Assembly (NCBI RefSeq): GCF_009649845.1
Contig: NZ_WJIE01000012.1
Span: 62,001 to 126,000, forward strand
From: Polyangium spumosum
GTDB taxonomy: Bacteria > Myxococcota_A > Polyangia > Polyangiales > Polyangiaceae
DNA: 64,000 nt
Direction of reading: 5' to 3'
Shown: positions 1 to 64,000 of the stretch, in pieces
Layout: every line of letters starts with the position of its first letter
How positions within the stretch are numbered: position 1 is the first letter of the stretch
The notes under the pieces: model-generated
Database searches by the model: none
Seen by the model: only the letters and a program-made list of their open reading frames with translations
What the model was told of the DNA's origin: nothing
Translations under genes and position numbers: made by a program

Positions 1-41
1 GCGCCTCGGTCTCGTTCGGCTCGAGGTCCATGGTCAGGCCG

Positions 42-1538
42 TTACTGGCACTTCTGCGTGAAATCGCAAGGATCGCCGCCCGCCGCCGTCACGAGCAGGC
101 TGTACTGCGTGCACGTCCCCTGGGCCCCGAGCTTGCGGTAGACGCGCACGTAGTACTTCGTCGAGTTGTCGTTGCAGTGCGTGGGCTGCGCCCCGGTGTT
201 GGAGCAAGGCGCCTCGCCCTGGAGCCCGTCGGCCGACTTGCCGTCGACGCACCAGTCGTACGACGTGATCCCCACCCCGCCGCCCGCGGGCGTATCCGTG
301 CACGCGTCGCCGCGGATCACGTCGATCACGAACTCGTCGTTCGGCGTCGGCGACACGAAGTCGATGCTCACGTGGTACGAGTTCGTCACGTTGCCCTCGG
401 CCGTGTCGACCGTGTCGAACGACCACACGTCGACGTCACCCGCGCCCCCGAGCGTGCCCGTGATCGTGATGCTGCTCCCGCTCGTGTCGCTCACGCTGCC
501 CGCGGGCGTCGCGTTCATGCAGAGGTCGTTCGGCTCGCCCATCTCGACCGGACACGTGCAGCCGTCCGCGATGGGGCCGGGCGGGTAGGCGGACCAGCCG
601 GGCTCGCACGGGCCGAGCTCGCACTTGCCTTGCTCGCTGCAAGCCCACGACGCGTGCGGCGGCACCGGCCCCTCCGCGCTGCAGAGCTCGTTCGGCTCGC
701 CCTCGTCGATCGCCCCGTCGCAGTCGTCGTCGATGACGTTGCACGCCTCGGCCGCGGGGACCTTCGCCGTGCAGCCCTCGAAATTCCCCGACTCGCCGTT
801 GCACGTCTCGACGCCCACGCAGGTGCCGAACTGGTTCGAGTTCGAGCAGCCCTTCTCGACGCCGTCCCGCTTCTCGTCGCACCGGCACGAGAACGGCACG
901 TTGGGCACGCAGAACTTGTAGGCCTGCCCCGGCGGCGGCTTGGTCGTCCCCGCGTCGGGTGCGCCGCCGCCCGCGCCTCCCGCGCCTCCCTCGCCGCCCG
1001 CGCCGCCGCCGCCCGCGTCGTCCCCCGCGCCTGCGTCCGGCACCTCGCCGCCCTGCGTCGGCGGATACTTCGCGCCTTCCATGCACGTGAAGCCGTTCGG
1101 GCACTCGCCGTCCGTCGTGCAATCTCGCGCGCAGAACTTGTCTCCCGCCGGCGCCGTCAAGCACGCGTCCGAGGGGTTCGAGCATTGCAGGAACGTGACG
1201 CACGGCCGGCACTGGGCGCCGAGGTCGGGCACGCAGATCGAGTCGCCGTTGATGATCGCGCAGTACGTGCCGTCGGGACAAGCGGGCGGGCAAGGCACCA
1301 CGCAGTACTTGTTCGGGCCGACGTTCGTGCACTCGCCCTGCTCGCAAGGCGTGTCGTCGTCACAAGGGCCGCCGATCTGGCCCGGAGGAATCCCTCCGCC
1401 GCCCTCGCCGCCCGCGCCGCCGCTGGCGGCGCCTCCCGTGGGTTCGACGTGATTGCCCTGCGCGCACGCCGCGAACAGCGCGGCGACGAACGACCCGATC
1501 AAGACGATCCGCCCATGGTAACGGTGCCCCAAGCTCAT
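42..1538 (-). CDS. Cys-rich secreted lipoprotein with putative metal-binding motif
   Basis: About 498 residues. The start at 1538 (MSLGHRYHGR) gives a signal peptide with a lipobox ending LFAAC (Cys about residue 25); longer in-frame starts add only charged sequence, and a GAGGAG lies upstream. After the lipid Cys comes a Gly/Ala/Ser linker, then many paired cysteines in the DDDTPCEQGEC and CVPDLGAQCRPC style, a second Gly-rich spacer, and a CNVIDDDCDGAIDEGE segment that matches the MopE-like 'putative metal-binding motif' common in myxobacterial surface proteins. The C-terminal 150 residues look like a beta-sandwich (pre-peptidase-like; DVDVWSFDTVD). Divergent from the L,D-transpeptidase gene at 1695. 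Function unknown; probably displayed on the outer membrane. Confidence 0.8.
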   Translation of the reverse strand: MSLGHRYHGRIVLIGSFVAALFAACAQGNHVEPTGGAASGGAGGEGGGGIPPGQIGGPCDDDTPCEQGECTNVGPNKYCVVPCPPACPDGTYCAIINGDSICVPDLGAQCRPCVTFLQCSNPSDACLTAPAGDKFCARDCTTDGECPNGFTCMEGAKYPPTQGGEVPDAGAGDDAGGGGAGGEGGAGGAGGGAPDAGTTKPPPGQAYKFCVPNVPFSCRCDEKRDGVEKGCSNSNQFGTCVGVETCNGESGNFEGCTAKVPAAEACNVIDDDCDGAIDEGEPNELCSAEGPVPPHASWACSEQGKCELGPCEPGWSAYPPGPIADGCTCPVEMGEPNDLCMNATPAGSVSDTSGSSITITGTLGGAGDVDVWSFDTVDTAEGNVTNSYHVSIDFVSPTPNDEFVIDVIRGDACTDTPAGGGVGITSYDWCVDGKSADGLQGEAPCSNTGAQPTHCNDNSTKYYVRVYRKLGAQGTCTQYSLLVTAAGGDPCDFTQKCQ

Positions 1539-1694
1539 CGGACGGCGCCTCCTCGACGACACGAACCTGCCCCGACGCGGGTGGCCCAAAATGGCTCTTC
1601 CCTCCCGCGCAGAGGGCTCCGCCAGGTTAAATGTTTTGCACACCGGGCGTCAAACGCGTAACTGGGAACTCGCCACGGCTCTGCCGCCCCCGCC

Positions 1695-3308
1695 ATGACT
1701 CGCGCCCCTGCTCCCAGGCCCCCCGCGTTCGTCCACGGTGCGCCGTGCGCGGGCCTCGTCGCCCTCGCAGCGCTTTCGGGGTGCACGAGCGCCAAGACCG
1801 AGCCGACGCCGAGCCCGAGCCCCGCCGCAGAGCTGATGCCCCCGGCGCCCCCCGCCGCCGCCCCCGCGCCCGCCCCCGCTTCGGCGTCCGCTGCCGCCGC
1901 ACCCGCACCCGCGCCTGCCCCCGCGCCCGCGGCGCCGCGTATCTGGTCGAAGGGTCGTTTCGCCTGGATTCACCCCCAGCCCGGCGCGAGCCGCGCCTGG
2001 CTCGGCTACCTCGCCCTCGGCAGCTCCGTGCCGCTCAAGGGCGGCAGCGTCGAGGCCGCGCAGGTCAAGGGCTTCGGCGGCTGCGACGCCTGGTACGCCG
2101 TCGAGCCGCGTGGTTACGTCTGCGCCGGCGCCGCCGCGACGATCGACGAAAAAGACCCGGCCGTGGTCATCCTGCGGCGCGACGCGGCCGACGTGAGCTC
2201 GCCCTGGCCCTACCAGTACGGCGAATCCATCGGCGCCCCGCGTTACGACCACATCCCCACGCGCGCCGAGCAACAGGCCGTCGAATGGGACCTCGAGCGC
2301 CACGAGGCCAAGGTCGAGAAGGCCCGCGCCGCCGCCGGGGATCCCGAGGCGATCGCCGCCATCGACAAAGCCCTCGTCGGCGTCGACCTCGCCCCCGCCG
2401 GCGAAGGCCCGCCCGAGCTCTTGCCGTTCGGCCCACTCGTGCGCGAAGCGCGCAGGTCGGTCCAGCTCGGCTCGACGATCGCCTTCGTGCGCTCGTTCGA
2501 ATCCGGCGGCCGCACCTTCGTGCTCACGGCCGACCAGGCGATCATCCCGAAAGATCGCATCAAGCTCTACCCACGCTCGACGTTCCACGGCGTCACACTC
2601 GGCGAGGACGTCAAGCTCCCGCTCGCCTTCTTCCGCCAGAAGCCTCGCGCGAAATGGAAAACGGGCGACGACGGGAAGCTCGTGAAGACCGACGAGACCT
2701 TCCCGCGCCTCGGCTGGGTCGGCCTCACCGGCGCGAGGATCGAGCAGGACGGCAAAACGTTCGTCGAGACGAAGGAGAGCGGCGTGTACGTCCTCGCCGA
2801 GGACGCGCAGATCGTCGAGGCCGTCACCGAGGCGCCGTGGCTCAAAGCCAAGGACCCATCGACGAGCAAATGGGTCGACGTGCGGGTCCTGAATGGGACG
2901 TTCGTGGCTTACGAGGGCCTGCGCCCGGTGTACGCGACGATGATCTCCCCGGGCCGCGGCGGCGTCCCGTATCCGGGGATCGATCCGCTGAAGACCGCGT
3001 CCACGCCCGTCGGCCTCTTCCGCGTCGACGGCAAGTTCCGCACGGCGTCGATGGTCTCGAGCTCCGACGAGAACCTCGTGCACGCCGAGGTGAACTGGGT
3101 CCTGAACTTCAGCGGCCCCCACGCGCTGCACGGCGCCTACTGGCACGACGCCTGGGGCGAGCCGAAGAGCGGCGGCTGCGTGAACCTCGCGCCGATCGAC
3201 GCGAAATGGGTCTTCGACTGGACCGACCCTTCGGTGCCGGAGGGCTGGCACGGCATGCGCGCCGTGAAGGAGTTCGGGCAGAGCACGATCGTGCGGATCC
3301 GCCGGTAG
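1695..3308 (+). CDS. L,D-transpeptidase (YkuD) lipoprotein
   Basis: 537 residues. The N-terminus has a lipoprotein signal (AALSGC) followed by a Pro/Ala-rich tether of about 60 residues, which would anchor the enzyme to a membrane while reaching peptidoglycan. The C-terminal 130 residues carry the YkuD catalytic signature: His residues in HALHGAYWHD, then SGGCVN with the nucleophilic Cys at residue 495. The family forms 3-3 crosslinks in peptidoglycan or attaches proteins to it in the periplasm. The middle 300 residues (about 70-370) are unassigned. The gene is monocistronic, with a structured repeat directly after its stop. Start chosen at the ATG preceding the signal peptide. Confidence 0.88.
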   Translation: MTRAPAPRPPAFVHGAPCAGLVALAALSGCTSAKTEPTPSPSPAAELMPPAPPAAAPAPAPASASAAAAPAPAPAPAPAAPRIWSKGRFAWIHPQPGASRAWLGYLALGSSVPLKGGSVEAAQVKGFGGCDAWYAVEPRGYVCAGAAATIDEKDPAVVILRRDAADVSSPWPYQYGESIGAPRYDHIPTRAEQQAVEWDLERHEAKVEKARAAAGDPEAIAAIDKALVGVDLAPAGEGPPELLPFGPLVREARRSVQLGSTIAFVRSFESGGRTFVLTADQAIIPKDRIKLYPRSTFHGVTLGEDVKLPLAFFRQKPRAKWKTGDDGKLVKTDETFPRLGWVGLTGARIEQDGKTFVETKESGVYVLAEDAQIVEAVTEAPWLKAKDPSTSKWVDVRVLNGTFVAYEGLRPVYATMISPGRGGVPYPGIDPLKTASTPVGLFRVDGKFRTASMVSSSDENLVHAEVNWVLNFSGPHALHGAYWHDAWGEPKSGGCVNLAPIDAKWVFDWTDPSVPEGWHGMRAVKEFGQSTIVRIRR

Positions 3309-3315
3309 CGTCGCG

Positions 3316-3417
3316 CCGGGGCTTCACCCCGGACCCGACGAGGGGCTGTCCGCCCCTCGACCCGGACCAGGGCAAGCCCTGGACCTCTGGTGCATCGACC
3401 GCGTTGCGGTCGATGCA
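3316..3417 (-). repeat. structured palindromic dispersed repeat, copy 1
   Basis: Lies between the convergent transpeptidase and reverse transcriptase genes. Read on the minus strand it has four hairpins in order: a perfect 12-bp stem with 3-nt loop (3391-3417, stem arm tgcatcgaccgc), ccagggcttgccctgg (3367-3382), a ggggcggacagcccc-type stem (3342-3355), and a ccgggg...ccccgg stem (3316-3332). A 46-nt block (3342-3387) is identical to 30164-30209 in opposite orientation. Could act as a bidirectional terminator or be a REP-like mobile repeat. Confidence 0.75.
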
Positions 3418-3425
3418 AAGGGAGT

Positions 3426-5108
3426 TCAGCGGGGGATTTCGAGGAAGGCCTTCGCGAGTTGCATCGCCCGCTCCGGGTCCACCATGTTCAGGTAGGCGAT
3501 CTTCCCCTGCAGGTACGCCTCGAAATGGGGGATGTTCTCGCGGTTCTGCGTAGCGAGGCCGGTCTTCTTCGCGGCGTGCAGGATCGCGCGGAGCTTGCGG
3601 ACCTCCTCGCGCGGCATCCCGAGTTTGTCGTTCACCACGATCCCGGTGACCTCTTGCCGGCCGCCGGCGTGTTGCACACGACCCTTCTTCGGGTTGATGG
3701 CGAAGCCCTCCTCCTGCACGATGTGCCGCACCCGCGCGAGCAGGATCCCGAGGTCGCTCCGGCCCTTCTTCTGGCCACCCTTGCCGTCGTCGATGAGCTC
3801 GTTCGCCGCGGAGAACGTGAGGTCGTCGGCGTACCGCGTGTACGTCCAGCCCATCTTCCGCGTCATGCCCGTGAGGCGCCGATCGAGCTTGCGGGCGACC
3901 AGGTTCGATATCGCCGGGCTCGTGCACGCGCCTTGCGGCAGCCCGCGCTCGCCGACGGCCACCCAGTACGTCGTGCCGTCGTAGACGACCTTGCGCCGCG
4001 GCGACTCCGTGCAGAGCAGCGCGAAGATCGTGGCCACGGCGGGTGAATACCCGATCGATACGAAGAGCCCGCGGACGCGGCCGAACGTGATCGTCGGGAA
4101 GAAGTCCGACAGGTCGAGGTTCACCACCGTCCCCCGCCCGAGGTGCGCTCGCGCATTCGTCACCGTCGAGCGGCCCTTGACGAACCCGTGCGCCTCGCTC
4201 TCCACCGAGAGCTTCGCGAGCACGTTCTGGAGGATCCATTGCTGCACCTTCGCGAGCGCCTCGTGCGGGGCCGAGAGCAGGCGCATGCCGCCCGAGCGCT
4301 TCGGCACCTCGAAGTACACGTAATGCGGCTTCTCGACCGCGTCGTTGTGGTAGCAGAGCCAGCGCAGGCGCGGGATCGGAAGCGCGAGGGCCTTCGCGAC
4401 CTCCGCGGGCGTCGACAGCAGGGGCAAACCCTGCTTCTGCAGCGCCTCGACGTTCGCGCGACGATCCCCGAGGCTGCCGGACACGCCGCGGCCGAGGAAG
4501 ATGATGTCCTCGGCGCGCCGCCTGGCGACGTCCTCGGCGCGCTTCTTCTTGCGCTCGGCGGCGAGGCGCTTCTTCTCGGCCTTGCGCTCGGCCTTCTGGC
4601 GACGGAGCTCCTCGATCGCCTCGTCGGCCTTCTTGCGGGCCACGACGGTCGCCATACTCGCGGCCTCGTGGTGCTTGAGCCAGAGATCACCGACGCGGTG
4701 GATCTCCTCGATCTGCGGCTCCGTGAGCAAGCCGCGCAGGATGAGGCCTCGATCGATCAGCGCCGTGCGCTCGTCGCTCTGCGGCGGGATCGTGTCCACG
4801 CGCCCGATCCACGCCGTCTGGTACGGGTTGATCTTGAGCGCGCGCTTGCGCATCTCGTCCGCCGACAAACCGAGGATCCCCGACGTGTCGTACGGGTCCT
4901 TCGGCTTCGGTTTGTCTTTTTTCTTCGCAGGCGTCGCCGCCGCGGCAGGCGCGGGGTTCGTCGTGGTGAACGTCGCGACCGCGCCGCCCGTCGTCGTCGA
5001 CTTCGTCGACCCCGCCTGCGGTTTGTCGCCCTGATCGTTTTTCCCGGGCTCGCCCTCGCCGGGTTTGCCGGTGCCGATGAAGGACTTGACTTTGTCCCAG
5101 AAGCCCAC
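3426..5108 (-). CDS. ret: retron reverse transcriptase
   Basis: 560 residues, GTG start at 5108 with GGGAG 5 nt upstream. It makes the branched RNA-DNA hybrid (msDNA) by priming from a 2'-OH of its own msr RNA. Visible signatures: NARAH at 318-322 (the retron NAxxH motif), NLDLSDFF with D332 and D335, LPQGACTSP, the catalytic YADD at 426-429, and VTG at 487-489 (retron msr-recognition region). There is no maturase/HNH tail, which argues against a group II intron RT. The N-terminal 210 residues are extra: a Lys/Pro/Ala-rich low-complexity stretch (20-72), a helical part, and a strongly charged helix (about 157-200) likely to be a coiled coil or nucleic-acid binder. Last gene of the retron operon, directly after msr-msd; an RT with long N-terminal extension resembles the myxobacterial Mx162/Sa163 enzymes. 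Confidence 0.95.
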   Translation of the reverse strand: MGFWDKVKSFIGTGKPGEGEPGKNDQGDKPQAGSTKSTTTGGAVATFTTTNPAPAAAATPAKKKDKPKPKDPYDTSGILGLSADEMRKRALKINPYQTAWIGRVDTIPPQSDERTALIDRGLILRGLLTEPQIEEIHRVGDLWLKHHEAASMATVVARKKADEAIEELRRQKAERKAEKKRLAAERKKKRAEDVARRRAEDIIFLGRGVSGSLGDRRANVEALQKQGLPLLSTPAEVAKALALPIPRLRWLCYHNDAVEKPHYVYFEVPKRSGGMRLLSAPHEALAKVQQWILQNVLAKLSVESEAHGFVKGRSTVTNARAHLGRGTVVNLDLSDFFPTITFGRVRGLFVSIGYSPAVATIFALLCTESPRRKVVYDGTTYWVAVGERGLPQGACTSPAISNLVARKLDRRLTGMTRKMGWTYTRYADDLTFSAANELIDDGKGGQKKGRSDLGILLARVRHIVQEEGFAINPKKGRVQHAGGRQEVTGIVVNDKLGMPREEVRKLRAILHAAKKTGLATQNRENIPHFEAYLQGKIAYLNMVDPERAMQLAKAFLEIPR

Positions 5109-5178
5109 GGCAACTCCCGCTAGATCGAGGTTGCAACCACACGCATCACCCGAGCGTTCGGGCGCGTGATGGATCCAT

Positions 5179-5222
5179 CGTTCGACGCGCCGTCCAGCCC
5201 TCCAAGGAAGCCCGTCCGCCCG
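5179..5222 (-). repeat. retron a2 inverted repeat
   Basis: 44 nt at the 3' end of the retron RNA; complementary to a1. Begins on the plus strand with cgttcgacgcgc and ends with ccgtccgcccg, both blocks also found in reverse complement in a1. The a1/a2 duplex brings the branch G next to the start of the reverse-transcription template. Confidence 0.88.
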
Positions 5223-5254
5223 ACTACTCGCCTAGGACCACGACCGATCACCGA

Positions 5255-5326
5255 GGCCCTAGGCCCCCTACCTGCATCCAGACCCATGGGTCCGCTGAGT
5301 GGATGCAGGTTGGGGGCTTTAGGGCC
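5255..5326 (-). other. msd hairpin with palindromic apical loop
   Basis: Arms 5255-5280 and 5300-5326 pair along about 26 bp, interrupted only by a small internal loop (agg versus aaag side) and one mismatch. The 19-nt apical loop (5281-5299) starts with the perfect 12-nt palindrome gacccatgggtc (5281-5292). This would be the double-stranded part of the msDNA. Confidence 0.85.
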
Positions 5327-5399
5327 CAAAGAACATCGGGCGCGGGGACGCATGGGGGAACGAACTCCGCCACGGCGGAACGCCGCAGCATGGTGGGCT

Positions 5400-5445
5400 C
5401 GGGCGGACGGACCTCCTTGCAAGGCTGGACGCGAGCGCGTCGAAC
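5400..5445 (-). repeat. retron a1 inverted repeat
   Basis: 46 nt at the 5' end of the retron RNA, starting 15 nt after the stop of the SWIM-protein gene. Pairs with a2 at 5179-5222; differs by a 3-nt insertion (tcg) and four mismatches. Confidence 0.88.
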
Positions 5446-5460
5446 GAGACGACAACATTT

Positions 5461-7569
5461 CTACAACGATTTCCTACCCAAAAGCCAGGCCAGACAGAGC
5501 ACCGACGCGCGTTCGGCGCGGAACCGATCCGCGATGCGCTTCACCTCCGCGAGCACGTCGGGCGGCAACGCGAGCCGCTCTTCCACGGTATCGCTCGGGC
5601 TCCTCGTCGTGAGCGCGCGCGCGAGCGTGGCGTCCGCCATCGAGATCGCATTCGTCCACGATCGCGCCGACTGGATCTGCGGCATGGCCACGTCCCACGC
5701 CTCCTCGAGCACCCGCGACACGGTGGTGTTCTTGCGATTCGCCACCTTGCGGAGGTCATTGAGGATTGTGATCGGGATGGAAAAGCCCTCGCCCGACGAC
5801 CACTTCGACACCTTCGGCGGCTCGGGCGCGGGCTCGGGCGCTCGCATCTGCGGGAGGGCCCGGCTCGAGAGGACCATCTTGAGCGCCAGCAAATGCCGGC
5901 AAGGCCCGGCGCGCAGGCCACTCTTGTAGAAGTACGAGCACGAGCACTTCGCCTTCTTGATCGCGAGGTCCTCGTCGAAGATCGCCTCGCACCCCGTGCC
6001 CTTGGCCTTGCCGACGACCGCGCGCCGGCCGTCCGCGAGCAGCTCGTCCCGATCGATCGTGACCGCGTTTGTCCTGACCATCGCGCGGCCCTCGACGAGC
6101 TCCGGATGCTCGGGCCCGATGAGCGCCTCGCTCAGCACGGAAGGCATCACCTGCCGGTAACGATAGACGCGATCGGCGTGGTCGTAGATGAGCTGCCCGC
6201 GCTTCGCGAGCGCGTGCAGCGCGGGCACGAGGTTCTCCTCGGAGGCGCCCGTCGCCGCGGCGATCGCCGGTAAGGTCGCGCGTTGCTCGCTCTGGAGGAA
6301 CCTGTCCGCCTGCTGCATGGTGCGCACGTCCGGCTCCCACGCGCCCGCGAGCAGATCGAGCCCCGAGCCGCTCGTCCAATCGTTGGTGGTCCAGCCGCTC
6401 AGCGCGAGCACGAGGCGCATGTCGCCCATGTGCGCGATCCAGATGCTCGGCAGGCCCGATCCGAGCAGCCGCACCTCGACGCGCTCGCAGAGCGGCAGCA
6501 CGCGAGCGAGCGCGAAGAGCCGCCGCCGGCCCCAGATCTTCACCTCCTCGGTCCGATCGTGCACCGAGGGCGCCGAGCGATACGGCCCGAGCTTGCCGCT
6601 CGATCCATCGCCGCCGATCTCCAGCCCGCCGTCGTAGACCGGCCCGCGCGACGGGATCTCGATCCCCCACGGATCGAGGATGATCTTCGGCGCCTTGCCC
6701 GGCGTGAGCACGAAGCGGATGCAACGCGGCCCGCTCTTCTCGCGGTGGCGCTTCAGGTGCGCGAGCATCGCGTACACGACCTCGACGGGCAGATCCACGC
6801 GGCGGCTCGGCAAGCACGTCGAGGCCTGGATCTGGCCGAAGCCCCGCAGCCACGAGGGAGGCAGGTCGATCTTCTCCTCGCGGTAGTCCGCCAAACCCTC
6901 GACCTTCACGTCGAAGCCGGCCGGATCCACCGAGAGGCGCGTCTTGCGGTAGCTGCGCAGCGTCTGGAAATGCTCGTAGAGCGCGATCGAGTAGTCGACG
7001 TTCGTCGTGCCGAGCCCCGCCTCCTGCGCGCCCACGAACGAGCCGCGGTCCACGGACAAACAGCCGTAGCTCGACTCGTCCTTGGAGAAACACTCGAAGA
7101 AGACGACATCGGGCGCCACGGTCACGACCGGATCACAAGGCACGAGGTGGCGGAAGAGCTCGGGATCGTTCCGCGCGAGCTCGTTCGCCCACTTGACGCG
7201 CGCGTCCCAGTAGAGCCGATGCATCTTGCGGAAGTCTTTGTCCAGGTTCGGCGGGATCGGCTCCTTCGCGAGCCGCGCCATCTCGGCGCGCTTCGCCTGG
7301 TCGAAGAACTGCGCCTTGAGCTCTCGCTCGCGCTCCTCCTCGGCCTTTTTCCACGCCTGGTACGCGGTCTTGTCCTTCTTCCGGAACTTGAGGTCGCCGA
7401 CGACCACGTCGTGCAGCGCGCTCATCGCCTCGCGGAAGCGGATCGCGTCCTTGAGCTCGGCGTCGAAGAAGGTCTTCGGCCGCGCGAGGTTCGGAGAGAA
7501 ACGCACGAGCAGGCTCTGCGCCGCCCCGAGCACGCCGCTCTTGCCCAGATAACGGAGATCGACGTTCAC
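5461..7569 (-). CDS. retron accessory protein with winged-helix and SWIM zinc finger
   Basis: 702 residues. GTG start at 7569 overlaps the HEAT-gene stop (GTGA) and has a strong GGAGGAG upstream. A SWIM zinc finger of the CxCx(n)CxH type is present: C542, C544, C557, H559. SWIM domains bind nucleic acid or partner proteins. About 60-100 residues before it, a segment beginning RFLQSEQRATL and ending RVYRYRQ reads as a winged helix. The first 200 residues include a charged helix (KKAEEERERELKAQ). The last 110 residues look like a ribbon-helix-helix or helical end (FSIPITILNDLRK). No nuclease, ATPase or transmembrane motif seen. Placed between the HEAT gene and msr-msd; WH-SWIM plus HEAT is, as I recall, the partner pair of type XIII retrons. 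Likely the msDNA-binding or effector subunit (inference). Confidence 0.88.
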   Translation of the reverse strand: MNVDLRYLGKSGVLGAAQSLLVRFSPNLARPKTFFDAELKDAIRFREAMSALHDVVVGDLKFRKKDKTAYQAWKKAEEERERELKAQFFDQAKRAEMARLAKEPIPPNLDKDFRKMHRLYWDARVKWANELARNDPELFRHLVPCDPVVTVAPDVVFFECFSKDESSYGCLSVDRGSFVGAQEAGLGTTNVDYSIALYEHFQTLRSYRKTRLSVDPAGFDVKVEGLADYREEKIDLPPSWLRGFGQIQASTCLPSRRVDLPVEVVYAMLAHLKRHREKSGPRCIRFVLTPGKAPKIILDPWGIEIPSRGPVYDGGLEIGGDGSSGKLGPYRSAPSVHDRTEEVKIWGRRRLFALARVLPLCERVEVRLLGSGLPSIWIAHMGDMRLVLALSGWTTNDWTSGSGLDLLAGAWEPDVRTMQQADRFLQSEQRATLPAIAAATGASEENLVPALHALAKRGQLIYDHADRVYRYRQVMPSVLSEALIGPEHPELVEGRAMVRTNAVTIDRDELLADGRRAVVGKAKGTGCEAIFDEDLAIKKAKCSCSYFYKSGLRAGPCRHLLALKMVLSSRALPQMRAPEPAPEPPKVSKWSSGEGFSIPITILNDLRKVANRKNTTVSRVLEEAWDVAMPQIQSARSWTNAISMADATLARALTTRSPSDTVEERLALPPDVLAEVKRIADRFRAERASVLCLAWLLGRKSL

Positions 7570-9272
7570 GCCCTCTCCTCCTGGAAGAGCGAGAGCTCCG
7601 GCAACTTGCGCCCGATCGCGCTGCGCAGCGCCGGCGCCTGGAAAGCCGCGCGCGAGACGGCCGCGAGCGCCGCGCGACGCTCCGGAGGCCGCACGCTGCG
7701 CAGCGCATACCCGAGCAGCCCCACGAGCGGCTCGGCCTCGTTCGGGTGCTCCACGATACGCGAGGCGATCTGCCCGAGCGCCGTGCGCTTCTGCTTCGAT
7801 CCGCGGTGCACCGCGAGGATCGTGGTCGCCCAGATCCGCTCGAGCGTCGCCGGGCCGAGCGCCTTCTCGCGCTGGACGAGGTGCGCGAGGAGAAACGCGC
7901 GCACGTCGTCGTACGGGCTCTCCGCGAGCGCCGACCAGAGCGCCGGATCGTCCTTGAAGCGCACGTCGCGCTCGAAGAGCTGGAGGGCCTCGCGGCGCAC
8001 GTCCTCGTAACGCGCGTCCACGAGGTCACGGACGTGCGTCATGCGCGCTTCCTTGGCGGTCGAGAGGGTCGACACGACCCACTTCGCCGCGGCCTCTCGC
8101 GCGCGCGGCGCCCGCGCCGTGGCGAGCTTCAGGATCGCCTCGATCGACTTGATCCCGGCCGTCTTCTTGCTCATGGCCCAGTCGAGCCCGAGCTCGGCGA
8201 CGGGCGCGATCGGCGAGCACGCGAGGTCGACGCACTGCTCGAGCGTGAGCCGCGCGGGCGTGACGTGCTTCTTGATGGCCTCGCAGAGGAAGCCGAGCGC
8301 CGTCGGGTTGTCGATCTGGAGCAGCTCCAGCCACTCGGCCACCGTGAGGCTCGAGATGCCCTCGGCCGTGCGCAGGAGGTCGGCCGCGAAGATCTGCACC
8401 TCCTCGTTCGGGCTCGCGATGAGCGGGCGCAGGCGCGCCATCGTGAGCGTGCCGAGCTCCCGCGTGTAATTCGCCTTGAGCCACGCCACCGCGAAGGCGC
8501 GCACCGTGCGGCTCTTCGCCGTGGTCACGAGCGCGAGCACCTCCTCGAAGCAGCCCGTCCACGCCTCGGGCCAGAGCGGCGCGGGCTCGAGCTCCGCGAG
8601 CGAGTGATCCTTCGCCACGCGGATGCCGTCCGCTTGCCGATCGATCGCCGGCGAGCCGTGGTAGAGCACGTGGAGCAGGCTCCACGCGTCGAGCAGGCGC
8701 TCGGGTTTGTCCAGGTGGTCGTCGCGGTAGAGCACGAGCGCCTTGCGGATCGCCTTGCCGTACCGGACGGGATCCTTGCGGCCGATGTCGCGGAAGTACC
8801 GGAGCACGCGGCGGCGCAGGTAATTGCGCGTGGCCTTCGAGAAGTGCGGCGACGTGTCGTTGCGGCCCCAGTAGCGGGTCGGGTGTTTGCCCGTGCCCAC
8901 GAGCACGCGCACCTTCGAGGACTGCCGGCTCGACCAGTCGTAACGCGACTTCTCCACGAGCTTGCGCTCCACGAGCCGGTCGAAGGCCACCATGAAGTGG
9001 CCGACGAGCTCATCGTCGCGGGCCTTCTCGGCGAGCTTGAAGAGCGCCTTCACGAGCGGCCGGTGGTGCGGCCTGTCGCAGCCGTCGGCGATGTACGCGA
9101 CGAGCGTGCGGCGCGCGAAGGGCCGGCCGTCCTTGAACCAGCGATCGGCGAGAGCTTTGAGCTTCTTGCCGGCCGTGAGCGAGAGGACCTCGTCGACGAA
9201 ACGGTCGTCACCCGCCTCCCAGTATTCGTCGAGGAGAAGGTTCGATCCTGCCCGCGTGCGCGCGTTCGCCAT
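7566..9272 (-). CDS. retron accessory HEAT-repeat protein
   Basis: About 568 residues from the ATG at 9272 (MANARTRAGS); a TTG at 9314 would add 14 residues. The whole protein is helical. Its second half shows regular helical-hairpin repeats of about 35-40 residues, for example LRPLIASPNEEVQIFAADLL, VRREALQLFERD and VRAFLLAHLVQRE, typical of HEAT repeats, which form protein- or nucleic-acid-binding solenoids. No catalytic motif seen. First gene of the retron operon; its stop overlaps the next start by 4 nt, so the two proteins are translationally coupled and probably act together. The intergenic stretch upstream (9273-9469) is shared with the divergent esterase gene. Confidence 0.82.
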   Translation of the reverse strand: MANARTRAGSNLLLDEYWEAGDDRFVDEVLSLTAGKKLKALADRWFKDGRPFARRTLVAYIADGCDRPHHRPLVKALFKLAEKARDDELVGHFMVAFDRLVERKLVEKSRYDWSSRQSSKVRVLVGTGKHPTRYWGRNDTSPHFSKATRNYLRRRVLRYFRDIGRKDPVRYGKAIRKALVLYRDDHLDKPERLLDAWSLLHVLYHGSPAIDRQADGIRVAKDHSLAELEPAPLWPEAWTGCFEEVLALVTTAKSRTVRAFAVAWLKANYTRELGTLTMARLRPLIASPNEEVQIFAADLLRTAEGISSLTVAEWLELLQIDNPTALGFLCEAIKKHVTPARLTLEQCVDLACSPIAPVAELGLDWAMSKKTAGIKSIEAILKLATARAPRAREAAAKWVVSTLSTAKEARMTHVRDLVDARYEDVRREALQLFERDVRFKDDPALWSALAESPYDDVRAFLLAHLVQREKALGPATLERIWATTILAVHRGSKQKRTALGQIASRIVEHPNEAEPLVGLLGYALRSVRPPERRAALAAVSRAAFQAPALRSAIGRKLPELSLFQEERA

Positions 9273-9469
9273 GCGAAGGCCGAGACGATAGGCAAGACGG
9301 GAGCGTGAGGTCAAGGGGCACGCTCACCCACGCCCCTCCCTCGCCCTCTTTGTTTTCTCGGTCTCCTCGCCCTCCTCCTCACCGCCCCGACCGTTTCCAC
9401 CCCGGCTCCCATTCTTCCACCCGAGCGTTCCGCGTTGAGCGTGCGTCGCCGATCCTTTACGGTGTCGAC

Positions 9470-10816
9470 ATGAGAGCGCTTCCATTCTCTTGCACGCTTG
9501 CCATTCCCCTCGCCTCGGTCCTCGCCGTCACCGGCTGCGGCGGCGACGGGGGCGATACCGGTCTCTTCACGCCCACGTCGAGCTCGAGCAGCGGCGCGTC
9601 CGTGGGCGGCGGCGGCGGCGCCGGCGGCGAGGGCGGCGCGGGCGGCGGCGGAATGGGCGGCTCCGGCGGCGACGGCGGAATGGGCGGCTCCGGCGGCGCG
9701 GGCAGCGGTGGAATGGGCGCGGGTGGCGGCGGAATGGGCGGCTCCGGCGGCGGCGCGCCGATGTGCGCGCCGGAGGGCCCCTTCGACGGGGCGCCCGTGG
9801 AGGCGGCGCCGGGGCAATGGACCTGGGTGCCGGTGCCCGAGGCGAAATGCAGGAACGGCAGCGCGACCGGCTTCGGCGTCCGCATCAACCCGGCCTCGAC
9901 GAAGCTCGTCATTTTCCTCGAGGGCGGCGGCGCTTGCTTCAACGGGACCACCTGCAACCTGAACCCGAGCTCCTACGGGCAGGGCAACTTTGACGGCTGG
10001 AAAAACGGCGGCGGTCAGAACGGCATCTTCAACACGACGAACGACGCGAACGCCGTCAAGGACTGGAGCTTCGTCTACGTCCCCTATTGCACCGGCGACG
10101 TGCACGCCGGCGACAACACGGCCGACGTGCCGGGCCTCGGCGCGCCGAAGGGCCAGCAGTTCGTCGGGTACGCGAACATCGGCCATTACCTGAAGCGCAT
10201 CATCCCCACCTTCAAGGGCGCGACCGAGGTCCTGCTCACGGGCGTGAGCGCAGGCGGGTTCGGCGCGTTCTACAATTACGATCGCGTCGCGCAGGCGTTT
10301 TGCCCCACGCCCGTCGCGCTGATCGACGACTCCGGCCCCCCGATGACCGACACCTACATGTCGCCCTGCCTGCAGCAGCGCTGGCGCGAGCTCTACGGAT
10401 TCGAAAAGACCCTGCCCGCCGATTGCGTCGAGTGTACCCTGCCGAACGGCGGCGGCCTCTCCAATGCCTGGACGCTCTACGGGCAAAAATACCCGGATGC
10501 CTCGCTCGGCCTGCTCTCCTCCGACAAGGACAACACGATCACGCAGTTCTTCGGGTACGGGAAGAACAACTGCTCGAACATCGACGGCATCTTCCCGTCG
10601 GCCCTCACCGGCGCCGAATACACCGCGGGCCTCAACGAGCTGCGCGAGAGCTTCCTCGAGCCCTCCCCCGCGTGGAGCAGCTATTACGTGAGCTCCACGA
10701 CCCACACCTACCTCGGCGGAAGCGGGTATTACAACACCACCGTGCAAGGCGCGGCCTTGACCGACTGGGTGGGCGGCATCGTCTCCGGCGCGCCGGCGGT
10801 CCACGTCGGCCCGTAA
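9470..10816 (+). CDS. pectin acetylesterase-family (Notum-like) lipoprotein
   Basis: 448 residues from ATG 9470. Lipoprotein signal MRALPFSCTL...AVTGCGG, then a Gly/Met-rich low-complexity linker of roughly 60 residues (repeats of GGMGGSGG). The catalytic domain is an alpha/beta hydrolase of the pectin acetylesterase family: LEGGGACFNGTTC oxyanion region, FVYVPYCTGDVH, and nucleophile elbow GVSAGG with Ser260. Family members remove acetyl or acyl esters from polysaccharides or proteins; the actual substrate here is unknown. Surface-anchored by inference. Monocistronic; divergent from the retron operon. Confidence 0.88.
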   Translation: MRALPFSCTLAIPLASVLAVTGCGGDGGDTGLFTPTSSSSSGASVGGGGGAGGEGGAGGGGMGGSGGDGGMGGSGGAGSGGMGAGGGGMGGSGGGAPMCAPEGPFDGAPVEAAPGQWTWVPVPEAKCRNGSATGFGVRINPASTKLVIFLEGGGACFNGTTCNLNPSSYGQGNFDGWKNGGGQNGIFNTTNDANAVKDWSFVYVPYCTGDVHAGDNTADVPGLGAPKGQQFVGYANIGHYLKRIIPTFKGATEVLLTGVSAGGFGAFYNYDRVAQAFCPTPVALIDDSGPPMTDTYMSPCLQQRWRELYGFEKTLPADCVECTLPNGGGLSNAWTLYGQKYPDASLGLLSSDKDNTITQFFGYGKNNCSNIDGIFPSALTGAEYTAGLNELRESFLEPSPAWSSYYVSSTTHTYLGGSGYYNTTVQGAALTDWVGGIVSGAPAVHVGP

Positions 10817-10898
10817 CGAAACGGCATAAGCAGGAGTTTTCCGCTCTTGCCGAATTTTCCGGGTGCCCGAGGCGGCGGCCTGGACTATCTTCCGCGCC

Positions 10899-11498
10899 AT
10901 GAACAGCACGCGCCCTCCCTTTTTCCGCCGCGTCGCGGTCTACTGCGGTTCCTCCGGCGGGGTCGGGACCCATTACCTCGACGCCGCCCGCGCAGCCGGC
11001 GGCTACCTCGCCGAGCGTGGCATCGATGTCGTGTACGGCGGCGGCCGCGTCGGCATGATGGGCGCCGTCGCGGAGGGCGCGCTGATCAAGGGCGGCAAGG
11101 TCTACGGCGTGATCCCCGAGAAGCTCAAGAGCCGCGAGCTCGCGCACGAGGGCCTGACCGAGCTCTTCGTCGTCGACAGCATGCACGCCCGCAAGACCAT
11201 GATGGCCTCCCTGGCCGACGCCTTCATCGCCCTGCCCGGCGGCTGGGGCACGCTCGAGGAGGTCTTCGAGGTCGTCACCTGGTCGCAGCTCAACTACCAC
11301 AAAAAGCCCGTCGGATTGCTCAACGTGCGCGGCTACTACGACCACCTCGTCGCGTTCCTCGATCACGCGATGGCCGAGGGCTTCATCCGCCCCATTCACC
11401 GCCCGCTCTGCGCGTCGGCCGATACGATGGACGTGCTCCTCGATCGCCTCTCGAAGCTCCAGATCCCCGACATCGGTCGCTGGATCGAGAAACCTTGA
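10899..11498 (+). CDS. LOG-family Rossmann-fold protein (TIGR00730)
   Basis: 199 residues. Contains the lysine decarboxylase-like LOG signature: VYGGGRVGMMG (46-56), R98-K99 and PGGWGTLEE (113-121), the nucleotide-monophosphate binding and catalytic site of cytokinin riboside 5'-monophosphate phosphoribohydrolases. The expected reaction is release of a base from a nucleoside 5'-monophosphate in the cytoplasm; many bacterial members have unclear physiological roles. ATG at 10899 chosen because the fold starts at RRVAVYCG. Upstream codirectional esterase ends 82 nt before; the UbiB-like kinase follows 48 nt after, so the two may be cotranscribed. Confidence 0.92.
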   Translation: MNSTRPPFFRRVAVYCGSSGGVGTHYLDAARAAGGYLAERGIDVVYGGGRVGMMGAVAEGALIKGGKVYGVIPEKLKSRELAHEGLTELFVVDSMHARKTMMASLADAFIALPGGWGTLEEVFEVVTWSQLNYHKKPVGLLNVRGYYDHLVAFLDHAMAEGFIRPIHRPLCASADTMDVLLDRLSKLQIPDIGRWIEKP

Positions 11499-11546
11499 GC
11501 CACGCTTGAACCGGGCCCCCCGCGCCCCCACACCGCAGCCCCGACG

Positions 11547-12833
11547 ATGACCGACGAACGAAAGATCCCGGAAGGACGCCTCGGCCGGCTCGCGCGCCTG
11601 GCCGCGGTCGGGGCGCGCACGGGCGCGAGCCTGATCCGCGGCAACTCGGCCGCGGACGCCGCCGCGCACAAGGCCGCGGAGATGCTGGGCACGCTGCGCG
11701 GGCTCGCCGCCAAGGCCGGGCAGATGGCGAGTTACGTGGACGGCATGGTCCCCGAGGCCCAGCGCGAGGCCTACGAGGCGGCCATGGGCAAGCTCCGCAA
11801 TGCGGCGCCGACCTCGTCCCCGGCGGCCATCCGCGCGCGGGTCGAGGAGGAGCTCGGCGGGCCGATCGACCGCCTCTTCGCGGAGTGGGACGAGCTTTCG
11901 TTCGCGAGCGCCTCGATCGGCCAGGTGCACCGGGCGCGGCTCTTCGACGGGCGCGAGGTCGCGGTGAAGGTGCAGCACCCCGGCATCGAGAAGGCCGTGG
12001 AGAGCGACCTCGAGAATGCCGACGTCCTCGGCGGGATGGTGGCCGTGCTCGGGCCGAAGCGGCTGGATCCCAAGGCCGTGCTCGCCGAGCTCCGCGCGCG
12101 CTTCACCGAGGAGCTCGATTACGAGCTCGAAGCCCGGCGACAGCGGGCGTTCTCGGCGATGCACGAGGGTGATGGGGCGATCCGCATTCCCGAGGTCATC
12201 GCCGATCGATCGAGCAAGCGTGTGCTCACGAGCGAGCTCGTGCGCGGAAAAACCCTGGAGGAGGCCTGCGAGGCGGACGAGGTGATCCGCGCGCAGTATG
12301 CCGAGACGCTCTGGCGGTTCGTCTTCAAGGGCAACCTCGTCGGCGGGATGTTCAACGCCGATCCGCACCCGGGCAATTACCTTTTCCAGGACGACGGCTC
12401 GATCATCTTCCTCGATTTCGGCTGCGTGCAGCCCATCGAGGGGGAGCGGCTCACGCTCGCGCGGGGCCTCCACCGCGCGGCGATCTCCCGGGACGAGCGG
12501 GCGTTCGGCGACATCGCGGCGAAGATCCTGCTCACGGAGGGCGGGACGTACGAGCGGATGGCCGTCGCCTACTCGCGCCGCTGCTTCGAGCCGGTCTTCT
12601 CCTCGCCGTACAGGATCACGCGCGCTTATGCGGCGAGCCTGGTCGAAGGCATCAAGGAAATGAAGAACGAGGTGCTCTTCAAGAAGGACGGGAACTTCGT
12701 GCAGCTCCCGCCGGGCATGCTCTTCATGAACCGGCTGCAGTTCGGCTTTTATTCGGTCCTCGCCCGCCTCGACGTGACGATCGATTACGCGGCGGTCGAG
12801 GAGGCGTTCCTGAAGCAGGCGGGGCTCCTCTGA
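11547..12833 (+). CDS. ABC1/AarF/UbiB-family atypical kinase
   Basis: 428 residues. All family hallmarks visible: KAGQ (56-59) of the KxGQ motif, the Ala-rich loop SASIGQVHRA (121-130), VAVKVQHPG with K141, NADPHPGN (270-277) and the metal-binding DFG at 290-292. UbiB-like proteins are ATPases linked to ubiquinone or other isoprenoid-lipid metabolism. Unlike long UbiB proteins there is no obvious C-terminal transmembrane pair, so it may be soluble or peripherally bound. Follows the LOG gene by 48 nt; no ubiquinone genes nearby to define a substrate. Confidence 0.9.
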   Translation: MTDERKIPEGRLGRLARLAAVGARTGASLIRGNSAADAAAHKAAEMLGTLRGLAAKAGQMASYVDGMVPEAQREAYEAAMGKLRNAAPTSSPAAIRARVEEELGGPIDRLFAEWDELSFASASIGQVHRARLFDGREVAVKVQHPGIEKAVESDLENADVLGGMVAVLGPKRLDPKAVLAELRARFTEELDYELEARRQRAFSAMHEGDGAIRIPEVIADRSSKRVLTSELVRGKTLEEACEADEVIRAQYAETLWRFVFKGNLVGGMFNADPHPGNYLFQDDGSIIFLDFGCVQPIEGERLTLARGLHRAAISRDERAFGDIAAKILLTEGGTYERMAVAYSRRCFEPVFSSPYRITRAYAASLVEGIKEMKNEVLFKKDGNFVQLPPGMLFMNRLQFGFYSVLARLDVTIDYAAVEEAFLKQAGLL

Positions 12834-12885
12834 GCCCGGCTGTCGTGCGGCGCCACGAGCGCCTTGTGAACCATCGAGGTCCGTG

Positions 12886-13470
12886 ATGCCCAGGCTCCCC
12901 CTTCCCCTCCTCGCGCTCTCCCTCCTCGCGCCTGCTTCCTGCGTGTACGAGGAGCCGAACACGCCCTCGCAGGAGGCGCTCTACGACGAGCCGGCCCGGC
13001 CAAACGACTTCTTCCTCCAGGGCTCGGGCGGGCACGTCGTGTACGCGACGATCGGCGAGGGGACGGCGATCGGGCCCGTGGTCAACGTTGGCCTCTACGC
13101 GGAGGACGACGGGAAGTTCCTGCGCGGGCTCATGCTCGGCAAGACGCTGAGCGCCGAGGTGCGTGGCCCCGAGGTCGAGGGGCTCTGGGGCGCCGAGCCG
13201 ATCCGCCTCCGCGTCACGCGTATGGAGAAGCGGCTGCACGTCGAGGGCCTCTTGCGCGGCCGTATCACCGATCTCTGGATCGGGCCCGAGGCGATCACGG
13301 GGACGATCGGCCTCTGCGGAATCGATGTCACGAGGCGCGGGCAGATTCACGAAGGCTCGCTACGTTGTGGGGGTTCGATGGAAATGGTGAGCGTCCGGAT
13401 CCCCGAGGCGCTCTCCGGCTGGGGCGAGACCGCCTCGGCCGCGATGGTGGCCATGCTCCTGACGGGCTGA
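12886..13470 (+). CDS. small hypothetical lipoprotein
   Basis: 194 residues; ATG 12886 with GAGGT 6 nt upstream, preferred over the GTG one codon earlier. Signal peptide MPRLPLPLLALSLLAPASC with lipobox PASC. The mature part appears beta-rich with no catalytic motif (VYATIGEGTAIGPVV, LWIGPEAITGTIGL). No family recognised. Sits 52 nt behind the UbiB-like gene. Confidence 0.75.
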   Translation: MPRLPLPLLALSLLAPASCVYEEPNTPSQEALYDEPARPNDFFLQGSGGHVVYATIGEGTAIGPVVNVGLYAEDDGKFLRGLMLGKTLSAEVRGPEVEGLWGAEPIRLRVTRMEKRLHVEGLLRGRITDLWIGPEAITGTIGLCGIDVTRRGQIHEGSLRCGGSMEMVSVRIPEALSGWGETASAAMVAMLLTG

Positions 13471-13637
13471 CGGCACGCAAACAATCGCAGTTCGCGCCTG
13501 GGATGGCTCCCTCGCCCGAATTCTTTTGTGCGCCCCCCCCTTCCGGACGCGCGAGGGATGCTTACGTTCCGTAACCCCGGCGAGCATCACCTCGGCCGCG
13601 TCCCTTCGCCGGGCAGGACGCGGGCCAGGAGACCACA

Positions 13638-14936
13638 TTGGACAAGTTGAGGATCGCGGGCCCCGCGAAGGAGCCCGCACGCAAGCGCCATCCGCGCACG
13701 CGGAAGGCACCCACGCCCCCGGCTCCTCGCGCGGCGCCCATGCAGAACGCCACCGATCTCTACCTGCGTGGGCTCGAATCGAGCCATCCGCTCACGCGCG
13801 AGGCCGAGGCCGCGCTCGGGCGCCGGATCGTCGACGCGGAGCGCGACGCGGTCTCCGAGCTCGTCCGCGCCCCGGGAGCCGTGCACGCGCTCGCCGCAAT
13901 GGCCGTGGAGATCCAGTCTGGCAAGACGAACGCCCGGGATCTCCTCCTCAACGGCGAGGCGCCGGACGCGACGGAGACCACCGGACGGCTCGTGCAAACC
14001 CTCGAGCGCGCCCGCGCGCTCGCCGAGGGGCCGGACGCCAATCTGCCCGCGGATCTCGTGGGTGCATTCGACACGCTCCGGGTCGACCCGGCGTTCGTCG
14101 AGCGGCTCGACCACGCGCTCGCGGCGCGCGTGAAGGGCGCCTCGGCCGAGGAGCGGGCGCACGTCGACGAGGCGCGTGATCGCTCGGCGAAGGCCCGGGC
14201 GCGCGCGGCGCACGAGAAGGGCGAGCTCGTACGGGCGAACCTGCGCCTCGTGGTCGCGACGGCGCGCCATTACAATAGCCGCGGCGTCCCCCTGCTCGAC
14301 CTCGTGCAAGAGGGCAACCTCGGCCTCATCCGGGCCGCCGACAAGTTCGACTACGCGCGTGGTTATCGGTTCGGCACGTACGCGGCGTGGTGGATCCGGC
14401 AATCGATCGAGCGGGCGCTCCTTTATCAGGGCAAGGACGTGCGCATGCCGGTGCACCTCACGGCGAGCCGGCGCCGGGTCCTCGGCGCGGAGCGGGCGCT
14501 GTCGCAGAAAAACGCGCGTACGCCCTCGCAGGAGGAGATCGCGGAGAGCTCGGGGGTGCCGCTCGACAAGGTGCAGGCGGTCCGCGCGCTCTCGCTCTCG
14601 CCGGTCAGCCTCGACGCGCCCATCGGCGGCGAGGGTGATTTCCGCTTCGGCGACCTGCTCGCGAGCGAGACGGACGCGCCCGACGAGGCGCTCGCGCGCA
14701 GCCGCATGCGCGAGGCGGCGAGCGAGATGCTCGAGACCCTCACGCCCCGCGAGCGCGAGGTCCTGAGGCTCCGTTATGGCCTGACGGGCGAGGACGACCA
14801 TACCCTGGAGCAGATCGGCCGCTCGTTTTCGTTGAGCCGGGAGCGAATCCGGCAGATCGAGTCGAAGGCCCTGGAGAAGCTCCGCACCTGGTCCGAGGAG
14901 CGGGGGCTCGGCTCTTATCTCGAAGGCTTGCGCTGA
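13638..14936 (+). CDS. sigma-70 family RNA polymerase sigma factor (RpoD-like)
   Basis: 432 residues; TTG start at 13638 supported by AGGAG 6 nt upstream. N-terminal basic, Pro-rich stretch (1-35), then region 1.2-like helices. Region 2 is clear: LVRANLRLVVATARHY, LLDLVQEGNLGLIRAADKFD, and the -10 binding RFGTYAAWWIRQSI. Region 3 (ASRRRVLGAERALSQ) and region 4 (LTPREREVLRLRYGL, SLSRERIRQIESKALEKLR) complete a group 1/2-type sigma. It is shorter than housekeeping RpoD and carries a nonstandard insert between 1.2 and 2, so an alternative sigma of group 2 type is likely. No anti-sigma gene adjacent. Confidence 0.92.
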   Translation: MDKLRIAGPAKEPARKRHPRTRKAPTPPAPRAAPMQNATDLYLRGLESSHPLTREAEAALGRRIVDAERDAVSELVRAPGAVHALAAMAVEIQSGKTNARDLLLNGEAPDATETTGRLVQTLERARALAEGPDANLPADLVGAFDTLRVDPAFVERLDHALAARVKGASAEERAHVDEARDRSAKARARAAHEKGELVRANLRLVVATARHYNSRGVPLLDLVQEGNLGLIRAADKFDYARGYRFGTYAAWWIRQSIERALLYQGKDVRMPVHLTASRRRVLGAERALSQKNARTPSQEEIAESSGVPLDKVQAVRALSLSPVSLDAPIGGEGDFRFGDLLASETDAPDEALARSRMREAASEMLETLTPREREVLRLRYGLTGEDDHTLEQIGRSFSLSRERIRQIESKALEKLRTWSEERGLGSYLEGLR

Positions 14937-14955
14937 GGGCCGAGCGCGCCGCGCT

Positions 14956-15759
14956 TCAGCCCTTCGCGCGCAGATTCACGCCGAGGCTGACGAGCTTGCG
15001 GAACGAGCTCGGCACCACGCGCTTGAGCCTCCAGAGCCAGCGCGCGTCGGCCATCGGCACCGCATAAAGCTCGTCGCGCTCCACCGCCGAGAGCGCCGCG
15101 AGCACCACCTCCTCGACCGGCCGCCCGGTCGACATGAGTTTGTCCGCGAGCTTCTTCGTCTCGGGATCCGCGAACCGACCCGAATTCACGATGTCCGTCT
15201 TGAAGAACGTCGGACAGAGCACGGTCACGCCCACGCCCGTGCCGTCGAGCTCCACGGCGAGCGTCTCCGAGATCGCGATGACGCCGGCCTTGGCGGCGTT
15301 GTACGCGGCCATGCGCGGCGCGCAGAGCAGGCCCGCGGCCGAGGCGACATTGAGGATGTGGCCGGAGCCCTGCTTCTTCATGCGCGGGACGAAGGCGTGG
15401 CAGCCGTGGATCACGCCGAAGAGGTCGACCTCGATCGTCCAGCGCCAATCCTCGAGCGCGAGGTCCCCGACCAGCCCGCCGCTGCTGACCCCGGCGTTGT
15501 TGACCAGCAGATCGACCGGGCCCTCGCACGTCTTCGCGAGCGCCTCCACCTCTTCCATTTTCGTCACGTCGCAGCCGACCGCCGTGACCGAGGCGGCGCC
15601 GCGGGCGCGGGCGAGGCGGGCCGTCTCCTCGGCCGCGCTCGGGTGGAGGTCCGAGAGCACGAGCCGCCCGCCCCGCGCGGCGAGCTCGAGCGCGAGCGCG
15701 CGGCCGAAGCCGCCCCCTGCCCCGGTGATGACGCTGCACCCCGATGATCGAAGTCCCAT
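14956..15759 (-). CDS. short-chain dehydrogenase/reductase
   Basis: 267 residues. Classical SDR: TGAGGGFG nucleotide-binding motif near residue 12, NNAG, catalytic Ser in NVASAAG, and YNAAK. The final 50 residues carry a basic tail (WRLKRVVPSSFRKL) typical of SDRs that act on hydrophobic substrates. NAD(P)-dependent oxidoreductase; substrate cannot be told. Convergent with the sigma-factor gene and downstream of the large kinase on the same strand (57 nt gap). Confidence 0.9.
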   Translation of the reverse strand: MGLRSSGCSVITGAGGGFGRALALELAARGGRLVLSDLHPSAAEETARLARARGAASVTAVGCDVTKMEEVEALAKTCEGPVDLLVNNAGVSSGGLVGDLALEDWRWTIEVDLFGVIHGCHAFVPRMKKQGSGHILNVASAAGLLCAPRMAAYNAAKAGVIAISETLAVELDGTGVGVTVLCPTFFKTDIVNSGRFADPETKKLADKLMSTGRPVEEVVLAALSAVERDELYAVPMADARWLWRLKRVVPSSFRKLVSLGVNLRAKG

Positions 15760-15815
15760 GACGTGGCATGAAGCCCGATTCGCGCCGCTCCGTCAATGGC
15801 GCTCGGGCCCGCCGA

Positions 15816-18800
15816 TCAGAGCCAGGCCGCCGCGAGCGAACGGGCGCGCACGTTCTCGGGCACGTCGTGCAGGTAATGCGAGCGCAAGCCCTCGTCCGGG
15901 ATCTCCTCGGCGCGCGCCTCGATCCGGCGCATCACCTCCCGGAGCGCGCTCGACGCCTCCTCCATGTCCCCCTCCTCGGCGCTCGCCTCGGCCACCACGA
16001 GCCGCGCCTCGATCTCGACGTACCCGCCGCCGTCCCCGCCGAGCGCCGCGCCGATCTCGCGGGCGAGCGCGCGCGCCTCGGCGGGCCTGCGCGAGAGGAC
16101 GAGGCTCCGCACGAGGAGCGTCGTGATCCAGAGCTTGCGCAAGGGGACGCGGTGGCAAAGCGCGAGGGCCGCCCGCGCCTCGCGGACGGCGTCCTCGTAG
16201 GCGCCGCGGTGGAGGTGGATCTGCGCCCGGATGCCGTGCGCCCAGCCGCGATACCCGTCGCTCACCCCCGACGCCCCGAGCACGCGCTCGGCGATGGCAT
16301 GCGCCTCGACCCATTTCGACGGCTCGTGGTAACCGACGAGCAACGCCGCGAGGTGCAGCTCCGATTGCAGGAGCACGAAGGGCCCACGAATGCGGCGCGC
16401 ATGATCCACGGCGGAGCGGAGCGCGCGCTCGCCCGCCTCGCGCTCGCCCACCTCGCCGAGGGCCTGACCGAGCCGGTTCAGCGCGGTGATGTGGTTGCGG
16501 GCGTCGCCGATGGCCTCGAAGGCGGAGACGGCCCGCCGCGTGAGCTCGAGCTGGCGGAACGGCGCTCGTTCGAAGGCGCGTAACTCGTCGCTCTGCCCGA
16601 TGGCCAGGGAGCCGACGAGGTCGAGGTCGAGCGCGGGCATCGTGGCCGCGAGCCGCTCGGCCCGGTCGAGCAAGGCGCGGCAGAGCTCCCGCCGCCCGTA
16701 CGACGTGAGCAGCGAGGCCGCGAGCGGGGCCCAGAGCAGGTAATCGCGGCGCGCCTCGGCGTCCGGGTCGAAGCTCTTGAAGCGGCTCGCCATGCAGAGG
16801 AAATCGCTCTCCGCGCCCACGACGAGCGACGCCCAGGTGCCGTGAAAGAGGAGCAAGCACGCCCAGCGGCTCCCGGGCGCCACGAGCGGGAGCGCCGTGA
16901 CGCTCACCCAGTGCGCGCTCTCGAGCTCCGAGCGCCAGCAATGCGCCATCACCCGGAGCGTGAGCAGGTTGCCGAGCACCTCCCCCGTGGCGCCGCACTC
17001 GATCCCGCGCTGCGCGCAATGGAGCGCGCCGGAGAAGTCGTCCCGGTCGAACGACTGGCTGCCGGCGCGCAGGTAATGGGCCGCGGCGTTCTCGGGGTCG
17101 CGGCCGCGCTGGAAATGTTCGGCGAGGACGAGCGCGTCGAGCTCGCCGGCGCGCTTGAGCCACTCCCCCGCGAGCCTGTGGCCGAGGTGCCGGTCGTCGT
17201 CCGTGAGCATGGCGTACGCCCCCTCGCGGATGATCGCGTGGCGGAACGTGTACTCCTCCTGCCCGGCGAACCTCGAATGCAGCCGCCGCGTGACGAGCTC
17301 GCGCTCGCAGAGCTCCGTGAGTGACGCCGCGATGGGCTCGCCGTCGCCGAGCAGCTCCCGCAGGCCGCTCTCCCAGAACACCTCGCCGAAGATACTCGCG
17401 GCCCGGAGCAGCCTGCGCGCCTCGGGCGCGAGCGCGGAGAGGCGCGCCTCCACCATGCCGAGCACCGTGTCCGGCAGCTCGCCGCCCCGGCCGTCGGCGA
17501 CCGCGCGGATGAGCTCTTCCAGGAAAAACGCGTTGCCGTCGGCGCGCTCCACGAGCGCCGCGCCACGCTCGGCCGCGACGTCCCCGCCGAGCGCGGCCGA
17601 CACGAGCTCCGTCGCCGCGCGCCGCGAGAGCGGCCCGAGCCGGATCTCCTGCATGCTCCGGCCCGCCCAGAGCCGCGGGAAGACCTCGTGCACCACGGGC
17701 CGCGCGAAGGCCAGGATGACGAACGGCACGTCCGAGAGGTCCCGCAGCAAGGCGTCGAGCACCTTGAGCGACGGCGCGTCCCCCCAGTGCAGATCCTCGA
17801 GCACCACGAGGATCGGCCGCGTCGCCCCGAGCGCCGCCGTGAGCGCGCGGTAGGCCGCCTCGATCTGGTCGGCCATGAAGATCGGGTTCTGCCGCGCGGC
17901 GCGCAGGCGCGGGCTGCCGTCGTCGGGGAACGGCGCGCCCGCCAGCTCGCCGAGGAACTCCATGTTCGTGCGCCGCTCCGCTTCGCCTCCGAACACCGCC
18001 GCGAGCAGCTCGACCTTGCGGCGCTGCGCCGCGATCGGCTCGCCCGCCGAGATCTGCAGGATGTCGCGCAGGGCGCCCGAGAGCAACGAGAAGGCCGAGC
18101 CGGCGCCGATCGCGTCGGGCCGCGCGAGGGCGCAGGCGACGTTCGCGTGGCGCTCCTTGATGACGCGCAAGAGCTCCTGCCGGAGCCGCGATTTGCCCAT
18201 CCCCGGCGGCGCCGTCACGAGCACGGCCGAGGGGCGCCGCTCCTCGAAGCTCTCGGTCACGAGGTCGAGGATGTTCCGGAGCTCGCGCTCGCGGCCCACG
18301 AAGGGGCTCGGCTTGCCGAGCAGGGTGCGCCGCTCCTGCCCCGTCCGGCGCTCGCCGCAGAGCGCGATCCGCCCGCCCTCCTGCTCGACCAGCTCGAAAC
18401 GCGCGTCGAGCAACGCGCGCGTGTTCTCGTCGATGCGGACGGGCGCGCCCTCCCGGCCCTCGGAGAGCGCCTCGTCGAGCAGCGCCGCCGCGCGCTCGAG
18501 CGCCTCGCCCACGGGCAGCCGGTTCGTCGACTCGCCGCGCCCCGTCACCAGGACGACCGCCGCCTCGGGCGCCGCGAGCTTCACCCACGACGCGCACCGC
18601 GCCGCGGTCGCGGCCTGATCCACCACGCTCCCCTCGCCGAGCAGCACGGCCACGACCACGCCGGACGAGAGCTCCAGGACCCGCGCGCCGAGCGGCGTGG
18701 CCACACGCTCGACCGCTGCGACGAGGTCCCGCGGCGCCTCGCGATCGAGCGGCGGCGAGACCGCCACGATGGAGACGAGCCGCCGCTCCGTGCCCGTGAG

Positions 18801-19661
18801 GCCGACCCGCGAAGGCTCGCCGATCGAGACGGGTGACCTCGCGGTCGCGTCGATTCGATCCACGAGCTCGCGCACCGCCGCGCCGTCCTCGGGGCGGGCG
18901 ACGGGCTCCTTCGAAAGCAACCGATGGACGAGCGTCGCCAGCGGCTCGGGCACGTCGGGGCAGAGGTCCCGCAGGCGCGGCGGCTCCTCGAGCAGGAGCT
19001 TCGCGAGCAGCGCCATCGGGTGCGCGCCCTGGAACGCGGGTTTCCCCGACAAACACTCGAACAGCACGCAGCCGAGGGCGAACACGTCGGCCCGCGCGTC
19101 GGCGTCCGCGTCGCCGCGCGCCTGCTCGGGCGCCATGTACCCGGGCGTCCCCAGGATCGAACCCGTCCGGGTGAGCGCGCCCGTCCCGCCGCCGTGCGCG
19201 ATGCCGAAATCGAGGACCTTCACGTGCTCGGCTGCGCCGCCCACGAGGAACAGGTTGCTCGGCTTCACGTCCCGGTGGACGATCCGCCGCGCGTGCGCCG
19301 CGCCGAGCGCATCGGCCACGGCGCGGGCGAGGGACAAACTCTCCTCGATGTCGAGCGGGCCCCGCTCGAGGCGCGCGAGCAGGCTCTCGCCGTCGAGCCA
19401 TTCCATCGCGAGCCAGGCCTCACCCGACGCGGCAATGCCATGCGCCACGTACCGCACGACGTGGGGGTGCTCGAAGGCCGAGAGGATACGCGCCTCCTTC
19501 AGGAAACGCGGGGCGGAGTCTCCCTCGGGATCACGCAGGACCTTCAGCGCCACGGGGGCGCCCGAGCTCCGGTCGACGGCGCGCCAAACCGTCCCCATCC
19601 CCCCGGATCCGGCTCGCCTCCCGAGCACGAACCGATCGTCCAGCACCTCCCCCGGTCGCAT
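15816..19661 (-). CDS. Ser/Thr protein kinase fused to AAA/STAND-like ATPase and helical repeats
   Basis: 1281 residues. Kinase domain 8-275: Gly loop GSGGMGTVW, K40, HRDVKPSN with D131, DFG at 151-153, GYMAPEQ. Residues 280-440 resemble a degenerate cyclase-like region. At about 445 an ATPase module starts (PFVGRERELRNILDL), with Walker A PPGMGKS (K490) and Walker B ILVVLEDLHWGD. The last 500 residues are TPR-like helices (LLTLRVMAHCWRSELE onward). This PknK-like layout couples phosphorylation to a signal-sensing ATPase; many myxobacterial members exist. Cytoplasmic; no transmembrane segment. Promoter region shared with nothing obvious; start ATG 19661 immediately precedes the kinase fold. 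Confidence 0.92.
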   Translation of the reverse strand: MRPGEVLDDRFVLGRRAGSGGMGTVWRAVDRSSGAPVALKVLRDPEGDSAPRFLKEARILSAFEHPHVVRYVAHGIAASGEAWLAMEWLDGESLLARLERGPLDIEESLSLARAVADALGAAHARRIVHRDVKPSNLFLVGGAAEHVKVLDFGIAHGGGTGALTRTGSILGTPGYMAPEQARGDADADARADVFALGCVLFECLSGKPAFQGAHPMALLAKLLLEEPPRLRDLCPDVPEPLATLVHRLLSKEPVARPEDGAAVRELVDRIDATARSPVSIGEPSRVGLTGTERRLVSIVAVSPPLDREAPRDLVAAVERVATPLGARVLELSSGVVVAVLLGEGSVVDQAATAARCASWVKLAAPEAAVVLVTGRGESTNRLPVGEALERAAALLDEALSEGREGAPVRIDENTRALLDARFELVEQEGGRIALCGERRTGQERRTLLGKPSPFVGRERELRNILDLVTESFEERRPSAVLVTAPPGMGKSRLRQELLRVIKERHANVACALARPDAIGAGSAFSLLSGALRDILQISAGEPIAAQRRKVELLAAVFGGEAERRTNMEFLGELAGAPFPDDGSPRLRAARQNPIFMADQIEAAYRALTAALGATRPILVVLEDLHWGDAPSLKVLDALLRDLSDVPFVILAFARPVVHEVFPRLWAGRSMQEIRLGPLSRRAATELVSAALGGDVAAERGAALVERADGNAFFLEELIRAVADGRGGELPDTVLGMVEARLSALAPEARRLLRAASIFGEVFWESGLRELLGDGEPIAASLTELCERELVTRRLHSRFAGQEEYTFRHAIIREGAYAMLTDDDRHLGHRLAGEWLKRAGELDALVLAEHFQRGRDPENAAAHYLRAGSQSFDRDDFSGALHCAQRGIECGATGEVLGNLLTLRVMAHCWRSELESAHWVSVTALPLVAPGSRWACLLLFHGTWASLVVGAESDFLCMASRFKSFDPDAEARRDYLLWAPLAASLLTSYGRRELCRALLDRAERLAATMPALDLDLVGSLAIGQSDELRAFERAPFRQLELTRRAVSAFEAIGDARNHITALNRLGQALGEVGEREAGERALRSAVDHARRIRGPFVLLQSELHLAALLVGYHEPSKWVEAHAIAERVLGASGVSDGYRGWAHGIRAQIHLHRGAYEDAVREARAALALCHRVPLRKLWITTLLVRSLVLSRRPAEARALAREIGAALGGDGGGYVEIEARLVVAEASAEEGDMEEASSALREVMRRIEARAEEIPDEGLRSHYLHDVPENVRARSLAAAWL

Positions 19662-19770
19662 TGGGAATCAGGATACTCTGGCGAACCGGAGCGCTCAAGC
19701 GCGCTCTCCGGGCGGACGAGCGTACCGAGGTGATGGCAATCGACACACGCCTAGGGAGCGCGCCTTCCCT

Positions 19771-20793
19771 TCATTCGGAGATTTCCTGTCGGGAGCTCAC
19801 CTCGTGATCGGGAGCGGGCGCGGGCAAGCTCGCCATTTCAATCGGCTTGCGGCAGATCGCGAAGCCGCCCGCGCAATGCCCGGACTGGAACATCGGCCCG
19901 CGCGGCGCGCTCGTGCCGGGGAGGAAGCCGGTCGCGCCCCATCGGCCGTCGAACCCGAGCGCCCTCCTCGCGAGCGCGCTCTCGGGCACGTCGTCGAGCC
20001 GCGAGAGCCCGCCGCCTTCCCACGTCCGCCAGGGCCGGTCGGCGCACGCGGCGAGATCGTCACACGACGCGGCGGCCGATTCGAACCACGCAAGGTCCTT
20101 CCTGTCGGCGTAGGTCGCGTGGGTCCCCCGCGCGGAGAGCACGACCGGGTGATTTCCGTCCTTGCGGAGCCGGGACCAGGAGAAATAGGGCCCGGGCGCG
20201 TTGTCCTCGTGGCGGGCGAGGTAGGCGCCGAGCGGGCGGCCCTCCTCGTCGAGGCGCACGGTCATGTGCTCCCAGTCGCTCTCGTGCTTGAAGAAAAACG
20301 GCCCGTCGTTGTAGGGGTAATAAAACCAGTATTCGACGTGGATCCCGCCGCTCGCCCGGGGGTAGACGTTCACGTACGTCACCCAGTCCTCGGGGCGCTC
20401 GCTCCCCTTGCGCACCTCGTCGTCGAAGGCCCGGCGCGCGCGGCGCACGACCGCGGCGCCCTCCACGAAATCGGACTTTTCCATGACCCACGGCACGGAC
20501 GCCGGCAGCGCGTGATCCTCGCGGTCGAGGATCACGATGGGGGCGAACATGCGGGCGAGCTCGGCCTCGCGCGTGTCGGAGAGGCCGTCGCGGTCCGCGT
20601 CGCCCGAGGCGAGCGGCGCGGGCGGGCTGCCCACGGCCGCGACCACCGGATCCATCCACGCCTCGCGCAGATCACGCGCGTGCCCGCTGCCGAGCTCGAC
20701 GCCGGCGAGGGCCAAAAAGAGGGCGGACGCGGACGCGAGCCGAGGATGACGGCGCGCCCTCCGGGGCGAAAAAACGAGCGGGACGAACGGCAT
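19771..20793 (-). CDS. Vps62-related secreted protein
   Basis: 340 residues from ATG 20793; a GTG at 20817 is possible. Hydrophobic N-terminus (LASASALFLALAGVEL) suggests export. The core matches the Vps62/DUF946 family: FAPIVILDREDHALP, VEYWFYYPYNDGP, HESDWEHMTVRLD, and GTHATYAD. A calcium-binding-like DADRDGLSD lies near residue 73. Family function is unclear. Encoded between the large kinase and the flippase-like gene on the same strand (83 nt from the latter). Confidence 0.8.
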   Translation of the reverse strand: MPFVPLVFSPRRARRHPRLASASALFLALAGVELGSGHARDLREAWMDPVVAAVGSPPAPLASGDADRDGLSDTREAELARMFAPIVILDREDHALPASVPWVMEKSDFVEGAAVVRRARRAFDDEVRKGSERPEDWVTYVNVYPRASGGIHVEYWFYYPYNDGPFFFKHESDWEHMTVRLDEEGRPLGAYLARHEDNAPGPYFSWSRLRKDGNHPVVLSARGTHATYADRKDLAWFESAAASCDDLAACADRPWRTWEGGGLSRLDDVPESALARRALGFDGRWGATGFLPGTSAPRGPMFQSGHCAGGFAICRKPIEMASLPAPAPDHEVSSRQEISE

Positions 20794-20876
20794 GCAGCGG
20801 GCAACCTTTGCACGCACCCCACCCTCGCCGCAAGAGCGGCCTGGACGTCATCGCGAATGAAATGCTCGTTTTTTGC

Positions 20877-21878
20877 TCAATGCTCGGGCCGCTCGCCCGG
20901 CGCCGCCGGCGAGGACCACGCGAGTGGCACGATCGCGCCCACGGCCACGAAGACGGCCTCGAGCGCGTGGCAGAGCATCGCGATGGCGACCGCCTGCGGG
21001 ACCGTCGCCCCGAGCACGTCGGCGCTCCACGCGAACGCCCCCTCGCTCACGCCCACCTGCGCCGGGACGAACGCGCCCACGGCGAGCGAGACCATGTTCG
21101 CCCCCTGGGCCACGAGCGCGCGCGAGGCGCCCGTCGCGGCGCCCACCGCGCGGGCCAGGATGGCATACTGCGCGACCTGGATCACCCGGCCGACGAGCAT
21201 CACGGCCACCGGCCCCGGCGGCAACAGGCGCGTCTCGCGGGCGCGCTCCTGGAACACGACGACCCGCTCGCCGGCGCGCCTCGACACCCGCCTTGCGAGC
21301 GCGCCGAACCAGCTCGCGCGCATCACCACGCGCAGGAGCGTCCCCGCCAGAACGAGCAGCGCGGCGTGCAGGACGAGCGCGAGCGTGATGGCCGAGGCCC
21401 CCGAAAGCGCGTATGCCGCGGCGGCGCAGGGCACCGAGATGATCCCGCCGCTCACGAGGGTCACGGCTTGTACCGTCGCGCCCGCCGCCGTCGCTGCCGC
21501 CGGGCCGGCCCAGGGCGCGAGCAAGGCTGCCTTCGTGGCCTCGGCCGCCGCGCGCCCCGCGGGCGCGATCGACGAGACGGCCCGCGCCACGAGCGACGCG
21601 CGCGCGAGGGCCGGGACGGACAGCATCTTCGCGCGGTCGCCATAAGCGGCGTAGGTCGCGAGGGCGTCCGTCCCGACGCGCAGGAGCTCGAGCGCCACGA
21701 CGAGCGGCAACCACGGCGCCGCCCCGCGCAGAATCGCGACGAGCGCCCCGGCGCCCGCCTGCCGCACGAGCGAGGCGACGACCCCGATCCCGAGGGCCGC
21801 AAAAGCGAGGCGCGCGCCCCAGCGCAGGACCACGCCCGTGCGGAGCTCCCTGCGATCCGCCTTCTCCTCTCGCTCCAC
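20877..21878 (-). CDS. flippase-like integral membrane protein (LPG synthase TM / UPF0104 type)
   Basis: 333 residues, GTG start. About eight hydrophobic helices; the pattern SSIAPAGRAAAEATKA and FVPAQVGVSEGAF matches the conserved PGGxGxxE-like motifs of the lysylphosphatidylglycerol-synthase membrane domain / AglD family, thought to flip lipids or lipid-linked sugars. The catalytic aminoacyltransferase domain of MprF is absent. A separate DUF2156 protein of the kind fused to such domains is encoded far away at 49380. Confidence 0.82.
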   Translation of the reverse strand: MEREEKADRRELRTGVVLRWGARLAFAALGIGVVASLVRQAGAGALVAILRGAAPWLPLVVALELLRVGTDALATYAAYGDRAKMLSVPALARASLVARAVSSIAPAGRAAAEATKAALLAPWAGPAAATAAGATVQAVTLVSGGIISVPCAAAAYALSGASAITLALVLHAALLVLAGTLLRVVMRASWFGALARRVSRRAGERVVVFQERARETRLLPPGPVAVMLVGRVIQVAQYAILARAVGAATGASRALVAQGANMVSLAVGAFVPAQVGVSEGAFAWSADVLGATVPQAVAIAMLCHALEAVFVAVGAIVPLAWSSPAAPGERPEH

Positions 21879-21969
21879 GTCCCCCCGATGAGGCGCTCAC
21901 GCGGCCTCATCGAGTCCCTGGCGACAGGCGTGCCATCCGCTCGTGCAGCGTCGGGCTCGTCCCGAAATG

Positions 21970-22024
21970 GCAAAAAAGACAAAACCGAAATCACCCTCCC
22001 TCTCCACGACGTGGAGAGGGAGGG
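21970..22024 (-). terminator. rho-independent terminator after 22040 gene
   Basis: A perfect 14-bp stem (21994-22007 with 22011-22024; arm ccctccctctccac) with a 3-nt loop, followed on the minus strand by tgatttcggttttgtctttttt. It starts 16 nt after the stop of the lipoprotein gene at 22040. Confidence 0.85.
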
Positions 22025-22039
22025 CTGGGGAGGGTGAGG

Positions 22040-22699
22040 TCAGCGCTGCTGTCCGCCCTGCGTGCCCGGCTGCTGTCCCGGCTGCTGCCCTTGCTGCTGC
22101 CCCGGCTGCTGTCCGCCCGGCGTACCCGGCTGCTCGACGCCGCCCTGCGTGGCGCCGACCAGGATCCGGGTGACGTGGATATAGACCTGCGAGCGGGTCA
22201 GCTCCTCGGCCTCCTGGGACGAGAGCGCCCATTGCTGCTGCAATTGCTGCACGCTCGGCGACTGCCGGAATTGCCCGACCAGGGCCACCCGATCACCCTT
22301 CTGGATCTTGAGCTGCCGATCCTTCAGCGAGCTCGCGGCCTGCTCGTCGAGGACGACCGGCACGGTGCGATCCTCGCTCGGGCCGATCCAGAAGACCTTG
22401 TCGTTCGAGACCTTCTGCACCTGCGCGCCCACGAGGTCGATCATTCGATTGTTGAACGTCGCGCGATCCGGCGCCACCAGCACGATCGTCACGTCGCGGA
22501 TGGGCTCCGCCGCGACGCCTGGCTGCTGGCCTTGTTGCTGCGGCTCGCCCGGAGGCGCGCCTGGCTGCACCGCCGCGCCTTCGCCGCCTTTACGCACCTC
22601 GGCCCCTGCTTGACCGCCGCGGTCGCGCTCCTGGCACCCCGCCACGGCGAGCGCCGCGAAGAGGCCGGCCACGCTCACCAAACGAAAAGACCTGCGCAT
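22040..22699 (-). CDS. lipoprotein with Gln/Gly/Pro-rich C-terminal repeat
   Basis: 219 residues. ATG 22699 chosen because GGGAGGAG lies 6 nt upstream; an ATG at 22720 is weaker. Signal MRRSFRLVSVAGLFAALAVAGC with lipobox. Two low-complexity tracts: a Gln/Pro/Gly stretch after the signal and a C-terminal run of PGQQ units. Between them (about 55-180) a compact domain: DRVALVGQFRQ and VFWIGPSEDRTVPVVLDE suggest an OB-like fold of the kind used for small ligand or DNA binding. A strong terminator follows. Function unknown. Confidence 0.8.
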   Translation of the reverse strand: MRRSFRLVSVAGLFAALAVAGCQERDRGGQAGAEVRKGGEGAAVQPGAPPGEPQQQGQQPGVAAEPIRDVTIVLVAPDRATFNNRMIDLVGAQVQKVSNDKVFWIGPSEDRTVPVVLDEQAASSLKDRQLKIQKGDRVALVGQFRQSPSVQQLQQQWALSSQEAEELTRSQVYIHVTRILVGATQGGVEQPGTPGGQQPGQQQGQQPGQQPGTQGGQQR

Positions 22700-22833
22700 C
22701 GCGCTCCTCCCGTCGTTCATTGCAGAGCTCCTCTCGCCCTCGATTTCCGCCGAGGACGCCGCCCCCTCTTCGCTGCAAGTCCCGATCCCGAGGGCGCCGG
22801 ACACGCCCGACCGAAGGGAAGCCCGAGGCCTGA

Positions 22834-23400
22834 TCAGAAATCGTTCGCGCAGGCGTTGAACGGCTCGCCGCACCCGCTCGGGTCGACCACGCAATCGATA
22901 CACGTCTCCGAGGGATCCGAGCCCACGCAGAGGTTCGCGGCGCAGGAGACCGCGCACGTGCCGGAGCACATGCAGCCGATCAGGTTCTTGTACACGATCT
23001 CCGAGTCGCCTGCGCAGAGCGGCAGGGACGGGTTCGACTCGGAGACGAAATCGGCGCAGCCGAGGCAACCGGCCATGCACGAGGGGTCGTCGTCCGCGAA
23101 CCCGTTACAATCCTCGTCGACGCCGTTTCCGCAGGTGTCCTTCTGCGGCGGGACGTCGCCATTACATTCGCCGAACGTCCCGCTGTCCGTGCAGGCGCGG
23201 ACGCCGCTCTTGCAGATCCCCACGCCGAGCTTCTCCGGGGGGCCGTCGAAACAAGGCTCCTGCTCGCCCGGCGTGCACGCCACGGGCCCCGAGCCGCCCC
23301 CGCCCTCGCCCTCGAAGGGCGCATCCACCACGACCTTCGCCCCGCAGGCCGATCCCGCGAGGCACAAGAGCACGAAGCCGAGAAAAGACACCGTTCGCAT
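22834..23400 (-). CDS. Cys-rich secreted lipoprotein with MopE-like motif
   Basis: 188 residues from ATG 23400 (GAGGT 7 nt upstream). Signal MRTVSFLGFVLLCLAGSAC with lipobox. Mature part has about 20 cysteines, and the segment TCGNGVDEDCNGFADDD is the putative metal-binding motif also seen in the lipoprotein at 42-1538. Likely surface exposed; no enzymatic motif. Monocistronic on the minus strand. Confidence 0.78.
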   Translation of the reverse strand: MRTVSFLGFVLLCLAGSACGAKVVVDAPFEGEGGGGSGPVACTPGEQEPCFDGPPEKLGVGICKSGVRACTDSGTFGECNGDVPPQKDTCGNGVDEDCNGFADDDPSCMAGCLGCADFVSESNPSLPLCAGDSEIVYKNLIGCMCSGTCAVSCAANLCVGSDPSETCIDCVVDPSGCGEPFNACANDF

Positions 23401-23655
23401 GGGACGCACCTCTACCAGCCCCCCGCGCCCTCCATCCAGTTTCCATCACGCGAGACGACGCGCTGCATCCTCCGGGAATTGCATCCCCGCAACCCCCGAG
23501 GAGCCCCTTTTCCCCCATGCAAGGGCGGGCGCGCGGAGGCGTAGGATCCAAGTCCATGGAAACATTCGATTCCCGGCGAGCGGAGGGGTTGGATCGGTCG
23601 TTGCTAAAGGAAGAGGAGAAGTACCTGGAGTTCGGTCGTACCAGGGAGGTGCGTC

Positions 23656-24111
23656 ATGAGCACGTCGTCCACAGTTGAAGAGCGGTTCGGGTCGCACCGC
23701 ATGCGTTTCGAGGCCCCGGACCTGATCTGCATCGTGCTCGACGGCCCGCTCAGCGTCGAGGAGGCCGAGGCGATCGTGGCCCGCATCTTCGAGCTCGGCC
23801 GGAGACACGGCCCGCTCTGCTCGATGCTCGACGTCTCCCGCTACGAGAGCTCGGGCGCGCGCGTGCGGCAGGTCTTCCTGCAGGGCAACGGCGATCGATA
23901 TCCGATCCGGGCCGGCGCCGTCATCGGCGCCTCGTTCACGATGCGTATTGCCATGTCGATGGTCCTCACCGCCGGCGCCCACATCTCTCCGAAGAGCTTC
24001 TCCTTCCCCGTGGCGTTCAGCGCGACCGAGGCCGAGGCCCGCGCGTGGCTCGCCTCCCACCAGAAGCCGGACGCCGAGCGCGGCGCCGAGCTCCTGCCCA
24101 CCGGCACCTGA
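23656..24111 (+). CDS. STAS/SpoIIAA-like hypothetical protein
   Basis: 151 residues; GGGAGGT 5 nt upstream. The pattern ICIVLDGPLSVEEAEAIV, LCSMLDVSRYES and FTMRIAMSMVLTA follows the alternating strand/helix layout of STAS-like 'SpoIIAA-like' proteins of myxobacteria. Such proteins usually sense or relay signals, but the phosphorylatable Ser is not obvious. Just upstream of the membrane-tethered receiver, 115 nt apart on the same strand, so a shared signalling role is possible. Confidence 0.72.
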   Translation: MSTSSTVEERFGSHRMRFEAPDLICIVLDGPLSVEEAEAIVARIFELGRRHGPLCSMLDVSRYESSGARVRQVFLQGNGDRYPIRAGAVIGASFTMRIAMSMVLTAGAHISPKSFSFPVAFSATEAEARAWLASHQKPDAERGAELLPTGT

Positions 24112-24226
24112 AGCGCCCCCGCGCGCGCCGCCTTATCCATCTCTTCCGCATTCGCCACGCCCCCGGGCGCGCACGCCGCTTGCAATACGTCCAGGCGAGC
24201 AACCTCGGCGCAGCGTGGAGGGTCGC

Positions 24227-24847
24227 GTGGTTCAGCACATCATCATCGCGCTCATCGACGCGTCCCCGTCGGCGATGTGGGTCTTGCTCGTCGTGTGGCT
24301 GGTGCTCCGGTTCGAGAAGCCCATTCGCAGCGTATTGCCGAGGGTGACCGGCGTCAGCATCTTCGGGGTCGAGGCCTCCTTCGTTCGTGAAGAAATGGAC
24401 AAGGCCATCGTGCGCAAGGCGGCCCCGGTGTGCACGGAGGATCGAGAGCGCGCATTGCGGCGGCTGATGCGCGCGGAGTCGGTGTTCCGTGACGCCGCGA
24501 TCCTCTGGGTGGACAGCGCGCCGGAGCTACGCGCCGATGAGCGGGCCCTGCTCAGGTTCGCGGGGGCGAGCGTGGACGTGGCCCGCTCGACGGCGGAGGC
24601 GCTGTCGAGGCTGGAGAACCGCGGATATGACGCGATCGTCTCCGACATGAAGCGCGAGGGAGATCCGGACGCGGGCCTCTCCTTGCTCTCGGCGATGCGC
24701 GAGCGCTCGTTCTTGCCGCCCGTCATTTTCTACGTCGACCAGGACGAGGCGGGCCGCGAAGTGCCGCCGCGCGCGTTCGACCTGACGGACCGGCCCGATG
24801 TCCTCCTGCACGCGCTGGCGGATGCGCTGGAGAGGCGGCGGAGTTGA
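24227..24847 (+). CDS. membrane-anchored receiver-domain protein
   Basis: 206 residues; GTG start 24227 with GGAGGG 4-5 nt upstream. One N-terminal helix (IIIALIDASP...VLLVVWLVLRF) anchors it. A linker of 60 residues leads to a C-terminal receiver: ILWVDSAPELRADERALLRF, phospho-acceptor candidate in YDAIVSDMKREGDPDAGL, and PPVIFYVDQD. The acidic pair is reduced to a single Asp and the conserved Lys after strand 5 is not seen, so phosphorylation may be absent. No kinase gene adjacent. Convergent with the immunity gene, 12 nt apart. Confidence 0.72.
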   Translation: MVQHIIIALIDASPSAMWVLLVVWLVLRFEKPIRSVLPRVTGVSIFGVEASFVREEMDKAIVRKAAPVCTEDRERALRRLMRAESVFRDAAILWVDSAPELRADERALLRFAGASVDVARSTAEALSRLENRGYDAIVSDMKREGDPDAGLSLLSAMRERSFLPPVIFYVDQDEAGREVPPRAFDLTDRPDVLLHALADALERRRS

Positions 24848-24859
24848 AGGGCGGGGCCG

Positions 24860-25744
24860 TCATTCGTCGTCGACGACGCGGATGGGGAGCCACTTGAACC
24901 CGGTGACGCCTGCGTCCTTGAAGATGCGCCAGACCTTGGGGGAGACGAGGAACGCTGGCCCCGGCAAGACGGCCTCGCTCAGGTCGCCCTTGAATTTGAC
25001 GTATCCGTACCATTCCCACGTTCGGTTCACGTCCATCGCGCCCGTCAGGTCTCGAGCGCGGTATGCGAGGCGCGGGGAGAGCTGGCTGAAGTAGAACCCG
25101 CCGCGCCGACAGGACGAGCAGACGTCGCGCGGGTTCATTCCGATCGAGTGAGGCGACACGGGAGGAAGCGCGTGCTCGGCCCACATCTGGCGTCGCGGCA
25201 ACTCGACCTGCCGCTTGTCTTTTCGTACGGCGTAGACGCTCCGGAACGAGAGTCCCGTCACGCCCTCGCTCTCGAGCGCCTCGGCCAGTTGCTCATCGAC
25301 GACGATTTCCTGGTAGCAGGTCACCACGCGATACGTATCGAGCTTCGCCACATCTTCAGGATCGGCGCCATCGAGCATCAACGCCGATGTCTGTCGCGCG
25401 CCCGCGGCGCACACCGGGCACGCATTCGACAGATCGAATTGCGTTCCCAGCCGCGGTCCTCCGAAGACCATGGATTCGTCGGGAATGGTCACGAGGAGCA
25501 ACCGGGCGGCGTCGAGCTCCTCGTCCGTGAACGTATCCTCCTGAAATTCGCGCCACTTCACTCGATATGCCAAAAGAAGTTGACGAAGGACGGTGAGCCG
25601 AGGGTCGTCCTCGAAGAGGGTCACATAGATGTCCCCATGAACATCCCTCACCACGTCAGGTCCGCACCCTGCCGGTTCCAGGACGGCTTGCACCCCGCCT
25701 GAAACGTCTTTGGCATGGAAGTACACATCGACCCGAGTTCTCAT
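24860..25744 (-). CDS. double-CXXC immunity protein (SitI-like), module 1
   Basis: 294 residues. ATG 25744 (MRTRVDVYFH) aligns with the start of the paralog at 29142; a GTG at 25783 is possible. Matches the myxobacterial double-CXXC(G) paralog family, whose members serve as immunity proteins for Sit-type toxins: C109/C112 in ACPVCAAGARQTSAL and C209/C212 in DVCSSCRRG, probably binding zinc. Shared signatures with module 2: AGCGPDV, FTDEELDAARLL, GARQTSAL, WEWYG, GFKWLPIRVVDDE. Encoded 39 nt after the toxin stop, as expected for a toxin-immunity pair. Confidence 0.85.
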   Translation of the reverse strand: MRTRVDVYFHAKDVSGGVQAVLEPAGCGPDVVRDVHGDIYVTLFEDDPRLTVLRQLLLAYRVKWREFQEDTFTDEELDAARLLLVTIPDESMVFGGPRLGTQFDLSNACPVCAAGARQTSALMLDGADPEDVAKLDTYRVVTCYQEIVVDEQLAEALESEGVTGLSFRSVYAVRKDKRQVELPRRQMWAEHALPPVSPHSIGMNPRDVCSSCRRGGFYFSQLSPRLAYRARDLTGAMDVNRTWEWYGYVKFKGDLSEAVLPGPAFLVSPKVWRIFKDAGVTGFKWLPIRVVDDE

Positions 25745-25783
25745 CGGCTCCATCCTGTCGTTACCATCGCCACCTTGGTTCAC

Positions 25784-27163
25784 TCATTTGACGAAGTATT
25801 TCTCGATGGCCTCGAGCCAATGCGGATTGTCCGCGTAAACATCTTGATACGCTTTCCAAATCTGTGATGGGTCTTTGGGGTTGAGCACCTCCTTCATTCG
25901 TGCGCGCAACTTCCTCCCTATCTCATCATGCCTCGCAGTCGTCAAGATCACCGCCGGCCCCTTCGCGGGGTCGAACCCGAGTTGTTTCATCCGAGCGGTC
26001 TCGAAGATGTGATGCGCCTGGAACATCCCTTCGAGCCCGTCCGTGAACTGGCTCATCACGTCGTAGGGCCCGATAACCTGCATGTCCGCCAGCGAGCCCG
26101 CGAGCTTCTTCTTCCCGTACTTCTTCCGCAGGTACTCGATCGCTTCCTTGCTGAGCTGCTCCGTCTTGTGGATCATGACCGGCAAGTTCTTCTTGCCCGC
26201 CGCCTTCAACTGGGCCTCGAACGCCGTGATCTGCGCCCTCGCCACGGCCGAGAGCTGGAGAAAGGCGACGGCTGCCTGGAGCGCCGGGTGATTGAACCCG
26301 TCCGGCTCCTCGCCCCCCACGATGCCGTGCTTCTTGCCGTCCTCGCGGTGGAGGTCATGGCTGGGATCGTCGGCGAGGCCTGCCGCGAGGGCGAGCTGCT
26401 GGGCGAGCTTGTCGAACTCCGTCTCCTCCTTCTTGTCGCCGTTGCCCTTCCCCTCGCGCGTACAGCCCTCCTTCGTCTGTTCACACGAGGAGACGCTCAG
26501 CGGCTTTCGCTCCGGAACGTCCACCAGTTCCGGCAGCGCCCCGCCGCGATCCACGAGCCCATGCTCCTCGTCAACCCATTTCTCCTCCCGCTTCGGGAGG
26601 ATCGATTCCTTCGACAAGACGCCTTCCCGCGGCAAGATCGCGTCCTGCCGCAGCTTCGCAGGGCGTGACGGCGGCGGAGGCTCCTCCTTCGGCGGCGTGA
26701 TCAGGTGCTTGCGCACGCGCTGCTCGACGGGTTCCTCGTCGTCCACACGCTCACGACCGCCTCCGCCTCCACCTTCGTCCTCCGCCTCCTCCTTCGCCGC
26801 AGGCCGCTTCGCAGGAACAGGCTTCGGCGGCGGAGGCGGCTTCGGCTCCGGCGGCACAGGCTCGCAGGGGTGGTTGCTGTATTCGGTCGGGATCATGTAC
26901 CGGGTCTTCGACCCCACCCGCGGATTGAAGACGAAAATCGGATGGTGCGCGCTGCTCTCCGCAATCAGCGTGATCCAAGGCTCCTCGGTGACCGGCTTGC
27001 CCGCATGATCGTACGTCCACCGAACGATCCCCGGCCCATGCGGACGCATACACGCCGCGACGACCCAGGGCGTCTTCTTCGGCGGCGCGTCCGCGCGCGC
27101 GGGTGAGGCGCACATCCCGAGGGCAAGCGGCAGCAAGATCGGAGCGAGCAGACCACGGCGCAT
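25784..27163 (-). CDS. secreted polymorphic toxin with HNH/AHH-like nuclease end, module 1
   Basis: 459 residues from ATG 27163 (GGGAGGG 4 nt upstream); the reading frame stays open further upstream through a tandem repeat, but that part is noncoding in character. Signal peptide MRRGLLAPILLPLALG; a Cys at 18 sits in a poor lipobox (LGMC), so lipidation is uncertain. Then Pro/Lys- and Gly-rich linkers, a DRGGALPEL block shared with module 2, and a C-terminal nuclease-like domain: QAHHIFE (H384, H385) and ARHDEI (H412). Toxic activity against nucleic acid is inferred. Resembles SitA toxins delivered between kin by outer-membrane exchange. Confidence 0.8.
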   Translation of the reverse strand: MRRGLLAPILLPLALGMCASPARADAPPKKTPWVVAACMRPHGPGIVRWTYDHAGKPVTEEPWITLIAESSAHHPIFVFNPRVGSKTRYMIPTEYSNHPCEPVPPEPKPPPPPKPVPAKRPAAKEEAEDEGGGGGGRERVDDEEPVEQRVRKHLITPPKEEPPPPSRPAKLRQDAILPREGVLSKESILPKREEKWVDEEHGLVDRGGALPELVDVPERKPLSVSSCEQTKEGCTREGKGNGDKKEETEFDKLAQQLALAAGLADDPSHDLHREDGKKHGIVGGEEPDGFNHPALQAAVAFLQLSAVARAQITAFEAQLKAAGKKNLPVMIHKTEQLSKEAIEYLRKKYGKKKLAGSLADMQVIGPYDVMSQFTDGLEGMFQAHHIFETARMKQLGFDPAKGPAVILTTARHDEIGRKLRARMKEVLNPKDPSQIWKAYQDVYADNPHWLEAIEKYFVK

Positions 27164-27254
27164 ACGTCCCTCCCCCGGCGGATGGTACGAGCCCTCGCGC
27201 GCCGAGAGCAACACGCGCCCACGCGCCGACGCACCCCTCCGCCGCCCAGTTGCC

Positions 27255-27567
27255 CATCCGCCCGCGCGCCGATCCCGCCTCCGCCGCCCAGCCCACCATC
27301 CGCCCGCGCGCCGATGCTCCACTCCCCCGGCCGGAGGTGCATCCGCCCGCGCGCCGATACACGACTCCGCCACCCAGCTCCCATCCACCCGCGCGCCGAT
27401 ACACGACTCCGCCGCCCAGTTGCCCATCCGCCCGCGCGCCGATGCTCCACTCCCCCGGCCGGAGGTGCATCCGCCCGCGCGCCGATACACGACTCCGCCA
27501 CCGAGCTCCCATCCGCCCGCGCGCCGATGCACGACTCCGCCGCCCAGTTGCCCATCCGCCCGCGCGC
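27255..27567. repeat. 42-43 nt tandem repeat, eight copies, between head-to-head toxin genes
   Basis: The core catccgcccgcgcgccgat starts at 27255, 27297, 27340, 27382, 27425, 27468, 27510 and 27553 (spacing 42 or 43). Three-unit blocks repeat with an exact 128-nt higher period (27297/27425, 27340/27468, 27382/27510). Units alternate tails acacgactccgcc and gctccactcccccgg. Because 128 is not a multiple of 3 the repeat is unlikely to be coding. The 530-nt gap (27164-27693) otherwise holds the two divergent toxin promoters and ribosome-binding sites. Confidence 0.85.
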
Positions 27568-27693
27568 GCTCCCACCGAAGCAATGTTCCTCCTTGCTCCG
27601 TTCCTTCGTCCTGATGGACAATGATCCCCAGGAAGACCGCAGGCCCGCTCACGGTCGCGGAGGGCGGGGCGGGGCTGATCGAGGGGGCTGCCG

Positions 27694-29121
27694 ATGATTC
27701 GCCGAGTCTTCATCTCGTGTTTGCTGCTGCTCCTTCTCATCGTGCTCGCGTCGCTCGCGCTCGGACAGGAATGCAAGCGCAAGACGCCCATTCGATACAT
27801 CGGCATCTGCGCGCACCCGCACGGCCCGATGCACAGCGAATGGACCTACGATTTCTCGGGCCATCCGGTGCTCGGCCCTGCGGCTCGGCAGCTCGTCGCC
27901 TGCCACGATGTCCTGCCGCTCTTCGTCTTCGATCCACGCGCGGACCTGAAGAACCGGGGCTTGATGCCCATGAAGTTCCAAGACAAGGCATTGGCTTGCG
28001 AGCCGCCGCCGCCGCCCAGGCCAAAACCTGCGCCAGCGAAGAAGCAGGATCCGCCGATAAAGGAGAAGGCGGACGGGGACGAGGGCGGCGGCGGCGGGAG
28101 CGGTGGCGGCGGCAAGCGGAAGGATGACGAGCCGAACGTCGAGGAGCGCGTCGAGAAGTATCGTATCCGGAGCGAGAGCACGCCCGAGGAGGCGAGGCGA
28201 CCGAAGAACGACGTGCAGGGCGTGCTGTCGAAGGAGCCGCAGTTGCCGCGGGAGTCGGGGATCCTGAGCAAGGAAGGCGTCTTGCCCTCGCGCGACGAGG
28301 TGCGTCCGCCGAGATGCGTGGACGAGCAATGTACGATGGTGGACCGCGGCGGCGCATTGCCGGAGCTCCAGCATCGACAGGGGCGGCCGCTCGTGAGTGT
28401 GGTCTCCTGCAAGCAGACGAAGGAGGGCTGCAAGGGCGAACACGCGGGCGACGGGACAGGCCAACAAAAGGCGCTGACTCCGCTCGAACGGATGGTCCGC
28501 GAGCTCTCGATCGCCTCCGCGATGCTGAACGGCGAGTTCAATCACGACCTCGCGCGCAAGGACGGCAAGCGGTTCGGCATCATCGGCGGGAGCAGCGAGG
28601 ACGGCGTCGACAGCGCCATCGTCCAGGCCGCGGCGGCGATCGCGCAGGTCGCCTCGGGGGTGCTCGTCGGGCAGGCGGAGACGTTCGCGAAGAAGCTGGA
28701 GGAGGCTTGTGCGAAGAAGGCGCCGCTCATCATCGAGGGGGCCGAGAAGGTGTCCAAGGAGACGGCGGAGCTCCTGGCGCAGCAGTATGGGAGGGCGATC
28801 GCGGAGGCCCTGGAGCAGAACGGCGCGATCGGTCCCTACAAGACGATGCGCGAGTTCACGCGGGGCCTGGAGGGGGACTTCCAGGCGCATCACATCCTGG
28901 AGAAGGCGATGGGGCGGGACCTCGGGCTCACGAAGGAGCAGCTTGACAACATCCCGTCGGTGATCTTGACGGAGGCGCAGCACAAGAGGATCACACGCTT
29001 GCTCGACTTGAAAAGACCGAAGATGAAATTGGACTCCCAAACGTTGTGGGACCTATACGAAGAGGTGTACGAGCCATTCCCCCACTGGCTCGAAGCAATC
29101 AAGCCGTACTTTGGAAAGTAA
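27694..29121 (+). CDS. secreted polymorphic toxin with HNH/AHH-like nuclease end, module 2
   Basis: 475 residues; ATG 27694 preceded by GAGGGGG. N-terminal signal MIRRVFISCLLLLLLIVLAS with likely cleavage after ALG; no good lipobox. Layout mirrors module 1: short conserved N-domain (WTYDFSGHP, compare WTYDHAGKP), Pro and Gly/Ser linkers, DRGGALPEL, VSCKQTKEGC, then helices and the nuclease-like end QAHHILE (A398, H399, H400) with H430 in EAQHKRI. Final residues FPHWLEAIKPYFGK parallel NPHWLEAIEKYFVK of module 1. A duplicated but diverged toxin, so the two may have different immunity specificity. Confidence 0.82.
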   Translation: MIRRVFISCLLLLLLIVLASLALGQECKRKTPIRYIGICAHPHGPMHSEWTYDFSGHPVLGPAARQLVACHDVLPLFVFDPRADLKNRGLMPMKFQDKALACEPPPPPRPKPAPAKKQDPPIKEKADGDEGGGGGSGGGGKRKDDEPNVEERVEKYRIRSESTPEEARRPKNDVQGVLSKEPQLPRESGILSKEGVLPSRDEVRPPRCVDEQCTMVDRGGALPELQHRQGRPLVSVVSCKQTKEGCKGEHAGDGTGQQKALTPLERMVRELSIASAMLNGEFNHDLARKDGKRFGIIGGSSEDGVDSAIVQAAAAIAQVASGVLVGQAETFAKKLEEACAKKAPLIIEGAEKVSKETAELLAQQYGRAIAEALEQNGAIGPYKTMREFTRGLEGDFQAHHILEKAMGRDLGLTKEQLDNIPSVILTEAQHKRITRLLDLKRPKMKLDSQTLWDLYEEVYEPFPHWLEAIKPYFGK

Positions 29122-29141
29122 GTGGAACTTCGAGGTGCAAC

Positions 29142-30020
29142 ATGTGGACCGAGGCGCGAATTGTCATCATCAACGACCGTATTCCCGGAGGGCCCCAGAC
29201 GATCCTCGGTCCTGCCGGGTGCGGGCCGGACGTGGCGGTCCTCGACGAGGTCGCAGACGCTACCGTCATCACCCTGGACGACACGGACGAACGCCTGGCG
29301 CTCCTCCAGAGCCTTCTCGAGGAGCGGGGGCTCCGCTGTTCCGTACGCCGGAACGACCGCTTCACCGACGAGGAGCTCGAAGCGGCGCGGCTGCTCGTCA
29401 TGGAGTACGACACCAACGCCACGGTCTTCGCGGGGCCCATGATGGGCACGACGTACGACATGTCCGACGCCTGCAATCGGTGCGGCGCCGGGGCCCGGCA
29501 GACGTCCGCGCTATTCATCGACGGCGAAATGCTTCCCAGACTGGAAGGCCGGCGCGCGGCCACGACGTCCCACGAAGAACCGCTCGTGGACGAGAAGCTC
29601 GCCGCAGCCCTGGCGCTGAGCGGCGCGACGGGGCTCTCGTTCCGGGACGTCTTCGCGGCTTTCGAGGAGCGGGGCTTCCGGATCCCGTGGAGGCAGGTCT
29701 GCGCGACGCATCCCCTGCCGCCAATGTCGCCTCGATCCACCGGGATCGAGCATTACGAGCCGTGTCCGTGTGGGCGGAGTTGCTTCACCGGGAAGGAGGA
29801 GGTTCCTCTCCGCCTCGCCTATCGCGCCTCGGACCTCGCCGACATCCGCGACGTGAACGTCACCTGGGAATGGTACGGCATCTCGAAGTACACCGGCGAC
29901 CTCTCCGAGTCCGTCCTCCCTTACCCCCTCTTCCTCGTCACCCCGAAGGTCCGCCGCATCTTCCTCGACGCAGGCATCACTGGATTCGACTGGCTCCCGA
30001 TCCGGGTCGTCGACGAGTAG
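29142..30020 (+). CDS. double-CXXC immunity protein (SitI-like), module 2
   Basis: 292 residues; ATG 29142 with GAGGT upstream, 20 nt after the toxin stop. Paralog of the protein at 24860: C111/C114 in ACNRCGAGARQTSAL; the second Cys cluster is altered to C208-P-C210-GRS-C214. Conserved end GFDWLPIRVVDE. Predicted cytoplasmic, binding and neutralising the toxin encoded just upstream (inference from family and gene order). Confidence 0.85.
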   Translation: MWTEARIVIINDRIPGGPQTILGPAGCGPDVAVLDEVADATVITLDDTDERLALLQSLLEERGLRCSVRRNDRFTDEELEAARLLVMEYDTNATVFAGPMMGTTYDMSDACNRCGAGARQTSALFIDGEMLPRLEGRRAATTSHEEPLVDEKLAAALALSGATGLSFRDVFAAFEERGFRIPWRQVCATHPLPPMSPRSTGIEHYEPCPCGRSCFTGKEEVPLRLAYRASDLADIRDVNVTWEWYGISKYTGDLSESVLPYPLFLVTPKVRRIFLDAGITGFDWLPIRVVDE

Positions 30021-30131
30021 AGGCCACGACGCGCGTGATTCTTCACCCGCGCCCCGGGCACACGACCCTGCCAACCAAGACAGCCGCGCTGCTGGTTCTG
30101 CTGGCAATGCGGCTTCTTCGTCGGCCTGCTC

Positions 30132-30234
30132 GAAAAACTGCGCATCGCGCAGTTTTTCAACCTGAGGTCCAGGGCTTGCCCTGGTCCGGGTCGAGGGGCG
30201 GACAGCCCCCGCGGGGTCCGGGGCAGCGCCCCGG
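30132..30234 (+). repeat. structured palindromic dispersed repeat, copy 2
   Basis: Same four-hairpin order as 3316-3417: perfect 12-bp stem with 3-nt loop (30132-30158, arm gaaaaactgcgc), ccagggcttgccctgg, a ggggcggacagcccc-type stem, and ccggggcagcgccccgg (30218-30234). Block 30164-30209 is identical to copy 1. The first stem has a completely different sequence but the same size, so structure rather than sequence is kept there. Nothing else recognised in the 326-nt gap 30021-30346. Confidence 0.75.
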
Positions 30235-30346
30235 CTCTGCGCCTGCCGGATGAGACCAATCCCTCTCACAAGCCTCTTGTGTTCCCCCTCGCCTCATGGC
30301 ACCGTTCTGCGCGCTCAGGACAGACGACCTTCGGGAGGAACGTACC

Positions 30347-31051
30347 ATGGCCGACGATCATATCGATTACGGGGAGTGCGGCGAATATGCCGCCCATTTC
30401 GCGACCGAGGCGCAGCGGCTCGTGGGCCTGTCGCAGCTCGTCAACGTGCAGGCGCTCATCGACGAAGTGATGAGCGTGGCCGGCAGCGTGGCCGCCGAGC
30501 TCGCCAAGCAGACGCAGAAGAAGGCCGTCGTGCGCGGCGACGGGGCGAACGTCGCGGACGCCGCGGAGGAGGGGCGCCAGGAGCTCGCGCGTTTCTTCAA
30601 GTATCTCGGCACCCTCGATGACGACGTCGTGCGCGACGTGAATGCGTTTTTCCCGGGCGGCAGGCAGGGCGACCTCAAGAAGCTGAAGCCCGCCGACGTG
30701 CAAAAGAAGATCGCCTCCGTGCTCACCGGGTTCGACGCCCCCACCAACACGGCCCTGCCCGAGGGAACGAAATGGAAGAACAAGCTCACGCAGGCCGAGC
30801 ACAGCCTCAAGATTGCCATCGGGCAAAAGACGTCCGCCGTGGGCACGAAGATCGTCCACACCGCCGAGCTCGCCGCCGCGCGAAAAGCCTTCTTGAAGAC
30901 CTACATCAACGTCGCCAAGCCCCTCGTGCGCGGGCTGCTCGCAAGGCTCGGGCGTGAAGACGAGTTCTCCCTCTACTTCCGCGACGAGACCGTGCAAGAG
31001 TCGAAGCCCCGCAAAAAGGCCCCGCCCGCCGAGGCGCCCGCGGAGGGCTGA
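30347..31051 (+). CDS. helical hypothetical protein
   Basis: 234 residues; GGGAGGA 7 nt upstream of ATG 30347. Almost entirely alpha-helical, charged, without signal peptide or Cys cluster. Ends in a Lys/Pro/Ala tail (PRKKAPPAEAP). No family recognised. Stands alone between the palindromic repeat and a convergent secreted-protein gene. Confidence 0.72.
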   Translation: MADDHIDYGECGEYAAHFATEAQRLVGLSQLVNVQALIDEVMSVAGSVAAELAKQTQKKAVVRGDGANVADAAEEGRQELARFFKYLGTLDDDVVRDVNAFFPGGRQGDLKKLKPADVQKKIASVLTGFDAPTNTALPEGTKWKNKLTQAEHSLKIAIGQKTSAVGTKIVHTAELAAARKAFLKTYINVAKPLVRGLLARLGREDEFSLYFRDETVQESKPRKKAPPAEAPAEG

Positions 31052-31107
31052 GCGCCCCGCGAAGGTGCGCCCCTACGCGACCCGCGCCCGCGCGTGGTCC
31101 GGGCGCG

Positions 31108-31650
31108 TCAGCAGCATCCGAACATCACCCGGCGCCACATCCCGGAGGCGCAAGAATCCCAGAACATCGTCGACGTGCGACCGCTGTAGTTGAGGCCGAG
31201 GGACTTGCAATGCGCCTCCGCGTGGCTCACCCAGAGGTCTTCCGACTTGCAGCTCGTCGGTCCCCCGAGTGATCGAGGCCCACATGTCAATTCGAGAGGA
31301 TCCTCGCCGGCCACGGGGAGATCCTCGATGGGAGCCGGCTCCTCGTGGACGGGCGCGACACAGCTCGCCCCATCGCAGCTCTCGTAGTCCTCTGCCCAGT
31401 ACCTCAGCGTGCAATCATACCTCGTCTCGGTGCAGCTCCGGACGTACAGCCGCTTTTGCCTCTGATTGGTGCAGCAACCAAGCGTGCCTTCCGGGAACCA
31501 TTTGGTACAGCCCACATGAGGCGTGCACGACTGCGGCACGAGCTCCTCTCGAGAATCGGGCTCGGCCGCAGGAGACGCGAGGGTTCGAGGCGCGTCGACG
31601 AGAAGCAGGCCCAATGACAGCAGAACACCCAGTACGGAGAAACGCTTCAT
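31108..31650 (-). CDS. secreted Cys-rich small protein
   Basis: 180 residues; AAGGAG 6 nt before the ATG at 31650 (another ATG directly before it). Signal peptide MKRFSVLGVLLSLGLLLVDA. Mature protein has 14 or more cysteines, ending MFGCC, which suggests disulfide stabilisation. Unrecognised family; a small secreted factor of unknown role. Confidence 0.72.
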   Translation of the reverse strand: MKRFSVLGVLLSLGLLLVDAPRTLASPAAEPDSREELVPQSCTPHVGCTKWFPEGTLGCCTNQRQKRLYVRSCTETRYDCTLRYWAEDYESCDGASCVAPVHEEPAPIEDLPVAGEDPLELTCGPRSLGGPTSCKSEDLWVSHAEAHCKSLGLNYSGRTSTMFWDSCASGMWRRVMFGCC

Positions 31651-31819
31651 CATCGGCTCCTTCGTGGTGATTCGGGTACTCTATCGGCCGCTGTGCCGTG
31701 CCGTCAAGATTACAGCGTTTCGCCAGGGAGAGCCGAGACACGCTGCCCCGTATGACGATCGCGTCGCAAAGCCGACAGAATCCTTGCCCCCCCGCACGGA
31801 CATGACAAGGATGCGCCCC

Positions 31820-32500
31820 ATGTCCCTACGCCCCCTCCTCGTCCTCCCGCTCCTCCTCCTCGCCTGCAACAAGGAGACCCCCTCCCCCGCGCCCGAGGCG
31901 AAGGCCCCGGACGCGAAGACCCCGACGGCCGCGGCCTCGGACAAGCCGGCCGCCGCCGCCGAGATCGGAAAGCCCGCACCCGATTTCACGCTCACCGATG
32001 ACGAGGGCAAATCCCACCACCTCGCCGATTACCGCGGCAAGACCGTCGTCCTCGAGTGGTTCAACGCCGGTTGCCCCTTCGTCAAGGCCTCGCACACGAA
32101 GGGCTCGCTCAAGGGGCTGTCGAAGCGCGCGGCCGAGAAGGGCGTCGTCTGGCTCGCGATCAACTCGTCCGCCCCCGGAAAGCAAGGGCACGGGGCCGAG
32201 AGCGTCGCGGAGGGGCGAAAGGCGTTTGGCTTCGAGAACCCCGTGCTCGTCGACGCGTCCGGAAAGGTCGGCAAGATGTACGGCGCCACGAATACGCCGC
32301 ACATGTACGTCATCGACGCGCAAGGCACCCTCGTCTACCGCGGCGCGATCGACAACTCGCCCGACGGCGAGGGCGAGTCGCCGAAGGACGGGAAACTCGT
32401 GAACCACGTCGAGGAGGCCCTCGACGACCTCGCCGCCGGCAAGCCCGTGCGCACGCCCGAGACCAAAGCCTACGGCTGCGGCGTGAAGTACGGCTCGTAA
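31820..32500 (+). CDS. redoxin/thioredoxin-fold lipoprotein
   Basis: 226 residues from ATG 31820 (AAGGA 8 nt upstream; ATGs at 31802 and 31811 are alternatives). Lipobox LLLLAC, then an Ala/Lys/Pro linker, then an AhpC/TSA-like fold: IGKPAPDFTLTDDEGK, EWFNAGCPFVKASH with a single active-site Cys, and the cis-Pro loop TPHMYVID. The lone Cys suggests a peroxiredoxin-like or heme/metal-handling role, not a CxxC disulfide exchanger. Periplasmic, membrane-anchored. Confidence 0.87.
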   Translation: MSLRPLLVLPLLLLACNKETPSPAPEAKAPDAKTPTAAASDKPAAAAEIGKPAPDFTLTDDEGKSHHLADYRGKTVVLEWFNAGCPFVKASHTKGSLKGLSKRAAEKGVVWLAINSSAPGKQGHGAESVAEGRKAFGFENPVLVDASGKVGKMYGATNTPHMYVIDAQGTLVYRGAIDNSPDGEGESPKDGKLVNHVEEALDDLAAGKPVRTPETKAYGCGVKYGS

Positions 32501-32547
32501 GCCCCCCGCCATTGTCCCGACCACACGACCTCGGGTAGTCTCGGCGC

Positions 32548-34437
32548 ATGTCGAAGCCCACGCCGCCGGACGGGCCCTCCCACGCCGCCTTCGACGACGC
32601 CGTCACGCTGCCACGCGCGGCGCAGGCCCAAGCAGGCCCCGAGCCGAGCGCCATGTTGCTCTCCGGCTCCGACCTCCAGGAGCGGGGCCAGGGCTCGCTC
32701 CTCGAGGACGAGCTCGCCACGCTCGTGGGCAAGCTCATCTCGGACCGGTACGTCGTGCACGAGCTCATCGGGCACGGCGGCATGGGGGCCGTCTACCGCG
32801 GCGAGCAGGTGCACCTGCGCAAGCGCGTGGCCATCAAGGTCCTGCGGCCGGACATGGCCCGTATGGTCGAGCTCGCGGTGCGGTTCGAACGCGAGGCCAT
32901 CGCGGGCGCACACGTGAGCCACCCGAACGTGGTCGCCGCCATCGATTTCGGCAAGCTCGACGACGGCTCGCAGTTCTTGATCCTGGAGTACGTCGAGGGC
33001 ACGTCGCTCAAGGATCTCATCGAGGCAGGCCCGCTGCCCCTCGATCGCGCGCTCTCCATCGGCCGGCAGCTCGCAATGGCCCTCGGGGCGGTGCACGAAA
33101 AGAGCATCGTCCACCGCGACGTGAAGCCCCAGAACATCCTCGTCGACACCAGAGAGACGGTAAAGCTGCTCGATTTTGGCCTCGCCAAGGTGCGCGTCGA
33201 GCTGCTCTCGGATCAGGGCCGTCACGCAAAGCCGAGCCCGGCGCTGACGGGCGTGGGCATGGTCATGGGGACGTTCGCGTACATGGCGCCCGAGGCGGCG
33301 CGGGGCATGGAGGGCGTGGACGCGCGCTCGGATCTGTATGCGCTCGGCGTCGTGATGTACGAGATGCTCACGGGCCTACGCCCGTTCGACGAGAAGGATC
33401 CGGCGCTGCACCTGAAGAAGATCCGCAGCGAGGAGGCGCCGCCGATGCGGGAGCGGGCGCCGGAGATCAAGGTGCCGCCGCGGATCGAGGCCGTCGTGAT
33501 GCGGCTGCTCGCGCGGGAGCCGGAGCGCAGGTTCGCGTCGGCGAACGAGGCGCTCGCGGCGCTCGACGAGGCGGCCGCGGCGCCGGAGAAGGAGCTCGAA
33601 AAGGCGCTGGAGAAGGCGCTCGAAGGCGAGCTCGCGAAGGCGCCGGAGAAGGCCGCCGCGCCCGCGCCGAAGCCCGCGGGCAAAGGCCTCGACAAACGCG
33701 CGCTTTTCCTGATGGCCGCGGGCCTCTCGGCCCTGGCCGTGCTCCTGCTCGTGGTGGTGCTCGTGCGCAGCGGCTCGTCGGAATCCACGGACGAGGACGA
33801 GGCCGCCGCCCCCGCCACGACCGCGGCGCCGACCGGGACGAGCCGGGCCGCCGTGCCGGCGAACGTGCCGACCGAGATCGACGGCGCGGACGCGACGGAG
33901 TGGGCCGAGCGGCTGCGGCGGGCGGCGTCGAAAAAAGAATGGCGGCCGGGCGCGAAGGCCTTCCTCGCCCTCGCCAAGCTCGATCCCGAGCGCCTCACGG
34001 GCAATGAAATGCGCGGCGACGTGGTCGGCGTCGTCGCGGGGATCGGCTTCGAGACGAGCTTCGCCGAGTCGGACCAGGTCTTCGACGCGCTCGAAAAGGA
34101 GCTCGGCACGGGCGGGCTCGACGTGCTCTTCCACGTGGTGCGCACGCGGGGCGGCACGAAGGCGAGCCGCCGCGCCCACGACATCCTCGGAAAGGCGGGG
34201 ACCATGGACCGCGCCACGCCCGCGTTACGCGTGGCCTTCGAGCTGCGCAAAGCGGCCTGTCACGACAAGCGCGCGCTTTTTTCGAGGGCCGCCGAGGAGG
34301 GCGACGGGCGCGCGCTCGACGAGCTCTTGATCACCAAGGACACCCCCTGCTCGGCGAGGCGTGATCCGTGTTGTTATCGGGAGGACGCGGAGATCAAGGA
34401 GGCGATCAGCAAGCTCCGGGCGAAGCTCGGGGGGTGA
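32548..34437 (+). CDS. membrane Ser/Thr protein kinase
   Basis: 629 residues. Kinase domain 66-330: GHGGMGAVY, K97, HRDVKPQN with D191, DFG 209-211, YMAPEAARG. A Lys/Glu/Ala-rich helical linker (about 350-385) precedes one transmembrane helix (ALFLMAAGLSALAVLLLVVV). The outside part of 210 residues is helical with no named fold, containing two Cys pairs near the end (KDTPCSARRDPCCY). A Pkn2-type one-pass receptor kinase. It follows the redoxin gene by 47 nt. Confidence 0.9.
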   Translation: MSKPTPPDGPSHAAFDDAVTLPRAAQAQAGPEPSAMLLSGSDLQERGQGSLLEDELATLVGKLISDRYVVHELIGHGGMGAVYRGEQVHLRKRVAIKVLRPDMARMVELAVRFEREAIAGAHVSHPNVVAAIDFGKLDDGSQFLILEYVEGTSLKDLIEAGPLPLDRALSIGRQLAMALGAVHEKSIVHRDVKPQNILVDTRETVKLLDFGLAKVRVELLSDQGRHAKPSPALTGVGMVMGTFAYMAPEAARGMEGVDARSDLYALGVVMYEMLTGLRPFDEKDPALHLKKIRSEEAPPMRERAPEIKVPPRIEAVVMRLLAREPERRFASANEALAALDEAAAAPEKELEKALEKALEGELAKAPEKAAAPAPKPAGKGLDKRALFLMAAGLSALAVLLLVVVLVRSGSSESTDEDEAAAPATTAAPTGTSRAAVPANVPTEIDGADATEWAERLRRAASKKEWRPGAKAFLALAKLDPERLTGNEMRGDVVGVVAGIGFETSFAESDQVFDALEKELGTGGLDVLFHVVRTRGGTKASRRAHDILGKAGTMDRATPALRVAFELRKAACHDKRALFSRAAEEGDGRALDELLITKDTPCSARRDPCCYREDAEIKEAISKLRAKLGG

Positions 34438-35775
34438 TTATCCAGCCCGGGACAGGACCCACGCCGCATATCCGAGCGCCGTGAGCTGGATGATGGCGAA
34501 CCCGAGGAGGCCCGTGGGCAGGAAATCGAAGAAGCCGAACCGGAGCTTTTGCCCGTCCGCGTCGCGGATGTCCGCGCGCTCCGTGAGCGCCTGCGCCAGC
34601 GGGCCCGCGGTGGCCGCGGTCAAGAAGAGCGAGCTGCCCGCGCAAACCGAGAGCGCGAGCCCCACGTAAACCGCGGACGGCGGGAGCCGCTTGGCCAAGG
34701 ACGCGGCGACCTCGAGCAACGCGGCCATGCTCGGCCCCGCGGAGAAGAGGCCGGTGAGCAGCCCGGCGAGCAGCAGGAACACGAAGAGCTGGCCAGCCCC
34801 GGAGATCGGCAATCGCTCGATGCCCCGCGCGATGAGGTCGAAGAGGCCCGTGTCACGCACGGCGCCGACCATCACGAAGAGCGAGAGCAAGAAGAACACG
34901 GCCTCGGCCTCGAGGCCATTGCGGGTGAGCCTCTCGCCGAGGCGACGATTGAGCAGCAAGGCGAGCGCGGCCCCGAGCCAGCAGACGAGCTCCGGGCCGA
35001 CGCCGAGCGAGGCCGGCAAGAAGAGCCAGGCGGCGACCATGAGCGCGAGCGACGCCGCGGCAGGCACGAAGATGCGGCGATCGAGGGTGATCCGCCGGTG
35101 CAACGCGGTCATGACGGCGCGCGCGATCCCGGCGGTGATCGGGTCACGCGGCATCCCCCTCGCAGGACGCACGACGAACGCCGTCACGGCGAGCAGCGCC
35201 GCGAGCGCGACGAAGGTCGCGGGCGCCGCCTGCACGAGGTAATCGACGAACGTCATGCTGCCGCGGCCGAGCAGGAGGATGGCCGGGAAATCGCCGATCG
35301 GCGTCGCGGCGCCGCCGAGGTTACACGCGACGAGCAACACGCCGAGCGTCCACGAGACGTAACGCTGGTTCGTCCCGCCAAGCCTGAGGAGCACGTGCAG
35401 CACGGGCAGCACGAGGACGAGCGCCGTCAGGTTGTTCACGATGCCGCTCACCACGTACATGGCAATGCCGAAGACGATGGTGAGGCGCGCCGGATCGGCG
35501 CGGCTCGCCCGGGTCGCGGCGAGGGCGAGGCGATCGAAGAGGCGGGACTGCGCGAGGAGCTGCGAGACGAGCCCGAGCGTGACCAGGATGACGAGCACGT
35601 CCCACGGCACGCCGGCGAGGATCCGCGAGGTATTCGCGACGCCGAGCAAGGTCGCGGCGAGGCACGCGAGCCCGGCGCCCGCAGTGACCACGAGCACGCG
35701 GTACGACGGGAGGAGCGCCTGGAGGACGAGCGCGAGGAGGAGAATGCCGCTCAGGATGAATTGAGGCTGCGTCAC
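34438..35775 (-). CDS. SLC13/ArsB-type permease
   Basis: 445 residues; GTG start at 35775 overlaps the preceding stop (GTGA). About 11 hydrophobic helices. NNLTALVLVLP, NLGGAATPIGDFPAIL and the mirrored AGSSLFLTAATAGP are the repeated re-entrant motifs of the ion-transporter superfamily (NhaD/ArsB/CitM). Substrate could be an organic anion, arsenite or Na+/H+. Last gene of a coupled trio. Confidence 0.85.
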   Translation of the reverse strand: MTQPQFILSGILLLALVLQALLPSYRVLVVTAGAGLACLAATLLGVANTSRILAGVPWDVLVILVTLGLVSQLLAQSRLFDRLALAATRASRADPARLTIVFGIAMYVVSGIVNNLTALVLVLPVLHVLLRLGGTNQRYVSWTLGVLLVACNLGGAATPIGDFPAILLLGRGSMTFVDYLVQAAPATFVALAALLAVTAFVVRPARGMPRDPITAGIARAVMTALHRRITLDRRIFVPAAASLALMVAAWLFLPASLGVGPELVCWLGAALALLLNRRLGERLTRNGLEAEAVFFLLSLFVMVGAVRDTGLFDLIARGIERLPISGAGQLFVFLLLAGLLTGLFSAGPSMAALLEVAASLAKRLPPSAVYVGLALSVCAGSSLFLTAATAGPLAQALTERADIRDADGQKLRFGFFDFLPTGLLGFAIIQLTALGYAAWVLSRAG

Positions 35776-36470
35776 GGGGATACGGGAGGAGCGGAAGAAG
35801 CGGAAGGACGATGCGGAGGACCGACGATCTCCGAGAAATCGTCGCAGGCCGTCTCCACGAGCCAGCGTGGATAGAGGCGCATGGGCGTCCCGAGGACGTC
35901 CCAGCCCACGAGCGAGCGGAACTGCGCGCGCACGTCCGGCCCCGCGACGCGGAGCCAGGTCGCGACGACGTGGGCCGTATGCCCGTCGGTGCCATACACG
36001 AACGACAGGAGCGCGCTGCGCTTGCCGGCCCAGCGCCCGAGCTCGGTCAACGTGACGGGCGCGAGCGCGCCCCCGTAATTCGCGAGGACGCGGCGCATGT
36101 CCGGCTCCACGCCGAAGGGCTCCGCGCAGAGGCCCATTTCGACGCCCGGCAAGGCAGGGACGAGCGCGTCGAGCGCGTCGGTCTCGAGGCCAACGACGAG
36201 CAGCCGGCCGATGCCCCCGAGCGCGCGGACCACGGGCCCGGGATCCTGCATCGGATCGAGCCGCGGATCCCGCGCGCCGGAGAGCCAGCGGTGCGCCGCG
36301 AAATCGAACACGGGATACTCGCGGCCGAGGGCGTCGCAGGCCTCGTCGACCAGCGCCTCGCCGCCGAGCTGGGAGAGCTCGTGGACGAAGAGGCGCGCGG
36401 CGCTGGCCATCCCCAGCTCACCGGCGGCCATACGGAAGGCCTGCCCGAGGTGCCGGGGCAATCCCGTCAT
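35772..36470 (-). CDS. hypothetical protein, coupled to permease
   Basis: 232 residues; ATG 36470 overlaps the previous stop by 4 nt (ATGA). Contains helical and Rossmann-like parts (GIGRLLVVGLETDALDAL) but no motif I can name. Soluble by appearance. Middle gene of three overlapping genes, so its product is probably made in fixed ratio with the permease. Confidence 0.75.
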   Translation of the reverse strand: MTGLPRHLGQAFRMAAGELGMASAARLFVHELSQLGGEALVDEACDALGREYPVFDFAAHRWLSGARDPRLDPMQDPGPVVRALGGIGRLLVVGLETDALDALVPALPGVEMGLCAEPFGVEPDMRRVLANYGGALAPVTLTELGRWAGKRSALLSFVYGTDGHTAHVVATWLRVAGPDVRAQFRSLVGWDVLGTPMRLYPRWLVETACDDFSEIVGPPHRPSASSAPPVSP

Positions 36471-37003
36471 TCGTGGGCCTCTCCGGCCGGCGCCGGGAGG
36501 CGCTCGAGCAACGCGCCGAGCGCGTGGACGAGCGCGGCGTTCGCGAGCGCGTGGTGCGCGGGGCCGTCGAGCAGGCAATCGACGAGCGCCTCGACCGCCG
36601 GAGCCCCGCCGCCGCTGATGGCCTGGAGCGGCGCGAGCGGCATACACAAGGGGTACTCCTGGTCCTCGCCCCGCGCCTCCGCGAGGTGCGGCGGCAACCG
36701 GAGGGGGACCGGCACGGCCTCGCCCGCCGGCGGTTTGTCCGGAATGCCCCCCGTGCGCTCGAGGAGCAAAGAGACAATCGACAGAAGCGCGAAGCTCGCC
36801 CCGCGATGATGGGTGGGCCCCTGCTCGAGGATGCAACGGGCGACGAAGGCGCGGTCGGCCGGGTCCGGGATGCAGGACGCGAGCAGGGTCTCGAGCCGCT
36901 GGGGCGGGAGGAACGCGCGGATCGTGGAGGGCGGCAGCGGGGGCCGCGGCGGCGGAGGGTGATGGTGGGGCCCGTGGTGGCGCTTCGGGTGGTGCGGCGG
37001 CAT
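36467..37003 (-). CDS. His/Pro-rich N-terminal hypothetical protein
   Basis: 178 residues; GAGGAG 6 nt before ATG 37003. First 30 residues are His/Pro/Lys-rich (PPHHPKRHHGPHHHPPPP), a possible metal-binding tail. The rest is helical (LETLLASCIPDPADRAFVAR) without known family. First gene of the coupled trio with 35772 and the permease; the His-rich tail hints that the trio handles a metal, but this is only inference. Confidence 0.7.
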   Translation of the reverse strand: MPPHHPKRHHGPHHHPPPPRPPLPPSTIRAFLPPQRLETLLASCIPDPADRAFVARCILEQGPTHHRGASFALLSIVSLLLERTGGIPDKPPAGEAVPVPLRLPPHLAEARGEDQEYPLCMPLAPLQAISGGGAPAVEALVDCLLDGPAHHALANAALVHALGALLERLPAPAGEAHE

Positions 37004-37095
37004 CTCGACTCCTCGGCGTGTGGCGCGGAGCGCTTCAGCGAATTCGTATGAGATCAAGAGATAGGAGTCACGACGATTGCATGTCAACAAAAAGG

Positions 37096-37947
37096 TCACG
37101 TCCGCGGCGCGTCCGTCGGCTCCATGAGCACGACGGTGCGCGGGAACGCCACGTCGGCGCCGGCCTCGTCGAGGGCCGTCTTCACCGCGGTGGCCGCTCG
37201 ATCGAGGACACGGAGGACGTTCGCCTGATGCGCCTCGACCCAGAAATGGACCGTGATCTCCACATTCGTGGCCCCGAGCGACTCGACATACACCCACGGC
37301 GCCGGCTCGGTCATGACGCCCTCCGTGCGCGAGAGCGCGCCGCGGATGACCTCGCGATCCACGTCGATGTCGTCGAAATAGCTGATGCTGACGCCGAGGC
37401 GCACGCGCCTGTGTCCGTAAGCGGTGCGCACGATCATGCCGCGGGTGTAGACCTCGCCGTTCGGCACCACCACGAGCTCGTTGTCGTAGGTGCGGATCCG
37501 CGTCGCGCGGACGTCGATGTCCTCGACCGTTCCCTCGTATTCGCCGGAGCGTATCTGATCACCGATGCGGAAGGGCCTGCGCCACAAGAGGAGCACGCCG
37601 GCCACGAAGTTCTGGAGGATGTCCTTCAGCGCGAAGCCAATGGCGACCGAGCTGATCCCGAGCCCCGTCACGAGGTCGCGCCACCGCAACGAGGGGAAAA
37701 TGACGACACTCGCGACCGCCAGCGCGGCGACGAGGATGGCCGCCGAGACGATACGCGCGATGAGGCCGACGAACGCCGGATCGAGGCGGGCGCGGCGGCC
37801 TCCGCGGGAGACGGCCGCCCGGGCGAGCCGCGCGAGGAGCGCCCCCACGGCGAAGCAGACGAGCCCGGTCGCGAAAAACGGGAGGCGATGGAGGACCGAA
37901 TCGAGGAGCCGCTCGAGGGCCGCTTGGATGGTGTCGAGCTCGTTCAT
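37096..37947 (-). CDS. MscS-family mechanosensitive channel
   Basis: 283 residues; GGAAGG upstream of ATG 37947. Three hydrophobic helices, then the pore-lining and beta-domain signature: GLGISSVAIGFALKDILQNF, WRRPFRIGDQIRSGEYEGTV, VVVPNGEVYTRGM. Releases solutes on hypo-osmotic shock in the family. Divergent from the DUF2254 gene, with only 66 nt between starts. Confidence 0.93.
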   Translation of the reverse strand: MNELDTIQAALERLLDSVLHRLPFFATGLVCFAVGALLARLARAAVSRGGRRARLDPAFVGLIARIVSAAILVAALAVASVVIFPSLRWRDLVTGLGISSVAIGFALKDILQNFVAGVLLLWRRPFRIGDQIRSGEYEGTVEDIDVRATRIRTYDNELVVVPNGEVYTRGMIVRTAYGHRRVRLGVSISYFDDIDVDREVIRGALSRTEGVMTEPAPWVYVESLGATNVEITVHFWVEAHQANVLRVLDRAATAVKTALDEAGADVAFPRTVVLMEPTDAPRT

Positions 37948-38013
37948 GCGCCTTCCATGCAACGTCCCCATGCGAGCATGGTGCCGACGCCCGGAGCAGC
38001 GACGGCCCGATCC

Positions 38014-39363
38014 ATGCTCCGCCGCCTCTCCGTGCATCTGCGCACGGCGCTCCAGGACGTCCGGTCGAGCCTCTGGTTCGTACCCACGGTCCTCGTCGTG
38101 GCCTCGATGGGCCTGGCCTTCGGCCTCGTGGAGGCGCAATTCGGCGTCGGCGAGGCGCTCGAGGACATTTATCCGCGTTTCTTCGAGACGAGCCCCGACG
38201 ACGCGCGGCAGCTCCTCTCCGCCATTGCCACCAGCGTGCTCACGGTCGCGGGCGTCACGTTCTCGATCACCGCGGTGACGCTCTCGCTCGTGGCCAGCCA
38301 GTACACGCCGCGCGTCGTGCGCAGCTTCATGCGGAGCCGCAAGACCCAGGTCGCGCTGGGCGTGCTCATGGGCGTCTACGTCTATGCGCTCGTCGTGCTC
38401 CGTACGGTGAGCGGTTCGCCCTCGCCGTACGTGCCAAACCTGGCGGTGATCTTCGCGTTCGTTTATGTCGTGGCGGGGATCTTCGTCTTCATCGTGTTCG
38501 TTCACCACATCGCGGCCTTCATCCAGCCGGCGACGATCGCCTCGGACGTCTATGACGAGACGATACGCGCGATGCGCGAGACCTTCCCCGAGGAGCTGGG
38601 CGATTGCGCCCCGGAGGACACGCGTGAGGCGGAGGTGGAGCGCGCCGTCGCCGAGCTCGCGTGGCACCCTTTGCCTGCGCCGGAGGCGGGCTACATCCAG
38701 GCGGTCGATCTCGGCGTGTTGATCCGCCACGCGGCGCGGGCGCGGACGATCGTGCGCCTCGGCGGGCGCGTGGGCGAATTCATGATCGAGGGAGCGCCGC
38801 TGCTCTTCGTGGCGCACGCGCCCCCGGACGCGGCGAGCGCGCGCCGATTGCTCTCCGCGGTGCACTTCGGGGCGCATCGGACCATCGAGGAGGATCCCAC
38901 GTATGGCGTGCGTCTGCTCGTCGACATGGCGCTCAAGGGCCTGTCGCCGGGCATTCACGATCCGACCACGGCTATGATGTGTATCGATCACCTGGCGGCC
39001 CTGCTGCTGCACGCCGCGCGGCGGAAGATCGTGCAGGCGCACCGAGGAGAGGACGGGGCGATCTGCGCCATCGTGCCTCGCACCCGGTTCGAGGAGCTGC
39101 TGAGCGACACGATCGAGCCCATCTGCCTCGCGGCGCGCGAGCAGCCGCAGGTGCTCGAGCGGCTCGTCGTGATGCTGGGCGCCATCGGCCGCGAGCTCGG
39201 GCCCGGCTCGCGGCGCTTCGCCGTCCGATCGCAGGTGGCCATGGTGGCCGATCAGGTGAGCCGGCTCGTCCCCGTGCCGGGGAGGTCACGCGTCATGGGC
39301 GTCGCGGCGCGGGTGCGCGAGGAGCTCGACGTAATGGCAGACGTCGAGCCTGCTCGACCGTGA
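38014..39363 (+). CDS. DUF2254 membrane protein
   Basis: 449 residues from ATG 38014; ATGs at 37957 and 37978 are alternatives and no start has a strong ribosome-binding site. Four hydrophobic helices in the first 180 residues, with SLWFVPTVLVVASM and SVLTVAGVTFSITAVTLSL as in DUF2254. The C-terminal half is cytoplasmic (KGLSPGIHDPTTAMMCIDHL is the conserved motif). Function unknown. Followed 36 nt later by the AI-2E-family gene. Confidence 0.87.
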   Translation: MLRRLSVHLRTALQDVRSSLWFVPTVLVVASMGLAFGLVEAQFGVGEALEDIYPRFFETSPDDARQLLSAIATSVLTVAGVTFSITAVTLSLVASQYTPRVVRSFMRSRKTQVALGVLMGVYVYALVVLRTVSGSPSPYVPNLAVIFAFVYVVAGIFVFIVFVHHIAAFIQPATIASDVYDETIRAMRETFPEELGDCAPEDTREAEVERAVAELAWHPLPAPEAGYIQAVDLGVLIRHAARARTIVRLGGRVGEFMIEGAPLLFVAHAPPDAASARRLLSAVHFGAHRTIEEDPTYGVRLLVDMALKGLSPGIHDPTTAMMCIDHLAALLLHAARRKIVQAHRGEDGAICAIVPRTRFEELLSDTIEPICLAAREQPQVLERLVVMLGAIGRELGPGSRRFAVRSQVAMVADQVSRLVPVPGRSRVMGVAARVREELDVMADVEPARP

Positions 39364-39399
39364 CCCACGAAGGCGCGGGCCTTGCCTCGCAGGGTCGAC

Positions 39400-40518
39400 A
39401 TGGAAAGAGAGCCCGTCTCCGAGGCCCGCGCGCGCTCCCCGTCGACACGCGAAGACGTCGTTGCCCGCGCGGCGCGGGGGCTCGCCGCGGTCGCGATCCT
39501 GGCCCTCTCGTTCTGGGTGCTCGGCGCGCTCGCCGGGCCGCTGCTGCTCGTCTTTGCGGGCGTCCTTCTGGCCGTCTTCCTGCGTGGCGCGAGCCAATGG
39601 TTCGGCCGCCACGCCGGGCTCTCGGCAGGGTGGTCCCTCGCCGCCGTCCTCTTCGCGCTGGCGGGCGTCTCCGTGGTCGCCGGGTGGCTCATCGCCCCTT
39701 CGATCGCCGCGCAGGTCGACGTCCTCGTGCAACGCGTCCCCGAGGCGGCGGGCAGGCTCGGGGGTTGGCTCGAGCGTTATGAATGGGGGCGCGGGCTGAT
39801 CTCGTGGGGCTCGGCGTTCAGCATGCCCGCGCCGCGGCGCACGCTCTCCGGGGCGACGAGTGTCCTGTCGACCTCGGCCGGCATCGCCACGAGCTTCGTG
39901 GTTTTCCTCTTCGTGGGCCTGTTTCTCGCAGCGGATCCAGGCGTCTATCGGAGGGGCGTCCTCCGCCTCTTCCCCGTCGCCAGGCGAGCGCGGGCCCGCG
40001 TGATCTTCGACGAGGTGGGACAAACGCTCGGGCGCTGGCTGCTCGGGAAGCTCTTTTCAATGGCCGTGGTCGGTGTCTCGACGTATGCGGGCCTCGCGCT
40101 CCTCGGCGTCCCCCTCGCGGCGACGCTCGCGCTGCTCGCCTCGGTCTTGACCTTCGTGCCGTATGTCGGGCCGCTCGCCGCGCTCGTGCCCGCCGCGCTG
40201 CTCGCCCTCCTCCAGGGGCCGGCCCTGGCGGCGTACGTCGTGGCGCTGTACCTCGGCATTCAATTCGTGGAGTCCTATCTGCTCACGCCTCTCGTCGCGA
40301 GGCGCACCGTCTCCTTGCCACCCGCCGTGACCATCACGAGCCAGGTCGTCATGGGGACGCTCACCGGGGGCCTCGGCGTGGTGCTCGCGACGCCCCTCGC
40401 GGCGGCCTTGCTCGTCCTCGTCAAGCGGGCCTACGTGGAGGACGTCCTCGGGGACGATTCGGTCGACGCGCCCCCGGGTGCGCCCGTCGCAGGCGTGCCG
40501 GAGGAGCGCGCGTCTTGA
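39400..40518 (+). CDS. AI-2E family transporter
   Basis: 372 residues. About eight transmembrane helices; LFPVARRARARVIFDEVGQTL and LTFVPYVGPLAALVPAALLAL are the conserved PF01594 patterns (YdiK/PerM/TqsA type). Members move small molecules or sodium/protons; the autoinducer role is shown only for some. Likely cotranscribed with the DUF2254 gene; convergent with DUF421 (11 nt). Confidence 0.9.
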   Translation: MEREPVSEARARSPSTREDVVARAARGLAAVAILALSFWVLGALAGPLLLVFAGVLLAVFLRGASQWFGRHAGLSAGWSLAAVLFALAGVSVVAGWLIAPSIAAQVDVLVQRVPEAAGRLGGWLERYEWGRGLISWGSAFSMPAPRRTLSGATSVLSTSAGIATSFVVFLFVGLFLAADPGVYRRGVLRLFPVARRARARVIFDEVGQTLGRWLLGKLFSMAVVGVSTYAGLALLGVPLAATLALLASVLTFVPYVGPLAALVPAALLALLQGPALAAYVVALYLGIQFVESYLLTPLVARRTVSLPPAVTITSQVVMGTLTGGLGVVLATPLAAALLVLVKRAYVEDVLGDDSVDAPPGAPVAGVPEERAS

Positions 40519-40529
40519 GGCGCCGCTCT

Positions 40530-41063
40530 TCAGCCTCGATCGAGCGGCGAAGCGACACCTCGCAGCGTCGAGCGACCTGTCGCGTCGGAGCGTCGGATCA
40601 CGGAGATCGTGCCGTCGGTTTCGAGCACGACCGCCTCGACCTCGGCGAGAGAGGCGATCCCCTGGTCACGCACGGCTGCGAGGAGCTCGGCTTCCAGCAC
40701 CCGCTCGCGGCGCATCGCGCGCTCGAGCATCTCACCGCGATGGAAGAGCAGCTTCGGCTCGGACTTCACGAGGCGACGAACCACGCCGGACCGGACCGAG
40801 GTCCAGGTGACCAGGTATTGCAGACCGATGAGCAGCGCAAAGCCGACCACGCCCTCCACGAGGGGGACGTCCTTGGACAGGATCACGGTCGCCAAGCTCG
40901 AGCCCAGGGCGACCGTGACGATGAAATCGAACGCATTCATCTTCGACAGCGTTCGTTTCCCGGAGATCCGCAGCGAAAGGACCATCGCGACGTACGCGAG
41001 GACGGCGGTGAGCGCGACCCTGCCCGTTGCCTGCATGCTTTCGAAGAACACCAGTCCCTCCAT
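40530..41063 (-). CDS. DUF421 (YetF-like) membrane protein
   Basis: 177 residues from ATG 41063; the frame is open further upstream but that part is Pro/Ala-rich without signal. Two or three N-terminal helices, then RISGKRTLSKMNAFDFIVTVALGS reading as the conserved membrane motif (RxxGKR...DF) and the cytosolic domain with MRRERVLEAELLAAVRDQGI. Family function is unclear; short intergenic space with the divergent porin gene. Confidence 0.87.
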   Translation of the reverse strand: MEGLVFFESMQATGRVALTAVLAYVAMVLSLRISGKRTLSKMNAFDFIVTVALGSSLATVILSKDVPLVEGVVGFALLIGLQYLVTWTSVRSGVVRRLVKSEPKLLFHRGEMLERAMRRERVLEAELLAAVRDQGIASLAEVEAVVLETDGTISVIRRSDATGRSTLRGVASPLDRG

Positions 41064-41245
41064 GGTTTCCCGACGAGCGCTCCCGACGGAAGGGTCGCCG
41101 CGCGCGACGGCCGCGCCCCGGGATGCGAGCGGGATGCCGTCGGATGTCGGAAACGGACCGCCCAGCCGTACCGGGCTCGACACGACCCCGAGCGCACGAG
41201 CGGCCGGCACCCGTGAAGGCGCAGGCTTTGCCTCGCTCACGCGTC

Positions 41246-42307
41246 ATGACGCCAGGCACGACGGCGCGTAGCCTCGCCGCGCTCGCGCTCCTCGCCACGC
41301 GCGCGGCCTCGGCGAGCGACGAGGGGGCGCGCGGCGAAGGCGACGGTATCTCGTTCGAGGCCGGTGGCCTCCTGCAAATCCAGACGGATACGTTGTCCGC
41401 GCCCCCCGGCCCTCCGTGGCGGATCCGGGCGAGGCGCGCGCGCCCCTATGCCGAGATGAGGGTCGGATCCTGGTTCGTGGGTCGCGTCGAGCCCGATTTC
41501 GCGACCTCGCGCGTCTTCTTCAACGACGCCTACGTGCGCCTGCGGCCCGATCCCCGGTTTGCCATGACGATCGGGCGATCGGGGCGGCCGTTCGGCGTCG
41601 TGGATGACGTGAGCGCCCGGGACATCCTGCCCATCGAGCGCGGCGCACGAATGCGCGGGGTCCGAGCGCTGGATCATTACGCCCTCCTGGAGGAGGTGGC
41701 GTACGCCGGCAGGTCGTTCGGCGTGGCCGCGGGCGGCGAATTCCCCGGGGCGCTCGGATTCACGTACACGATCGGTTTTTATCGCGGCGGCGTCGGCGAG
41801 GAGGACGATCGAGGCGGAGACATCGAGCAATTCGCGGGAAGGGTGACGATCGAGCCGGCCCGACACGCGCGGCTCGGCGCGAGTTTGACCAACCGAAACT
41901 TCGGGTGCGACGCCTGCGCGCGCGGGGAAACGCGGCGCGGGACCGCCTTCGGAGCGGACCTCCTTTATGGCGAATTCGGGGAGCGGGGTCCCCTGGCGCT
42001 GCTCGCCGTGAGCGCAGGCACGCTCGATCCCTTCTCGGGAGCCCACTTCGTCTCCGGGCAGATCTGGCTCGCCTACCGGTACGGCGTCGCGTCCGGGCCC
42101 TTCGTCGACGTGGAGCCGCTGCTCCGCGTCTCGCACGGTCGCCCCGAGGGCGAGCGGGCAAAACTCGGCGGGACGCTCGTCACACCGGGGCTCAACCTGT
42201 ACCTCGGCGCGAAACACCGGTGGATGATCGATCTCGACCTGTGGATCCCGCGCGGGGTCGTCCCCGTCGCATCGAGCTTGAAGACGCAGCTCCAGCTCGC
42301 ATTATGA
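41246..42307 (+). CDS. outer-membrane porin (phosphate-selective-like)
   Basis: 353 residues. Signal peptide ending around ASAS; then alternating beta strands: SWFVGRVEPDFATSRVFFND, AMTIGRSGRPFG, LGASLTNRNFG, ending LKTQLQLAL with a short hydrophobic terminal strand typical of outer-membrane barrels. Resembles OprO/OprP-type barrels in the FNDAYVRLRPDPRF and FGVVDDVSARD segments. Ion selectivity cannot be told. Start ATG 41246 chosen for its signal peptide. Confidence 0.75.
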   Translation: MTPGTTARSLAALALLATRAASASDEGARGEGDGISFEAGGLLQIQTDTLSAPPGPPWRIRARRARPYAEMRVGSWFVGRVEPDFATSRVFFNDAYVRLRPDPRFAMTIGRSGRPFGVVDDVSARDILPIERGARMRGVRALDHYALLEEVAYAGRSFGVAAGGEFPGALGFTYTIGFYRGGVGEEDDRGGDIEQFAGRVTIEPARHARLGASLTNRNFGCDACARGETRRGTAFGADLLYGEFGERGPLALLAVSAGTLDPFSGAHFVSGQIWLAYRYGVASGPFVDVEPLLRVSHGRPEGERAKLGGTLVTPGLNLYLGAKHRWMIDLDLWIPRGVVPVASSLKTQLQLAL

Positions 42308-42458
42308 GCCTGCCCGGAAAAACCTGGACGCGAGCGCGGAGGGCCCGCGGGCGAGGAAGCGACCTGAACGGATCCTGGCACACGCCATGGATATCGATCC
42401 CGGCACGGGGAGCGCGGGCGGCAGTTTGCTCTCCCCACGACACGAAAGGAGAACGTCG

Positions 42459-42923
42459 ATGAGCGAGAGCCTCTGGAGGACCATTCGATGCATCGGCCTG
42501 TTCGCCGCCTGCTCGGCCGCGGCCGTCGGCTGCAGTCGTGAGGACCGCGCGCTCGGGACCGAGCGCGGGCGGGAGCTGGGCGCCGGCGAGACCACGACGC
42601 CCGCGCCGGTGCCCGGCGCCTCTGCGGCGCTCGCCGGCGCCGTCGACAGCATCGCGGCGGCCACGTGTGATCACGCGCAGCGCTGCGGCGAGATCGGCAT
42701 GGGGGACGACAAGGACTACGCCTCGCGTGACGCGTGTCTGGCCAGGGAACGGCAGAAGCTGTCCGAGGATCTGAACACGACCTCGTGCCGCGGCGGGATC
42801 CATCAGAAAGAGCTCGACGAGTGCCTCGCCGAGGCGCGCAACCAGGACTGCAACGCGCCGTTCGACGCGCTCGGGAAGATCGCGGCCTGCCGGACGAGCG
42901 ATATCTGCAACGCGGTCCCCTGA
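42459..42923 (+). CDS. small Cys-containing lipoprotein (DUF6184-like)
   Basis: 154 residues; AAAGGAGA 6-7 nt before ATG 42459. Lipobox AAAVGC. Six paired cysteines, for example ATCDHAQRCGEIG and LDECLAEARNQDC. The layout resembles a family annotated as DUF6184 in myxobacteria (from memory). Probably periplasmic or surface; function unknown. Confidence 0.78.
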   Translation: MSESLWRTIRCIGLFAACSAAAVGCSREDRALGTERGRELGAGETTTPAPVPGASAALAGAVDSIAAATCDHAQRCGEIGMGDDKDYASRDACLARERQKLSEDLNTTSCRGGIHQKELDECLAEARNQDCNAPFDALGKIAACRTSDICNAVP

Positions 42924-43008
42924 ACCACGACCCACCACGAGCAGGCACGACGGCGCGGCTCGGGAGCGGCGAGCCGGCCGTCGTACCTGGCTGCCAGGTG
43001 CTCAGCGC

Positions 43009-43386
43009 TCAATCGGCGACGTCTTCGCCCACGGCAATGGTTTGCCCGTCCGGCGCGACGAGGACCTCGAGGTCCTGCCCATCCTTGTCGATGTGCGCCT
43101 CGAAGAAGATCCGGCCGTCGGGCAAGGTATACAGCTCCACCTTGTCGAGCTCGCCGCCCCGCGCCCATTTCTCGATGGTATCGCGCGCCTCGGGTGACAC
43201 CGAGCCGAACGTGACCTCCCACTCCTTGCCCTGATCGAGGTACTCCTCGAGCGACCTGCCGCCGGTATCCAGGGGCGACGGGACCATTTTCTGATCCTGT
43301 TGCACCTGCGCGTCCGTCACGGCCGGCGCGGCGAGCAGCGCCAACGCGAGCGACGCGAACAAGGGAAAACCTCTCGGCTTCGTCAT
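43009..43386 (-). CDS. secreted PepSY-like protein
   Basis: 125 residues; GTGGAG 3 nt upstream of ATG 43386. Signal peptide ending PAVTDAQ. The mature domain shows LDKVELYTLPDGRIFFEAHI and LEVLVAPDG, the strand-helix-strand layout of PepSY-like domains, often inhibitors or sensors in the periplasm. It is 150 nt downstream of the metal-efflux pump on the same strand and may belong to that transcript. Confidence 0.72.
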   Translation of the reverse strand: MTKPRGFPLFASLALALLAAPAVTDAQVQQDQKMVPSPLDTGGRSLEEYLDQGKEWEVTFGSVSPEARDTIEKWARGGELDKVELYTLPDGRIFFEAHIDKDGQDLEVLVAPDGQTIAVGEDVAD

Positions 43387-43536
43387 GTCTCCACCCCTTC
43401 CGCTCGGCTCCTGCGTGCTCTGCGAACACGCAAAAACCCTCCCTTTCGCTCGCATGCGAACGGAATGCCTCCCGCCCGCGGCGCCGCGCAGGGGTTCGCT
43501 TGGTCGTTCGAGAGGGAGGTGGGAGAGGAGGGATCG

Positions 43537-46500
43537 TCAATGGGCGACGGGCGCGGCGGCGCCGATCGGCGCCGCCTCCCCGGCGCGCTCGCCGAAGCGT
43601 TGCCCCGCGAGCGCGGCCCGGAGCACGCCGGGCAGCACGGCGAGCGTGGTGATCGTCCCGAAGAACATGCCGAAGATGACCACCGTGGCGAGCGGACGCT
43701 GCACCTCTGCGCCCGCGCTCGTCGCGAGCGCCATCGGCAAGAAGCCGAGCGCCGCGACGGCAGCCGTCGTCAACACCGCGCGCACGACCGACGTCGCCCC
43801 CCGCGTGACCGCGGCGTCGAGCGGCTCCCGCTCGAGGAGGCGCCGCCGCACCTCGCTGGCGATCACCACCCCGTTCAGCACGGCCACGCCGCCGAGCGCG
43901 ATGAACCCGACCGCGGCCGACAAGCTGAAAGGCAAGCCACGCGCGAGCAGGCCCAGCATGCCGCCCACGAGCGAGAGCGGCACCATCATGAAGACGGCCA
44001 GCGCGAGCCGTACGTTCTGGAACATCCAGAGCAGCATGCCGAAGATGATCACCACGACGGCCGGCACCAGGAACGCGAGCCGCTTTTGCGCACGCTCGAA
44101 GTTCTCGAATTGCCCGCCCCACGCGAGCTCGTAGCCGCTCGGGAGAGGCACCTCGCGCTCGACGACGGCCTTGGCCTCGGCGACCCAGGAGACCAGATCG
44201 CGGCCGCGCAGGTTGACGTCGACGCGCACCGTGCGCTCGCGATCCTGCCTGCGGATCGAGGTCGGCCCATCCCCCTCGGCGAGCGTGACCACCTCACGCA
44301 GCGGGACGCTGCGCCCGCTCGAGGTCTCGACGAAGAGCTCGCCGAGCGCCGACGCCGAGGGCTCGGACGGGGGGTTGAGCACGCGCAGGTCGAACTTGCG
44401 CTGATCCTCGTAGATGTCGCCGACGCGCACGCCCTCGCGCGCCGCGGCGATCACCGTGAAGGCGTCCTCGACCTTCACCCCGTGACGCGCCATCTTCGCT
44501 CGATCCGCGACGGCGCTGATGACGGGCTGACCGAGCAGCCGCTCGACACGCACATCACCCGCGCCCTGGATCGCCTTCACCCGCTCGCCGATCCGGTCGG
44601 CGAGCGCGGCGAGCTCGTCGATGTCGCTGCCGACCACCTTGATCGAGACGTCGGCGCGTGAGCCGCTGATGAGCTCGTTCGTCTTGTCCTCGATCGGCTG
44701 CGACACCGAGACGAACGTCCCCGGCACGCGGCTCTCGATGGCGTTCTTGAAGGTCTCGGAGAGCGCGTCGAAATCACGCGCCGTCTTCCATTCGTCGAGC
44801 GGGCGCAGGCGCACGAGGATGTCGGTGTTGTCGTTGCCGACGGGATCGATGGCGACCTCGGCGCGGCCGGTCATCCCGAGCGTGCTCATCACCTCGGGGA
44901 ACTCGTGCAGCACCTTCTCGGTCTCGAAATCGAGCCGCCGCGCCTCCTCGAGCGAGATGCTCGGCGCGCGGCGGATCGTCACCACCGCGTCGCCCTCGAA
45001 GATACGAGGCACGAACTCCGCGCCTGCGTGGGAGAACGCGTAGATCGACACGACGAGCGCCGCCGCCGAGGCGCCGAGCAGCGGCCACCGGAGCGCGACG
45101 AACCGCCCCACGACGCCCTCGTACTTCCTGGTGATCCACTCCATCCAGCGAGGACCGTGGCCCTCCGCGGGCGGCACCAGCGTGACGAGCAGCGCGGGGA
45201 AAAACACGACCGAATACACCAGGGCGCCGAAGAGGGCGCAGGCCATGGTCAGCGCCATCGGCCGGAACATCTTGCCCTCGATGCCCTCCAGGAAGAGCAA
45301 GGGCACGTAGACGAGCATGATGATCGCCACGGCGAACGCGACCGGGCGCGCCACCCCCTGCGCCGCCTCCGCGTACGTCCGCGCCTTCGCGTTGCCCGCG
45401 AGCTTCTTCCCCGCCACCGACGCGATGACCGCCTCGAGCATCACGATCGGCCCATCCACGAGGAAGCCAAAATCGATGGCGCCGAGCGACATGAGATCCC
45501 CCGTCACGCCGAAGAGGTGCATGCCGAACAAGGCGATCGTCATCGCCGCCGGGATCCCGAGCACCACCGCGAGCGCGCCGCGCAACGTGCCGAGGAAAAG
45601 CGCGAGCACGATCGTCACGACGATCACGCCCTCGACGAGGTTCTTCAAGACGGTGCCGATCGTGCGGCCCACGAAGTCGGCGCGATCGTAGACGACCTCG
45701 ATCGTCGCCCCGGGCGGCAGCTCCCTCTCGATTTCCTTCACCCGCGCGCCGACGTCGGCGACGACCTCGCGGCTGTTCTCGCCGAGGAGCATCATCACGA
45801 TGCCCGTGACCGCCTCGCGCTCGCCGCCGTGGGTGATCACGCCGTACCGCAGCGCCGCGCCGATCTGCACGTCCGCGACGTGCTTGACGAGCACCGGCGC
45901 GCCGTCGGCGTCCGCGCGGAGCACCACGTTGGCGACATCCTGCTCGTCGCGCAGCATGCCCTGGCCGCGCACGGTGAACGACTCCTCGCGCCGCTCGACG
46001 TAGCCGCCGCCCACGTTGACGTTGGCGCTGCGCAGGGCCGCGAGCACGTCCTCCACGGTCATGTGGTGGGCCTTCAGGCGCGCGCGATCCACGACGACCT
46101 GGAACTGCTTGAGCTCCCCGCCCATCGTGTTGACCTCGATCACGCCCGGCACGCTGCGCAGCTTCGGTACGATCTCCCAGTCGAGCATCGTCCGGAGCTG
46201 CATCGGCGTATGCTGCGAGCTGCGCACGACGAACTGGAAGATCTCGCCGAGCCCCGAGGACACCGGGCCGAGCTCGGGCGTGCCCGCCGAGGGCGGCAGC
46301 TCGCGCTCCACGGCGCGCAGCCGCTCCAGCACGAGCTGGCGCGCGAACCACACGTCCGTCCCGTCGGCGAACACCACCGTCACGGCCGAGAGCCCCCCGC
46401 GCGAGACGCTGCGCAGCTCGGCGCCGCCAGGCACGCCGTTGAGCGCGTTCTCGATGGGAATCGTCACGGTCCGCTCCACCTCGACGGCGGAGAGGCCCGA

Positions 46501-46659
46501 GGCGCTCGTGAGCACCGAGACCTGGATCGTCGAGACGTCCGGCATCGCGTCGATGGGGAGCGCGCGCACGGCCACGGCCCCCGCCCCGAGCAGGAGCGCG
46601 AAGAGGACGAGCATCAGCGCCCGCAGGCGAATCGAGGCGAGGACGATTCGTGACAGCAT
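43537..46659 (-). CDS. czcA: heavy-metal efflux RND pump (CzcA/CusA family)
   Basis: 1040 residues, full length. Exports divalent or monovalent metal ions across the envelope using the proton gradient. The TM4 proton-relay signature is intact: DFGFLVDGPIVMLE with D396, D402 and E409, the spacing known for CzcA (D402, D408, E415). Two sets of six helices and two large periplasmic loops. Starts 4 nt after the stop of the adaptor gene. D-x5-D-x6-E favours the CzcA (Zn/Co/Cd) group over CusA, but Cu/Ag cannot be excluded. Confidence 0.92.
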   Translation of the reverse strand: MLSRIVLASIRLRALMLVLFALLLGAGAVAVRALPIDAMPDVSTIQVSVLTSASGLSAVEVERTVTIPIENALNGVPGGAELRSVSRGGLSAVTVVFADGTDVWFARQLVLERLRAVERELPPSAGTPELGPVSSGLGEIFQFVVRSSQHTPMQLRTMLDWEIVPKLRSVPGVIEVNTMGGELKQFQVVVDRARLKAHHMTVEDVLAALRSANVNVGGGYVERREESFTVRGQGMLRDEQDVANVVLRADADGAPVLVKHVADVQIGAALRYGVITHGGEREAVTGIVMMLLGENSREVVADVGARVKEIERELPPGATIEVVYDRADFVGRTIGTVLKNLVEGVIVVTIVLALFLGTLRGALAVVLGIPAAMTIALFGMHLFGVTGDLMSLGAIDFGFLVDGPIVMLEAVIASVAGKKLAGNAKARTYAEAAQGVARPVAFAVAIIMLVYVPLLFLEGIEGKMFRPMALTMACALFGALVYSVVFFPALLVTLVPPAEGHGPRWMEWITRKYEGVVGRFVALRWPLLGASAAALVVSIYAFSHAGAEFVPRIFEGDAVVTIRRAPSISLEEARRLDFETEKVLHEFPEVMSTLGMTGRAEVAIDPVGNDNTDILVRLRPLDEWKTARDFDALSETFKNAIESRVPGTFVSVSQPIEDKTNELISGSRADVSIKVVGSDIDELAALADRIGERVKAIQGAGDVRVERLLGQPVISAVADRAKMARHGVKVEDAFTVIAAAREGVRVGDIYEDQRKFDLRVLNPPSEPSASALGELFVETSSGRSVPLREVVTLAEGDGPTSIRRQDRERTVRVDVNLRGRDLVSWVAEAKAVVEREVPLPSGYELAWGGQFENFERAQKRLAFLVPAVVVIIFGMLLWMFQNVRLALAVFMMVPLSLVGGMLGLLARGLPFSLSAAVGFIALGGVAVLNGVVIASEVRRRLLEREPLDAAVTRGATSVVRAVLTTAAVAALGFLPMALATSAGAEVQRPLATVVIFGMFFGTITTLAVLPGVLRAALAGQRFGERAGEAAPIGAAAPVAH

Positions 46660-46663
46660 GATT

Positions 46664-47914
46664 TTACCGGTAAAGCTCGCTCTTCAGGGCAAAGACGCCG
46701 CGGCTGACGACCACCTGCCCCTCGGACAGGCCCGCGGTGACCCCCTGGTTCTTTCCGTCGTCCGGGCCGAGCTCGATCGGGGTCGGCACGACCCGCTCGG
46801 GGCTCTCGGCGAGGAACACCGTCGGCCGCCCGTCGATGTACGTGACGGCCGTCATGGGCACGGTGAGCATCGTGCGCGAGGGGCCGGACGCCTGGATGAT
46901 CGCGGTCACGGATTGCCCCGGCCGGAGCTTGCGCTCCGTGTTCGAAACCGCGACGCGGACCTCCGCCGTGCGTGACACGGGATCCACGACCTCGCCGACA
47001 TGGGCCACGCGGCCGGGGATGGGATCACCGCCAACGCGCGTGATCTCCACGGGATCGTCCTTGCGAATCGCGTCGACGTTGCTCTCGAAGACCGAGAGCT
47101 CCACCCAGAGGTGATCGAGGTTGGCGACGCGGAAGGCGATGAGGTGGGCGTCGACGGACTGGCCCGCGAAGATGTGCCGCTCGACCACGGTGCCCTCGAG
47201 CGGCGCGCGGAGCATGTACACGCCGAACGGACCGCCAGGGGATCCGCTCATGGCGATCACGCGCTGCCGCGCGGCCTCGAGGACCGCCCGCTGCTCCTCG
47301 TGCGTCGCGGTCGCGACCTCGTGCTCGCGCGCCGTGGTGAGGCCACGCTCGGCGAGGTCGCGCTCGCGCTTCTCGTTGATCGACGCCGCCTTCCGGTGCG
47401 CGTTCGCCACGGCCACGCCGGCCTGCGCCTCCCCGAGCTCCGCGCTCTCGATCTCGGCGAGCACGTCGCCCTTCTTCACGCTGTCGCCCTCGACCTTTCG
47501 CAGCGTGCGCACGAGCCCGGGGATCCGCGTCCCCACCGCGGACACGTGCGCCGGGTCGAACCCCACGGTGCCGACGACCTTGAGGCGCGGCACGAGGGGC
47601 GCGAGGCGCACGGGCTCGGTCACGATCCCGGCGCGATCGCTGAACGCCTTCGAGAACACGATGGCTTTGCCCTCGACGTGCGGGACGTCGGCCTTGGTCA
47701 CGGGTACGTCCGTCTCCGTGTCGCCCCCACGCAGCCAGGCGAAGAGGCCGGCGGCGGCGAGCGCGGAGAGGCCGGCGGCGATGCCCCAGCGCGCCCAGCG
47801 CGGCCTTCCCTCCTGCTTCGGGGCCCGCGGCTGGGTCTCGTCGTCGGAGACACCCTCCTCCGGGGTGAGCGGGGTCTCCAAGCCCTCGTCGTTCGGGTTC
47901 GTCTCGTCTGTCAC
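46664..47914 (-). CDS. czcB: efflux RND periplasmic adaptor (CzcB family)
   Basis: 416 residues; GTG start at 47914 overlaps the outer-membrane-factor stop (GTGA) with GGAG 8 nt upstream. One N-terminal helix (WGIAAGLSALAAAGLFAWL) then membrane-fusion domains: lipoyl-like halves GTRIPGLVRTLRKVEGDSVKK and LRAPLEGTVVERHIFAGQSV, beta-barrel VWVELSVFE-type segment. A long acidic N-terminal cytoplasmic tail (about 50 residues) precedes the helix. Connects pump and channel. Confidence 0.9.
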   Translation of the reverse strand: MTDETNPNDEGLETPLTPEEGVSDDETQPRAPKQEGRPRWARWGIAAGLSALAAAGLFAWLRGGDTETDVPVTKADVPHVEGKAIVFSKAFSDRAGIVTEPVRLAPLVPRLKVVGTVGFDPAHVSAVGTRIPGLVRTLRKVEGDSVKKGDVLAEIESAELGEAQAGVAVANAHRKAASINEKRERDLAERGLTTAREHEVATATHEEQRAVLEAARQRVIAMSGSPGGPFGVYMLRAPLEGTVVERHIFAGQSVDAHLIAFRVANLDHLWVELSVFESNVDAIRKDDPVEITRVGGDPIPGRVAHVGEVVDPVSRTAEVRVAVSNTERKLRPGQSVTAIIQASGPSRTMLTVPMTAVTYIDGRPTVFLAESPERVVPTPIELGPDDGKNQGVTAGLSEGQVVVSRGVFALKSELYR

Positions 47915-49209
47915 GGCAAATCTCCGGTCAAGGCGACGATGTCGCCGACGATGGCCCACTCCCGGGCGATGAGCTCCAGGCGGCGCAACCGCAAAAGCGC
48001 GAGGTCACGACGCGCGGTGAGCACCAGGAGCATCTCCCCCTTGCCCGCGGTCTTCATCGCGACGGCCGCGTCCGCCGACGCTTGCGCCGCGGGCAGGGCG
48101 GTCGTGTCGATCACCTCGCGGGCGCGGCGCACCTGGGCGCGCTCGAGCGCGAGGCCCGAGAGGCCTTGCGCGACGAGGCGCCGCTTCACCTCGGCCTCGG
48201 CCAGCGCGCGCGTTCGCTCGGCGTCGGCGCGGGCCACCTCGGCTTGCTTGCGCCGCGCGACCGGGAAGGTCCACGCGACGCCGCCGCCGAAGCGCGCCTC
48301 GCCGAAGTCGCCACGTCCGGCGCTGACGATGAAGTTCACCGGCGGGTGGGCCTCGATCGCCGCGCGTTCGCGAGCTCGCGCGTGAAAGTTCGCCTCCTGC
48401 GTCGAGGCGGTCACGTGGGGCGACGCCTCCGCGACCCGCGCGGCGCCGGCTCCGGCGTACGTCTCGCCCGGGATGGGGGGCATGGCGGAGGAGCCGTCGG
48501 GCGGGGAGAACATGCGTCCCGTCGCGCGGGCGAGCTCGACGAGCGCGCGCGTGAGATCCCCGCGGCTCTCCGCGAGCACCACCTCGTAACGCGCGTGCTC
48601 CATGCTCGCGAGCTTCTCCTCCTGCAGCGTCGCGTCGCCGGCTTCGCGGCGCTGCTGGTACAGCTCCGCCTCTGCGGCCGCGTCGGCCACGAGCCCTTCG
48701 ATCGTGCGCACCCGCGCGGCCGCGACGAGCGCGGCCCCGTAGGCGCGCACGGCCTCCCCCTCCGCCGAGAGCTGCGTCGCCTCGAACAGCGTCTTTTGCC
48801 AGGCGACGAGCGCGTCCGCCTCGTCGATCCTGCGCGACCGTTGCCCGGACAGCTCGAGCGGGACCCACAGGTTCGCCTGGATCTGCGCGTCCTTCGTCAC
48901 GCCCTGGAGGCCACGATCCACGAAGACCTCCAGGTAGGGGTTATCGACCGGGGCGAGCCGCGCGCCTGCGTACGAGGACTGCGCGACGCCCACGTTCCCC
49001 CGCGCGCTCACCACGCCCGGCGCGCGCTCGCGCGCGAGCTCCATGGCTCGCTGGAGGGAAGGAAAGGACTCGGTCGTGGACAGCTCGACGTCCGCTCGGG
49101 ACGACGCCGCACCACGCTCGCCTGCGATTGCATCGCTGGCGACGAGCATCATCACCAGCGCTATGAAAAGTATGGGCATACCTCGATAGCACGCACGAAG
49201 GATTGTCAT
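47911..49209 (-). CDS. czcC: TolC-like outer-membrane factor (CzcC family)
   Basis: 432 residues from ATG 49209 (ATG 49179 also possible). Signal peptide MPILFIALVMMLVASDAIA. Two outer-membrane-efflux repeats of coiled helices: LQRAMELARERAPGVVSARG and the second at about 230. First gene of a czcCBA-ordered operon with coupled translation. No metal regulator is encoded nearby. Confidence 0.88.
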   Translation of the reverse strand: MTILRACYRGMPILFIALVMMLVASDAIAGERGAASSRADVELSTTESFPSLQRAMELARERAPGVVSARGNVGVAQSSYAGARLAPVDNPYLEVFVDRGLQGVTKDAQIQANLWVPLELSGQRSRRIDEADALVAWQKTLFEATQLSAEGEAVRAYGAALVAAARVRTIEGLVADAAAEAELYQQRREAGDATLQEEKLASMEHARYEVVLAESRGDLTRALVELARATGRMFSPPDGSSAMPPIPGETYAGAGAARVAEASPHVTASTQEANFHARARERAAIEAHPPVNFIVSAGRGDFGEARFGGGVAWTFPVARRKQAEVARADAERTRALAEAEVKRRLVAQGLSGLALERAQVRRAREVIDTTALPAAQASADAAVAMKTAGKGEMLLVLTARRDLALLRLRRLELIAREWAIVGDIVALTGDLP

Positions 49210-49255
49210 CGTAGTGCCCCAAACGCGTGTTGAGCACAAACGAACGCACCGAATT

Positions 49256-49313
49256 GATGTAGTGCCGAAAAGGCCAGCGTCAAGGCATGTTTTTACCTCC
49301 GACAGATATGTCG
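49256..49313 (-). promoter_or_regulatory. putative promoter and operator of the czcCBA operon
   Basis: In a locally AT-richer gap upstream of 49209. TTGACG (49283-49278) and TACATC (49261-49256) are 16 nt apart, near sigma-70 consensus. An inverted repeat cgaca-tatc-tgtcg (49313-49300) lies 17 nt before the -35 and could bind a regulator. Sequence resemblance only. Confidence 0.4.
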
Positions 49314-49379
49314 TGCGCCAAACGGCGTTATCCAGATTGGGTATCGCGCCGCGCCCCTCAGGGCCGAGATACCCCGCCG

Positions 49380-50471
49380 TCAAGCACCTGACGGAGCACG
49401 AATATTCCCGGCTGCCCGACGACGGCGCCATCCATCCGCCCACGCGCGCAGCGCGAAGCGAAGCGGATGACCGTCCGTGAGGGCCCCGGCCACGTCCCAT
49501 AACGAGACGATGTCCTTCGCGTCACGTGGCTGGGCAAACCACACGGGCTCCCAGGCCTCGGGCCCGAAGCGAGCCCGAAACGCGTGCAGTCCGTCGAAAT
49601 CGTAGATGGGGCGCCCAAAACGTCGCACGAGACGCAACGTGCGCGGCAGCGCGCCCGTGAGCGGGACGAGCCCCATCGTCACCCGCCCGCACGCCCCGCC
49701 CGCGAGCCACCGCATCGCCGCGTCCACGAGGAGCTCCACCGTCCCGTTCGGCGCGTCGTCCGCCCGGAGGATGTCCTCGAAAAACCAGCCGCATCGGCCG
49801 GGCACCGGCACCGCCGCGAGCACGGCGACCAATCGCGCGCCCCGCTCCGCGACCACGTAAAGGCGCTCGGACGGCCTGTAAAAAAGATCCACCGAGAGGA
49901 GGAAGCCCAGCGGCCCGCCCCGCCTCCCCGCGAGCCACCGCGCCCCGAGCGCCGCGACCTTCGGCCCGAGCTCACCCGCGAGCTCGTCCTCGTTCACCAC
50001 GCGCGTTCGTACGCCCTTGGCGCGAGCGCGGCGAATCTGCTCGCGCAGGCTCCGCCGCCCGGCGAGCACGCGCTCCCATCGGCGCGGATCCCACACCGGC
50101 TGCTGGCCGAGGAGGAACCGCGAAAAGAATGCGTCCTCGGGGAAGTCCTCGACCGCACAAAACCCGGCGCGCCGCCCCGCCGCGCGCGCAGCCCGCACGA
50201 ACGCCCGCGCCACGCGCGCCCACTCCGCCGGCGCGCACAGCGGAGAGCCGGCGGCGACCCACGCGCTCCCCGTGTCCGTGTACGCGACCCAGGCCCCGCG
50301 GCCGTCGCTCCAGGCGCGCATCCCAGGCGCGAGGGCCTGGAATGCCACGGTATCGCGCCCGAAGCGATGAACGGCCTCCGCGAGCGTACGCGCCTCGGGA
50401 GCGGGACGTTCATTCGCGGGAGCACCGTCCGCTCCGCGTGCAAACCTGGCCGTCGGGGCAATCACGCCCAT
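49380..50471 (-). CDS. DUF2156 protein (LPG-synthase C-terminal-like acyltransferase fold)
   Basis: About 363 residues. GRDTVAFQALAPGMRAW, AWVAYTDTGSAWVAAGSPLC, and WDPRRWERVLAGRRSLREQI match the GNAT-like lipid aminoacyltransferase domain (DUF2156) found at the end of MprF. No membrane domain is fused; the flippase-like protein at 20877 is the kind of partner domain. Start uncertain: ATGs at 50471, 50498 and 50510 (the last with GGAG 6 nt upstream) all overlap the 3' end of the upstream lipoprotein gene in another frame. Confidence 0.82.
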   Translation of the reverse strand: MGVIAPTARFARGADGAPANERPAPEARTLAEAVHRFGRDTVAFQALAPGMRAWSDGRGAWVAYTDTGSAWVAAGSPLCAPAEWARVARAFVRAARAAGRRAGFCAVEDFPEDAFFSRFLLGQQPVWDPRRWERVLAGRRSLREQIRRARAKGVRTRVVNEDELAGELGPKVAALGARWLAGRRGGPLGFLLSVDLFYRPSERLYVVAERGARLVAVLAAVPVPGRCGWFFEDILRADDAPNGTVELLVDAAMRWLAGGACGRVTMGLVPLTGALPRTLRLVRRFGRPIYDFDGLHAFRARFGPEAWEPVWFAQPRDAKDIVSLWDVAGALTDGHPLRFALRAWADGWRRRRAAGNIRAPSGA

Positions 50472-50703
50472 CCCGACAGGATCGCTCGCAGAGGCCATCG
50501 ACACAGGCATTATGAGCTCCGCAGCTCGCATCGCTCACACATTCGACGCATCGATTCTCGAGACAGTACCGGAACTCGGGGTCCCTGCTCTCGCAATCTG
50601 CGGCGTTCGAACACGGGACGGATCGTGGTGAGGGAGTGCAGGCCGCGACGATACAGAGCGCCGCCATCGAAGCAAAGAACCGGCGCAGGAACCAGGTGCC
50701 CAT
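50410..50703 (-). CDS. small Cys-rich lipoprotein
   Basis: 97 residues; GGAG 10 nt before ATG 50703. Lipobox VAAC after MGTWFLRRFFASMAAL. The mature chain is mostly paired cysteines (CSNAADCESRD, CVSDASCGAHNAC, CRDGRDCPDGQVC), a small disulfide-rich domain of the type displayed by myxobacteria. Its last 60-100 nt overlap the start of the DUF2156 gene. Confidence 0.75.
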   Translation of the reverse strand: MGTWFLRRFFASMAALCIVAACTPSPRSVPCSNAADCESRDPEFRYCLENRCVECVSDASCGAHNACVDGLCERSCRDGRDCPDGQVCTRSGRCSRE

Positions 50704-50856
50704 GGTCCATCATCTCCGAGGGAGCCAAAAGCATGGCACATGCCATCGCGGATCGAAGCCCGGATCCAGCGCTCGGCCAGCGCCGAGGCAGGGAAATTTT
50801 CCCCGCTGCCCAGGAATTTTTCCGCCGACGACCGGGGCATAACGTCCTCGAACGAT

Positions 50857-52500
50857 TCACGCGGTCTCGATCCGCGACACGAGCTCGAGCCCGAGCTCGT
50901 TCACGGCGATCTCGCGCATCCGGTACTTCTGCACCTTCCCCGTCACCGTCATGGGGAACTCGTCCACGACCTTCCAGTAACGCGGAATCTTGAAGGTCGC
51001 GATCTTGCCTTTGCAAAACGCGACGAGCTCGGCCTCCGTCACCGCCTCGCCCGGCTTCGGCCTCACCCAGGCCATGATCTCCTCGCCGTATTTGGCGCTC
51101 GGCACCCCGATCACCTGCGCCTCGCTCACCCGCGGGTGCAGGTGCAGATACTCCTCGATCTCGCGCGGATACACGTTCTCCCCGCCGCGGATGATCATGT
51201 CCTTGATGCGGCCCACGATGTTCACGTACCCCTCCGCGTCGATCGTCGCGAGATCGCCCGTGTGCATCCACCGGCCCGCGTCGATCGACGCGCGCGTCGC
51301 CGCCTCGTCGCCCCAGTATCCGAGCATCACGCCGTACCCACGCGTGCAGAGCTCCCCGGGCAGGCCGCGCGGCAAGACGACGCCCGTCTGCGGATCGACG
51401 ATCTTGACCTCCACGTGCGGGTGCACCCGGCCCACCGTGCCGACGCGTTTGTCCTCGGGATCGTCCTTCGCGGTCTGCGTGGAGACGGGCGAGGTCTCGG
51501 TCATCCCGTAGCAGATCGTGACCTCCCGCATGTGCATCTGCGAGACGACGCGCCGCATGACCTCCACCGGGCACGGCGATCCCGCCATGATCCCGGTGCG
51601 GAGCGAGCGGAGGTCGAAATCGAGGAAGCGCGGGTGATCGAGCTCCGCGATGAACATCGTCGGCACGCCGTAGAGCGAGGTGCACTTCTCCGCCTCGACC
51701 GTCTCCAGCACGGCGAGCGGGTCGAACGCCTCGCCCGGGATCACCATCGTGGCGCCGTGCGAGGTGCAGGCGAGGTTGCCCATGACCATGCCGAAGCAAT
51801 GGTAAAACGGCACGGGGATGCAGACCCGGTCGTCCGGGCCATAGCCGAGGGCCTCGCCCACGAAAAAGCCGTTGTTCAGCACGTTGTGGTGCGAGAGCGT
51901 CGCGCCCTTGGGGAAACCCGTCGTGCCCGAGGTGTACTGGATGTTGATCGGGTCGTCGAACGAGAGCTCCGCCTCGCGCTCGGCGAGCGCGTCGTCGCTC
52001 ACGTGCCCGCCCGCGTCCACGATCATCTTCCAGTCGTCGTCGAGGATCATCACGAGCCGGAGCTCCGGGAGCCGCGGGCGCACCTCGGCGATCATGTCCG
52101 CGTAGCTCGTCGCCCGGAAGCGCCGCGCCGCGAAGAGCACCGACACGCCCGCCCTGCGTAATGCATACTCGAGCTCCGCGGTCCTGTACGCGGGATTGAT
52201 GTTCACCAGAATGGCGCCGACGCGCGCCGCCGCATACTGGAGGACGACCCATTCATGGCGGTTCGGCGACCAGAGCCCCACCCGATCGCCCCGCGAGACG
52301 CCGAACGCCACGAGGCCCCGCGCGACGCGCGTCGTCTCCTCCCAGAGCTCGGCGTACGTCATCCGGACGCCCTGCGCGCGGGCCACGAGGGCCTCACGCG
52401 CCGAAAATCTCGCCACCGTGCGGCGCAGGTTTTCCCCGATGGTCTCGCCGAGCAGCGGCGTCGCGCTCGTGCCGTGCGTGTAGGAGAGGGCGGCGGTCAT
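50857..52500 (-). CDS. fatty-acid (acyl)-CoA synthetase, AMP-binding
   Basis: 547 residues from ATG 52500; the frame is open further upstream but that region runs antisense to an SDR gene. Adenylate-forming enzyme: P-loop [11 protein letters not shown] (189-199), [39 protein letters not shown] and the catalytic Lys in TVTGKVQK near the C-terminus. Activates fatty or short/medium acyl acids with ATP and CoA; similarity to FadD3/FadK-like enzymes without exact substrate. Divergent from the SDR at 52643, so both may serve lipid metabolism. Confidence 0.92.
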
Positions 52501-52642
52501 GGCGCGGCATGGTGGCACGAGGCGGGGGCGCCTGGGAGATGGAACCACACGAAACAGGACGTCCGGGGCGCCCCTCGCGGATTTTCGAGGCGCGCGGCGG
52601 TTGACGGGGCGCACGGGCGCGCGGATGATGCGTCGGGGCACC

Positions 52643-53425
52643 ATGGCAGGACGCATCGCAGGCAAGGTGGCGCTCGTGACGGGCGCGGGGTCGGGCATCG
52701 GGCAGGCGACGGCGGAGCTCTTCGCAGAGGAAGGGGCGCGCGTGGTGGTCACCGATATCGACGTGGCCGCGGCCGAGGCGGCGGCGACGCGGATCGCGAC
52801 GCGCGGCGGCCAGGCGCTCGCGCTGGAGCTCGACGCGACGGACGAGGCGGGCTGGGAGTCGGTCCTCGACCGCGTGCTCGCGGGCTGGGGCAAGCTCGAC
52901 ATCCTGGTGAACAACGCGGGCATCTCCTCGGGCGGCCCGCTCGCCGAGGCCACGCTCGCCGATTTCCGGCGCGTCGTGTCGGTGAACCTCGACAGCGTTT
53001 TTCTCGGCACGCAGCGGGCGATCCGGGTGATGCGCGGGTCGGGCGGAGGCAGCATCGTCAACGTGGCGAGCGCCTCGGGCAAGAAGGCGAGCGCGGGGGC
53101 GGGGGCGTATTGCGCGAGCAAGGCCGCCGTGGTGATGCTGACGAAGGTGGCGGCGCTCGAAGGCGCGCCGCACCGGATCCGGGTGAACGCGGTGCTGCCG
53201 GCGGGCGTCGAGACGCCGATGTGGGAGAAGCAGCCGTTTTTCCAGGCGCTCGTGCGGGAGCTCGGCGACGCGCAGAAGGCGTACGCGGCGCTCGCGAAGA
53301 CCTCGCCGCTCGAGCGATTCGCCACGCCGCGGGAGGTCGCGGCGGCCATTTTGATGTGCGCGTCGGACGAGACGTCGTACGTCACGGGGGCGGAGATCGT
53401 GGTCGACGGCGGATATACGGCTTGA
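52643..53425 (+). CDS. short-chain dehydrogenase/reductase (FabG-like)
   Basis: 260 residues from ATG 52643; ATGs at 52625 and 52628 are alternatives. Classical [19 protein letters not shown] (acidic residue after strand 2 suggests NAD), NNAGISSGG, catalytic Ser in NVASASG, YCASK, ending [13 protein letters not shown]. Oxidoreductase on a hydroxy/keto substrate. Shares a 142-nt divergent promoter region with the acyl-CoA synthetase. Confidence 0.92.
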
Positions 53426-53453
53426 CGTCGAGCCCACCCGCGCTCGATAACGT

Positions 53454-54056
53454 TTAATGGCGGTGGAGGACCTCGAAGAGCATTTCGAGCATTCGATGGG
53501 TCAATCCCCACACGATCCGCTGCTCGACGGCGAACGCCGGTAAATCGAGCATGTTTCCTTCGTAGTTGTAGGCGTACCTCGCGGCGGTTTGACCACGCGC
53601 CATCGGGCCGAGCGGCGCCCATACCACCTCGGCGACCTCGGCGCTCAGGATGAAGGGCGGGGGCTCCGGCTCTTCGAGGGCGAAGACGAACGGCGTGATG
53701 GTCAATCCGACGCGACGCGCGCGGGCCACGGCGGGGACGTCTTCGAGCCGCGCGAGGAAGCGGGCGTGCTGGGCGAGGTCGAGCCCGATTTCCTCCTCCG
53801 TCTCGCGCAGGGCCGTGTAATAGAGGCTCGGATCCGACGGCTCGCGCCGCCCGCCCGGAAAGGCCATGTGCCCCGACCAGGGATCTCCTTCGCGCTCGGA
53901 GCGGCGAATCAGGAGGATCTCGGCCTCGTGCCCTCCCCGCGGCGCGCGCAGGATCGCCGCCACGGCCGCCTGTCGCTCCGTCGTCGCGGCTTCGGACGCG
54001 AGCTCGAGCAAGGCGAGCCGAGCAACGATGGCGGCGAGGTCGTACGAGATGGACAC
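53454..54056 (-). CDS. Nudix hydrolase, CoA-diphosphatase type
   Basis: 200 residues; GTG start at 54056. The Nudix box reads [20 protein letters not shown] with EEIGL following; the extended spacing and the AFPGGRR lead-in match coenzyme A/NADH pyrophosphatases (NudL group). Hydrolyses CoA or related diphosphates in the cytoplasm. Convergent with the SDR, 28 nt apart. Confidence 0.9.
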
Positions 54057-54137
54057 GGCGGTTCCCTAGGGCTAGCGGCGCAGGCGGGCGACGTCAAGGC
54101 GCCGCATTCCGAGCGGGAATGGAGTTCGATTCACGAA

Positions 54138-55388
54138 TCACCCATCCCCCCGCGGCGCCTCCCCCAGAATCGCCAGGTTCCGCGGCGTCGCGTCCGCCTC
54201 GAACACCTCGGCCATCCGCGCCGCGTACCCTCGCTCTTCGAGGGCCGCCGCGCGGTCGAGCACCACCACGATCTCCAGCGGACGCGAGAGCATCGCCCGC
54301 GGCAACGTCCATCGGCGGATCCGGTCGAACTCGATCGCGCCTTCCGCCTCGTGCTCGCGGATCTCCGCCGCCGTCGCCGGCTCGAGCCCTCGCAGCACGA
54401 GCGCCCGCGCCGCGAGCTCGGCGAGCCCTCCCCGCGCGCGCCGCCGGTTGATGCCGCGCATCTCCTCGCCCGGCGCGATCGAGACGCCCCTCGCCCGGAG
54501 CAGCCGCGCGAGCGCGTACCGGTTTCTCCGGGCCGAGAGCATCTCCGCGAGGCTCGCCTCCACGCCCACGAGCCGCGCCGTTAGGTTCGATAACCCGAGC
54601 GCCTCCTTCGGCAGCACGAGCCCCGCCTCCCGCGCCGCCGCCGAGAGCGGCTCGCGCGCCGGAGCCTCGATCTTCTGCAGGCAACACGACACGAGCGCGA
54701 CGTCACACGGCGCCTTCGCCGCTTCGAGCACCAGCCGATCACCGAGTGATCCACACGCGTGCAGCCCGACCGCGAGATCGTCGGGCTCGAACACGAGCGG
54801 CTCCCGGAGCGCGTCGAGCACGACGAACCTCGCGCGTGAGCCTCGACCGAGCGACGTCGCCGCCTCCACGCGCCGCGGCTCGCGCTCGATCCCGAGCGCC
54901 TCACATTCGAACATCTCCGCCGCGAGGCGCGTGAAGTGCCCTCGCCCCGCCCCCACGTCCACGATGCGCCGCGCCCTCCGCGCCATCGGCCTCACCGCGT
55001 CGAGCAAGGCCTCGAGCTGCCGCTTCTTCCGCGCGGAGACCGACTTTTGTTGTTCGAGCCGTGTCCCCGTCTCCCTCGTGAGCCGCTCGGGCAGCGCCGA
55101 GACGACGAGCGCCGCGCGCCCGAGCGAGACGAGCGACGGCGGCGCGCCCGGGAGCGCGGGCAGGCGCGCCGCGAGCCCCTCGGCCTCGCAGCGGGCGAGC
55201 TCGTCGTCGGAGAGCGACGAGAGGAACGCCGTGAACCCGCGCGTATCGCAGAAGTCGGGTGGCTCCTTGGAATCCGGGCGCCCACGCAGGATGTCGAGCG
55301 CGGGCACCACGAGCTCGAGCGCTCGCGCGAGGCCCTCCGAGACGAACCGGGACGCGGCTTCCATGCCCGGCGAAGCGAACGACCCCAC
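54138..55388 (-). CDS. SAM-dependent methyltransferase (METTL25/methyltransf_32-like)
   Basis: 416 residues; GTG 55388 with AGGAA just upstream, ATG 55364 alternative. SAM-binding motif I VDVGAGRGH (143-151), acidic residue IEREPRR, LHACGSLGD and CCLQKI as in the PF13679 family (METTL25/RRNAD1). The LHACG and CCLQ patterns fit a class I methyltransferase acting on RNA or protein; substrate not known. Divergent from the kinase operon at 55472. Confidence 0.83.
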   Translation of the reverse strand: MGSFASPGMEAASRFVSEGLARALELVVPALDILRGRPDSKEPPDFCDTRGFTAFLSSLSDDELARCEAEGLAARLPALPGAPPSLVSLGRAALVVSALPERLTRETGTRLEQQKSVSARKKRQLEALLDAVRPMARRARRIVDVGAGRGHFTRLAAEMFECEALGIEREPRRVEAATSLGRGSRARFVVLDALREPLVFEPDDLAVGLHACGSLGDRLVLEAAKAPCDVALVSCCLQKIEAPAREPLSAAAREAGLVLPKEALGLSNLTARLVGVEASLAEMLSARRNRYALARLLRARGVSIAPGEEMRGINRRRARGGLAELAARALVLRGLEPATAAEIREHEAEGAIEFDRIRRWTLPRAMLSRPLEIVVVLDRAAALEERGYAARMAEVFEADATPRNLAILGEAPRGDG

Positions 55389-55471
55389 ATGCTTCCTGTC
55401 AAGGCGTACGTTTCGTGCCTTCGGGCTTCTACTCGCGCCCCTGCGTGGTGTAGGCTGCCGCCGAGCGCCGC

Positions 55472-57083
<1,612 letters not shown>

Positions 57084-57103
<20 letters not shown>

Positions 57104-59822
57104 CTTGCGCCGGCATGCGGCGGCCGGCCTCGCCGCCTCCGTGGCCCTCCTCTCGCTGGCCAATTGCCTGAATTTGCCGGACATCGACAAGAACGTCTGC
57201 GGCAACCGCGTCATCGAGGACGAAGCCGGGGAAGACTGCGACGGCAACCCGGTGCCCGACGCCGGCGTGGACGGCGACGTGGACGCGGGCGAGGACGGCG
57301 CCGTGGTCTCCAGGAACCGCTGCGGCGCGATGTGCCGCTGGGTTTGCAACGTGAGCGACGATCCGGACGTGCGTTGTCCGGACGGGTTCGGCTGCGGGAT
57401 CGACGGCATTTGCCATAAACGTGGTGGTCTCTCCCTCCCCGCCCTCTCCATCGGCGGCGGCGGCGTGCGCCGCTTGCTCGGCGGCGACTTCGACGGCGAC
57501 GGGCGTCACGACGCCGTGGCCCTCGGCGACAGCTCGCTCGACATCCTGTTTTTCGAGACGAACGGCCTCATCGACCGGACCCTCACGGTGCCGAACGACC
57601 GGCGCTTGCCGGCGATCGGCGACCTCGACGCGGACGGCGCCTCGGATCTCGTCCTGAACCTCGGCGACGCGCTCGGCGTGCTGACGGGGCAGGGCAACCG
57701 CACGTTGAAGCCGAGGAGTTACCATTCCGGGGACGTGGACGGCGACACGAGGCAGGTCGTCCCCCTCGGCCGGATCAAGAACGAAACCACGCTGCTCGCG
57801 CTCATCTCGGAGGACGGACAAACCACCCTCGACACGATCGTAATCGGCGCAAACAACACGCCCGTCTCCACGAAGGTCGGCGGGGTGCAGCCGGAAAAAT
57901 GGGCTGGCGAACTGACGGGCGCCGTCGCCGTCTCCGTGAACACGAAGAGCGGCTCGGAATGCCCGGTCGTCGCGTTCGAGGTCGAGTCGTTCGCGAGCGT
58001 CATCCTCCTCTCCTGCGGCGAATCCGGCAAGCTCGCGGAAGATCCAAAAGAGATCACGATCCCGTTCCCGCCCGGCAACTCCCCCTGGGCCGGCGCGTTT
58101 TTCGCGGACGCCGACGCGGACGGCGACGACGACCTGCTCGTCGGGACCGTGGACAATGGCGGCAATCGGTACCTCCGCTTCCTCCAGAACAACGGCAGCG
58201 GCACGTTCACGGAGGCCGCGGACCCGCCGGCGGTCGTGGTCGAGTCGGGCAACTGCGGAGGCCGCGTCCTCGCCGACAAGCCACTCGCCGTGGGGGACCT
58301 CGACGGCAACGGAGCGCTCGACGTGGTCGACGAGCGCGGCGTCCTGTACAACCCGTACCAGGTACAGGAGAGCTACACGAAGAGCTGCATCGACGCGTCC
58401 GAGGTGAGCTGGTCCCGCGCCGTCATCGGCGACTTCAATGGCAACGGGCTCCCGGACATCCTCGCGGCGCGCGAGGGGCAGACCCTGCTCGACGTGTGGA
58501 GCCGCGTCGAGGGGGGCGAGCTCAATACGTTCACCGTGCCGGTGGAGGAGTTCGTCGGCGAGCTCGCCGTCGGCGATTTCGACGGCGACTCGGTGGACGA
58601 CGCGGTCTTCTCGTACAAGCCGCCGACTCCGCCCGACACAATGAAAGATAAGCCGCCTCCGCACGAGCTGCTCGTGCTCTTCGGCCGCCCGCTCGCCGTG
58701 CCCGATGCGCCCCTCTCCCTCGGGGAGTTTCAGGATCTCGAGCACATCGCCGCGGGCCGCGTGAAAGGGGAAAACGCCCTTGGAGCGCCCGATCTGCTCG
58801 ACGATCTCGTGGTCCTCTCCACCTCCCCGATGAGCGGGAGGAAACCCCTCACGATCATCGAGGGCAATGTCGGGCGACGGCTCCTCGCGCCGCTCACCAT
58901 CAAGGAACCGCCCAGTCCGCTCCCGCCCACGGCCAAGATGCCGACGCAGATCGCCGTTTCACGCTTCGGCCGCGAAGCCTGCGAAGCGCCGGAGGGCCCG
59001 AGGAGCTCGTCCGAGCCCACCCATGCCACTGCGACGATCGTCGCGGGCACGCTCAGCGAAATCTGGCTCGCGGGATGCCGCCGGGACGGCTCGTCCGAGC
59101 GTGTCCTCGATTCACTCGCCACGAACGGCAGCATGCTGATCGCGCCGGTGAATGTCAGCCCGGTTCACGACGCGCTCGGGCTCTTCCTCGGGGGATCGAA
59201 TGGGAGCGGGAGCCACGGCCTCCGGATGGTCACGCGTGATCCGAACACGGGCTTCGAGGCGTCTTCCCCGCCCGACGTCATACCGGAGAAGCTCATCTTG
59301 CCGAGCCCTGATCCGTTCGACGCCCCGTCGCTCGTCGTTGATGTCGACGGCGATGGGCGGCGCGACGTCGTCCTCCTCTCGGACACCCAAAGCCAGAATG
59401 ACGAGAATCGGCCGCGGAGCGCGATCGTCATCTACTGGAACGACGGCGAAGGCGATACGCTCGACGAGGATCGACGGACCCTCATCGGGTTCCCCGACGC
59501 GCTCCTCAAAGAAGACGACGACACGTCGGTGGACAGCAACGCCAGCCAGGAAATCCAGGGGATCGCGGACTTCGCGTTCCTGAACCTCGACGACGACGCG
59601 GCCCTGGAGCTCGCCGTGCTCACGCGGCGAGGGCTCTACTTGCTCGACATGGGCAACGACGGGGGCCGCAAGTTCCCGCTCCCGAGCGGCGAACCCTTCG
59701 ACGCGTTCCCGGGCGGCCAGGCGCTGCTCGCGATCGACGCCAACAGCGACGGCATCGAGGATCTCCTCGTCGCCGAGGGCCCGAAGCTCCTCCTCTATCT
59801 CGGCAAGGAGGCCGCGCGATGA
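57084..59822 (+). CDS. FG-GAP/VCBS-repeat surface lipoprotein
   Basis: 912 residues; GTG 57084 overlaps the kinase end (a TTG at 57105 is alternative). Lipobox-like LANC. At least nine calcium-binding FG-GAP units, for example GDFDGDGRHDAV, GDLDADGASDLV, GDLDGNGALDVV, GDFNGNGLPDIL and VDVDGDGRRDVV, which form an integrin-like beta-propeller. Outside the propeller the N-terminal 110 residues carry paired Cys. Probably outer-membrane exposed, cotranslated with the kinase and with the PEGA protein. Confidence 0.88.
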
Positions 59823-61054
59823 AACGTTTTTTTGCGGCGCTCGTCCTCTCTGCCCTCACGTGCGGGGCGGGGCCCTCCTTCGCGGGGCCCGCGGACATCG
59901 ACTCCCCCGAGGCGCGCGCCTATTTCGAGACCGGCGCGCGGGAATACGAAAAAGGCAATTACGCGAACGCCGTCCGCGCCTTCGAGCAGGCCTACGCGCT
60001 CACGTCACGCCCCGGCCTGCTCTTCTCCATCGCGCAGGCGTACCGGAAGCAATACGGAAACGACGGCAAAGCACAGAATTTGCGCCTCGCGGCCGACTAT
60101 TATCGCCGCTATCTGGCCGCGGACACGACGGGCAAGCGCCGCGGCGACGCCGACGCGGCGATCAAGGACGTCGAGGCGATCCTCGCGCGTTTGCCGCCCG
60201 AGGTGCAGAGCGCGCCCGCGCCGGTGGAGGACCTCTCCACGCAGATCTCCATCACCACGCAGGTCGAGGACGCGACGATTTCGATCGACGGCGGCCCGCC
60301 GCGCCCGCTCGAGGCGATCGAGGTCACGCCGGGCAAACACAAGGTGCTGGTCCAGGCGCCCGGGTATTATCCCGAGGAGCGCGAGGTGCCCGCCATGCAG
60401 GGTCGCATGACGGCGCTCGACGTGCCCTTGCGCGAAATGCCCGCGTTCGTCTCGATCACGGGGCCGACGGGCGCGTCGGTCACGGTGGACGGTTTGCCCA
60501 AGGGGGCCTTGCCGCTGCAAGCGCCGCTCGAGATCGAGGCCGGCGTCCGGACGCTCAACGTCAGCCTGAACGGCTTCAACACCTTCACCACGGAGCTCGA
60601 TCTCGCCCGGGGCAAGGCCGAAAACGTGCGGGCGAACCTCGACCGCACCCGCCAGCGTATCACCTCGTTCGTGCTGATCGGCGCGGGGGCCGCCTGCGCC
60701 GCGGGCGGCATTGGTATGGCCATGTACGCGTCGGGCGCAGGCCAGGATGCCAACGATAAGTACCGAAAACTCGTGCAGGCGTCCATCGACGCGGACGAGC
60801 GTGACGATTACCTGGAACAGCGGGCCGAGTACATCGATTATCGTACGTACGCGACCGTGGCGCTCAACGCGGCCGCGGGCCTGGGTGCCCTCGCGTTCCT
60901 TTTGTATTACTTCGACGAACCACGCCTCGGCCCCCCGCGCAAGAAGGACGACAAGGGGCCCAAGCGCCGGGAGACGCCGGGCCTGCAAGACATCGCCCTC
61001 GTGCCCGCCCTCGGCCCCGGCGCCGTGGGGTTCTCGTTCGGCGCTCGATTCTGA
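59819..61054 (+). CDS. TPR and PEGA-domain secreted protein
   Basis: 411 residues; ATG overlaps previous stop (ATGA). Signal peptide MKRFFAALVLSALTCGAGPS; TPR-like pair (ARAYFETGAREYEKGNYANA, FSIAQAYRKQ) at 28-100; two PEGA repeats (about 140-190 and 205-260: SVTVDGLPKGALPL); two transmembrane helices (SFVLIGAGAACAAGGIGMAM; ALNAAAGLGALAFLLYYF). The shared PEGA fold with the kinase suggests they contact the same cell-wall ligand (inference). Confidence 0.87.
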   Translation: MKRFFAALVLSALTCGAGPSFAGPADIDSPEARAYFETGAREYEKGNYANAVRAFEQAYALTSRPGLLFSIAQAYRKQYGNDGKAQNLRLAADYYRRYLAADTTGKRRGDADAAIKDVEAILARLPPEVQSAPAPVEDLSTQISITTQVEDATISIDGGPPRPLEAIEVTPGKHKVLVQAPGYYPEEREVPAMQGRMTALDVPLREMPAFVSITGPTGASVTVDGLPKGALPLQAPLEIEAGVRTLNVSLNGFNTFTTELDLARGKAENVRANLDRTRQRITSFVLIGAGAACAAGGIGMAMYASGAGQDANDKYRKLVQASIDADERDDYLEQRAEYIDYRTYATVALNAAAGLGALAFLLYYFDEPRLGPPRKKDDKGPKRRETPGLQDIALVPALGPGAVGFSFGARF

Positions 61055-61063
61055 GTTTTTCGC

Positions 61064-61744
61064 CTAGCGCCGGTTCTTCCTGCGGAGCGCCGCCGCCGCG
61101 AAGAGCCCCCCGATCGCCGCCACGAGGCCCCCGAGCCCCCGCCCCTGCCCCGGCGCGGCGCTGCATCCGCCGGCCTCGTCCGCGCTTCCATCGCCGCCCA
61201 GGTCGGGCACCGAGCCGGGCGGCTGGCTGCAAGCCGAGTCGTCGAGCTTGCAATCGTCCGTGCAGCCGAGCTTTCCTTCGCCGGCCCCGATCTCCGCGCA
61301 ATCGGTCACCAGGAACAGATCCCCGTCACACGCCTCGCCGCCTTCGAGCTCACCGCTCCCGCAGACGGGCGGCGGGTGGTTGTCGGGGTTGCCGGGGTTG
61401 TAGATGAAGCCCATCGGATCCGGGTCCCCCTTCTTCCACGTGCAATCGGGGTCGCCGAGCTCCTCTCCGTTCGTCCACCCATCCCGATCCGAATCGATGG
61501 GGCAGAGCGGCGCCCAGTCCACGTTCTGCTGCTGCACGGACACGGCGCCCACGAGGTGGAGGCGCGCGTCGCCCCCGAAATCGGTGTTGTAGCTGGCGTT
61601 GTTGTCGCCGTGGCAGTTCAAGCAGCCGTATTTGGCGCCGTTTGGGATGTCGTTCACCCGGAATGGGCGCGCGGAGGCGGCCGTGGCCGAGGTGAACGCG
61701 GCGAGGCACAGGAGGAAGCTCGAAGATCGCAAGGAGGACGTCAT
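61064..61744 (-). CDS. MYXO-CTERM protein with c-type heme motif
   Basis: 226 residues. Signal peptide MTSSLRSSSFLLCLAAFTSA. A single CLNCHG motif (c-type heme attachment) at about residue 41-46, then a DSDRDGWTNGEE calcium-binding motif, a Cys-rich middle (ACDGDLFLVTDC), and a terminal sorting signal: Gly-Gly-Cys, a short hydrophobic helix (LVAAIGGLFAAAAL) and RRKNRR. That end is the MYXO-CTERM signal that directs surface anchoring. Convergent with the PEGA gene, 9 nt apart. Confidence 0.86.
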   Translation of the reverse strand: MTSSLRSSSFLLCLAAFTSATAASARPFRVNDIPNGAKYGCLNCHGDNNASYNTDFGGDARLHLVGAVSVQQQNVDWAPLCPIDSDRDGWTNGEELGDPDCTWKKGDPDPMGFIYNPGNPDNHPPPVCGSGELEGGEACDGDLFLVTDCAEIGAGEGKLGCTDDCKLDDSACSQPPGSVPDLGGDGSADEAGGCSAAPGQGRGLGGLVAAIGGLFAAAALRRKNRR

Positions 61745-61855
61745 TCGCCGAGCGTAATGAGTGCCGGCCCGAGGCGTCAAGCGTGACTCCGGGTTGGTGG
61801 GTCGGTGCGGTTCGTGGAGAGATCCGCGCCCGTCGGATCGTGTTATAAGCCAGCC

Positions 61856-63118
61856 ATGCCTCCCTGCCCTCGCCGCCCAGGTCTCCTGCGCTCGTCGGTC
61901 ACCGCCGCCGTCCTCGGCGCGGCCTGCGTCACGCTCGGCGCTCCCCTCGCCTGCACCCCGACCGAGCCGCGGACGGGGCAATGGCGTCCGACGGATGGGG
62001 CCTTCGACGACACGCGGCCCGAGGGCACCACGAAGGCCACGTCGCAGCCGACGACGGCCAGCACGCCGCCGCCGCCCCCGCCGCCGCCACCGCCGCCGCC
62101 GCCACCGCCGCCACCGCCGCCGCCGCCGCCACCGCCGCCGCCTCCCCCGCCTCCCCCGCCGCCGCCACCGCCGGCTCCGACCACGATTGGCGTGACGGGG
62201 CCGAACTGCGTCATCAAAGGCACGTCTCCGCTCGCGAAGGGCACCTTGCTTTACGACAGGCCCGAGGGCGGCCGGGCCATCGCGAGCTTCCAGGGCGGCT
62301 TCGTCCCCATGTCGATGAGCGAGATCCCGCCGGATCCCGCCATTCAGCGCTCGAAGATCACCACCCGCACGAGCGAGCCCTCCTTCCGGCTCGAAGGGTA
62401 CGTCGCGACGAACGCCATCCCGGTCTGGAGCGGTCGCGACATCCCGATCGTCCCGGGCCACGTCTCCATCGCGACCGCGCAGAAGCTCAAGATCACCGGG
62501 GCGAAGGTCGGGGTCGTCACGGTCGAGATGCCCATTTTCGGCACGAATGGGCAGTCTGCCGCGATCACGGCCCCTTGTGACGCCCTCGCGCTCCAGCGCG
62601 GCAAGCCCATCCCCGTCGAGGTGCCCGGCAATGGACGCGGCTACCTCGCCAAGGGCCAGGACATCGACATCCTCGACGGCCCCGCAGGCAACGTCGTGTA
62701 CACGCTCCGCCTGACGACCGCCGACGTGAAGCTCTTCTGGAGCACCGAGACCAGCGGATCGTTCGTCCACGGAAAGCTCCGCGCCGACCTCGCCATCGAC
62801 GGCTGGATGCGCTCGGAAAACCTCACCGCATTACCCAAGGGCGAGATGATGGATCAATACATCCCACCCGAAACGAGCGTCGCCGGCGCGCAGCTCGTCA
62901 TGGATCCGCCGCCGCGTGTCGCCCGCGCGTCGAAGGACATCCCCGTCCGGTTCCGGCGCGACGACAAGGAGCGGCCCATCGGCGTCATCGAGGCCGGCGC
63001 CGAGATCCTCGTGCTCGAGACCATCGCGGGCTGGACGAACGTGCTCCCCAAATCGGTGTTCGCCCTGCCCGACGAGAGCGGCGGCTTCTGGATCCCCGCG
63101 AGCGAGGCGCCGCGATAG
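61856..63118 (+). CDS. secreted protein with 36-proline tract
   Basis: 420 residues; ATG 61856. Export signal SSVTAAVLGAACVTLGAPLAC with a lipobox-like end. Residues about 71-106 are 36 consecutive prolines coded by CCG-rich triplets (62066-62173). The folded part (120-420) shows SH3-like beta repeats: GTLLYDRPEGGRAIASFQGG, IDILDGPAGNVVYTLRL, IGVIEAGAEILVLETIAGW. Likely cell-wall contacting. No enzyme motif. Confidence 0.82.
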   Translation: MPPCPRRPGLLRSSVTAAVLGAACVTLGAPLACTPTEPRTGQWRPTDGAFDDTRPEGTTKATSQPTTASTPPPPPPPPPPPPPPPPPPPPPPPPPPPPPPPPPPPPAPTTIGVTGPNCVIKGTSPLAKGTLLYDRPEGGRAIASFQGGFVPMSMSEIPPDPAIQRSKITTRTSEPSFRLEGYVATNAIPVWSGRDIPIVPGHVSIATAQKLKITGAKVGVVTVEMPIFGTNGQSAAITAPCDALALQRGKPIPVEVPGNGRGYLAKGQDIDILDGPAGNVVYTLRLTTADVKLFWSTETSGSFVHGKLRADLAIDGWMRSENLTALPKGEMMDQYIPPETSVAGAQLVMDPPPRVARASKDIPVRFRRDDKERPIGVIEAGAEILVLETIAGWTNVLPKSVFALPDESGGFWIPASEAPR

Positions 63119-63125
63119 CCGGCCT

Positions 63126-63755
63126 CTATTCGGTCACGACCTCCGTCGTCGCCCCCGCCTCCTCCAGCAATCGACGATACCACGCGGAGGCTTCCCGCGC
63201 GCGACCCGGGAGCGCGCGCGTGCCCCAGAGAACGCTGAGCGTGCGCCGCGTCCCTGCGTGTGTCTTCGTGCGCTGCGCGTCCTTCACGCCGTTCGCCGAC
63301 GGACCCTCCGCGTCGAAGAGGCAAAGCAGCCCGGCGAGGTCGATCTCCTGCCCCGAGGCATTAAACACGTATTTCTCCCCCGGCTTCGCGATCCCGATCC
63401 GAAACGGCGCCGTCGCGCGGTCGAGGTCGATCACGCTGATGGGCAGGCCGCTGTGCAACGAGACGGCGTTACACGTATCCACGGCCGCGTTGATCGCGCC
63501 GAGCGCCCCCTCGCCCACCGCGCGGACGAGGTACTCCGACGACGGCTTGCCTCGGCCCGTCGGCTTGTACCCGCCGTGCCGCAGGAGATCCCGCACGGCC
63601 GAGCGGACCGCCTCGTCGGCCGACAGCGGCGCCGTCGCGCCCGACGTGAGCAACACGCGCACGCTCTCGGGGGTCGTGATCTCGCCGAGCGGCGCGGGGA
63701 ACGTGGTCGTGAACGCGGCGGCCTCGAGCAACGGGTGGGGATCGATCGTCAGCAT
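63126..63755 (-). CDS. B3/B4 (tRNA-synthetase-associated) domain protein
   Basis: 209 residues; ATG 63755 preferred over the GTG one codon earlier. Stand-alone B3/B4 fold: SSEYLVRAVGEGALGAINAA, DTCNAVSLHSGLPISVIDLD, and YVFNASGQEIDLAGLLCLFD match the PF03483 domain of phenylalanyl-tRNA synthetase beta. Stand-alone versions may edit or bind aminoacyl-tRNA or act unrelated to translation. Convergent with the polyproline protein (7 nt). Confidence 0.85.
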   Translation of the reverse strand: MLTIDPHPLLEAAAFTTTFPAPLGEITTPESVRVLLTSGATAPLSADEAVRSAVRDLLRHGGYKPTGRGKPSSEYLVRAVGEGALGAINAAVDTCNAVSLHSGLPISVIDLDRATAPFRIGIAKPGEKYVFNASGQEIDLAGLLCLFDAEGPSANGVKDAQRTKTHAGTRRTLSVLWGTRALPGRAREASAWYRRLLEEAGATTEVVTE

Positions 63756-63836
63756 CACGCGCGCATCTTAGCCGATAGAGCCCGCTTGACACGAGGGCCC
63801 GGCCGCGTGCCTCATGACGGCGGACAAGGAGCCACG

Positions 63837-64000
63837 ATGAAGATCCCCGCGAAGGGCCTCGGGAGAGACGAGCTGTTCGAAAAACTCGCCGCGTTCCGCG
63901 CCCACGACATGCCCTGGCGCGACGGCCGCACCTTCGCGTACGTCTACGATCCCGGCCCCGAAGCCGAGAGCGTCATTCACCGCGCCTACACCATGTACCT
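63837..64000 (+). CDS. PLP-dependent enzyme, N-terminus only (sphingosine-1-P lyase-like)
   Basis: At least 54 residues from ATG 63837 (AAGGAG 6 nt upstream), running off the end of the window. LGRDELFEKLAAFRAHDMPW then RDGRTFAYVYDPG resembles the N-terminus of pyridoxal-phosphate lyases/decarboxylases of the sphinganine-1-phosphate aldolase group. The active-site Lys lies outside the window. Confidence 0.65.
   Translation, partial: MKIPAKGLGRDELFEKLAAFRAHDMPWRDGRTFAYVYDPGPEAESVIHRAYTMY

Follow-up and report, generated by a model that had tools for sequence, protein, structure and literature searches.

A family of composite, REP/BIME-like four-hairpin repeats in Polyangium, frequent between convergent genes

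Two copies in the analysed window

The window, the whole stretch of 64,000 nucleotides of Polyangium spumosum analysed here, contains two copies of a palindromic repeat (Table 1). Copy 1 occupies the gap between two convergent genes. According to open reading frames and gene calls, it directly follows the TAG stop codon (3306-3308) of the forward-strand gene with an L,D-transpeptidase domain, and its end (3417) is 8 bp from the stop codon (3426-3428) of the reverse-strand gene for a type XIII retron reverse transcriptase (RT). The predicted fold of 3305-3425 was better than those of shuffled sequences on both strands (z -5.2 on the forward and -5.3 on the reverse strand, 0 of 200 shuffles as good), and no Rfam family matched the window at gathering score. 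The covariance model described below matched copy 1 at 3306-3417 (118.2 bits) and copy 2 at 30130-30244 (126.3 bits).

Copy 2 is a truncated form of a larger unit, because its alignment with an intact unit of the same genome (locus L144) ends inside the spacer (30264 to 30062) and the covariance-model scan found no second, right arm nearby in the window. The gene upstream of copy 2 (window 29200-30260) has many similar copies; for one of these, in the same genome (G000 C1:717788-718853), a 78% match extends over both the gene and the repeat that follows. Among 11 other loci with a similar gene, 8 had no core match and two had one elsewhere in the locus.

A sequence-only reading had noticed a 46-nt block identical between the copies in opposite orientation, and this is exact: all 46 nt of the one are the reverse complement of the other, and the next base differs on each side. 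The 12-bp perfect stems with 3-nt loops that it reported are also present in both copies. Its statement that each copy starts with this stem holds on the forward strand of copy 2 only; when both copies are read the same way round, each of them ends with the stem. The stem sequences, said to differ completely, mostly do so, but three loop-adjacent pairs (CGC/GCG) are identical in both.

Table 1. Positions of the repeat copies, their parts and the genes discussed (window positions unless a contig is named)
Feature	Position	Strand	Basis
Gene with L,D-transpeptidase (YkuD) domain, 3' end abutting copy 1	1836..3308	+	gene call; PF03734 E 5.1e-11
Copy 1, solo four-hairpin arm, D of CCGC class	3309..3417	+	sequence read directly; covariance-model match; MFE fold
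Copy 1 hairpins	A 3316-3332, B 3339-3359, C 3367-3382, D 3391-3417	+	all four in predicted MFE fold
Copy 1 shared 46-nt block (most of hairpin B and hairpin C)	3342..3387	+	computed identity with copy 2
Copy 1 terminal hairpin D, 12 bp, loop GTT	3391..3417	+	stem arms 3391-3402/3406-3417
Type XIII retron RT, convergent gene of copy 1	3426..5108	-	RVT_1 E 2.4e-18; PADLOC RT_XIII E 5.4e-155
Strongly folding region in place of the retron ncRNA	about 5109-5460	-	z -10.5
Retron SWIM partner	5461-7569	-	PADLOC SWIM_XIII E 1.9e-166
Copy 2, truncated inverted-pair unit (outer end with GGTCTCATC, full left arm, ~70 nt of spacer)	30062..30264	-	local alignment to intact unit in L144
Copy 2 terminal hairpin D, 12-bp stem, loop GAT, AAAACTGCGC class	30132..30158	-	stem arms 30132-30143/30147-30158
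Copy 2 shared 46-nt block	30164..30209	-	computed identity
IS200-like Y1 transposases, one full-length and one broken	G000 C42:2448-2804 (L011), C35:3881-4093 (L012)

Architecture, fold and range of the family

An arm of the family consists of four consecutive hairpins, A-B-C-D, over about 112 nt, and the 46-nt block is its middle. The complete unit of about 320 bp is an inverted pair, in which an arm, a spacer of about 90 bp and an inverted arm follow each other with the D hairpins facing. The 79 arms grouped in the P. spumosum genome form 63 elements, namely 47 solo arms and 16 inverted pairs; 13 of these pairs have exactly 90 nt between the model matches, and the spacers of the pairs are visibly similar. 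Terminal inverted repeats, as expected of a MITE of a DDE insertion sequence, are present, the arms being inverted throughout the pairs. The outer ends of the best-preserved pairs read CTGAGCATKGGTCTCATC (CTGAGCAT..), on both sides in L169 and L140 (one change) and on one side in L144; this motif has 23 matches in the scanned loci, 21 followed by an A hairpin and 2 not. In most of the arms, 203 of 207 of which were anchored, the conserved sequence starts some 10 bases ahead of hairpin A.

The left and right arms differ within the pairs. Hairpin C is GGGC..GCCC in 34 of the 51 paired arms of the left D class (GCGC..GCGC in 4, other in 13) and GCGC..GCGC in 42 of the 58 of the right D class (other in 16). 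As for hairpin D, the preservation of a stem in other copies, which the sequence-only reading had proposed to check, is widespread without being universal: a perfect stem of at least 7 bp with a 3-nt loop was found in the D region of 185 of the 207 arms and was lacking in the other 22. These stems are of a ATGAACTGCGC type (69 arms), a AAACTGCGC/AGAACTGCGC type (70), a CCGC type (21), a CGACTGCGC type (7) and others (18), and the D-stem differences are mostly recurring classes rather than copy-by-copy drift. The CCGC type, to which copy 1 belongs, accounts for 21 of 83 solo arms and for none of 124 paired arms. Flipping of the hairpin came into consideration, as the loop triplets looked like reverse-complement pairs, and was rejected, since they are directional in arm orientation (GAT 69 against ATC 1, and TCC 47 against GGA 3, over the 139 arms of the two main D classes).

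A covariance model (R1, 116 positions) was built from 38 arms. Over the 34 named pairs in these arms, 97.7% of the cells are paired, against at most 48.0% in slid controls, and 15 of the 34 pairs are changed on both sides, against at most 3. One of five fold measures pointed the opposite way: further pair types numbered 21, fewer than the 23.9 of the shuffles, of which 497 in 500 were as high. C-G to U-A and G-C to C-G changes are seen in hairpins A, B and C, and hairpin D gives most of the double-sided changes, though much of the change in D tracks the stem classes and does not represent independent compensations. As judged from the alignment, the double-sided changes show that the predicted fold of the arm is kept. 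The idea that the fold is kept while the sequence changes, which had been drawn from the two window stems, thus stands for the family, but the window stems themselves represent two module classes and not free drift. One unit was also predicted to fold very strongly as single-stranded DNA (z -13.2, 0 of 100 shuffles as good).

The core is not limited to two occurrences, a prospect that the sequence-only reading had raised: in the P. spumosum genome a 45-nt core pattern is found 6 times exactly and 10 times at up to 3 mismatches, with 0 for the reversed control. Using R1, we found 80 arms in this draft genome (10.76 Mb, 61 contigs; E <= 1e-3, 150 candidates scored) and arms in all five other Polyangium genomes, each of which reached the limit of 150 scored, so that 6 of 6 carry the family. 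Over the order, 6 of 183 genomes matched at E <= 1e-5, all of them Polyangium, and the 177 others gave no match with 20 candidates scored each under strict filters. Similarly, in a family-level sample of 41 genomes only the 2 Polyangium genomes matched and 0 of the 39 others did (E <= 0.01, 90 candidates each, strict filters). The exact 22-mer of hairpin C (core) occurs in 54 contig stretches of the species-genome collection, all from Polyangium (P. fumosum and strains y55x31, 15x6 and 6x1). In one relative, G002 (two contigs), sequence-pattern counts gave 229 and 28 matches to two D-hairpin classes and 0 for the reversed controls. The family is genus-wide and abundant. Within the collections covered it is confined to Polyangium, at a search sensitivity that leaves room for weaker relatives in other genera. 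Among titles and abstract beginnings of the open-access literature on Polyangium, myxobacteria, Sorangium cellulosum and convergent REP termination, we found no prior description of the family.

Genomic placement and variation at one site

To place the elements among genes, we used a codon-usage gene finder trained on 744 kb of P. spumosum sequence. Among the 61 elements of this genome with a gene on both sides, 39 are convergent (one of them overlapping a called gene), 13 tandem and 9 divergent, whereas the 488 gaps without an element in the same sequence comprise 64 convergent, 325 tandem and 99 divergent ones (39/61 against 64/488 convergent, Fisher p 5e-17). In other Polyangium loci, orthologous sites included, 53 of 69 elements are convergent against 26 of 257 gaps, and 12 more elements have no gene on one side. 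Overlap with a called gene is rare (1 of 63 P. spumosum elements and 1 of 81 others). A stop codon faces the A side of 36 of 47 P. spumosum solo arms, within 26 bp in 28 of them, and the D side of 40 of 45. The solo arms of this genome are convergent more often than its pairs (34/45 against 5/16, p 0.002), though the pairs of the other loci are mostly convergent too (33/45). The solo copies of the CCGC class are convergent in 20 of 23 classifiable cases (6 of 7 in P. spumosum, 14 of 16 elsewhere). On the other hand, 22 of the 61 P. spumosum elements are not convergent.

This placement is typical of REP-like elements, since it matches that of convergent REPs in P. entomophila and S. wittichi, which are mostly within 20 bp of both gene ends according to an excerpt of PMC3733652, and that of pneumococcal repeats, whose enrichment between convergent genes is described in part of PMC3049150. 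Convergent enrichment is also expected from neutral or parasitic insertion filtered by selection.

On contig C1 of G002 (13.24 Mb), the middle half contains 85 of the 90 core matches; none falls in the end regions of roughly 0-2.3 and 11.5-13.2 Mb, and 10-11.5 Mb holds one. The strand of the core matches switches near 6 Mb (Fisher p 3e-4 for a cut at 5.7 or 6.0 Mb, 0.011 at 6.3 and 0.006 at 6.6, the cuts being post hoc), and the 28 pattern matches of the CCGC class divide into 9 minus and 4 plus on the left and 3 minus and 12 plus on the right (p 0.02). By eye, the inverted pairs show no clear strand bias among the matches listed. GC skew (20 samples) places the origin and terminus unclearly, so we make no claim on replication from this polarity.

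The site of copy 1 was compared within the genus by searching with window 2600-4200, a query that included the repeat. Since a locus was identified as orthologous from its matching flanks on the two sides, occupancy was not a precondition. The gap is occupied by the family in 6 of 6 species with different architectures. P. spumosum carries the plain A-B-C-D arm. In G003 a further hairpin sits between A and B, and in G005 four additional modules of about 86 bp separate C from D, an array also present in L054. The site holds a full inverted pair in G004, one arm of which contains a module of about 86 bp, whereas in G001 and G002 two pairs flank a stretch of unrelated sequence. The array in L054 (1530-1911) comprises 4.4 tandem copies of an 86-bp unit with 95% matches. 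The 86-bp module, with its own hairpin (CGACTGCGC-NNN-GCGCAGTCG), was seen inside some arms (L054, L033, L036, L050 and L056), and another extra hairpin module (GGGGCTACGCTCGGC or close) between A and B in L129, L135, L136 and L179.

Other comparisons (L020 and L064) revealed a pair in one species where another has a solo arm at that site. One empty site was found in a relative (L056), where P. spumosum has an element starting directly after a stop codon (L073); the right edge of the empty site is blurred by tandem repeats. By eye, these repeats of about 21 bp (GTCCGCCATGGC...) lie directly downstream of the element in L073 and of the empty site in L056 and differ between the species. The other compared loci were chosen for containing the repeat, so their occupancy is biased. 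At a single fixed site, close species thus differ in which whole hairpin modules they carry and in how many.

Origin, related systems and possible role

The earlier suggestion of a REP-like mobile element was right in kind: the family has many dispersed palindromic intergenic copies with a conserved fold, often as inverted pairs and by gene 3' ends. We consider it likely that this is an untagged composite REP/BIME-like non-autonomous repeat, specific to the genus, tolerated and perhaps useful at gene 3' ends. The inverted pair would be, or would have been, a mobile unit that is not autonomous. Its remnants may be the solo arms whose D hairpin is of a type found in pairs, and the CCGC solo arms like copy 1 would form a separate class. 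Copies presumably survive mainly where no promoter or operon is interrupted. Transcribed hairpins would then fold at mRNA 3' ends and may slow 3' decay or aid termination from both sides.

Dispersal, inverted units and the one empty site point to past mobility, which is inferred mainly from the dispersal because only one empty site was seen. The longest direct repeats shared by the flanks of 62 inverted pairs were 9 nt in two pairs, 8 nt in three and 7 nt in 11, and shuffled flanks are expected to give 0.7, 3.3 and 8.2, plus 0.4 longer, so no target-site duplication above shuffled flanks was found in these pairs. L169 has a single suggestive 9-bp direct repeat at the exact unit ends. No autonomous insertion sequence with the same ends was found in a scan of most of the collected loci (all but L001-L012 and L067-L099).

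These data bear on a reading with a little less than an even chance, in which the elements are purely parasitic (MITE/REPIN-like) and bring no benefit, convergent gaps are simply where they are tolerated, and the fold serves only single-stranded-DNA transposition. It overlaps with the REP/BIME-like reading preferred here and differs only in denying a 3'-end role, so the two are not exclusive. The dispersal, the inverted-pair units and the very strong predicted fold of a unit as single-stranded DNA are consistent with it, and the pneumococcal enrichment is read in this way in part of PMC3049150. It is disfavoured by the lack of a mobilising enzyme and of target duplications in our searches, by the keeping of the copy 1 site in all six species, and by the higher convergent share of solo arms over pairs in P. 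spumosum, although the pairs of the other loci weaken this last point.

At the other extreme, the solo arm could be a bidirectional terminator selected at convergent gene ends, with movement incidental. Arms abutting stop codons on both sides of convergent gaps, the strong predicted folding of both strands of copy 1 and the solo-only, mostly convergent CCGC class agree with this idea, which we nevertheless consider unlikely. TTTT lies within 12 nt in 2 of 34 cases after D and in 0 of 34 after A on the other strand, and a classical intrinsic terminator is not supported since there is no U-tract. Moreover, only a few per cent of the convergent gaps of the genome carry an arm by rough extrapolation, which argues against a general terminator, and more than a third of the P. 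spumosum elements are elsewhere than between convergent genes.

Far less probable still is a genuine REP/REPIN family that owes its movement to a RAYT tyrosine transposase. Inverted doublets with a spacer, singlets and a location downstream of genes do match REPINs and REPs as described in excerpts of PMC3116915 and PMC3733652, and REP-RAYT systems have a transposase gene flanked by two inverted REPs according to part of PMC2817692. However, a profile search of the genomes for the transposase domain (Y1_Tnp, PF01797) at E <= 0.001 gave no match in G002, G003 and G004; two matches were obtained in P. spumosum (G000), one in G001 and one in G005. The full-length ones are 152-aa frames, which we take to be the size of IS200 transposases; the second G000 match contains a stop, and the G005 match covers positions 63-121 only. 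The tyrosine transposase proposed to accompany the repeat was therefore not found beyond short-frame or partial matches in 3 of 6 genomes, and a RAYT as present mover is unsupported in the other three. On reading the printed sequence of the two G000 loci, no arms were noticed, and their neighbours appeared to be a candidate serine recombinase (L011) and a candidate insertion-sequence fragment (L012). The arm is built of four hairpins, not of one of 20-40 bp, and no tag is conserved before hairpin A, as GTAG (GTAGCG) occurs there in 26 and CGTC (CGTCGCG) in 12 of 201 arms. Barring an enzyme that escapes the Pfam model, a RAYT is unlikely as the present-day system in G002-G004.

Least probable of all, and barely credible, is copying of the arms by the neighbouring type XIII retron RT, with a single-stranded or reverse-transcribed intermediate; the family would then be a short retro-element of bacteria whose enzyme is domesticated and passed on vertically. 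In favour of this, the array lies immediately next to the stop codon of the RT, and all six species have the gap occupied. The five relatives possess both the RT, at 88-94% amino-acid identity along its full length, and the ncRNA region, at about 93%. However, this is one site among 63 P. spumosum elements, shared by descent and effectively one event, the ncRNA region resembles the unit no better than shuffles do (score 10 against a shuffle mean of 10.8, 162 of 200 as high, in simple two-base-block shuffles), and no other match to the RT was found in 1.88 Mb of collected loci, which are only part of the genomes. With one site among 63 and no likeness of the unit to the retron ncRNA, the adjacency of the retron to copy 1 is a probable coincidence.

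Returning to the REP/BIME-like reading, the family shares with REP/BIME repeats the high copy number, palindromic and intergenic nature, inverted dimers and a fold conserved despite sequence change, as well as the position close to both gene 3' ends that part of PMC3733652 describes for two species. It differs from them in the four-hairpin arm of about 112 nt, in having no conserved GTAG or CGTC tag, in that no RAYT was found, and in internal modules that are gained, lost and tandemly repeated. REPINs are alike in that the inverted doublet with its spacer is proposed as the mobile unit and singlets as remnants (PMC3116915, in excerpt), but the Polyangium unit is about 320 bp long, its left and right arms differ and no RAYT was found; the solo-only CCGC class also misfits singlets as mere remnants. 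CGTC REPs and untagged REP-like repeats offer a precedent, in an excerpt of PMC3733652, for REP-like placement without a dedicated transposase, though the Polyangium family has composite arms and no conserved terminal tag. Because the tag and the single hairpin are both lacking, it stands outside the tagged REP super-families. In build and placement it is also similar to the BOX elements of Streptococcus pneumoniae. As far as part of PMC3049150 describes them, these composite repeats may lack one of their modules or carry up to several tandem copies of it, show enrichment between convergent genes and sometimes supply a stop codon. The Polyangium family shows such modularity at one site, where P. 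spumosum has no extra module and L054 and G005 have four. Unlike BOX, the family consists of GC-rich four-hairpin arms in inverted pairs and was found only in Polyangium. As far as tested, it works like REP/BIME with BOX-like modularity and is not a RAYT system.

With regard to function, parts of PMC3049150 and PMC3733652 discuss whether REP-type repeats of other organisms act as attenuators or stabilise mRNA. In Polyangium, 3'-end protection or assisted termination would be plausible secondary effects on a mainly tolerated repeat. The alternative suggestion of the sequence-only reading, a structured RNA end, would be compatible with the position after the stop codon and the predicted folding of both strands. 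The solo-only CCGC class is the best candidate for a 3'-end role.

REP-like repeats have so far been classified mainly by a terminal tag and RAYTs, and neither was found in the Polyangium family. Its copies form a natural series on which two questions can be studied, namely the effect of a hairpin at a gene end and the means by which such repeats spread when no transposase is obvious.
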